From Pararhodobacter sp. (GTDB lineage Bacteria > Pseudomonadota > Alphaproteobacteria > Rhodobacterales > Rhodobacteraceae): DNA of 32,274 bases. The first letter of the stretch is position 1. The number at the start of each line of letters is the position of its first letter. The notes below the pieces were generated by a model. It made no database searches and was not told where the DNA came from. It was given only the letters and a program-made list of their open reading frames with translations. The stretch lies in assembly GCA_020832665.1 (NCBI GenBank), contig JAFIEG010000046.1, positions 1 to 32,274 on the forward strand, written 5' to 3'. Position numbers and translations under genes: made by a program. Positions 1 to 32,274 of the stretch are shown one piece after another.

Positions 1-19
1 AACGCCAGGGCCAATGCCG

Positions 20-47
20 GTAGGATGGGCGATATTGCCCATCCTAC
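20..47. repeat. Perfect palindromic hairpin, REP-like
   Basis: An 11-base arm GTAGGATGGGC (20-30) is followed by a 6-base loop and its exact complement (37-47). It lies in the intergenic space left of comM and just before a terminator. A looser relative (GGCGGGGT/ACCCCGCC followed by CTACG) sits at 3811-3833. The form resembles short palindromic intergenic repeats common in proteobacteria. It has no T-tract, so it is probably not a terminator itself. Confidence 0.6.
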
Positions 48-65
48 GAAACCGGGCCATCGCCC

Positions 66-97
66 GCCCGCGCTGCACACCGCCGCGCGGGCTTTTT
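66..97 (+). terminator. Rho-independent terminator of an upstream gene outside the window
   Basis: GCCCGCGC (66-73) pairs with GCGCGGGC (85-92) across an 11-base loop and is followed by five T (93-97), then CTT. It would end a plus-strand transcript arriving from the left, whose gene is not in the window. Confidence 0.7.
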
Positions 98-130
98 CTT
101 GCTCCCCCGCCTGCAAGCGGCCGCTTGTCG

Positions 131-146
131 TTAACCTTTTCCTAAC
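131..146. promoter_or_regulatory. Possible CtrA-type site upstream of comM
   Basis: TTAA (131-134), seven bases, then CTAAC (142-146) differs by one base from the alphaproteobacterial CtrA pattern TTAA-N7-TTAAC. It lies about 45 bases before the comM start. Competence-type genes are CtrA-controlled in some Rhodobacterales, which makes the placement suggestive. A one-mismatch match can occur by chance. Confidence 0.3.
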
Positions 147-191
147 CACGCCGCAGCACTCTGGCGCGAACGGGTTTTCGGGGTAAGCGCG

Positions 192-1712
192 ATGCTGGCA
201 TGCGCCAGGACGGTGGCCTTCGAGGGGGTGCAGGCGCGGACGGTCGAGGCGCAGTGCATCCTCTCGCCCGGCCTGCCTGCCTTTCATGTCGTGGGCCTGC
301 CAGACAAGGCGGTGTCGGAGGCTCGCGAGCGGGTGCGCGCGGCGCTGGCGTCGTTGTCCATCGCGTTGCCGCCCAAGCGCATCACCGTCAACCTGTCGCC
401 GGCCGACCTGCCCAAGGAGGGCTCGCATTTCGACCTGCCGATCGCGCTGGCGCTGCTGGCCGCGCTCGAAATCATTCCGGCCGAGGAACTGGCGCGCACG
501 GTCTCGCTGGGTGAGTTGTCGCTCGACGGGGCGCTGGTGCCCGTGCTGGGGGCGCTGCCCGCCGCGCTGGCCGCCGCCGAAGAGGGGCGCGCGCTTATCT
601 GCCCGCAGCCCTGCGGTGCCGAGGCCGCCTGGGTGGGCGCGGTCGATGTGTTCGCCCCCGGCTCGCTGATCGAGGCCATTCGCCACCTGAACGGCCAGGC
701 ACCGCTGCGCCGCGCCGCGCCGGGCGAGGTGGTGGCCGACGCCGGCCTTCGCGATCTGGCCGATGTCAAGGGCCAGGAGCGTGCCCGCCGCGCGCTGGAA
801 ATCGCTGCCGCCGGCCGTCACCACCTGTTCATGGCCGGCTCGCCCGGTTCGGGCAAGTCGATGCTGGCCGCGCGCATGCCCTCGATCCTGCCGCCGCTTT
901 CGGCGGCCGAGGCGCTGGAAACCTCGATGATCCACTCGCTGGCCGGGCTGCTGGATGAGGGCGGCATCTCGCGCCAGCGCCCTTTTCGCGAGCCCCATCA
1001 CACCGCCTCGGTCGCGGCCATCACCGGCGGCGGGCGTGGCGCCAAGCCCGGCGAGATCAGCCTGGCACATAACGGCGTCCTGTTCATGGACGAGTTCCCC
1101 GAATTCCCGCGTGCGGTGCTGGAAACCCTGCGCCAGCCCATAGAGACCGGCGAGGTGGTGGTGGCGCGCGCCAATGCGCATGTGCGCTATCCCTGCCGCT
1201 TTCTGCTGCTGGCCGCGGCCAACCCCTGCAAATGCGGCTTTCTGACCGAACCCGCCCGCGCCTGCGCCCGCGTGCCGCAATGCGGCGAGGATTATCTGGG
1301 CCGCATATCGGGCCCGCTGATGGACCGTTTTGATCTGCGCATCGAGGTTCCGCCGGTGGCCTGGTCTGACCTCGATCACGCCGCCCCGGGTGAGGGATCG
1401 GCAGCGGTGGCCGAGCGGGTGCTGGCGGCGCGGGCGCAGCAGGCGGCGCGCTTTGCCGACCGGCCCGGGGTGCGGCTGAACGCGGACGCCGAGGGCGCGC
1501 TGCTCGACGAGATCGCCACCCCCGACGCCGAGGGCAAGGCGCTGCTGGCGCGTGCGGCCGAGCGTTTTGGGCTGAGCGCGCGCGGCTATCACCGGGTCTT
1601 GCGCGTGGCGCGCACCATTGCCGATCTCGATGCCAGCGAGGGTGTGCGCCAGCCGCATGTGGCCGAGGCGCTGGGCTATCGGCTTACGATCGGGCCAGAC
1701 AGGAGCGGATGA
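192..1712 (+). CDS. comM: YifB/ComM family Mg-chelatase-like AAA+ ATPase
   Basis: A cytoplasmic AAA+ ATPase of the ComM/YifB family. In Vibrio, ComM is a hexameric helicase that promotes branch migration during integration of transformed DNA; its role here is inferred. The 506 residues match the family length. An N-terminal ChlI-like domain fills about 1-170. The ATPase follows with Walker A GSPGSGKS (216-223) and Walker B GVLFMDE (295-301). A cysteine cluster (NPCKCGF and a further Cys near 364) precedes the sensor segment GPLMDRFDLR, and a C-terminal Mg-chelatase helical domain ends the protein. A GGGG stretch eight bases before the ATG serves as a weak ribosome site. The 3' end overlaps the end of the convergent esterase gene by 29 bases. 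Confidence 0.93.
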   Translation: MLACARTVAFEGVQARTVEAQCILSPGLPAFHVVGLPDKAVSEARERVRAALASLSIALPPKRITVNLSPADLPKEGSHFDLPIALALLAALEIIPAEELARTVSLGELSLDGALVPVLGALPAALAAAEEGRALICPQPCGAEAAWVGAVDVFAPGSLIEAIRHLNGQAPLRRAAPGEVVADAGLRDLADVKGQERARRALEIAAAGRHHLFMAGSPGSGKSMLAARMPSILPPLSAAEALETSMIHSLAGLLDEGGISRQRPFREPHHTASVAAITGGGRGAKPGEISLAHNGVLFMDEFPEFPRAVLETLRQPIETGEVVVARANAHVRYPCRFLLLAAANPCKCGFLTEPARACARVPQCGEDYLGRISGPLMDRFDLRIEVPPVAWSDLDHAAPGEGSAAVAERVLAARAQQAARFADRPGVRLNADAEGALLDEIATPDAEGKALLARAAERFGLSARGYHRVLRVARTIADLDASEGVRQPHVAEALGYRLTIGPDRSG

Positions 1713-2586
1713 AGCGCGCGGTCTCGCCCAGCGTGGCGCGGGCCTCGGGCAGCCAGTTGTGAAAGATTGGCCAGACATGGGGCAGATCGCCCGCCAGCCT
1801 TATGTCGGCTCGCGGCAACGGCCCTTCCATGCGCAGCGCATCGTCGCGCAGGATCTCGCTATCGGCGGCGTGAATCAGCACCGGCGGCGGAGAAGGAAAG
1901 CTGGCGAAGAGCGGCGAGATGCGCGGATCGGCCGGATCGCCGGCGCCGGCGAGCACGAAATCGCGCACCTCGTCCAGCCGGTTGACGGGCAGAAACTGGT
2001 CGCGCCCTGCATTCTGGCGGATGGCCGCGCCGGAAAGGGTGAGATCGGTCCAGGGCGAGAAGGCATAGAAGCCCGCCGGCGCCTGCCCGCGTGCACAAAG
2101 ATGCGACATGAGCGCCAGCGCCAGCCCGCCGCCGGCAGAATCGCCGCCCAGCACGATCTGGCCGGGCTGCCAACCTTTCGCGACAAGCGCGTCCCAGATG
2201 GCGCAGGCGTCTTCAAACGCGGCGGGGAAGGGGTGCTCGGGCGCCAGCCGGTAGCGCGGCAGGAAGGCGGGCAACCTGGCGCGGCGGGCCAGCGCGGCCA
2301 GCATTGCAGAATGGGTCTCGGGCGCGCCCATGATATAGGCGCCGCCATGCAGATGCAGGATCAGCGCGCTCGCCGGCGCGGCCCGGGTTGTCTTGTCGGG
2401 CTCGATCCACAACCCGGCGGGGGTGCCGGGGTGCGGCGCGATGCGGGCACCGCGCGGCGGGTGAAAGGCCAGCCGTGCCTGACGCTCGAAGCGCCGGCGC
2501 GCGGCCAGCGGGTCTGCGCTGCGCGCCATGATCGGGCGGATGGTGGCGCGCAGAAAGGCGCGCAGCAGACGCGCCTGCAGGCTCAT
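1684..2586 (-). CDS. Alpha/beta hydrolase, hormone-sensitive-lipase (HSL) type esterase
   Basis: A 300-residue serine hydrolase of the HSL/family IV esterase group. Visible motifs are the oxyanion-hole HGGAY, the nucleophile elbow GDSAGGG, an acidic residue in the [12 protein letters not shown] segment and a late His in DLPHVW, giving a complete Ser-Asp-His triad. Family members hydrolyse short acyl esters; the substrate cannot be read from sequence. Its ATG overlaps the gshB stop in an ATGA (2583-2586), so it is probably translationally coupled to gshB. No signal peptide is seen, so it should be cytoplasmic. Its last 29 bases overlap the 3' end of convergent comM. Confidence 0.88.
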
Positions 2587-3533
2587 GGCGTGGCGGCGCG
2601 GCGCGCCTCGATCGCCTCCCAGATGCGCGCGGCGACATTGATGCCGTCGAAGCGCTCCAGCTCCTGTATGCCGGTGGGCGAGGTCAGGTTGATCTCGGTC
2701 AGCCAGTCGCCGATCACGTCGATGCCCACGAAGACCTGCCCGCGCTCGCGCAGAAGCGGGCCGATGGCGGCGCAGATCTCGCGGTCGCGCGCGTTCAGTT
2801 CCACCTTCTCGGGGCGCCCGCCGACATGCATGTTCGAGCGCGTCTCGCCCTCGGCGGGGATGCGGTTGATCGCGCCAACCGGCTCGCCATCAACCAATAT
2901 CACCCGCTTGTCGCCCTTCGACACCGCGGGCAGGAATTTCTGCACGATCAGCGGCTCGCGCGAGAAGCCGGTGAACATCTCGTGCAGCGACGCGAGGTTG
3001 CGGTCGGCCTCATCAAGGCGAAACACGCCGGCGCCGCCATTGCCGTAAAGCGGCTTGAGGATGATGTCGCCATGGCGGTGCTTGAAGTCGCGGATATCGG
3101 CCAGGTTGCGGGCGATCATGGTGGGCGGGGTCAGATCAGGAAATTGCAGTACCAGCAGCTTTTCCGGGTGGTTGCGCACCCAGAAGGGTTCGTTCACCAC
3201 CAGCGTTTGCGGGTGGATCAGCTCCAGCAGATGGGTGGTGGTTATGTAGCTCATGTCGAAGGGCGGGTCCTGGCGCAGCCAGACGACATCGAGCTGGGCC
3301 AGGTCCAGAAGCTCTTCCGCGCCGAAGCTGACATGATCGCCGCGCTGGCGGCGCAGCGTGACCGGCCGCGCCCGGGCCATGATGCGGCCATTGTCCCAGA
3401 TCAGCCGGTCGGGGGTATAGACCCAAAGCGCGTGACCGCGCGCCTGTGCCTCTTCGGCCAGGCGAAAGCTGCTGTCGGCGTCGATATCGACCGCCTCGAT
3501 CGGGTCCATCTGAAAGGCAACGCGCAGGGCCAT
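2583..3533 (-). CDS. gshB: Glutathione synthetase
   Basis: ATP-dependent ligation of gamma-glutamylcysteine and glycine to glutathione in the cytosol. The 316 residues match the bacterial GshB length. The N-terminal segment ([14 protein letters not shown]) is the family's signature; the ATP-grasp domain shows [17 protein letters not shown], a nucleotide-binding stretch around VQKFLP, and the late metal/substrate segment [20 protein letters not shown] chose the ATG at 3533, where homology begins and where AGGAGG (3538-3543) precedes it, over an upstream in-frame ATG at 3608. It is followed by the esterase with a four-base overlap. In related genomes it usually sits right after yraN; here about 600 non-coding bases intervene. 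Confidence 0.95.
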
Positions 3534-3810
3534 GCAACCTCCTGACCGATTCGCCCGGCCCGTGCCGGGCCGCAGACCGTTGATGGCGCAGAGCGGCGGC
3601 GGATGCAATCTGCCGGTGAAGCTGTTGCGGATCTGTCAGCGAGGTTGCGAGCGGGGATGATCGCCCGGGCCAGCCTGCGACGGCCGCGGCCGGGGTGATG
3701 CGGCCAGCGCTCAGGCAGCCAGGCCCGATGCCCTTGAGACCGGCGGCAGGGACGTGGCGCGCTGCACCCGCCCGTACGTGTTGCGAACTTAGCAAGCAAC
3801 CGAATCGCAA

Positions 3811-3828
3811 GGCGGGGTGAACCCCGCC
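3811..3828. repeat. Short perfect palindrome
   Basis: GGCGGGGT (3811-3818), GA, then ACCCCGCC (3821-3828), followed by CTACG. It resembles the hairpin at 20-47 and the GGGCGGGG/CCCCGCCC hairpin at 30721-30741, suggesting a family of small intergenic palindromes. Confidence 0.55.
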
Positions 3829-3881
3829 CTACGATCGCGTCATCGCGCGTGCGGGAGGTGCACACCCCCAGTTGCGATTGC

Positions 3882-3988
3882 ATTCGATCAGACCCGTTCG
3901 GCTTGATCGAATCCGATACCCTGACCTGCATACCCGCCCGCGCAGCCGCACAGGCAGCGCCTGCAAGTCGCGCGAGGCGGATGGATGG
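3882..3988. repeat. Dispersed intergenic repeat, copy A
   Basis: Starts with a perfect 9-base inverted repeat, ATTCGATCA (3882-3890) and TGATCGAAT (3904-3912). It continues through CCGATACCCTGACCTGCAT, CCCGCCCG, GGCAGCGCC and AAGTCGCGC. The same ordered blocks recur with substitutions at 20602-20680 (copy B), and the first part recurs at 11361-11415 (copy C). All three lie between genes. Confidence 0.65.
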
Positions 3989-4130
3989 GAGCGCGGCTTG
4001 CGGTCGCTTCTTTCCCATCCAGCCGGTGCCGGCAATACATACAACCAAAACCGGTATAACCGCGCCCAACGCCACCGCATTCGCCGTCGCAGGCAGGACC
4101 GATACGATGCTGCCGTCAAGCAGCCGGAGA

Positions 4131-4484
4131 TCAGGCGCAAAGCGCGTTCTCGATAATGTCGATCCGCCCTGCGCCATCAACCAGCGCCACATCGAAGCGT
4201 GCCGCACTGTTCAGCCCGCCGGGCAGCGTGCCCAGATACTCCGCCGCCGCGTCATGGAGGCGGCGTATCTGGCGCTGCGAAAGGCGCTCGACCGCAATCG
4301 CGTGGTTGCGGCCCTTCTTGACCTCGATAAACACCGTTGATTCGCCATCATGTGCGATCAGGTCGATCTCGCCGCCCTTGCCGCGCCAGCGCCTTGCCAT
4401 GATCTTCAGCCCGCGCGTGGCGTAGTGGCGCGCGACCTGGCTCTCGGCCGCCTCGCCCGCCAGATAGCTTACCAATCCGCTCAT
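4131..4484 (-). CDS. yraN: YraN family (UPF0102) endonuclease-like protein
   Basis: A 117-residue member of the UPF0102/YraN family, which has a Holliday-junction-resolvase-like nuclease fold; the biological function is not established. The characteristic core GGEIDLIAHDG..VFIEVKKG, containing the E-x-D and E-x-K catalytic-type residues, is present, as is the C-terminal RFDVALVD. I chose the ATG at 4484 (MSGLVSYLAG), where the family homology begins and which follows a G-rich ribosome-site-like stretch. An ATG at 4505 would also clear the rsmI stop. It lies 28 bases downstream of rsmI, an old association also seen in E. coli (yraL-lpoA-yraN). Confidence 0.9.
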   Translation of the reverse strand: MSGLVSYLAGEAAESQVARHYATRGLKIMARRWRGKGGEIDLIAHDGESTVFIEVKKGRNHAIAVERLSQRQIRRLHDAAAEYLGTLPGGLNSAARFDVALVDGAGRIDIIENALCA

Positions 4485-4512
4485 CGCCCTGCCCCCTTCG
4501 CCCATGCAACGC

Positions 4513-5427
4513 TCATGAGCGCTCGCTGACCGCCAGCGCCAGTTGATAGACCTGCCGGCGCGGCGCGCCATGCGCCGCCGCCACCTGCGCCACCGCCTCG
4601 CGCAGGCTGTGCGATTGTAATGCTTCGCGCAGCGCCGCCGTCAGCACTTCGGAATCGGCCGCGACAGCCTGTGCCCGTCCGATCACCAGCACCATTTCGC
4701 CGCGCATCTCGCGCACGGCAATGGCATCGGCAACCTCGCCCAGTTTTCCGCGGATGATCTCTTCGTGGCGTTTGGTCAGTTCCCGGCACAGCGCGAATTC
4801 CCTCTCGGCCCCGCAATACTGCACCAGATCGGCTAACATTTCGCTAATTCGCTTGGGCGATTCGAACACGATCACCGTTGCCGGAATCGCCGCCGCTTCC
4901 TGCAGGAAGCGCGCCCTGGCGGCTTTTTGCGGCGGCGCGAAGCCCAGAAAGCAGAAACGGTCGCTGGGCAGGCCCGAGACAGTCAGCGCCGCCAGCACCG
5001 ACGAGGCGCCGGGTGCGCTGCGCACGGCATGGCCGGCGGCGATGGCCTCGCGCGCCAGCCGGTAGCCGGGGTCGGCCACCATCGGCGTGCCGGCCTCGGC
5101 GGCATAGGCCACCGAGCGCCCTTCGCCCAGCGCTGCCATCAGCCGGGGGCGCATCTTCTCGCCGTTGTGATCATGATAGGCCAGCAGCTTGCGCCCCCCA
5201 AGCGCGATGCCGTGAATATCCATCAGCCGGCGCAAGCTGCGCGTGTCCTCGGCGGCCAGCACCTCGGCGCCGGCAAGAATGTCGAGCGCGCGCAGGGTGA
5301 TATCGCGTGCGGCGCCGATCGGGGTGGCGATCAGGTGCAGCCCGGGTTCGATTGCGCCGGGTGCGACGCGCTGGCCGGCATCTTGTGTTTGGGCGGCGGT
5401 TTGCCGCGTTGGCGGGGAGGGCGGCAT
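4513..5427 (-). CDS. rsmI: 16S rRNA (cytidine(1402)-2'-O)-methyltransferase
   Basis: RsmI uses S-adenosylmethionine to 2'-O-methylate C1402 of 16S rRNA in the decoding centre. The 304 residues show the tetrapyrrole-methylase fold: LIATPIG near 32-38, the AAEDTR segment (58-63), AYHDHNGE (83-90), an AEAGTP loop (110-115) where E. coli has SDAGTP, GASSVLAALTVSGLP and the late FESPKRI..L segment. The altered loop seems usual for this lineage as far as I recall. An N-terminal extension of about 28 residues precedes the fold. It is divergent from the LpoA-like lipoprotein gene and followed by yraN. Confidence 0.94.
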   Translation of the reverse strand: MPPSPPTRQTAAQTQDAGQRVAPGAIEPGLHLIATPIGAARDITLRALDILAGAEVLAAEDTRSLRRLMDIHGIALGGRKLLAYHDHNGEKMRPRLMAALGEGRSVAYAAEAGTPMVADPGYRLAREAIAAGHAVRSAPGASSVLAALTVSGLPSDRFCFLGFAPPQKAARARFLQEAAAIPATVIVFESPKRISEMLADLVQYCGAEREFALCRELTKRHEEIIRGKLGEVADAIAVREMRGEMVLVIGRAQAVAADSEVLTAALREALQSHSLREAVAQVAAAHGAPRRQVYQLALAVSERS

Positions 5428-5571
5428 GGGCAGTTTCCACTCAATGCGTTTACTTCATCCGGGCTTGTCCTTAGTGTTGCGCCTTGTTGACACCACCGCA
5501 AGCTGCGATCGGATGCCGGCGCCCCCCGCCACCACCACGGCGCCGCCCGGAAAGCCGCCCAAGGAGACGCC

Positions 5572-6762
5572 ATGTCTGTCTTTCGTTCGTTGATCAACCG
5601 CTTCGTTCCCCGGCGCGCGCTGCCCGCCCTGGCCGCCATCGGCCTGCTGGCGGCCTGCGAGCCGGTTTCCTTCACGGCTACCGAGCGCTCGGCGCCGCGC
5701 ATCGACCGCGACGCGCCGGTGCAGGTGGCGTTGCTGGTGCCTGGCGGCTCGGGAGAATCCGGCCGTCAGGTGCTGGCCACGAGCCTGGAGAATGCCGCAC
5801 GGCTGGCGGTGGCAGATCTCGGCGGGGTGGAGATCAATCTGCGCATCTACGAGACCGCCGGCAGCGCCGAGCGCGCCGCCGATGCCGCGCGCCGCGCCGT
5901 GGATGACGGTGCCGGGATCATCCTCGGCCCGGTCTTTTCCTCCGAGGCGCGCGCGGTCGGCGAGGTTGCCGCCGCGAGCGGGGTCAATGTGCTGAGCTTT
6001 TCCAACAATACCGATGTTGCCGGCGGCAATGTCTTCGTGCTGGGCATGACCTTCGAGAACACTGCGCGCCGGATGCTGCAATACGCCGCCAGCGAGGGGC
6101 GCGGGCAAGTGATGATCGTCTCCGAGCGCAACGAGGAAGGCCGCAACGCCGAGGCCGCGATCAGCCGCGCCGTGACGATGACCGATGCTGTCATCGTCGC
6201 CACCGAGCGCTACGCATTCTCGCAGCAGGGTATTGTCGAGGCGCTGCCCGACATCGCCTCGACAGCGCGCTCGTCGGGGGCGCAGACGCTGTTCTTCACT
6301 GCCAACACCGCCGGCGCGCTGCCGGTGCTGGCCCAGCTTCTGCCCGACAACCGGATCGCGCCGCCGCGCTTTCAGTTCATGGGGCTGACGCGCTGGGATA
6401 TCCCGCCCGCGACGCTGCAGATCCGCGGCCTGCAAGACGGCTGGTTCGCGCTGCCCGACCCGGCGGTGACCGCCCGCTTCGAGGCGCGCTATCGCGATGC
6501 GCATGGCAACGATCCGCATCCGATCGCGGCGCTGGCCTATGACGGCATCGCCGCGATCGGTGCGCTGGTCGGAACCGGGCGCTCCGATGCGCTGTCGCGG
6601 GCGGCGCTCACCCAGGGGCAAGGCTTTGTCGGGGTCAGCGGCGTGTTCCGCCTGCGCCCCGATGGCACCAATGAGCGCGCGCTGGCCGTGGCAACCATCC
6701 GCGACGAAGAGGTGCGAATCCTTGACCCCGCGCCACGCGCCTTCGTCGGCCCCGGTTTCTGA
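5572..6762 (+). CDS. LpoA-like penicillin-binding protein activator (periplasmic-binding-fold lipoprotein)
   Basis: A 396-residue lipoprotein: a lipobox LLAAC ends at Cys29, followed by a type-1 periplasmic-binding-protein (Leu/Ile/Val-binding-like) domain (QVALLVPGGSGESG..., GIILGPVFSSEARAV, VNVLSFSNNTDVAG). In E. coli, LpoA is an outer-membrane lipoprotein whose C-terminal domain has this fold and activates the synthase PBP1a. This protein lacks the N-terminal TPR-like half of gamma-proteobacterial LpoA, so the activator role is inferred from fold and synteny with rsmI and yraN. AAGGAG (5561-5566) lies well placed before the ATG. A TTGACA at 5487-5492 may be a -35 box, but no good -10 was found. 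Its end may overlap the start of glnD. Confidence 0.85.
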   Translation: MSVFRSLINRFVPRRALPALAAIGLLAACEPVSFTATERSAPRIDRDAPVQVALLVPGGSGESGRQVLATSLENAARLAVADLGGVEINLRIYETAGSAERAADAARRAVDDGAGIILGPVFSSEARAVGEVAAASGVNVLSFSNNTDVAGGNVFVLGMTFENTARRMLQYAASEGRGQVMIVSERNEEGRNAEAAISRAVTMTDAVIVATERYAFSQQGIVEALPDIASTARSSGAQTLFFTANTAGALPVLAQLLPDNRIAPPRFQFMGLTRWDIPPATLQIRGLQDGWFALPDPAVTARFEARYRDAHGNDPHPIAALAYDGIAAIGALVGTGRSDALSRAALTQGQGFVGVSGVFRLRPDGTNERALAVATIRDEEVRILDPAPRAFVGPGF

Positions 6763-9610
6763 GCGCCGCCCGAAAGTGGCCGGGCCCGCAGGCAATGCCG
6801 ACACCCCCGATGCAGGGGCGCTTGCTGCCGGTGCGGGCACGCCGCTCGCCTGCCCGCCGACGCCGAACGGGCGGCTGATCTGCCCGCAGGAAGAGATCGT
6901 CGACCTGGCGCACCTCGATGCGCGGCTGCAGGCAGCCTGCGCGGGCAAGAGCGACCAGCGCGAGATTCGCGCCGCTTGCGTGGCGGTGCTGGCCGAGGCG
7001 CTGAAGGCCGGCAATGCGGCACTGCGTGATGCCCTTGCCCTTGCGCCGCGCGACGCCCGCGCCTTTGTGCGTGCGCAGACCTGGCTGACCGATGCCGTGG
7101 TCACCGCGGCGCTCAATCTGGTAACCACGACCCTGCATCCGCGCCCCAACCCCACCAGCGGCGAGCATGTCGCGGTGCTGGCCGTGGGCGGCTATGGCCG
7201 CTCGGAGATGGCGCCGCATTCCGATGTCGATCTGCTGTTCCTGACACCGTGGAAGGTAACCGGCTGGACCGAGAGCGTGATCGAGAGCACGCTCTACATA
7301 TTGTGGGATCTCAAGCTCAAGGTTGGCCATGCCAGCCGCACCATCGACGACTGCCTGCGCCTGGGGCGCGAGGACTACACCATCCGCACCGCGCTACTGG
7401 AGCACCGTTTCCTTTGCGGCGACGCGGCGCTGGCCGAGCTGCTGACCACGCGCCTGCGCGGCGAGCTTTTCCGCAATACCGCCAGCGAGTTCATCGAGGC
7501 CAAGCTGGCCGAGCGTACGGCGCGCCATACCCGCCAGGGCGGGCAGCGCTACATGCTTGAACCCAATGTCAAGGAAGGCAAGGGGGGCCTGCGCGACCTG
7601 CAGACGCTCTACTGGATCGCAAAATACGTCCACGAGGTCGATCAGGCCGCCGAGCTGGTGGCGCTGGGCTTCTTTACCGCCGAGGAATACCAGAGCTTCC
7701 GTGCCGCCGAAACCTTCCTGTGGGCGGTGCGCTGCCATCTGCACCATATCAGCGCCCGTCCGGTCGACCAGCTGACTTTCGACATGCAGCCCGAAGTGGC
7801 CGAGCGCATGGGCTATGCCGATCATGGCGGGCGCCGCGCGGTCGAGCATTTCATGCAGGATTATTTCCGCCACGCCACCCGCGTCGGCGAGCTGACGCGC
7901 ATCTTTCTGGTTGCGCTCGAGGCGCGCCATGTCAAGCGCATGCCCGATTTTCTGCGCCTGCTGCGCCGCCGAAGGGTGAAGGCCGGCTACAAGGTCGAGT
8001 TGAACCGGCTCAACATCGCCGATCCGCAGGCGTTCCTGGCCGAGCCGGTGAACCTGCTTCGCCTGTTCGAGGAGGCGCTGCGCACCGGGCTTCTGATCCA
8101 CCCCGATGCCATGCGGCTGGTGGCGGGCAATCTGCATCTGATCGACGGCAAGCTGCGCGAAGACCCCGAAGCGGTGCGCATCTTTCTTGACCTGATGCTG
8201 AAACACGGCAACCCCGAACGCGCGCTCAGGCGCATGAACGAGCTGGGCGTGCTGGCCGCCTTCATTCCTGAATTCGAGCCGATCGTGGCGATGATGCAGT
8301 TCAACGTCTATCACCACTACACGGTAGACGAACACACCATCCAGTGCATCAGCACGCTGGCGCACATCGAGCGCGGCGAGTTGGTCGAGGAACTGCCCAT
8401 TGCCAGCCGCATTCTGGAAGAGGGCATCAACCGCAAGGTGCTCTATGTGGCGCTTTTGCTGCACGATATCGGCAAGGGAAGGCCCGAGGACCATTCGGTG
8501 CTGGGCGCGCAGATCGCGCGGCGGGTGGCGCCCAGGCTGCGGCTGAATGCCGAGGAAAGCGAGACGGTGGAATGGCTGGTGCGCCACCATCTGCTGATGT
8601 CGGACACGGCGCAGAAACGCGATATCGGCGACCCGCGCACGGTGCGCGATTTCGCCCGCGCGGTGCAAACACGCAAGAGGCTGGACCTGCTGACGGTGAT
8701 GACCGTGTGCGACATCCGCGGCGTGGGGCCGGGGACATGGAACAACTGGAAGGCCATGCTGCTGCGCCAGCTCTATCGCGACACCGCCGAGGCGCTGGAG
8801 CACGGGCTGGAAGTAGCCAGCCGCGCCAAGCGCGAGAACGAGGCCAGGCGCGTGCTGCGCCAGGCGCTGGCCGACTGGCCGCGCGCTGCGCTGCGCACCG
8901 AGACCCAGCGTCATTACGGCCCCTACTGGCAAGGGCTGGCCACCGAGACCCATGTCACCTTCGCCCGGCTGCTGCGCGATATCGACGATGACGAGATCCG
9001 CATCGACCTGCACCCCGACCCGGCACGCGACGCCACGCGCGCGTGTTTCGCGCTCGCCGATCACCCCGGCATCTTCTCGCGCCTGGCCGGCGCGCTGGCG
9101 ATGGCCGGCGCCAATATCGTCGACGCGCGCACCTATACCTCGAAGGACGGTTACGCCACGGCGGTTTTCTGGATACAGGACGCCGAGGGTCACCCTTTCG
9201 AGGAATCGCGCCTGCCCCGGCTGCGCCGGACCATCGAGCGCACCTTTGCGGGCGAACTGGTGGCCTCGGAGGAGTTGAAGGAACGCGATCGGATGCGCAA
9301 GCGCGAGCGCCGCTTCCAGATCCCCACTACCATCACCTTCGACAATGACGGCTCGGATATCTATACCATCATCGAGGTCGATACCCGCGACCGGCCCGGG
9401 CTGCTCCATGATCTGACACGCACCCTGGCCGAGGCCAATATCTCGATTGCCAGCGCGGTGATCGCCACCTATGGCGTGCAGGTGGTGGATACCTTCTATG
9501 TCAAGGATATGTTCGGGCTGAAACTGCATGCGAAATCACGCCAGGAAGCGCTGGAAAAGAAGCTGCGCGCGGCCATCGAGGCCGGTGCGCGCCGCGCGGT
9601 CAAGGCGTGA
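6722..9610 (+). CDS. glnD: Bifunctional uridylyltransferase/uridylyl-removing enzyme (PII sensor)
   Basis: GlnD senses glutamine and adds or removes UMP on PII proteins (GlnB/GlnK), setting the cell's nitrogen state. Order of domains: nucleotidyltransferase with GGYGRSEM..SDVDLLFL (about residue 156), the PII-UTase linker region, an HD phosphohydrolase domain with LLHDIGKGRPEDH (about 578-590), and two C-terminal ACT domains (about 780-820 and 890-930) that bind glutamine. No ATG is available near the expected start. I chose TTG 6722 because GAAGAGG (6706-6712) stands nine bases before it; this overlaps lpoA by 41 bases. GTG 6776, just after lpoA, is the alternative. Either way the protein is about 945-962 residues, near family length. 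Confidence 0.93.
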   Translation: MTPRHAPSSAPVSERRPKVAGPAGNADTPDAGALAAGAGTPLACPPTPNGRLICPQEEIVDLAHLDARLQAACAGKSDQREIRAACVAVLAEALKAGNAALRDALALAPRDARAFVRAQTWLTDAVVTAALNLVTTTLHPRPNPTSGEHVAVLAVGGYGRSEMAPHSDVDLLFLTPWKVTGWTESVIESTLYILWDLKLKVGHASRTIDDCLRLGREDYTIRTALLEHRFLCGDAALAELLTTRLRGELFRNTASEFIEAKLAERTARHTRQGGQRYMLEPNVKEGKGGLRDLQTLYWIAKYVHEVDQAAELVALGFFTAEEYQSFRAAETFLWAVRCHLHHISARPVDQLTFDMQPEVAERMGYADHGGRRAVEHFMQDYFRHATRVGELTRIFLVALEARHVKRMPDFLRLLRRRRVKAGYKVELNRLNIADPQAFLAEPVNLLRLFEEALRTGLLIHPDAMRLVAGNLHLIDGKLREDPEAVRIFLDLMLKHGNPERALRRMNELGVLAAFIPEFEPIVAMMQFNVYHHYTVDEHTIQCISTLAHIERGELVEELPIASRILEEGINRKVLYVALLLHDIGKGRPEDHSVLGAQIARRVAPRLRLNAEESETVEWLVRHHLLMSDTAQKRDIGDPRTVRDFARAVQTRKRLDLLTVMTVCDIRGVGPGTWNNWKAMLLRQLYRDTAEALEHGLEVASRAKRENEARRVLRQALADWPRAALRTETQRHYGPYWQGLATETHVTFARLLRDIDDDEIRIDLHPDPARDATRACFALADHPGIFSRLAGALAMAGANIVDARTYTSKDGYATAVFWIQDAEGHPFEESRLPRLRRTIERTFAGELVASEELKERDRMRKRERRFQIPTTITFDNDGSDIYTIIEVDTRDRPGLLHDLTRTLAEANISIASAVIATYGVQVVDTFYVKDMFGLKLHAKSRQEALEKKLRAAIEAGARRAVKA

Positions 9611-9655
9611 GGCGCCTGGGCGGCCGAGGCGGAACGACAAGCGGTGGGGCGGATC

Positions 9656-9790
9656 CCGCCCGCCCGCGCCGGATCGGCGATCCGGCACCGGCGGTTGGGC
9701 CGTGCTCGTGCCTGCGGCACGAGCCTGTCGGGGCTCTGCCCCCGTGCCTGCGGCGCTCCCCCGGCGTATTTTCGGCAAGATGAAGCGCAA
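9656..9790. repeat. Mosaic of three small hairpins plus a conserved tail between glnD and murJ
   Basis: Three perfect stems with 3-base loops follow each other: GCCGGATC/GATCCGGC (9668-9686), GCTCGTGCC/GGCACGAGC (9704-9724) and GGGGC/GCCCC (9730-9742). They are followed by GCGCTCCCCCGGCGTATTTT and GCAAGATGAAG (9751-9785). From memory, a CCCCCGG..TATTT..AAGATGAAG tail is a frequent intergenic element in Rhodobacterales genomes. It could end or attenuate the glnD transcript; the murJ ribosome site follows at once. Confidence 0.6.
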
Positions 9791-9802
9791 GGAGCGCCCG
9801 GC

Positions 9803-11362
9803 ATGACCCCGATCCGGCTGATGCGCAGCTTCGCCACGGTGGGCGGCTGGACGCTGGCAAGCCGCGTTCTGGGCTTTGTGCGTGACATCTTGATGGCGAA
9901 GTACATCGGCGCCGGGGCGGTGGCGGATGCGTTCTTCGTGGCCTTCTCGCTGCCCAACATGTTTCGCCGCTTCTTTGCCGAGGGTGCCTTCAACGCCGCC
10001 TTCGTGCCGCTCTTTACCCGCAAGCTGACCGAATCGAAGGCCGAGGCCGAGGATTTCGCACGAGATGCCTACTGGTTCATGGCCAGTTTCCTGATCGTGT
10101 TCTCGGTGCTGGCGATGCTGGCGATGCCGCTACTGGTATTCGCCATGGCCGCCGGGTTTGGCGCCGATGAGCGCTTCGACATGGCGGTGATCTTCGGGCG
10201 CATCGCCTTTCCCTATATCCTGTTCGTCTCGCTGACCGCGCTGATCTCGGGCATGCTCAATGCCACCGGCCGCTTCTGGGCGGCGGCGGCGGCGCCGGTC
10301 ATGCTGAACACGGCCCTAATCGGTGCGCTGCTCCTGGGCGCGTCAATGGGCTGGCCGATGGGGCTGGTGCTGAGCTGGGCGGTGCCGGTGGGCGGCATCG
10401 CGCAACTGGCGGCGGTGTGGCTGGCGGTAAAGCGCGCCGGCTTCAGCCTGCGCTTTCGCCGGCCGCGGCTGACACCAGAGCTGAAGCGGCTGTTCATCAT
10501 TGCCGGGCCCGCCATCCTGGCCGGCGGGGTGGTGCAGATCAACCTGATCGTCGGCCGGCAGGTGGCAAGCTTCACCGAGAACGCCGTTTCCTGGCTTTCC
10601 TATGCCGACCGGCTTTACCAACTGCCACTGGGGGTGGTGGGCATTGCCGTGGGGGTGGTGCTGCTGCCTGAACTGTCGCGCCGGCTGCGAGAAGGCGAGG
10701 CCAGTGGCGCGCGTGATGCCTTCAATCGCGGCATGGAGTTCTCGCTGGCGCTGACGCTGCCGGCGGCTGTGGCGCTGGTGGTGGTGGCCGAACCGATCAT
10801 CTCGGTTCTGTTCGAACGCGGCGCATTCGAGCGCGCAGATACGGTGAATACCGCCCTGGCGCTGGCAGTCTACGGGCTGGGGCTGCCCGCCTTTGTTCTG
10901 CACAAGGTGTTGCAGCCGCTCTATTTTGCGCGCGAGGACACGCGCAGCCCGTTCCGATTTGCGCTCAATGCGATGGTGGTGAATGCCGTTATCGCGGTGG
11001 GGCTGATGCCCTTCATCGGCTTCATCGCCGCCGCCTGGGGCACCACTTTTGCAGGCTGGGCAATGGTCTGGCAGCTGTGGCGCGGATCGCGCGGCATGGG
11101 AAAGGCCGCGCGCGCCGACGCGCGGCTGCGCAACCGGCTGTGGCGAATGGCGCTGGCCTCGGCCTTCATGGGGCTGAGCCTGTGGCTGGCCGCAGCCGCC
11201 CTGGGCCCGATGCTGGCCGGCCCGGCGCGGGTGCTGGCGCTCATGGCCCTGGTGGGGGTTGGCACGGTCAGCTATTTCGGGCTGGGGGCGCTGATCGGCG
11301 CCTTCCGGCTGTCGGATATCCGCGCCGCCATGCGCCGAGGGCAGCCGCCGCAGTCCGGTTGA
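9803..11362 (+). CDS. murJ: Lipid II flippase MurJ
   Basis: MurJ moves lipid II across the inner membrane for peptidoglycan synthesis. The 519-residue protein is almost wholly hydrophobic helices, consistent with the family's 14 membrane spans. The N-terminal signature is clear: SRVLGFVRDILMAKYIG, ADAFFVAFSLPNMFRRFFAEGAF and FVPLF. I chose ATG 9803 because AAGGAG (9789-9794) precedes it and the family homology begins there; an upstream in-frame ATG at 9644 reads into the repeat mosaic. It runs in the same direction as glnD, 192 bases downstream, and converges on the alpha/beta hydrolase. Confidence 0.95.
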   Translation: MTPIRLMRSFATVGGWTLASRVLGFVRDILMAKYIGAGAVADAFFVAFSLPNMFRRFFAEGAFNAAFVPLFTRKLTESKAEAEDFARDAYWFMASFLIVFSVLAMLAMPLLVFAMAAGFGADERFDMAVIFGRIAFPYILFVSLTALISGMLNATGRFWAAAAAPVMLNTALIGALLLGASMGWPMGLVLSWAVPVGGIAQLAAVWLAVKRAGFSLRFRRPRLTPELKRLFIIAGPAILAGGVVQINLIVGRQVASFTENAVSWLSYADRLYQLPLGVVGIAVGVVLLPELSRRLREGEASGARDAFNRGMEFSLALTLPAAVALVVVAEPIISVLFERGAFERADTVNTALALAVYGLGLPAFVLHKVLQPLYFAREDTRSPFRFALNAMVVNAVIAVGLMPFIGFIAAAWGTTFAGWAMVWQLWRGSRGMGKAARADARLRNRLWRMALASAFMGLSLWLAAAALGPMLAGPARVLALMALVGVGTVSYFGLGALIGAFRLSDIRAAMRRGQPPQSG

Positions 11363-11415
11363 TGCCCAATCCGTTTGATCGTTTCCGACACCCTGGCCTG
11401 GACAACCTGGCCAGT
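11361..11415. repeat. Dispersed intergenic repeat, copy C (partial)
   Basis: The space between the converging murJ and hydrolase genes contains CCGTTTGATCG, TTTCCGACACCCTGGCCTG and related bases that align with the first half of copy A at 3894-3931. The second half (CCCGCCCG...GTCGCGC) is missing, so this looks like a shortened copy. Confidence 0.5.
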
Positions 11416-11437
11416 ATGCCATCGGCCCAAGATCGTA

Positions 11438-12241
11438 TCAAAGCCCGCCGATCACCGCCTCGGTCAGATCGCCATCGGGCTCGCGCAGCGGATCGATGAC
11501 ATCGAAATGATGCCTGCCCGGCGCCGCGTGCCAGGGGCAATCCCATTCCTCGGACAGGAGCCGCGCTTGCCACAGAAAGGCCGGCCGCTCCTGCGCGCCC
11601 ACCCAGACCGTCGCATCCACACCCTCGCGCTTGCGCAAGAGCGCCGGGCTTTGCGCCGCGGCCTCGGCGGCGTCGATGCTCAGCTTTTCATTCATGGCGG
11701 TCTGCATCAGCGGGCGCAGATCGGCCAAGGGCGAGATCGGCACCACGCGCGCCAGCCGCGCCGCACATGCCGGGCGCAGGTCTGTGCAGGCCATGCGCGC
11801 CGAAAGATGCCCGCCGGCGGAATGGCCACACAGCGCTATCGGCCCGTCGGGCACCTGCACCGCCGCCGCGCCGATGGCGGCCTCGATCTCGCCCACCATT
11901 TCGCTGATGCGCGCCTCGGGCGCCAGCGTATAGCCCGGCATGGCCACCGCCCAGCCGCGCGCCAGCGCCCCGGCGGCAAAGCCTGACCAGTCCTCGGGGC
12001 CAAAGGCCAGCCAGTAGCCGCCATGAATGAACACCATAAGCCCGCGCGGCACGCCCTCGGGCAGGAACAGATCATAGCGCTGGCGAGCGCTCTGCCCATA
12101 GGCAAGCCCGCTTCGCGCTCGCTCGCCCAGTCCATCGCGCAGCGCCGCGGCATCGGCGCGCCAGCGCAGTGGAAATTCATCGGCGCCGGGGATGAAATCG
12201 GCATTGGCGTAATCGCGTGACAGGTCGGGCAGGGCGTTCAT
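11438..12241 (-). CDS. Alpha/beta hydrolase, arylformamidase-like
   Basis: A 267-residue serine hydrolase with an HGGYW oxyanion motif, the nucleophile elbow GHSAGG and a late His in PGRHHFDVI, a combination seen in kynurenine-formamidase-like (KynB/BD-FAE type) hydrolases. Neither kynureninase nor tryptophan dioxygenase is nearby, so the formamidase role is only a possibility. I chose ATG 12241 because GGAG lies seven bases upstream; the in-frame ATGs at 12247 and 12301 are less well placed. It is divergent from the succinate-semialdehyde dehydrogenase gene, with 77 bases between the two starts. No signal peptide is apparent. Confidence 0.85.
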   Translation of the reverse strand: MNALPDLSRDYANADFIPGADEFPLRWRADAAALRDGLGERARSGLAYGQSARQRYDLFLPEGVPRGLMVFIHGGYWLAFGPEDWSGFAAGALARGWAVAMPGYTLAPEARISEMVGEIEAAIGAAAVQVPDGPIALCGHSAGGHLSARMACTDLRPACAARLARVVPISPLADLRPLMQTAMNEKLSIDAAEAAAQSPALLRKREGVDATVWVGAQERPAFLWQARLLSEEWDCPWHAAPGRHHFDVIDPLREPDGDLTEAVIGGL

Positions 12242-12318
12242 TGTCATCTCCGCTGTATTATGATCAAACTCACGCAACTTGACGGGGCCGGCAAGCCCCA
12301 ATTCTTCGGGAGGATGCC

Positions 12319-13797
12319 ATGCTCGACAAGACCACCGATCTGCGCTCGCTGCTGAAAGACCCCGCGCTGCTGGAAACCCGCGCCTTTGTCGACGGCGAAT
12401 GGGTCGATGCCGATGACGGCGCCACCTTTGCGGTCATCAACCCCGCGCGCGGTGATGTCATCGCCCAGGTGGCCGATCTGTCGCGCGCCGAGGTGGCGCG
12501 CGCCATTGCCGCCGCCGATGTGGCGCGGCGCGACTGGGCGGCGCGCACGGGCAAGGAACGCGCCGTCATCATGCGCAAATGGTTCGATCTGATGGTGGAA
12601 AACGCAGATGACCTGGCCACCATCCTGACCGCCGAAATGGGCAAGCCGCTGGCCGAGGCGCGCGGCGAGATACTCTATGGCGCCAGCTTCGTCGAATGGT
12701 TCGGCGAGGAAGCCAAGCGCATCTATGGCGAAACCATCCCCGGCCACCAGCCCGACAAGCGCATCAGCGTCATTCGCCAGCCCATCGGAGTGGCGGCCTC
12801 GATCACGCCGTGGAACTTTCCCAACGCCATGATCGCGCGCAAGGTGGCCCCGGCGCTGGCGGTGGGCTGCGGTTTCGTTGGTCGCCCGGCCGCCGAGACG
12901 CCGCTTTCGGCGCTGGCCATGGCGGTGCTGGCCGAGCGCGCGGGCGTGCCCAAGGGGGTGATGAGCATCGTCACCTCGTCGCGCTCGTCTGATATCGGCA
13001 AGGAATTTTGTGAGAATCCGGCAGTGCGCAAGCTAACCTTCACCGGCTCGACCGAGGTGGGGCGCATCCTGTTGCGCCAGGCCGCCGATCAGGTGATCAA
13101 ATGCTCGATGGAACTGGGCGGCAACGCGCCCTTCATCGTCTTCGACGACGCCGATCTCGACGCTGCCGTCGAGGGCGCGATCATGTCTAAGTATCGCAAT
13201 AACGGCCAGACCTGCGTTTGCGCCAACCGCATCTATGTGCAGGCCGGGGTTTACGATGCCTTTGCCGAAAAGCTCAAGGCAGCGGTGGAGAAGCTGAAGG
13301 TGGGCGACGGGCTGGAGCAAGGCACCGATCTGGGCCCGCTGATCAACGAAGCGGCGGTGGAGAAGGTTGAGGAACACATCAAGGATGTGCTCGGCCATGG
13401 GGGCAAGCTGCTCACCGGCGGGCGGCGGCATGGCAATGGCGGCTCGTTTTTCGAGCCCACCATCGTCACCGGCGTTACCCAGGCGATGAAGGTGGCGAAA
13501 GAGGAAACCTTCGGCCCGCTGGCGCCGCTTTTCCGCTTCGATACCGAGGACGAGGTGATCGGCTACGCCAATGACACCATCTTCGGGCTGGCGGCCTATT
13601 TCTATGCGCGCGATGTGGGGCGCATCACCCGCGTGCAGGAGGGGCTGGAATACGGCATCGTGGGGGTGAATACAGGCATCATTTCAACCGAGGTGGCGCC
13701 CTTCGGCGGGGTCAAGCAATCGGGGCTGGGCCGCGAGGGCTCGCGCCACGGGATCGAGGATTACCTGGAAATGAAGTATGTCTGCCTGAGCGTGTGA
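12319..13797 (+). CDS. gabD: NAD(P)-dependent succinate-semialdehyde dehydrogenase
   Basis: Oxidises succinate semialdehyde to succinate, the last step of the GABA shunt. The 492-residue aldehyde dehydrogenase shows SITPWNFP with oxyanion Asn166, GSTEVG (243-248), general base Glu265 in MELGGNAP and GQTCVCAN with catalytic Cys299. Cys301 forms the CxC pair used as a redox switch in human SSADH. The normally invariant Lys of the VxKPA motif, which holds the cofactor ribose, is Arg189 (VGRPAAETP), an unusual change. GGGAGGA (12309-12315) is a strong ribosome site. No GABA transaminase gene is adjacent. Confidence 0.93.
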   Translation: MLDKTTDLRSLLKDPALLETRAFVDGEWVDADDGATFAVINPARGDVIAQVADLSRAEVARAIAAADVARRDWAARTGKERAVIMRKWFDLMVENADDLATILTAEMGKPLAEARGEILYGASFVEWFGEEAKRIYGETIPGHQPDKRISVIRQPIGVAASITPWNFPNAMIARKVAPALAVGCGFVGRPAAETPLSALAMAVLAERAGVPKGVMSIVTSSRSSDIGKEFCENPAVRKLTFTGSTEVGRILLRQAADQVIKCSMELGGNAPFIVFDDADLDAAVEGAIMSKYRNNGQTCVCANRIYVQAGVYDAFAEKLKAAVEKLKVGDGLEQGTDLGPLINEAAVEKVEEHIKDVLGHGGKLLTGGRRHGNGGSFFEPTIVTGVTQAMKVAKEETFGPLAPLFRFDTEDEVIGYANDTIFGLAAYFYARDVGRITRVQEGLEYGIVGVNTGIISTEVAPFGGVKQSGLGREGSRHGIEDYLEMKYVCLSV

Positions 13798-13927
13798 GCG
13801 GCAAGGAACCTGTTGCAGCAAGGCACGGGGGCGCCGGAGAAAAGGCGCGTCCAATATAAATCTTTGGCGCTTCACATTCGCGTGTTAGCCTTGCAGGCAC
13901 GCGCGAGGGAGGGGTCAAGGGGGCCAG

Positions 13928-15799
13928 ATGTCGGTTTGCGTTTTTTTTCGTGGTTTTCGTGGCCTTGTAGCTTCTCTTGCCTGTTTGCCCCTGCTTTTGT
14001 TACCGGCGGCCCTGTCGGCGGAAACACCACGCATCGTGCAGCTCGCAGTCGGCAATGCCTTTTCCTGCGCGCTGGACAGTAACGAACAGGTCTGGTGCTG
14101 GGGCGGCATCAATGTTGACGCCGACTCCGATGAAGACGACTGGGATTTCGAACCGCACCTGACCCCGGTACGGTTCGAAAGGCTTGGCACCGTCCGTGTG
14201 CTGGCGGCACACCACGATGCGGGCCACATATGCATGATCAACGAATTCCAGCGCGTTTTCTGCTGGGGGTGGAATAATGTTGGCCAGTTGGGCGATGGCA
14301 CCACGACAAACCGCTATACCCCGGTGCGGGTCGAGGGGTTGGGGCCGGCTCAGGCGCTGGTGGTTGGCTCCAATCATTCCTGCGCAATCGATGGCCGCGA
14401 CCGCATCTTCTGCTGGGGCAGCAACTCACATGGCCAGCTTGGCGACGGCACAACCGAGACACGGTTGACGCCATCTAGGGTGCGTGTGTTGCGCACCGGC
14501 TCGGCACTGGCCGCCGGAGGGGCACATACCTGCGCGCTTGACCTCGACGGACGCGCGCATTGTTGGGGGTGGAACGGGCGAGGCCAAATCGGTGACGGCA
14601 GCACCGAGACCCGGTTGACGCCCGAGCGGGTGAGAAATCTCGCGCGAAGCAGCATGCTTTCGCTGGGTACAAGCCACTCCTGCGCGCTCGACCTCAGCGG
14701 GCATGCCAACTGTTGGGGGTGGAACCAATTCGGTGAGCTTGGCGACGGCACCACCGAACAACGTTTGACACCGGCGAGGGTGCAGAACCTGTGGCGCAAC
14801 ACGTCGCTTGCGGCGAGTTCGGGTCATTCCTGCGCCGTCACGCGCCATGGCCGCGTCCGTTGCTGGGGATGGAACTGGAATGGCCAGTTGGGCGATGGCA
14901 CTAGAGCGGATCGCCTGGCCCCGGTGCTGGTCCCCAACTTGGATTCGGTTGAAGAATTGAGTTTGGGGTTAGCACATACCTGCGCCCTCACCGAGGAAGG
15001 CCGGGTTTTCTGCTGGGGGTGGAACCAATTCGGTCAGCTTGGCGACGGCACCACCGAGGATCGCCTGACGCCAGTTGAGGTCGCCTTTCCGACGAACGAA
15101 CCGCCGCTGTTTCCGATCGCGGGGTTTGACGAAAACCCAATTGAACGTATCAATCACTGCTACGGCGCGCACAACCGCAATCACTTCGAGGAGCGGTACA
15201 ATTACATTCGGGGCCAGTATCACACTGGCGTCGACCTGCGCACTAGAGATCTCAACACGCCGATTGTGCGCGCGCCGGTGGACGGCGAAATAGTCTATTA
15301 CCGGAGACGCAGCAACAGCGATCCCAACCCAGACTGGAACCAGACCTTCGCTGTCCTCCGAGGCGATGACGGCCATGACTACATCCTTGCCCACATGAAC
15401 TGCAATCGGACCGACGACGATGGGGTGCCTTACTGCGACGAAAGCCGAGCGATGATCACAGACACCGAAGCCTACCCGCCGGAAGCATGGCGCCGCGTCG
15501 AGCGGGGGACGGTTCTCGGAGAGGTCCCGAATTTCCAGATGCAATCCCCGCACTTGCATCTCGGTGTCGTGACCCGGCCTATTGTTGACGAACGCGGCGT
15601 ACTTATCTCGGAATTCCACTGTGCGTTCTGGGCCCGTATCCCGTTTGCCGGCCAGACGGGCTGCGCGGACAACAACCGCACGCGCCCTCAAGCCCGACGA
15701 CATGCTCTCAATCTTGGCTTCATTGACCCGCTTTCACTCTATGCCGAGCACACAACCTGTGAGTGCCTGTACAGCGAGCCTTACTGCCCTACTTGGTAA
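13928..15799 (+). CDS. Secreted seven-blade RCC1 propeller fused to an M23 metallopeptidase domain
   Basis: A 623-residue exported protein in two parts after a signal peptide (about 1-31, ending ALSA). Residues 38-390 are seven RCC1 blades, each with the pattern S/T-C-A ... CWG.N..GQLGDGTT. Blades 2-7 are exactly 50 residues apart (first Cys at 102, 152, 202, 252, 302, 352), and each blade has two Cys ten apart, probably a disulfide. Residues about 400-605 carry all M23/LytM catalytic positions: H432xxxD436, H489 (LAHM) and H542xH544, so an active zinc endopeptidase is likely. M23 enzymes cut peptidoglycan cross-bridges; RCC1 propellers usually bind partners. Third-position bias is weaker than in its neighbours, which hints at transfer. 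A run of eight T lies in codons 5-8. The promoter is uncertain (TTGGCG 13864, TAGCCT 13886). Confidence 0.85.
   Translation: MSVCVFFRGFRGLVASLACLPLLLLPAALSAETPRIVQLAVGNAFSCALDSNEQVWCWGGINVDADSDEDDWDFEPHLTPVRFERLGTVRVLAAHHDAGHICMINEFQRVFCWGWNNVGQLGDGTTTNRYTPVRVEGLGPAQALVVGSNHSCAIDGRDRIFCWGSNSHGQLGDGTTETRLTPSRVRVLRTGSALAAGGAHTCALDLDGRAHCWGWNGRGQIGDGSTETRLTPERVRNLARSSMLSLGTSHSCALDLSGHANCWGWNQFGELGDGTTEQRLTPARVQNLWRNTSLAASSGHSCAVTRHGRVRCWGWNWNGQLGDGTRADRLAPVLVPNLDSVEELSLGLAHTCALTEEGRVFCWGWNQFGQLGDGTTEDRLTPVEVAFPTNEPPLFPIAGFDENPIERINHCYGAHNRNHFEERYNYIRGQYHTGVDLRTRDLNTPIVRAPVDGEIVYYRRRSNSDPNPDWNQTFAVLRGDDGHDYILAHMNCNRTDDDGVPYCDESRAMITDTEAYPPEAWRRVERGTVLGEVPNFQMQSPHLHLGVVTRPIVDERGVLISEFHCAFWARIPFAGQTGCADNNRTRPQARRHALNLGFIDPLSLYAEHTTCECLYSEPYCPTW
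14201..15100 (+). repeat. Six tandem 150-base coding repeats (RCC1 blades 2-7)
   Basis: Blades 2 to 7 of the propeller gene repeat with an exact 150-base period. The best conserved block encodes CWGWN..GQLGDGTT and begins near 14261, 14411, 14561, 14711, 14861 and 15011. The DNA is alike in each unit (TGCTGGGG or TGTTGGGG, then GGCGA-GGCA), so unequal crossing-over could add or remove blades. Confidence 0.8.
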
Positions 15800-15889
15800 A
15801 AGCGCCGTCGCCCATGGGGTCGGCACCCTTTGGCGGGTGAAGAAGTTGGGGCCGGGCCGCGCCTGCCTGTCCGGTCGCCCGCAGCACCC

Positions 15890-16351
15890 CTATCGGCCGG
15901 AGCCCTCGCCGGCGCCAGCCGGAGTGTCAGCGCCCTTGCCGTGGGTGCGCGGCCTGCCCAGCACGGCGCCGGCCAGCATGGCCGCGGCAACGATCAGGCT
16001 CAGCCTCTTGCCCAGTACGGCGCGGGCCAGCGTCGCCCCGGCGCCGCGATAAAAGGCCAGCCGCTCGTCGCGCCAGGCGCGTTCCTGCCGGTTGAGCACC
16101 GCCACCACCGCCAGCACGACAAGCGCCAGCGCGGCAAAACCCGCCGCAACCACGAGGGCGGCCAGCACCGGGTCGGCGTGGCGCGCCACCCACAGCACCA
16201 GCGCCACCACCGCCACGGCATAGGCAGTCAGCCCCGCCAAGGCGGCGGCGACATAGAGCACCGCGTTGCGCCGGCGCGCGCGGCCGATTCGCGCGACATC
16301 GGCCGCGGCCAGCCGCAACAGCCCCTCGATGACCTGGCGCGGATCGCTCAT
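15890..16351 (-). CDS. Phage-holin-superfamily-like (PF07332-type) small membrane protein
   Basis: A 153-residue protein with two adjacent hydrophobic helices (about 31-54 and 61-86) after a basic amphipathic start, and a third hydrophobic stretch near 117-131. It fits the PF07332 'putative actinobacterial holin-X / phage holin family' seen in chromosomes, usually beside ElaB/YqjD-type proteins; the name does not imply a phage. Its ATG overlaps the stop of the preceding gene in ATGA (16348-16351), so the two are translationally coupled. The function is unknown. The C-terminal tail is Gly/Ala-rich and weakly conserved in character. Confidence 0.75.
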   Translation of the reverse strand: MSDPRQVIEGLLRLAAADVARIGRARRRNAVLYVAAALAGLTAYAVAVVALVLWVARHADPVLAALVVAAGFAALALVVLAVVAVLNRQERAWRDERLAFYRGAGATLARAVLGKRLSLIVAAAMLAGAVLGRPRTHGKGADTPAGAGEGSGR

Positions 16352-16683
16352 CGGCGCAGGAACAGGCCCAGAAGAAACCCCGCCAGCGCCGCCAGCCCCA
16401 GCGATTGCAGCGGCTGCGCCTGCACGCGGCTGCGGGCTTCATCCTCGAGCCGGTGAAGTTGGCGCTGCAACTCGGCCAGCGCCTCTTCGGGCATGGCCTC
16501 GGCCTGGCCGCGCGCCTCTTCCCAGCGCGCCGAGCCGGCGCTCTTGAGCATCTGCGCCAGCTCGGTCATGTCCTCGCGCAGCTTTGCGATCTGCGCCTCG
16601 ATCTCGGCGCGGTCGGGGGCATCAGCATCTTCGGCGCTGCCCGCACCGCCCTTTGGCGGTGGCGTGTTCTTCGGCTTGTTCAT
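16348..16683 (-). CDS. ElaB/YqjD/DUF883-like membrane-anchored protein
   Basis: A 111-residue protein: a Pro/Gly-rich start, a charged helical, coiled-coil-like middle (DRAEIEAQIAKLREDMTEL ... EALAELQRQL), and a single C-terminal membrane helix ending in LFLRR. This is the plan of the E. coli ElaB/YqjD/YgaM family, inner-membrane-anchored proteins that associate with ribosomes in stationary phase. That role is inferred from architecture only. I chose ATG 16683 because AGGGAG precedes it; an in-frame ATG at 16722 lacks this. It overlaps the following membrane-protein gene by four bases and lies 83 bases after dapB. Confidence 0.75.
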   Translation of the reverse strand: MNKPKNTPPPKGGAGSAEDADAPDRAEIEAQIAKLREDMTELAQMLKSAGSARWEEARGQAEAMPEEALAELQRQLHRLEDEARSRVQAQPLQSLGLAALAGFLLGLFLRR

Positions 16684-16766
16684 GCGGCTTGCTCCCTTGC
16701 ACTGCGGGCGCTCAACGCCCAAACAACAATCTTACACCCCAGCCTGCACGCTGCCCATGACCTGCG

Positions 16767-17597
16767 TCAAGCACCCTGGCCCGGCGCGGCCAGCCCCAGC
16801 ACTGCGGCCATGTCGTATTCGCCCGGCGGCTTTCCCTGCGCCCAGCGCGCCGCCTTCAGCGCCCCGCGCGCGAAGATGGCGCGGTCGGTGGCGATATGGC
16901 GCAGCACGATGCGCTCGCCCTCGCCGGCAAAGATCACGTCATGTTCACCGACGATATCGCCACCGCGCAGCGCGGCAAAGCCGATGGCGCCGCGCCCGCG
17001 CGCGCCGGTGATGCCATCGCGGCCGCGCTCGGCGGCGATATCGAGCGCCACGCCGCGCCCCGCCGCCGCCGCCTCGCCCAGCATCAGCGCCGTGCCCGAG
17101 GGCGCATCGACCTTGTGGCGGTGATGTGCCTCGACGATCTCGATATCGAAATCGGCATCCAGCGCCGCAGCCACCTGCCTTGTCAGCGCCACCAGCAGAT
17201 TCACGCCCAGGCTCATATTGCCCGCGCGCACGATCGCCGTGTCGCGCGCCGCGCTTGCAATGGCCTCCAGATCGGCCGGCGCGAAACCGGTGGTGCCGAT
17301 GACATGCGCCACGCCGCGCCTTGCGGCCTGTTCGGCCAGCGCCACGCTCGCCGCCGGGGTGGTGAAATCGATCACCGCGCCCGCCCCGTCGAGCGCGGCG
17401 CCGGCATCGTCGCTCACCTGCACGCCCAGCGCCTGGCCGCCCATCGCCTCGCCCAGATCGCGGCCCAGCCAGGCATGGCCGGGCCGTTCCAGCGCGCCGG
17501 CCAGCGCCATGCTGTCGCTCTCATTGATCAGCCGCACCAGCGTCTGGCCCATTCGGCCCGAAACGCCGTTGACCACCACACCGACCCTGTCACCCAT
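16767..17597 (-). CDS. dapB: 4-hydroxy-tetrahydrodipicolinate reductase
   Basis: Second committed step of diaminopimelate/lysine synthesis: NAD(P)H reduction of the DapA product. The 276 residues include the N-terminal nucleotide motif [17 protein letters not shown], the catalytic [16 protein letters not shown] segment (His and Lys in place) and the C-terminal [14 protein letters not shown] segment. ATG 17597 follows an AGGGG ribosome site. It is divergent from rbfA, with about 130 bases between the starts. The two downstream minus-strand genes (ElaB-like and holin-like) may share its transcript. Confidence 0.95.
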
Positions 17598-17692
17598 TGC
17601 CGCGCCCCTGCTGCCATTCCCGCTGCCAACCGCCTGCTTAGCGCCGATCGGCGCGCGAGGCGAGCCCCCGGGGTCAATGCGCGTGCATCCGA

Positions 17693-17721
17693 TTGCAGGG
17701 AGCGGGCCGATGCCCTATCTA
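17693..17721 (+). promoter_or_regulatory. Sigma-70-type promoter placing +1 at the rbfA start codon
   Basis: TTGCAG (17693-17698), a 17-base spacer, then TATCTA (17716-17721). Transcription would begin about seven bases after the -10, at the ATG of 17728, giving a leaderless mRNA. An in-frame ATG at 17710 with AGGGAG before it is the competing start, but it lies inside this promoter and adds residues not expected from the family. Confidence 0.5.
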
Positions 17722-17727
17722 TGCGCC

Positions 17728-18165
17728 ATGGCAAGGCATCGCATCGATCAGGGCAAGGGCCCCTCGCAGCGCCAGCTTCGCGTCGGCGAGGTTATACGCC
17801 GGCGGCTGGCCGAGATACTCTCGCGCGGAGAGTTGCATGACCCGGCGCTGGCCGGGCTGTCGATCACCGTGTCCGAGGTGCGCTGCTCGCCCGATCTGAA
17901 GATCGCCACCGCCTTTGTCATGCCGCTGGGCGGCCACAGGGCGAAAGAGGCGCTTGACGGGCTGAGGCGCAACAAGGCCGAGCTGCGCCACCTTCTGGCG
18001 CGCGAGCTGACGCTGAAATTCGCGCCCGATCTGCGCTTCCAGCTCGATGCGTCCTTCGACCGCATGGATGAAACGCGCCGGCTGCTGGCCGATCCGCGCG
18101 TGCGCGCCGATGTCTCGGCGCCCGATCCCTCCGACCACCCCTCCGACTCCGATGAACGCGGCTGA
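17728..18165 (+). CDS. rbfA: Ribosome-binding factor A
   Basis: RbfA binds the 30S subunit and helps mature the 5' end of 16S rRNA, especially in the cold. The 145-residue protein has the KH-like core: GPSQRQLRVGEVIRRRL, SITVSEVRCSPDLKIATAFVMPLG and LTLKFAPDLRFQLDASFDRMDE, followed by a disordered acidic tail. I prefer the ATG at 17728 on family grounds and because a promoter ends just before it; ATG 17710 has a better ribosome site and would add six residues. The 3' end overlaps the next gene by 14 bases. truB, its common partner, is not in the window. Confidence 0.92.
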   Translation: MARHRIDQGKGPSQRQLRVGEVIRRRLAEILSRGELHDPALAGLSITVSEVRCSPDLKIATAFVMPLGGHRAKEALDGLRRNKAELRHLLARELTLKFAPDLRFQLDASFDRMDETRRLLADPRVRADVSAPDPSDHPSDSDERG

Positions 18166-18958
18166 GCGCCCCCGCCGCAGCCTGCTTGTCGGGGTGTTGG
18201 CCATTTTTTACGCCCTGAGCGCGGCAGCCATACCGGTAGAGGCGGCGCCCTGCAGCACGACAAGCTTTGAATCGATCGGCTTCACCCTGTGCGAAGCGCG
18301 CGCGGGCGACGATATCCGCCTGTTTCTCGACGATGACGAGGGCGAGGTCCTGGGCTCTTTCGCGCGTATCGAGGCGGCGCTGGCAGTGCGGGGCGAGGCG
18401 CTGGAATTCGCCATGAATGCCGGCATGTATCACCCCGACCGCCGCCCGGTGGGCCTTTACATAGAGGATGGCGAAGAGCGCCGGGGCGTTGTCACCTCGG
18501 CCGGGCCGGGCAATTTCGGCATGCTGCCCAATGGCGTGTTCTGCGTGCTCGATGAGGGTTTCGCCATCGTCGAGAGCCGTGAATTCGCCGAGGCGCCGCT
18601 TCCCTGCCGCCACGCCACCCAGTCGGGGCCGATGCTGGTTATCGATGGCGCGCTGCATCCGCGCTTTCTGGAGAACTCCACATCGGCGCTTCTGCGCAAC
18701 GGGGTTGGGGTTGATGCAAGCGGGCAGCGCTTGGTCTTTGCCATCTCCGACCAACCGGTGACATTTCACCGCTTCGCGCGGCTGTTTCGTGACCATCTCG
18801 ACCTGCCGCTGGCGCTTTACCTCGATGGCAATGTCTCGCGGCTGCACGCCCCCGGGATCGGGCGTTCCGACTGGGGACGCCCGATGGGGCCGGTGGTGGG
18901 GATGGTGAGCGCGCAGGAAGGGGCCGTTGGCGAGGAGGCCGAGGCCGAGGGCGGCTGA
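18152..18958 (+). CDS. Phosphodiester glycosidase family (NAGPA/DUF2233) exported protein
   Basis: A 268-residue protein of the PF09992 family, whose founding member is the mammalian 'uncovering enzyme' that removes GlcNAc from phosphodiesters; bacterial members are mostly uncharacterised. Family landmarks are MNAGMYHPDRRPVGLYIEDG, NFGMLPNGVFCV, ATQSGPMLVIDG, RNGVGVD and LALYLDGNVSRL. The N-terminal hydrophobic stretch (about 12-30) is a signal peptide, so it acts in the periplasm. The start overlaps rbfA by 14 bases with no clear ribosome site of its own, implying coupling. Its stop codon lies inside the first unit of a 20-base direct repeat. Confidence 0.85.
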   Translation: MNAAERPRRSLLVGVLAIFYALSAAAIPVEAAPCSTTSFESIGFTLCEARAGDDIRLFLDDDEGEVLGSFARIEAALAVRGEALEFAMNAGMYHPDRRPVGLYIEDGEERRGVVTSAGPGNFGMLPNGVFCVLDEGFAIVESREFAEAPLPCRHATQSGPMLVIDGALHPRFLENSTSALLRNGVGVDASGQRLVFAISDQPVTFHRFARLFRDHLDLPLALYLDGNVSRLHAPGIGRSDWGRPMGPVVGMVSAQEGAVGEEAEAEGG

Positions 18959-18994
18959 AGGCCCCCCAATAACCCTGAAGGCCCCCCAATAACC
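18956..18994. repeat. Tandem 20-base duplication including a stop codon
   Basis: The unit beginning TGAAGGCCCCCCAATAACC occurs at 18956 and again at 18976, identical over 19 bases and one base apart. The first TGA is the stop of the preceding gene. It looks like a recent slippage duplication. Confidence 0.85.
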
Positions 18995-19000
18995 AAGGGC

Positions 19001-19028
19001 TTGGCAGCCGCCGCCCGGCGATTATCTG
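19001..19028 (+). promoter_or_regulatory. Candidate selO promoter
   Basis: TTGGCA (19001-19006), a 16-base spacer and TATCTG (19023-19028), about 100 bases before the selO start. The -10 shares TATCT with the one proposed for rbfA. Confidence 0.4.
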
Positions 19029-19126
19029 TGCATCTAGGCGGTTTTCCGGGGAGCAGTGCCCCCAATGGTGTTTTACCCCGCGCCCGTCCAGCGATTCGCC
19101 CGCCAGCCGCGTGAAGGAAAGGCCCC

Positions 19127-20596
19127 ATGCTGCAGATCCGCTTCGACAACAGCTATGCGCGCGAGCTTGAGGGCATGTATGTGCCCTGGCAGGGCAGCCG
19201 CGCCCCGGCGCCGAAGATGCTTTTGCTCAACGAGGTGCTGGCCGATGAGCTGGGCCTCGATGCGCAGGCGCTGCAATCGCCCGAGGGGCTGGCCATGCTC
19301 ACCGGTTCGGCCATGCCCGAGGGCGCCAGCCCGCTGGCCATGGCTTATGCCGGGCACCAGTTCGGCGGTTTCTCGCCGCAGCTTGGCGACGGCCGCGCGC
19401 TGCTGGTGGGCGAGGTGATCAACCGCCAGGGCCGCCGGCGCGACATTCATCTGAAGGGCTCGGGGCGCACCCCCTTTGCGCGCGGCGGCGACGGCAAGGC
19501 CGCGCTCGGGCCGGTCTTGCGCGAATACATCATCGGCGAAGCAATGGCGGCGCTGGGCATTCCCACCACCCGCGCGCTGGCGGCGGTGGCCACGGGCGAG
19601 ACCGTCTTGCGCGAAGAGCCGCTGCCCGGCGCGGTGCTGGCACGCGTCGGGGCCAGCCATCTGCGCGTCGGCAGCTTCCAGTTCTTCCTGGCGCGCGGCG
19701 ACATCGCCAGCCTGAAACGCCTGGCCGACTACGCCATCCGTCGCCATGACCCCGAACTGGAAGGGCGCGATGACTGCTATCTTGCCTTCCTCCAGGCAGT
19801 GACGGCGCGGCAGATGGCGCTGGTGGCGCAATGGATGGCGGTGGGTTTCGTGCATGGGGTGATGAACACTGACAATTGCGCGATCTCGGGCGAGACCATC
19901 GATTACGGCCCCTGCGCCTTTGTCGATGTCTACGACCCGCAGGCGGTGTTCAGCTCGATCGACACCGGCGGGCGCTACGCCTATGCCAACCAACCGCTGT
20001 TGGCGCAGTGGAATCTGGCACGGCTGGCCGAGACGCTCTTGCCGCTGATCGCGCCGGAAAACCCCGAATCGGCGCTGCCCGAGGCGCGCGCGGTGATTGA
20101 CGGCGCCGCCGGTATTTACACGCAGGAGCGCCGCCGCCGCTTCGGTGCAAAGCTGGGGCTGGCCGCGCCCGGGGAAGATGACGAGGCGCTGATCGACGGT
20201 TTTCTGGACATGCTCGCTGCCAAAGGCGCCGATTTCACGCAAAGCTTCCGCGCGCTCATCGATGCCGCCGGCGGCGACGCGGCGGCGCTCTCAGCGCAGT
20301 TGCGCAGCGCGCCGGGGCTGAATGACTGGCTGACGCGCTGGCGCAAGCGGCTGGATGCCGAAAAGGACGGCGCGGCGGGCGCGGTGGCGCGGATGCAGGC
20401 GGCTAACCCGGTCTATATCCCACGCAATCATCTTGTCGAGGCGGCGCTGGCCGACGCCCAAGGCGGCAATCTGGAAACCACCCGCCGGCTGCTCGAGGCG
20501 CTGGCGCAGCCCTTCACCGAGTGCGCCGGGTTCGAAGCCTACGCGGCGCCCGCGCCCAGCGGTTTCGGCCCTTATGTCACCTATTGCGGCACCTGA
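19127..20596 (+). CDS. selO: Protein adenylyltransferase SelO (YdiU family)
   Basis: SelO is a pseudokinase-fold enzyme that transfers AMP to protein Ser/Thr/Tyr residues and has been linked to oxidative-stress responses. The 489-residue protein is family length. It keeps AMAYAGHQFGGFSPQLGDGRA, the nucleotide-binding HLKGSGRTPFARGGDG (Lys110) and HGVMNTDNCAISGETIDYGP, with Asp249 as probable catalytic base and Asp259 as metal ligand. Eukaryotic members carry selenocysteine near the C-terminus; here Cys487 stands three residues from the end, so a Cys version is present. GAAGGAAAGG precedes the ATG closely. It appears to be a single-gene unit with its own promoter. Confidence 0.94.
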   Translation: MLQIRFDNSYARELEGMYVPWQGSRAPAPKMLLLNEVLADELGLDAQALQSPEGLAMLTGSAMPEGASPLAMAYAGHQFGGFSPQLGDGRALLVGEVINRQGRRRDIHLKGSGRTPFARGGDGKAALGPVLREYIIGEAMAALGIPTTRALAAVATGETVLREEPLPGAVLARVGASHLRVGSFQFFLARGDIASLKRLADYAIRRHDPELEGRDDCYLAFLQAVTARQMALVAQWMAVGFVHGVMNTDNCAISGETIDYGPCAFVDVYDPQAVFSSIDTGGRYAYANQPLLAQWNLARLAETLLPLIAPENPESALPEARAVIDGAAGIYTQERRRRFGAKLGLAAPGEDDEALIDGFLDMLAAKGADFTQSFRALIDAAGGDAAALSAQLRSAPGLNDWLTRWRKRLDAEKDGAAGAVARMQAANPVYIPRNHLVEAALADAQGGNLETTRRLLEALAQPFTECAGFEAYAAPAPSGFGPYVTYCGT

Positions 20597-20601
20597 TACC
20601 G

Positions 20602-20680
20602 GCTTCGGATGATTGGTTCCGATGCCTTGGCTTGCATGCCCGCCCGTGCGTCAGGACGGGCAGCGCCCGCAGGTCGCGCT
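20602..20680. repeat. Dispersed intergenic repeat, copy B
   Basis: Aligned blocks shared with copy A (3882-3988): TTCGG..TGAT, TTCCGATGCC, TTGCATGCCCGCCCG, GGGCAGCGCCCGCAGGTCGCGC. It lies between the converging ends of selO and the binding-protein gene. Confidence 0.6.
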
Positions 20681-20811
20681 CTCACCAACCCCGCCCCACG
20701 CGCCTTGCGGGCGCCGTCCGAGTAGCCGAATCGTTCAACCGAACCTGGCAAGGGGGGCGTTGCGCGGGCGCGCGGGGAAACACCATTGGCGAATTGCGAA
20801 CTCGAAAATGT

Positions 20812-20837
20812 AAAGGGGCCGGCGAACCGGCCCCTTT
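20812..20837 (-). terminator. Rho-independent terminator of the liv-type operon
   Basis: A perfect 11-base stem, AAAGGGGCCGG (20812-20822) and CCGGCCCCTTT (20827-20837), with a CGAA loop. Read leftward it is followed by TTTACATTTT, and it lies 23 bases after the binding-protein stop. Read rightward it gives CCCCTTTGAAACTTT, so it may also stop selO transcripts. Confidence 0.85.
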
Positions 20838-20860
20838 GAAACTTTCACGCGCGGGGAGCG

Positions 20861-22030
20861 TCAGTCGTCGGCATCAAGCCGTTCGATCAACTGCCAGACG
20901 CCATCCTGGACCTGCGAGATGGTGATCACGTTCGAGCCGCGGTGATCTTCGGGCGAGAACGAGATCTGCACGTCGAGCAGCGGTTCGTAGACATCGATCG
21001 AATACATCCCGTCCATGAAGCTTTCCAGCGTCAGGTCAGGCCCGGCCGCTTCGAGCGCCGTGTGGATGATCCGCGCCGACACATAGCCCAGCATGGCAAA
21101 GCCGCCCGGCTGCTCGCCATAGCGGGCGCGGAACAGTTCGACGAATTCTTCCATTTCGGGCTCATCGACGCGCGCCTGCAGGTCAACCCAGCTGGCGGCG
21201 GCGTAAAGCCCTTCGGTGGCTCCGCCGGGCACGCCGGCGACTGCCTCGTGGAAGCCGGCCGAGCTGACCAGGAAGACCGCGTCATCCCAGCCCAGGCGCT
21301 GCGCGGTGACATAGACGGTGATCGCGGCGCGAACGCCCAGCGCCACGGTGACGGCATCGCAGCCGGCCGAGCGCAGGCGGGTCAGGGCGCCGACATAATC
21401 CTGCTCGTCGGGGCGGTGAGTGGTGCTGTCCAGCAGTTCCAGCCCCAGCATCTCGGCACCGTCGCGCGTGCCCTCGAAGATCTCCTCGCCGAAATCGGTG
21501 GGCAGATACATCGAGCACACGCTCTCGATGCCGCGTTCAGCCTGCAGGTAGCGCAGACCTTCGATCATCTCGTTGTAATAGGTGCCGATCAGGGCAAAGT
21601 TCAGCCCCGGCGGTTCGGGCAGGATCTGGCGCGCGGCGGTGAGCGGGAACAGGTTCGGCACCTGCCGGCGCTCCATCAGCGGGTAATGGGTGACGTTGTG
21701 CGGCGTGCCCAGGTTCGACAGCATGAAGAACACCTGGTCGCGTTCGATGAGCTTGTTGAAGGCCTGGGTGGCGCGCGGCAGCTGATAGCCGTGATCCTCG
21801 ACAATGTAGCGTATGGTGCGGCCATGCACGCCACCGGCCTCGTTGAGCGCGTCGAAATAGAGGTTGGCGCCGTTCACCGCCGGGGTCGAAACGGCCGCGA
21901 ACACGCCTGAAAGGTCATGCGCGCCGCCGATCACGATTTCCGTGTCGGTCACGCCACGGGTCTGCGCATGGGCGCCGACCGCCAGCGTGGTGGCCGCCGC
22001 AGCGGCCAGGATGGTCTTGAGATGCTTCAT
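20861..22030 (-). CDS. Branched-chain amino acid-type ABC transporter, periplasmic binding protein
   Basis: A 389-residue solute-binding protein of the LivJ/LivK (HAAT) family. A signal peptide ends AHA near residue 22, and the mature protein starts with the family's TDTEIVIGGAHDLSGVFA segment. The type-1 binding fold continues to the C-terminus. It is the last gene of the operon, 38 bases after the acyl-CoA synthetase gene, with a strong GGGGAGGA ribosome site. The extra site allows more product than the permeases, as binding proteins require. Family members bind amino acids, amides, aromatic acids or fatty-acid-like compounds; the CoA ligase beside it points to a carboxylic acid. Confidence 0.9.
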   Translation of the reverse strand: MKHLKTILAAAAATTLAVGAHAQTRGVTDTEIVIGGAHDLSGVFAAVSTPAVNGANLYFDALNEAGGVHGRTIRYIVEDHGYQLPRATQAFNKLIERDQVFFMLSNLGTPHNVTHYPLMERRQVPNLFPLTAARQILPEPPGLNFALIGTYYNEMIEGLRYLQAERGIESVCSMYLPTDFGEEIFEGTRDGAEMLGLELLDSTTHRPDEQDYVGALTRLRSAGCDAVTVALGVRAAITVYVTAQRLGWDDAVFLVSSAGFHEAVAGVPGGATEGLYAAASWVDLQARVDEPEMEEFVELFRARYGEQPGGFAMLGYVSARIIHTALEAAGPDLTLESFMDGMYSIDVYEPLLDVQISFSPEDHRGSNVITISQVQDGVWQLIERLDADD

Positions 22031-22068
22031 GGTTTCCTCCCCTTAACGAGCCCTTTTCGGGCCACGAC

Positions 22069-23928
22069 TCAATACATATCATCAATCAGCGCGGCGTGGC
22101 GTTTTTCAACCGTCGCGCGTTTGAGTTTCATCGTCGCCGTCAGTTCTTCATCCTCGGCGGTCAGCAGCACGTCGATCAGGCGGAAATCCTTGATCTGCTC
22201 GACGCGGGCGAATTCGCGGTTGACCTGATCGACCTCGCGCTTGATCAGATCGACGATCTCGGGCGCGCGGCACAGGCTGCGGAAGTCAGAGAACGGCACC
22301 TTGTGGTCCTGCGCGTATTTCTCGACATTCTCCTGATCGATCATGATAAGCGCGGTCAGGAATTTGCGCTTGTCGCCGATGATCACCGCATCGGAAATGT
22401 AATGGCTGAATTTCAGCCGGCTTTCGATCTCGGCGGGGGTAATGTTCTTGCCGCCGGCGGTGATGATGATGTCCTTCATCCGGCCGGTGATGGTGAGATA
22501 GCCATCCTCGTCGATACGGCCGATATCACCGGTTTTCAGCCAGTTATCCTCGGCAAAGGTCTCGGCGGTCTTGTCGGGCTTGTTCAGGTAGCCGGTGAAC
22601 ACGTTCAGCCCCTTTACCTGAATCTCGTCGAACTCGCCGATGCGGACCTGCACGCCGGGAATGGCGCGCCCGACCGTGCCGACGCGGTTGGCGCCGGGCA
22701 GGTTGAGCGTGGACACGCCCGAAGTTTCAGACATGCCGAAACCCTCGACAAGCGGCACGCCGATGGCGTTGTACCAGCGCAGAAGCTCGGGCGAGATCGG
22801 TGCGGCGCCGGTCACCCCGCTCATCAGGCGGTCCATGCCCAGCATCCGGCGCAGATTGCGCAGCACCAGCATATCCCACAGCCAGTACCAGGCGGCGGTG
22901 AAAAGCGGCACGGGCTTGCCTTCGAGCGTGTAGGCGCTGCGCGCATGCCCGGCACGTACGGCAGTGGCGAAGGCCACACGCCCCACCCAGGTGGCGTCCT
23001 GAGCCATTACCAGCACCCGCGAATAGACCTTTTCCCACACCCGCGGCACGGCGACGAAGCCATGCGGCGACACCTCGCGCAGATTGTCGAACACGGTTTC
23101 GGGGCTTTCGGCGAAATTGACCGTCGAGGACACCATCAGCGGCGTGTAGAGCGACACCAGCCGCTCAAGGATGTGGCACAGCGGCAGAAAGCAAAGCTGC
23201 TCGGCGCCCTGATCGAAGGGCAGGCCATGGATGGCCGATTCCATGCCCGCGAGGATGTTCTCATGGGTGAGCATCACGCCCTTCGGGTCGCCCGTGGTGC
23301 CCGAGGTGTAGATCAGCACCGCCAGGTCCTCGGGTTTCACCGCGTCGATCGAGCGGTTGAAGGCGTCGTCGTCATCATGCGCGCGGCCGAGATTGTAGAG
23401 ATCGGACAGGAACATGCATTTGGGATGCGAAAAGCTGTGCAGCCCTTCCGGGTCCTGGATGATGACCTTGACCAGCGAGGGCATCTGATCCTCGACCTCG
23501 AGGAACTTGTCGAGCTGCTCCTCGTTCTCGACGAACAGGAAGCGCGTTTGCGAATCATTGACCAGATAGGAGACCTGGCGCGCGCTGTCGGTGGTATAGA
23601 TGCCCGACGAGACCGCGCCCATGCACTGCGCGGCCATGTCGATATACATCCATTCCTTGTTGTCCTCGGACAAGATCGAGACCACATCGCCCCGCTCCAG
23701 CCCCAGCGCGCGCAGCCCCATGGCAATCAGCCGCGCATTGGCCAGATAATCGCTCCAGGAATGGGCCTGCCAGATGCCCAGCTCCTTTTCGCGATGCGCC
23801 GTCGCCGCGCCATTTGCCAGGCAGCGCGCGCGTAAAAGCGCCGGCAGCGTCTTGTAGCCGTCGATCTGCACGGGGCGCGTGCCGGGGGTCGCGTTGACCC
23901 GCACGCCCTTGACGATCTTTTCCTCCAT
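22069..23928 (-). CDS. AMP-dependent acyl-CoA synthetase (long-chain fatty-acid-CoA ligase type)
   Basis: A 619-residue adenylate-forming enzyme that activates a carboxylic acid to its CoA thioester through an acyl-AMP. Motifs in order: the P-loop TSGTTGDPKG (208-217), GAAPIS, VEGFGMSET, WLKTGDIGRIDEDGYL and the hinge GRMKDIIITAGGKN. The size and sequence resemble FadD15-type ligases rather than short-chain acetyl-CoA synthetases. I chose ATG 23928 because GGGAGGA precedes it; an ATG at 23952 would overlap livF. Its place between livF and the binding protein suggests that it activates the transported substrate at the membrane. The substrate is not readable from sequence. Confidence 0.92.
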   Translation of the reverse strand: MEEKIVKGVRVNATPGTRPVQIDGYKTLPALLRARCLANGAATAHREKELGIWQAHSWSDYLANARLIAMGLRALGLERGDVVSILSEDNKEWMYIDMAAQCMGAVSSGIYTTDSARQVSYLVNDSQTRFLFVENEEQLDKFLEVEDQMPSLVKVIIQDPEGLHSFSHPKCMFLSDLYNLGRAHDDDDAFNRSIDAVKPEDLAVLIYTSGTTGDPKGVMLTHENILAGMESAIHGLPFDQGAEQLCFLPLCHILERLVSLYTPLMVSSTVNFAESPETVFDNLREVSPHGFVAVPRVWEKVYSRVLVMAQDATWVGRVAFATAVRAGHARSAYTLEGKPVPLFTAAWYWLWDMLVLRNLRRMLGMDRLMSGVTGAAPISPELLRWYNAIGVPLVEGFGMSETSGVSTLNLPGANRVGTVGRAIPGVQVRIGEFDEIQVKGLNVFTGYLNKPDKTAETFAEDNWLKTGDIGRIDEDGYLTITGRMKDIIITAGGKNITPAEIESRLKFSHYISDAVIIGDKRKFLTALIMIDQENVEKYAQDHKVPFSDFRSLCRAPEIVDLIKREVDQVNREFARVEQIKDFRLIDVLLTAEDEELTATMKLKRATVEKRHAALIDDMY

Positions 23929-23942
23929 GGCCGTTCCTCCCG

Positions 23943-24713
23943 TTACCGCCATGTCTTGCGCTTCTTCCAGCGCCGCTCGCCGCGCGCGCCCTCATTGGCA
24001 TGGCCAAGATAAAAGCGCTGGATATCCTCCGACGCGGCCAGCCGCTCGGCGGTATCGGACATCACGATGCGGCCCAGCTCCATCACATAGCCCTGGTCGG
24101 CCAGGTCCAGCGCCACGGCGGCGTTTTGCTCGACCACCAGCATGGTCACGCCCTCATCCTTGTTCAGCCGCTTGAGAATGGCGAAGATCTCTTGCGTCAG
24201 GATCGGCGACAGCCCCAGGCTGGGCTCGTCAAGCAGCATGATGCGGGGCTTGAGCATGAGCCCGCGACCGATGGCCAGCATTTGCTGCTGTCCGCCCGAA
24301 AGCGTGCCCGCCTCTTGCTGGCGGCGCTCTTTCAGGATGGGGAAATACTCGAAGACCAGATCGCGCGCGCGGGCGATCTCGGCGCGGTTCGATTTCGTGT
24401 AGGCGCCGAGGCTGAGATTCTCGTCAACCGTCAGAAGCGGGAACACCTCGCGCCCCTCGGGCACCTGCACGATGCCCCGGCGCACGATCTGGTGCGGCTC
24501 GCGGCCCTGGATTTCCTCGCCATCGAAGACGATGCGGCCCTTTTCCGGGTCCATGATGCCGGAAATGGTTTTCAGGAGCGTGGTCTTGCCGGCGCCATTG
24601 GCGCCCAGCACGGTCACCACCTGGCCCTGATGCACATCAAGGCTGACCCCGCGAATGGCCACGATGGGGCCGTAATAGGTTTCGAGATTGCGAACTTCCA
24701 GCAGCGCGCTCAT
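23943..24713 (-). CDS. livF: Branched-chain amino acid-type ABC transporter ATPase LivF
   Basis: One of two ATPase subunits of the importer, on the cytoplasmic face of the inner membrane. The 256 residues carry Walker A GANGAGKT, a Q-loop region (RRGIVQVPEGREVFP), the signature LSGGQQQM, Walker B IMLLDEPSLGLSP and a switch His in the VVEQNAA region replaced as is usual in LivF. Its ATG overlaps the livG stop in ATGA (24710-24713). The C-terminal tail is very basic (GERRWKKRKTWR), longer than in E. coli LivF. Confidence 0.94.
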   Translation of the reverse strand: MSALLEVRNLETYYGPIVAIRGVSLDVHQGQVVTVLGANGAGKTTLLKTISGIMDPEKGRIVFDGEEIQGREPHQIVRRGIVQVPEGREVFPLLTVDENLSLGAYTKSNRAEIARARDLVFEYFPILKERRQQEAGTLSGGQQQMLAIGRGLMLKPRIMLLDEPSLGLSPILTQEIFAILKRLNKDEGVTMLVVEQNAAVALDLADQGYVMELGRIVMSDTAERLAASEDIQRFYLGHANEGARGERRWKKRKTWR

Positions 24714-25510
24714 ACCCGCTCTCCCGTCGCCGAGGCGGTCTTGGAAATGGCGCCGGTGCCCAGATAGGCCTCGATCACCTTCGGGTGCTTCTGCACCTCA
24801 TTCGCCGTGCCCTCGGCCAGCTTCTTGCCGCCATCGAGCGCCAGCACGCGGTCGGAAACCTTGCCCACCAGCCCCATGTCGTGCTCGACCATCAGCACCG
24901 TGATGCCCATCTGGCGGCGGATATCCTCGATCCACCAGCGCATGTCCTGCGTCTCTTCCACCGACAGGCCCGAGGCCGGCTCGTCAAGCAGCAACAGCCG
25001 CGGTTTCGACGCCAGCGCGCGCGCCAGTTCGACCACCTTGCGCACGCCATAGGGCAGGCCCATGATGTACTTGTCACGATAGGCTTGCAGATCGAGGAAT
25101 TCGATCACCTCTTCCACCGCGTGGCGATGAGCGCGCTCCTCGCGCCACGAGCGCCCGGCAAAGAACATCTCTTCCACCAGGGTGGTGCGCCGGTGGCGGT
25201 GGCGGCCGACCAGCAGGTTCTGCAGCACCGTGGCGCGCTCAAATAGCTCGATGTTCTGGAATGTGCGCGCGATGCCCAGCCGCGGCACATTGTGCGGCTT
25301 GAGCTTCAGCAGATCCTCGCCATCAAAGGTGATCGAGCCGGCAAAGGGCGTATAGAAGCGCGAGATCATGTTGAACACGGTCGATTTGCCCGCGCCGTTG
25401 GGGCCGACCAGGGCAAAGACCTGCCCCTCCTCCACCGACATGGTCAGATCGTTCACCGCGGTGACGCCGCCGAATTTCAGCGTGACATTCTTCAGTTCAA
25501 GCAGGCTCAT
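24710..25510 (-). CDS. livG: Branched-chain amino acid-type ABC transporter ATPase LivG
   Basis: The partner ATPase of the importer, 266 residues. Walker A GPNGAGKS, Q-loop ARTFQNIELF, Walker B LLLLDEPASGLS and switch His in VEHDMGLV are canonical. The ABC signature is unusual: where LSYGQQ or LSGGQ is expected there is LPYGVRKVVELARAL. Similar LPYG forms occur in relatives linked to CoA-ligase-containing operons as far as I recall, so this may mark a subfamily rather than a defect. The start at 25510 overlaps the livM stop by four bases (ATGA). Confidence 0.93.
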   Translation of the reverse strand: MSLLELKNVTLKFGGVTAVNDLTMSVEEGQVFALVGPNGAGKSTVFNMISRFYTPFAGSITFDGEDLLKLKPHNVPRLGIARTFQNIELFERATVLQNLLVGRHRHRRTTLVEEMFFAGRSWREERAHRHAVEEVIEFLDLQAYRDKYIMGLPYGVRKVVELARALASKPRLLLLDEPASGLSVEETQDMRWWIEDIRRQMGITVLMVEHDMGLVGKVSDRVLALDGGKKLAEGTANEVQKHPKVIEAYLGTGAISKTASATGERV

Positions 25511-26586
25511 CTCACGCGCTCCGTCTTCAGATAGCTCTTCTGACGGCGGAACATGTCGCGCCGGGCGAAGGGGAACAGCTCGAACCAGGTGCGAATCTTC
25601 AGCCAGCGGCCGTAAAGACCCATCGGCTCGAAGACGATGAAGAAGATCAGGATCGCGCCGAAGACGCCGAATTCCAGCCCCGGCACGCTCATCCAGCGGA
25701 AACTGTCGGTCACGATCGACAGCCCCTGTGGCAGGAAGGCGATGACGATCGCGCCCAGGAACGCACCGTGGATGAAGCCCATGCCACCCACCACGATCAT
25801 CATCAGCAGCTGGATGGCGATGAGGAAGGTGAAGGTTTCGTTGTTGAAAGCCCCGGCGAACAGCCCCATCAGCGCGCCGCCCAGCCCGGTGATGGCGCAG
25901 GAAAGGCCAAAGGCGATGGTCTTGGTGCGCGCCACATTGATACCCATCGCCTGCGCCGACACCTCGCTGTCGCGCACCGCGGCAAAGGCGCGCCCCAGCG
26001 GCGAGCGCAGCAGGTTGCGATAGATCAGCGTGACGATAATCACGATCGCCAGCACCATGTAATACCAGTATTCCGGGTTGACGTAGCGGTTGACCTCGAC
26101 CCCGAAGAGAACGATGTCGGGCGCAAGCATGCCGTTCACGCCGCCGGTCCACTGGCGCAGGATGACGATGATGTCCTCGGTAATGATGGCCAGCGCCAGC
26201 GTGGCGATGGCCAGATAGACGCCATGCAGCCGCAGCGCCGGCACCGCGATCAGCGCCCCCACCACCCCGGTGATGATGCCAGCCAGCGGAAAGGCCAGCA
26301 GGAAGGGAACGCCGGCATTCATCAGGATGGCACAGGTATAGCAGCCCAGCGCCATGAAGGCCGAATGGCCAAGGCTGATCTGGCCGGTCTGGCCGGTCAG
26401 AAGCATCAGCCCCAGCCCGGCCACCGCCCAGATCATGACATTGGTGACCTCGCTCAGGAAGAAACTGTCGAGCAGCAGCGGCAGTGACACCATCGCCAGC
26501 AGCAGCGCACCATAGGCCGAAAAGTTCCACCAGTCGGGGAAAAGGCGGATGTCGTGGTCGTAGCTTGTCTTGAAGTGAAAGCGCAT
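25507..26586 (-). CDS. livM: Branched-chain amino acid-type ABC transporter permease LivM
   Basis: Inner-membrane permease of 359 residues with about nine or ten hydrophobic helices. The family segment GLGLMLLTGQTGQISLGHSA and the cytoplasmic coupling loop SPLGRAFAAVRDSEVSAQAMGIN are clear. An N-terminal extension (about 1-25) precedes the first helix and a basic tail ends the protein. ATG 26586 stands four bases after the livH stop, with AAGG upstream; an in-frame ATG at 26643 would lie well inside livH. It pairs with LivH to form the membrane channel. Confidence 0.93.
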   Translation of the reverse strand: MRFHFKTSYDHDIRLFPDWWNFSAYGALLLAMVSLPLLLDSFFLSEVTNVMIWAVAGLGLMLLTGQTGQISLGHSAFMALGCYTCAILMNAGVPFLLAFPLAGIITGVVGALIAVPALRLHGVYLAIATLALAIITEDIIVILRQWTGGVNGMLAPDIVLFGVEVNRYVNPEYWYYMVLAIVIIVTLIYRNLLRSPLGRAFAAVRDSEVSAQAMGINVARTKTIAFGLSCAITGLGGALMGLFAGAFNNETFTFLIAIQLLMMIVVGGMGFIHGAFLGAIVIAFLPQGLSIVTDSFRWMSVPGLEFGVFGAILIFFIVFEPMGLYGRWLKIRTWFELFPFARRDMFRRQKSYLKTERVR

Positions 26587-26590
26587 GGGG

Positions 26591-27466
26591 TCACACCTTC
26601 TTCGTGCGGACCTGCGCGAACAGGCCGTGCGGGCGGAAGACAAGCACCAGGATCAAAAGCACATAGGGCGCCAGTTGGCCGTAGCCCGCCGGCAGGTAGC
26701 GCGAGGCGAAGGGCTCGATCACGCCCACGATCAGCCCGCCCATCAGCGCCCCGGGCAACGAGCCGAAGCCGCCGATCACCGCCGCCGCGAAGGCCTTGAT
26801 GCCGATGAAGCCCGCCGAAATGTCGAGCGAGCCTTTCGAGCCGTAAAGAATGCCGGCCACGCAGGCCACCACCGCAGCCAGCGCCCAGACCGCGCCCTGC
26901 ACGCGCTTGACCGGGATGCCCATGTAATAGGCCGCCATCTGGTTCTGGCTGGCCGCCTGCATGGCCAGCCCCAGCCGCGTGCGCTGGAAGAACTGCCACA
27001 GCATGATGGTCAGAATAACGGTGACGATGATCACCGCCAGATCGGCCATGGAGATCACCACGCCAAAGGCGCGCACATCGCCCAGCGCCAGTGGCGAATG
27101 CAGGTTCATCGGCTCATGGCCGAAGATCACGCCGGTGACGAAGCGAATGACGAAGCCCAGCGCGATGGTCAGGATGACGATCGCCACCTGGTTCTGCCCG
27201 AAAAGCGAGCGCAGAATGGTGATGTCGAGCAGATAGCCCAGCGCCCCCATGATCAGCAGCGCCAGCGGCACCGCCAGCCAGAAATTGATGCCCAGGAAAT
27301 GGGGGTTCACCAGCCCGACCATTACGAAGGCGCCGAGCATCATGAAATCGCCCTGGGCAAAATTGACGGCTTCGGTGGCCTTGTAGATCAGCACGAAACC
27401 AAGCGCGATCAGCCCGTAGACGCAGCCATTCGCCAGACCGCTGATCAGCAGTTGCATGAATTCCAT
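26591..27466 (-). CDS. livH: Branched-chain amino acid-type ABC transporter permease LivH
   Basis: First gene of the operon: a 291-residue inner-membrane permease with about eight hydrophobic helices. The family's opening (QLLISGLANGCVYGLIALGF), the NFAQGDFMMLGAF segment and the coupling loop TRLGLAMQAASQNQMAAYYMGI are present. I chose ATG 27466, which follows GGGAGGG by seven bases, over the in-frame ATG at 27499. The promoter must lie in 27467-27913, shared with the divergent transglutaminase-like gene. Confidence 0.93.
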   Translation of the reverse strand: MEFMQLLISGLANGCVYGLIALGFVLIYKATEAVNFAQGDFMMLGAFVMVGLVNPHFLGINFWLAVPLALLIMGALGYLLDITILRSLFGQNQVAIVILTIALGFVIRFVTGVIFGHEPMNLHSPLALGDVRAFGVVISMADLAVIIVTVILTIMLWQFFQRTRLGLAMQAASQNQMAAYYMGIPVKRVQGAVWALAAVVACVAGILYGSKGSLDISAGFIGIKAFAAAVIGGFGSLPGALMGGLIVGVIEPFASRYLPAGYGQLAPYVLLILVLVFRPHGLFAQVRTKKV

Positions 27467-27913
27467 TCTGCGGCCCTCCCAAGCCGTCAGCATCGCCACC
27501 CCATTCTCGCTTGCGGCAGGGCGGTCTGTTCATTGATGCGACCTTCGCACAATTGCCTTTCGCGTATCGCGTTTCAACAGATTTCGCGCCGCTGACTGCC
27601 CGGGCGACGCAACGGAAGGCACGCCCCGAAACCGGATGGCAAGGCGATTTGCAGTGGGCAAAAAGGTGGCAACCAGATGGCGAAAACCGGGCACAAGATG
27701 GGCAAAAAAGCGAAGAAATCCCCTCCACAGCCCCTTGGACAAGCCATACATGCACAATCTAAGCGTGATTTGACAGACTGTTACTCGCGATTAAGGCTTC
27801 TTTGTGGCGGGTTTAGAGGCTATTCTTCATCCAGCGCAGCGCAGCGCGCCATGCCCTGCCAGCAAGGCCGCGGGCCAAGGAAAACGAAAGACAAGAGAAC
27901 AGAGGGAACCGCC
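27467..27913. promoter_or_regulatory. Divergent control region between the liv-type operon and the transglutaminase-like gene
   Basis: No gene is seen in these 447 bases. An inverted repeat TTTGC-N5-GCAAA occupies 27648-27662, within a purine-rich stretch (27633-27715) with repeated GATGGCAA, GGGCAAAAA and GATGGCGAAAA variants. A perfect -35 box TTGACA lies at 27770-27775, with only weak -10 choices (TAAGGC at 27792) toward the plus-strand gene. The promoter of the liv operon was not identified with confidence. Confidence 0.4.
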
Positions 27914-29005
27914 ATGACAATTCACGCCGCCAGAACCGCGCAGCACGATCTGCCCGAGGCATTTCGGGATTCGGTTCTCGGGCTCTATCTTGACGATTAC
28001 GCCGCCCCCGTTTTCACTCAGGGCCGGCTTTCGACGCTGCAGCCTGGGCAGGCAATGGTGCCAGCCGGAGAAGGCGCGCTGCATGTGTTGCTGCATGGCA
28101 GGCTTTCGGGCAAGGATGACTGGTATGGGCCGGGCAATCATTTCGATGACGCATCCGCCGAGGGGCTGGCGGCATCCGGTGGCCCTGCCATGCTGTGGAC
28201 GATCGAAACCGTCGCCAACGCCTGGCTGGCGGCAGTGCAGCGCCCCGCGCGGCTGGCGCTGGCGCGCGCGTTGATCGCGGCCGATACCGCCGAGCTGGCC
28301 GCCCGCCCCCCGGTCGAGCGCCCCAACCCGACCACCCTTTGCGACCTCGATCACCCCGCGATACGCCGTCAGGCGGTGCGGCTGCGCCGTGCCACCCCGG
28401 CCTCGACCGCCAAGGCGATCTTTCATTTCGTGCAGGTCATGCCCTATCGCTTCGGCCATTGGCACGAGCGTGCATCCGAGACGTTGGCGCGCGGGGTGGG
28501 GATGTGCACCACCAAGGCCAATTTGCAGGTTGCGCTGATGCGTGCGGCGGGGCTTGAGGCCGGTTTCGTGGAAACGCCGATGCCGATGTCCAAGCTCGGC
28601 CGGCTGATGCCCGATGGCTGGCTGGCGCTGATGCGCAACGAGGTGCGCCACTATTTCGCCGCCGTGAAGCTGGGCGGGCGCTGGCACGCCGCCGATGCAT
28701 CCTATGACGAGCCCGCCTTTCGCATCTATATCGAATCGATGCCCGAACTGGGCTATCTGTTGCCCGCCTGGCTTGACGAAGGCCGGCCCTATCACTCGGC
28801 CGCCGCCGCCAAGGGCGACGATCCCTGGGATATCACCGTGGTGCCGGATCTGAACGATGTTATGGGCAAGCAAAGCCGCTTCGGCCCGCGCCATTTCGAG
28901 GCGCTGAATACGCGGGTTGATCGCGCGCGCGGCGCGCAGCGGCGCATCGCGCGGGGCGAGGATGGCGAGTTGCTGGGTGGGGCCGCAGGAGAGGTGTCGG
29001 CATGA
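27914..29005 (+). CDS. Transglutaminase-like protein with a cNMP-binding-like N-terminal domain
   Basis: A 363-residue cytoplasmic protein; no signal peptide. Residues about 150-275 form a transglutaminase/protease-like core: GVGMCTTKANLQVALMRAAGL with Cys198, RHYFAAVKLGGRWHAADASYD with His246 and Asp261, a complete Cys-His-Asp triad. Residues about 30-128 read like a Crp-type cyclic-nucleotide-binding domain (LQPGQ..VPAGEGALHVLLHGRL, GPGNHF, then a helix NAWLAAVQRPARLALARAL), though its nucleotide-pocket residues are not clearly kept. Such a fusion suggests a ligand-gated thiol enzyme; this is inference. The substrate is unknown. Its stop overlaps the start of the CoaBC-like gene (ATGA, 29002-29005), so the two products are probably made together. 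Confidence 0.75.
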   Translation: MTIHAARTAQHDLPEAFRDSVLGLYLDDYAAPVFTQGRLSTLQPGQAMVPAGEGALHVLLHGRLSGKDDWYGPGNHFDDASAEGLAASGGPAMLWTIETVANAWLAAVQRPARLALARALIAADTAELAARPPVERPNPTTLCDLDHPAIRRQAVRLRRATPASTAKAIFHFVQVMPYRFGHWHERASETLARGVGMCTTKANLQVALMRAAGLEAGFVETPMPMSKLGRLMPDGWLALMRNEVRHYFAAVKLGGRWHAADASYDEPAFRIYIESMPELGYLLPAWLDEGRPYHSAAAAKGDDPWDITVVPDLNDVMGKQSRFGPRHFEALNTRVDRARGAQRRIARGEDGELLGGAAGEVSA

Positions 29006-30273
29006 GCCCTTTCGATTGGGATTTCTCGGCCCCCACCCCCTCGCCGATGGGCGATCATGACGTGCCGCGCGCTTCAGACCGGTTGGAGGGGCGGCGCGTG
29101 GCGCTCCTGGTCACTGGCGGCATCGCGGCGATGAAGACGCCCGAGATCGCCCGCAGCCTGCGCCGGCATGGCGCGCAGGTGGTGGCGTTCGCCAGCGAGG
29201 ACGCGCTGCGTTATGTCGGGCGCGAGGCGCTGGAATGGGCCACGCTGGGCCCGGTGGTGACAGGGCTGAGCTGGGCCGCAGAGCATCTGTCGGATGGCGC
29301 GCCGTTTGATGCCTATCTGGTAGCGCCGGCGACGCATTCCACCATCGCCAAGATGGCGCATGGCATTGGCGACACGGTGGTCACCTCGGCGCTGATATCC
29401 GCGCTGGGGCGGATGGAACAGGGGCGCACGCAGGTGCTGGTGGCGCCCACCATGCACGGCACCATGCACAATGCGCAGCTTCTCGATAACGCCCGCCGAC
29501 TGGCCGCTCAGGGGGTGCGCTTCATCACCCCGCGCGACGCCTACGGCAAGCACAACCTGCCCGATACCGAGGTCCTGTGCATCGCGCTGGGTCGCGCGCT
29601 GTCGCGTTCGCCGCTCAAGGGCAAGCGCATCATGGTCACCGCCGGGCCGACGCCGGTGCCCATCGACGGCGTGCGTCGCATCGTCAACCGTTTTCGCGGC
29701 CGGCTGGGCGCACGCGTGGCCGAGGAACTGACATGGCGCGGGGCCGAGGCCGAGCTGATCCTGGGCGATGGCGCCTGGCGGCCGCGCGCGCCGATCCCGC
29801 TGACGGTAACGCGCAGCTTTGACGATTACCGCGACACGGTGCTGGCGCGGGCGCGCGGCAAGCTTTTCGCCGGGGTGTTCTCCGCCGGGGTGGCCGATTA
29901 CCGCCCTAAAAAGGCGGTGGTGGGCAAGATCGCCTCGGGGCAGTCCTCGCTGGTGCTGGAGCTGGAGCCCACCGAAAAGGTGATCGACCTCGCCTGCGCC
30001 GCCAATCCGGAGATGCATTGCATTGCCTTCAAGTATCTTGAGGGCGTCAGCGAGGAAGAACTGGTGCGCGTCGCCTCGAAACGGCTGGGCCGAGCCGGGC
30101 TGGTGGTGGCCACGCGCGGCGAGGATACGCGCGGGGTAGAGCAGCGCGCGCTTCTGGTCACTGCGCAGGGCGTCGAGCCGGTGGAGGACAAGCGCGCCAT
30201 CGCCGAGCGCATCGCCGCGTATCTGGAGGCGGTGGCAAGGCAGCGGGGCAACCTCGAGGCCGCCGCCGAATGA
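29002..30273 (+). CDS. Divergent CoaBC-like flavoprotein (phosphopantothenoylcysteine decarboxylase/ligase family)
   Basis: A 423-residue two-domain relative of CoaBC (Dfp). The N-terminal flavoprotein half has VALLVTGGIAAMK, the catalytic-type His95 sixteen residues before the Thr of LVAPAT, and THSTIAKMAHGI. The substrate clamp PAMN..MW is altered to PTMHGTMH (149-156), and the lid Cys loop is shortened around Cys193. The C-terminal CoaB-like half starts VTAGPTPVPIDGVR with Asn229 kept, but SSGK is FRGR and KIKK is KIAS. True CoaBC keeps these motifs, so this is probably a paralogue with another substrate, working with the coupled transglutaminase-like protein. It has about 30 extra N-terminal residues. 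An automatic label of coaBC would be doubtful. Confidence 0.75.
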   Translation: MSPFDWDFSAPTPSPMGDHDVPRASDRLEGRRVALLVTGGIAAMKTPEIARSLRRHGAQVVAFASEDALRYVGREALEWATLGPVVTGLSWAAEHLSDGAPFDAYLVAPATHSTIAKMAHGIGDTVVTSALISALGRMEQGRTQVLVAPTMHGTMHNAQLLDNARRLAAQGVRFITPRDAYGKHNLPDTEVLCIALGRALSRSPLKGKRIMVTAGPTPVPIDGVRRIVNRFRGRLGARVAEELTWRGAEAELILGDGAWRPRAPIPLTVTRSFDDYRDTVLARARGKLFAGVFSAGVADYRPKKAVVGKIASGQSSLVLELEPTEKVIDLACAANPEMHCIAFKYLEGVSEEELVRVASKRLGRAGLVVATRGEDTRGVEQRALLVTAQGVEPVEDKRAIAERIAAYLEAVARQRGNLEAAAE

Positions 30274-30300
30274 CCCGATGGGCAGCGGCGGCGAGGCAAT

Positions 30301-30328
30301 GCGGCGGGAAACCTGCCATTCCCGCCGC
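30301..30328 (+). terminator. Terminator-like hairpin after the CoaBC-like gene
   Basis: GCGGCGGGAA (30301-30310), an 8-base loop, then TTCCCGCCGC (30319-30328): a perfect 10-base stem 28 bases after the stop. There is no T-tract, so intrinsic termination is uncertain; it may only protect the 3' end. Confidence 0.45.
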
Positions 30329-30502
30329 CGGCAGGCTTAGGGCGAGGCGCGCTCATCCGCATGCGCGCGACCTGTTCCAACCCTTTGCGCCGGCATGCCG
30401 AAAGGCGAAGAACCGGTTCCCATCTGATTTGCGACATGCTCTGGCGCCAGGTGCTCCGGCCGCTTCACCTGCCCGGCGTCATCCGGCGATTGCAGCCCCT
30501 GC

Positions 30503-30741
30503 GCGTTGAGGGGCGAGGCATCACCCCGGCCTTCCCGCTCCCGCGTATCTCGGGCCCATTCCCCCGCTCAAATCCATGCCCTCGGTTCCGGAATCAGCCT
30601 GCGGTTCCTTTCCCGGCGCGCCGTGGGGCAGGGTTCCACCCCGGTATTCCCGCCATGGCCTGCCGCCCGCGCCCCGGACTGCGGGCAAGACCCCGTCGCC
30701 TTCCCTGTTAACGCGCCGAAGGGCGGGGTTATTCCCCGCCC
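30503..30741. repeat. Three degenerate copies of a short GC-rich element
   Basis: Copies at 30503-30538 and 30618-30653 agree at about 26 of 36 positions. A third begins at 30713 (GCGCCGAAGGGC) and contains the hairpin GGGCGGGG/CCCCGCCC (30721-30741). Spacing between starts is 115 and 95 bases. Confidence 0.5.
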
Positions 30742-30791
30742 CTGCAGCCCCCCATGCCTGAACTGCGCCGCGGTTCGCGCGGAAGGTCCGG

Positions 30792-31295
30792 TCAGCCTTC
30801 CTGGCGCATCAGATCGGTGATCAGCACATCGCGCAGGGAATCGCCCAGCTCTTCGCGGGCAATGTCGCGCAGCCGGCGACGCAGTGTCAGCAGGGTCTCG
30901 CCGCTGGTGAACACCCCTTCGAACCCGCCCATATTCGCATGATCGAACAGCGCCTGCAGGAAGCCCGCGCGCAGCCGCGCCTCGTGGCGCGAGAGAGTCA
31001 CGCCATGACCGGCCGCCATTTCAAGCGCCAGGCCAATCACCACTACCGCGCGCACGCGCTCCTCCTCGACCAACGGCACCATGAACTGGTTGGACAGCTG
31101 CAGGCTTTCGGTGCCGCCGCCGGCGGGCCGGGATGACGCCGCCGCAAACCCTGCCGCAGAATCTGCCGCCGTACCTTCCGCCGCGCCCGATGCATCCCGG
31201 GCATCTGCAGTCGCCGACGCGCGCATGAACCAACCGGCCCCGGCCCCGGCCGCAAGTCCGAACAGGACAAGGACCAGCGGAATCAGCACTTTCAT
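30792..31295 (-). CDS. FliL-like flagellar basal body-associated protein
   Basis: A 167-residue protein with one N-terminal membrane helix (about 3-25), an Ala/Ser-rich linker, and a periplasmic FliL-type domain beginning near QLSNQFMVPLVEEERVRAVVVIGLALEM. The C-terminal part (LRRRLRDIAREELGDSLRDVLITDLMRQ) matches the FliL end. FliL sits next to the stator and supports flagellar torque. It follows flgH directly: the flgH stop overlaps an ATG at 31307. I prefer ATG 31295 for its GGGGG ribosome site. The sequence is divergent from enteric FliL, so the symbol is withheld. Confidence 0.78.
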   Translation of the reverse strand: MKVLIPLVLVLFGLAAGAGAGWFMRASATADARDASGAAEGTAADSAAGFAAASSRPAGGGTESLQLSNQFMVPLVEEERVRAVVVIGLALEMAAGHGVTLSRHEARLRAGFLQALFDHANMGGFEGVFTSGETLLTLRRRLRDIAREELGDSLRDVLITDLMRQEG

Positions 31296-31306
31296 CGCAA
31301 CCCCCA

Positions 31307-32053
31307 TCAGAATGGCAGGAATATATCGGCGATCTGCTGACCGTAGCGCGGCTGCTGCACGATGCTGATATGGCCGCGCCCGCCATAGGAGATGCGCGCG
31401 CCGGCGATGCGGTCATAGGCCACCTCGTTGCGCCGCGAGATATCCTCGGGGCGGATATAGCCACTGACCAGCAACTCGCGCAGTTCGTTGTTGACGCGCA
31501 CCTCCTGGCTGCCCTCGATGCGCAAGACGCCATTGGGCAGCCGCTCGATCACAGTGCTGGCGATGCGCAGGGTCAGCCTTTCGTTGCGCGACACAGAACC
31601 CGAGCCCTGAAAACCCGAGCTGGAGGAAAGCCCCACCGCATCGTCCATGCTGGCACCGGCGGGCAGGCGCCTGTTGGCCAGTTGCGGCAGACCGAAAAGC
31701 TGGGGCACGCCCATGCTCTGATCGCCCGAGCGCGCGCGCGCTGTCTGGTTCGATATCTCGGCGCGGTCGTCGATCTCGATGACCACGGTGAGAATGTCGC
31801 CGGCGCGGCCGGCGCGGCGGTCGCCCAGAAGCGAGCGCTGCCCGGCTGACCACAGCGAGGCGCCGCCGGTGGGGCGCTCGGGCTCGACGCGCTCGGGCAG
31901 CGGCACGTTGTAGAGCGCGTGATGCTCCATGCGCGGCTCCAGCGGCGAAAATTCAGGGGCGCGGCCCACGGTTTCGAGCGGCTCGCAGGCGGCGAGCAGG
32001 AAGGGCAGGGCCAGAAGCGCGGCGCGCGCCAGGAGGTTGGGGCGGGGGTTCAT
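31307..32053 (-). CDS. flgH: Flagellar L-ring protein FlgH
   Basis: FlgH is the outer-membrane lipoprotein that forms the L-ring bushing around the flagellar rod. The 248-residue protein has a lipobox LLAAC with Cys23, and the family core: SLWSAGQRSLLGDRRAGRAGDILTVVIEI, TLRIASTVIERLPNGVLRIEGSQEVRVNNE, LLVSGYIRPEDIS and the end RNEVAYDRIAGARISYGGRG. It lies between a possible lipoprotein gene upstream, which it overlaps in ATGA (32050-32053), and a fliL-like gene downstream, forming part of a flagellar operon read leftward out of the window's right edge. Confidence 0.95.
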   Translation of the reverse strand: MNPRPNLLARAALLALPFLLAACEPLETVGRAPEFSPLEPRMEHHALYNVPLPERVEPERPTGGASLWSAGQRSLLGDRRAGRAGDILTVVIEIDDRAEISNQTARARSGDQSMGVPQLFGLPQLANRRLPAGASMDDAVGLSSSSGFQGSGSVSRNERLTLRIASTVIERLPNGVLRIEGSQEVRVNNELRELLVSGYIRPEDISRRNEVAYDRIAGARISYGGRGHISIVQQPRYGQQIADIFLPF

Positions 32054-32274
32054 TGGCAGACCTCGGCAGCGGGGAAAGGCGCGTGGACAAGCCGGCGCGG
32101 GGGAAGGGGGTGACGGATGGGCTGAAGCGCGGAGTGATGCGCGGGGCGCGCGCCGGGCGAAGGAAGCGGCGCGCGCGCGTGCGGTGCAGGTGCGGGGCCG
32201 CGTCCCCGGGCCGCGGGGGGGGTGGCCGCCGGGTCCGGCGCGTCGCCACAGGCCGCCAGCAGCAGGGCGGACGC
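32050..32274 (-). CDS. Possible Pro/Ala-rich small lipoprotein, 5' end outside the window
   Basis: The minus-strand frame entering from the right edge reads ALLLAACGDAPDPAATPP and continues as a Pro/Arg/Ala-rich segment to a TGA that overlaps the flgH ATG by four bases. The LLLAAC looks like a lipobox, and third positions are GC-rich, most so over the first 22 codons. flgA would be the expected neighbour, but this tail does not look like FlgA. Other frames are also open in this very GC-rich stretch, so the reading is uncertain. Confidence 0.35.
   Translation of the reverse strand, partial: ASALLLAACGDAPDPAATPPAARGRGPAPAPHARAPLPSPGARPAHHSALQPIRHPLPPRRLVHAPFPAAEVCQ

Follow-up and report, generated by a model that had tools for sequence, protein, structure and literature searches.

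An overlapping gene pair in Pararhodobacter sp. encodes a CRP-type/transglutaminase-fold protein and a divergent CoaBC-class protein: possible signs of a new side route or regulatory step in coenzyme A metabolism

The window, that is, the whole 32,274-nucleotide stretch of DNA analysed here, contains 2 genes on its forward (+) strand that we call P1 (27914..29005; 363 aa, with an N-terminal cNMP-binding fold and a transglutaminase-like core) and P2 (29002..30273; 423 aa, a divergent CoaBC-class protein). All features described below are on this strand. Both open reading frames were confirmed at these coordinates, and the 4 bases that they have in common, 29002..29005, read ATGA and contain the stop of P1 and the start of P2. 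The four-base overlap reported in the first-pass annotation is thus present as described, and it recurs elsewhere: it was found again in 18 of 28 loci with an intact P1, meaning one that is neither cut nor broken (one of the 28, L032, is partly masked). Within the genus all 9 of the 9 loci that were read have it too, a set that overlaps with the 28. From this arrangement we infer that translation of the 2 genes is coupled, and the 2 proteins may form a complex. A promoter scan of the window found none, an RNA family search of the window gave no match, and the 4 terminator-like sites in the window are near the mean for shuffled sequence (2.4, sd 1.5).

P1 residues 20-130 (27971..28303) exhibit the helix, beta-roll and C-helix of the CRP/cNMP type, as judged from the secondary structure of the AlphaFold model (mean pLDDT 90.4), from Foldseek and from Pfam matches in homologues. 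When the P1 model was compared with the PDB, 45 of the 50 matches listed were to cyclic-nucleotide-binding or CRP/FNR-type structures (best E 7.2e-4) and 5 were to cysteine-protease/transglutaminase-like structures (best E 7.9e-5); the top target-normalised TM-score among the 50 matches listed, 0.58, belonged to the cNMP domain of PycTIR (8jsj). Pfam cNMP_binding matched 4 of 26 P1 homologues, the best at 5e-13, and did not match window P1 itself. These observations agree with the Crp-like N terminus that had been proposed from the letters alone, in that the predicted structure is a cNMP-type fold. The phosphate-binding cassette, GE[ILV][AG]...R[TSA], was not found in this segment of window P1; it is kept in 3 of the 26 homologues (L050, L051 and L055), and the motif is absent from 23 of the 26 proteins, window P1 included. 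Also, the N-terminal domain evolves more quickly than the rest of P1: over six comparisons its identity is 41-49%, and that of the core 63-79%. Control by a small ligand, which had been proposed as well, is for these 2 reasons doubtful in the window organism. Judging from the model, the sensor fold is real, and in P1 the CRP-type domain is largely stripped of its nucleotide site. P1 resembles the cyclic-nucleotide-binding domains of CRP, GlxR and PycTIR in modelled fold and, in the 4 homologues, by Pfam, but differs from them in being followed by a transglutaminase core rather than a DNA-binding domain, and in the missing cassette.

The core itself, P1 residues 159-262 (28388..28699), is matched by Transglut_core (Pfam PF01841, 2.4e-10), and the same model matched 26 of 26 aligned P1 members at E up to 1. 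The predicted triad consists of the nucleophile Cys198 (28505..28507), His246 (28649..28651) and Asp261 (28694..28696). Among 27 aligned rows the first 2 residues are invariant and the third is nearly so, with Glu in L051; the Cys-His-Asp transglutaminase core claimed at first reading can be retained on this evidence. A search of NCBIfam with P1 gave no family at E up to 1. The core fold and triad are those of the transglutaminase-like cysteine peptidases (Transglut_core; 3isr and TglA, 9crn), from which P1 differs in that a CRP-type domain precedes the core and that its gene is coupled to a CoaBC-like gene.

P2 is homologous to CoaBC over its full length by HMM, is matched by the Pfam models Flavoprotein (9.3e-20) and DFP (2.9e-25), and as an AlphaFold model has its best PDB match by Foldseek (E 1.1e-26) in 6tgv, the M. 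smegmatis CoaBC with FMN and CTP; its earlier assignment to the CoaBC family of flavoproteins is therefore sound. P2 shares with CoaBC (Dfp; the bifunctional phosphopantothenoylcysteine decarboxylase/synthetase) the two domains, their order and their fold, but is only about 30% identical to the canonical CoaBC that the window genome encodes. The CoaC-like flavoprotein half, residues 32-200 (29095..29601), contains the segments TGGIAAMK, AEHLSD, PATHSTIAK, PTMHGTMH and GKHNLPD. His95 (29284..29286), aligned with the catalytic His of CoaC in an alignment that includes M. smegmatis CoaBC, is kept in 81 of 81 family rows. Equally constant (81/81 in each case) are His152 (29455..29457), which replaces the Asn of PxMN, and Lys183 (29548..29550) in a short flap specific to the class, GKHN in window P2. 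This flap is shorter in the P2 family (GKHNLPD in window P2), with Cys in 0 of 81 aligned rows. As described in PMC9604783, the Asn of PxMNxxMW serves step 1 of decarboxylation and a redox-active flap Cys serves step 2. The altered motifs noted in the first-pass annotation are therefore present, as His152 and the Cys-less flap, but they do not on their own establish a new chemistry, because M. smegmatis CoaBC (6tgv) also has His at the PxMN Asn position and a flap without Cys, and P2-type proteins are the apparent sole CoaBC in several genomes. In view of the same likeness we no longer take the CoaC-motif changes as proof that decarboxylase activity has been lost.

In the CoaB-like half, residues 205-410 (29614..30231), Arg225, Asn229, Asp299 and Lys309 are kept in window P2; among full-length rows Arg225, Asp299 and Lys309 each occur in 69 of 69 and Asn229 in 53 of 69. 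The M. smegmatis CoaB residues named in PMC7794376 are R207, N211 and D281, plus a KxKK loop. Of this loop, window P2 keeps the first Lys alone, and Lys occurs at the second position in 8/69 rows and at the third in 0/69. Window P2 also misses the TIGR00521 equivalog cut-off (190.6 vs 219.7 bits; the canonical CoaBC of the window genome scores 369.5 bits), so that, with one KxKK Lys left, a redundant P2 copy could have lost ligase activity. At residue 371, Thr is present in 28 of 69 full-length rows and Asn in 40, and positions 112 and 116 separate the 28 Thr371-type from the 40 Asn371-type proteins with zero exceptions. The Thr371 change is weaker evidence, since M. smegmatis CoaBC does not keep A-N-D around this position either. 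As a class, P2 differs from CoaBC in an N-terminal extension, WDF.PPTPS.LGDHDVP, in the elements TGGIAAMK (in most of its members) and MH...H, in a flap shortened to GK(H/N)N, and in a single Lys where others carry KxKK.

We scanned a genome collection of about 85,000 species with two peptide patterns and kept the best 80 of 96 confirmed P2-type loci, so that the P2 class and the pair are both under-counted. By direct same-strand ORF search and tblastn, a P1 homologue was located directly upstream of P2 on the same strand in 31 of the best 80 P2-type loci, and the hosts of this pair are alpha-, beta- and gammaproteobacteria and deltaproteobacterial/Myxococcota genomes. The conserved coupling claimed at the outset is thus not specific to one strain, and the 31/80 loci, together with the 9/9 same-genus loci, rule out chance adjacency. 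P2-type genes occur without P1 in 49 of the best 80 loci, some of them on short contigs, and P1 would for this reason be dispensable for the basic job of the P2 class. Plasmid cargo was set aside, as no plasmid match for P1 was obtained at 1e-5. When 198 genomes of the family (E up to 1e-5), 385 of the class (1e-8) and 369 gammaproteobacterial genomes (1e-12) were searched, full-length P1 matches were those of the window genome, G179 and G597, all of which adjoin P2; within the genus, 17 of 18 genomes have the P1 of the pair. Purifying selection acts on both genes, with pairwise dN/dS of 0.22-0.42 for P1 and 0.15-0.21 for P2 (six comparisons), and their distances correlate at r = 0.88 over 27 loci plus the window, a value that shared descent alone would also give. 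The coupled pair is retained in several branches, at two places of the P2 tree. Outside the genus its neighbours differ, where neighbour clustering could tell; this clustering, which relied on a greedy longest-ORF caller confounded by antisense ORFs in GC-rich DNA, found no third gene common across genera (17/80 loci were without calls, and ORFs <70 aa were ignored) and none that points to the substrate of the pair. At eight planctomycete-type loci, the gene overlapping the start of P2 encodes an exonuclease-HRDC (RNase D-like) protein and not P1.

An unrooted tree was built from 46 rows, and in it a single branch with 100/100 support splits 41 P2-class rows from 5 canonical CoaBCs. We then have, from a sample of 146 cyanobacterial genomes drawn from the phylum of a Microcystis genome, 12 with a P2-type match alone (589-672 bits, and nothing further at E up to 1e-10), 131 with other CoaBC-like matches alone (at most 208 bits), 3 with none and 0 with both; in this sample P2 excludes the canonical form, and the class most likely does the job of CoaBC. 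A planctomycete-centred sample of 149 contained 3 P2-type genomes (669, 421 and 343 bits), each with a single match. Among 26 genomes with P2-class loci, 15 have no PF04127 protein other than the P2-type one, and where extra PF02441 proteins of such genomes were scanned, 4 of 4 were UbiX. Several genomes thus seem to have no CoaBC other than a P2-type protein, and on these sequence comparisons the class is most likely a second, divergent CoaBC on which several lineages rely alone to make CoA. That it replaces the canonical form would also lend indirect support to FMN binding, CTP-dependent ligation and decarboxylation by the class. In the window's clade, P2 coexists with a canonical CoaBC, which the window genome also contains, and shows fixed changes at motif positions; this association corresponds to one clade and so to one event, and several of the key genomes are metagenome assemblies. 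One exception, G622 (locus L100), has a class member that consists of a CoaC-like half alone and, next to it, a DFP protein of canonical type. In the literature searched, we found neither a divergent CoaBC class reported from cyanobacteria or planctomycetes nor any account of a cNMP-transglutaminase/CoaBC pair.

The reading that we prefer, with about even confidence, is that the divergent CoaBC class is represented in the window's clade by an extra copy, made together with P1, and that the pair acts on one pantetheine-type thiol or amide metabolite. P2 would here be an additional protein next to the canonical CoaBC, with its fixed motif-position changes, and P1 a co-made Cys-His-Asp transglutaminase-fold enzyme with a CRP-type regulatory domain; the pair would act on, or control, a pantetheine/CoA-precursor step. 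P2 might build or decarboxylate a cysteine amide, and P1, via a Cys198 acyl-enzyme, might transfer or hydrolyse an acyl or amide bond, or gate P2 directly. Both proteins are presumably catalytically active, the substrate of P1 would be a pantetheine-type metabolite, and the pair possibly belongs to an undescribed pathway; in this sense it may mark a branch of CoA metabolism, or a point of its control, that is new. We regard as unlikely the more specific proposal that a non-standard pantetheine is made or edited by the two proteins, with P2 linking an acyl group to cysteine or a different aminothiol and decarboxylating the product, and P1 moving the acyl/thiol unit to an amine, to give an undescribed CoA-like cofactor or a protein-bound thiol, under ancestral control by a cyclic nucleotide or 3'-phosphoadenosine-type ligand on the CRP domain.

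It is possible, though we lean against it, that P1 has a regulatory role instead of catalysing a step of the pathway. It would then be a thiol protease of transglutaminase fold, active or not, that binds or clips P2 or the canonical CoaBC to tune CoA synthesis, its CRP-type domain being ancestrally nucleotide-sensing. The regulatory fold of the model, the cassette retained in L050, L051 and L055, the faster evolution of P1 relative to P2, and the 4-base overlap, which suggests equal amounts and complex formation, are consistent with such a role. Yet 23 of 26 homologues have lost the cassette and kept the triad, as would be expected if the enzyme had been retained rather than the sensor. The purifying selection on P2, and the retention of the coupled pair in several branches at two places of the P2 tree, argue against P2 as a redundant, decaying CoaBC xenologue with P1 as a passenger transferred along; that explanation, for which the canonical CoaBC of the window genome and the Thr/Asn split at residue 371 (28 vs 40 of 69) can be cited, we consider improbable.

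EpiD and CypD decarboxylate the C-terminal cysteine of peptides, and the flavoprotein half of P2 could do likewise in a RiPP-like system, with P1 as peptidase or peptide acyltransferase. The adjoining transglutaminase-fold peptidase and a weak resemblance of P2 to the CypD-type decarboxylases of NCBIfam (E 0.001; 15/37 family members at 0.001) are compatible with this, but we find it very improbable: the full CoaB half, with Arg225, Asp299 and Lys309 in 69/69, would be pointless for a peptide decarboxylase, the gap of about 130 bp from P1 to the next gene at L006 leaves little room for a precursor gene, and no third gene was common across genera within the limits of the clustering (17/80 loci without calls; ORFs <70 aa ignored). 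Least probable of all is a Pycsar-type nucleotide-gated defence effector in which a protease replaces the TIR or membrane effector. The top rank of PycTIR by target-normalised TM-score among the 50 matches listed fits this idea; against it, PADLOC gave no match for P1 or P2 at 0.01, P2 is CoaBC-like and not a cyclase, P1 has no plasmid match and, unlike patchy defence genes, is in 17/18 genomes of the genus, and window P1 has lost the cassette. Pfam identified no nucleotide cyclase among 20 further ORFs of the window.

The usual picture of CoA synthesis is a single route in which bacteria have one CoaBC. The yeast proteins Hal3, Cab3 and Vhs3, with which P2 can be compared, are not known to have a CoaB half. 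If our preferred reading is true, a distinct CoaBC class replaces the canonical one in scattered lineages, namely some cyanobacteria (such as Microcystis), Thiotrichaceae, some planctomycetes and SAR324. Since the flap and the CTP loop of this class differ, nature would here have tried out how the second step of decarboxylation proceeds without a flap cysteine, and the sensor-transglutaminase pairing would suggest that CoA metabolism has a side branch or a point of control so far overlooked. According to the accessible part of PMC9604783, Hal3, Cab3 and Vhs3 are PPCDC paralogues with moonlighting regulation; they differ from P2 in being fungal and phosphatase-regulating, and that part of the text mentions no transglutaminase partner for them. 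The likeness to P2 is that of PPCDC paralogues with altered catalytic residues, one of which is retained for regulation.

P1 and P2 lie on the same strand of the window, as open reading frames of 363 aa (27914-29005) and 423 aa (29002-30273), respectively, which share the four bases ATGA, in agreement with the 4-base overlap described for a coupled pair in the first-pass annotation. Pfam matched P1 to Transglut_core (2.4e-10) and P2 to both Flavoprotein (9.3e-20) and DFP (2.9e-25); the closest named relatives in the genome collection are labelled Pararhodobacter or Rhodobacteraceae. A perfect inverted repeat (10-bp arms, 8-base loop, no T run) follows shortly after P2, at 30301-30328. Divergent from the pair, on the minus strand at 20861-27499, are branched-chain-type ABC transporter genes and an AMP-binding (acyl-CoA-ligase-like) enzyme; a gene for SelO protein adenylyltransferase occupies 19127-20596, and at 13928-15799 RCC1-type repeats make up a 623-aa protein, a kind that is, to our knowledge, uncommon in bacteria.

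P1 was present in 17 of 18 genomes of the genus, the window's counted (E up to 1e-5), and P1 preceded P2 with the 4-base overlap in all 9 genus loci read, one P2 being cut by the locus end. Full-length P1 was found in 2 of 198 genomes of a family sample (the window's genome and G179, where P1 and P2 are 12 bases apart) and, among 369 gammaproteobacterial genomes, only in Saccharospirillum (G597; 1e-12); in a class sample of 385 genomes the sole P1 match was the window's genome (1e-8). We also scanned a collection of 84,980 species, using the P2 alignment as query via two peptide patterns, and kept the best 80 of 96 confirmed stretches. P1 occurs in 31 of these best 80 loci, always directly upstream and on the same strand; short contigs account for some of the 49 without it. 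The 31 loci, which overlap with the genus set, are from Rhodobacteraceae, two Saccharospirillum, three Burkholderiales metagenome assemblies, two deltaproteobacterial/Myxococcota assemblies and two Thiotrichaceae. P1 is full length in 28 (one, L032, with a masked stretch), cut by a contig end in 2 (L034, L040) and broken in 1 (L057); the 4-base overlap recurs in 18 of the 28, the remaining gaps being +1 to +33. In the 63 of 80 loci that gene clustering could handle, the genes flanking the pair vary from genus to genus. The adjacency that the first-pass annotation had proposed to look for across genomes is seen in alpha-, beta- and gammaproteobacteria and in deltaproteobacterial/Myxococcota genomes. 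A literature search found no description of the pair, for whose composition the first-pass annotation knew of no described system, or of the divergent CoaBC class; we know of no earlier case of a CoaBC-like protein paired with a CRP-transglutaminase protein. In the broken locus, from Candidatus Thiomargarita nelsonii (L057:7632-7990), P1 is split into several frames and the neighbouring P2 is open throughout.

The AlphaFold model of P1 (mean pLDDT 90.4, alignment of 26 rows) gave E-values in Foldseek that were modest (4 listed matches at or below 0.001); among the 50 PDB matches listed, 45 were of CRP/cNMP type, as had been suspected for the N-terminus, and 5 were cysteine-protease/transglutaminase-like. 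In the Cys-His-Asp core predicted earlier, Cys198 and His246 are invariant over 27 aligned rows and Asp261 nearly so, and the predicted catalytic triad is retained. Pfam cNMP_binding matched 4 of 26 P1 homologues (best 5e-13) and had no match in the window's P1; GE[ILV][AG]...R[TSA], which we take to be the cassette motif of cNMP-binding domains, was kept in 3 of 26 (L050, L051, L055) and missing from the other 23 in a motif scan. In six pairwise comparisons, identity was 41-49% in the N-terminal domain and 63-79% in the core. The sensor fold is a real one, and it is probably ancestral. As for the small-ligand control proposed earlier, ligand binding by this organism's P1 is doubtful.

P2 scored 190.6 bits against the NCBI CoaBC equivalog, under the 219.7 cut-off, and is about 30% identical to the canonical CoaBC encoded elsewhere in the window's genome (G000:C42, 415 aa, 369.5 bits on the same model); the cell thus has another CoaBC-like gene besides P2, which is its second. 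The AlphaFold model of P2 (mean pLDDT 92.2) had M. smegmatis CoaBC as its best PDB match (6tgv, E 1.1e-26). All 81 class members that were aligned, of which 12 are short, have the catalytic His of CoaC (His95), His152 in place of the PxMN Asn, and a short flap with Lys183 in place of the Cys-bearing flap. In the CoaB half, for which the 69 full-length rows were used, Arg225, Asp299 and Lys309 were each kept in 69 and Asn229 in 53; the second and third lysine positions of KxKK held Lys in 8 and 0. The altered motifs reported earlier are present, but they deserve less emphasis: M. smegmatis CoaBC shares both, having APAMHTEMW and a flap without Cys in our alignments, so that such changes need not stop the enzyme from working. 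That protein, whose structure has been solved with FMN and CTP (PMC7794376), itself lacks the PxMN Asn and flap Cys, both held to be needed for decarboxylation.

An unrooted tree of 46 rows contains one branch (100/100) that splits 41 P2-class rows from 5 canonical CoaBCs, long branches meeting at this split. Among 26 genomes holding class members, in which PF04127 proteins were assigned to P2-type genes by matching coordinates with the collection scan, 15 had a single, P2-type PF04127 protein, 8 had both a P2-type and a higher-scoring canonical-type one, and in 3 (G620-G622) the PF04127 protein was not the class member, which was an N-half only. PF02441 added few further proteins (23 genomes); of L116-L121 all but L118 were scanned, and these five, four from P2-only genomes (L116, L117, L120, L121) and one from Saccharospirillum (L119), are UbiX. 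A sample of 146 genomes from the phylum of Microcystis (G608, itself counted) included 12 with a P2-type match (589-672 bits) but without a second match (E up to 1e-10), 131 whose matches all stayed at or below 208 bits, 3 without any match and 0 with both types. Of 149 genomes around the planctomycete G613, itself counted, 3 were P2-type (669, 421 and 343 bits, one match each), 140 had only matches of 203 bits or less and 6 had none. Since a free-living cyanobacterium must make CoA, the P2 class very probably does the job of CoaBC in cyanobacteria with the P2-type gene only. In yeast, Hal3/Cab3 are a case of PPCDC paralogues that have altered residues and have nevertheless been retained for regulation (PMC9604783). 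P2 would work like CoaBC, yet it departs from some of the canonical features tested.

The window's P2 belongs to a subset with Thr at residue 371 (28 of 69 full-length rows, against 40 Asn and 1 Ser), found in Rhodobacteraceae, Saccharospirillum and Burkholderiales. All 28 Thr371 rows have His112 and Ala116; the Asn371 rows have Tyr112 (40/40) and, at 116, Asn (38) or Gly (2). A second, canonical-type DFP protein was present in all 6 Thr371-type genomes tested by PF04127 (G597-G602), as in the window's genome; in G599 and G601 the frame of this second protein is only 251 and 234 aa long, which may mean a stand-alone CoaB or a gene that is broken. All Thr371 rows form a single clade and so represent one event. 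Both CoaBC types also occur together without Thr371, in G603, which has Asn and a P1 gene, and in G605, which has Ser and lacks P1.

We read the Thr371 clade as a redundant copy remodelled along with its partner, not decayed; dN/dS is purifying for P2 (0.15-0.21) and P1 (0.22-0.42), and that P2 is a decaying xenologue seems unlikely. We would give an even chance to a scheme in which P1 and P2, produced in a fixed ratio, act on one pantetheine-type metabolite, P2 carrying out cysteine-amide synthesis/decarboxylation and P1 performing thiol acyl chemistry or gating P2. Its main rival, to which we give distinctly less weight, is that P1 is purely a regulator or a protease. A RiPP system is very unlikely, and a defence effector even more so.

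Some P2-type loci have a different gene directly before P2: in eight (L069:6664-7992, L070, L071, L072, L075, L076, L079 and L083), some planctomycete, a 3'-5' exonuclease plus HRDC (RNase D-like) gene lies upstream in place of P1 and overlaps the P2-type gene by 4 bases. In planctomycete-type loci L094-L099 and L101-L103 the CoaC-like half of the class is a free protein of 205-217 aa, and both such genomes tested, G620 (L095) and G621 (L097), have a separate CoaB-type protein.
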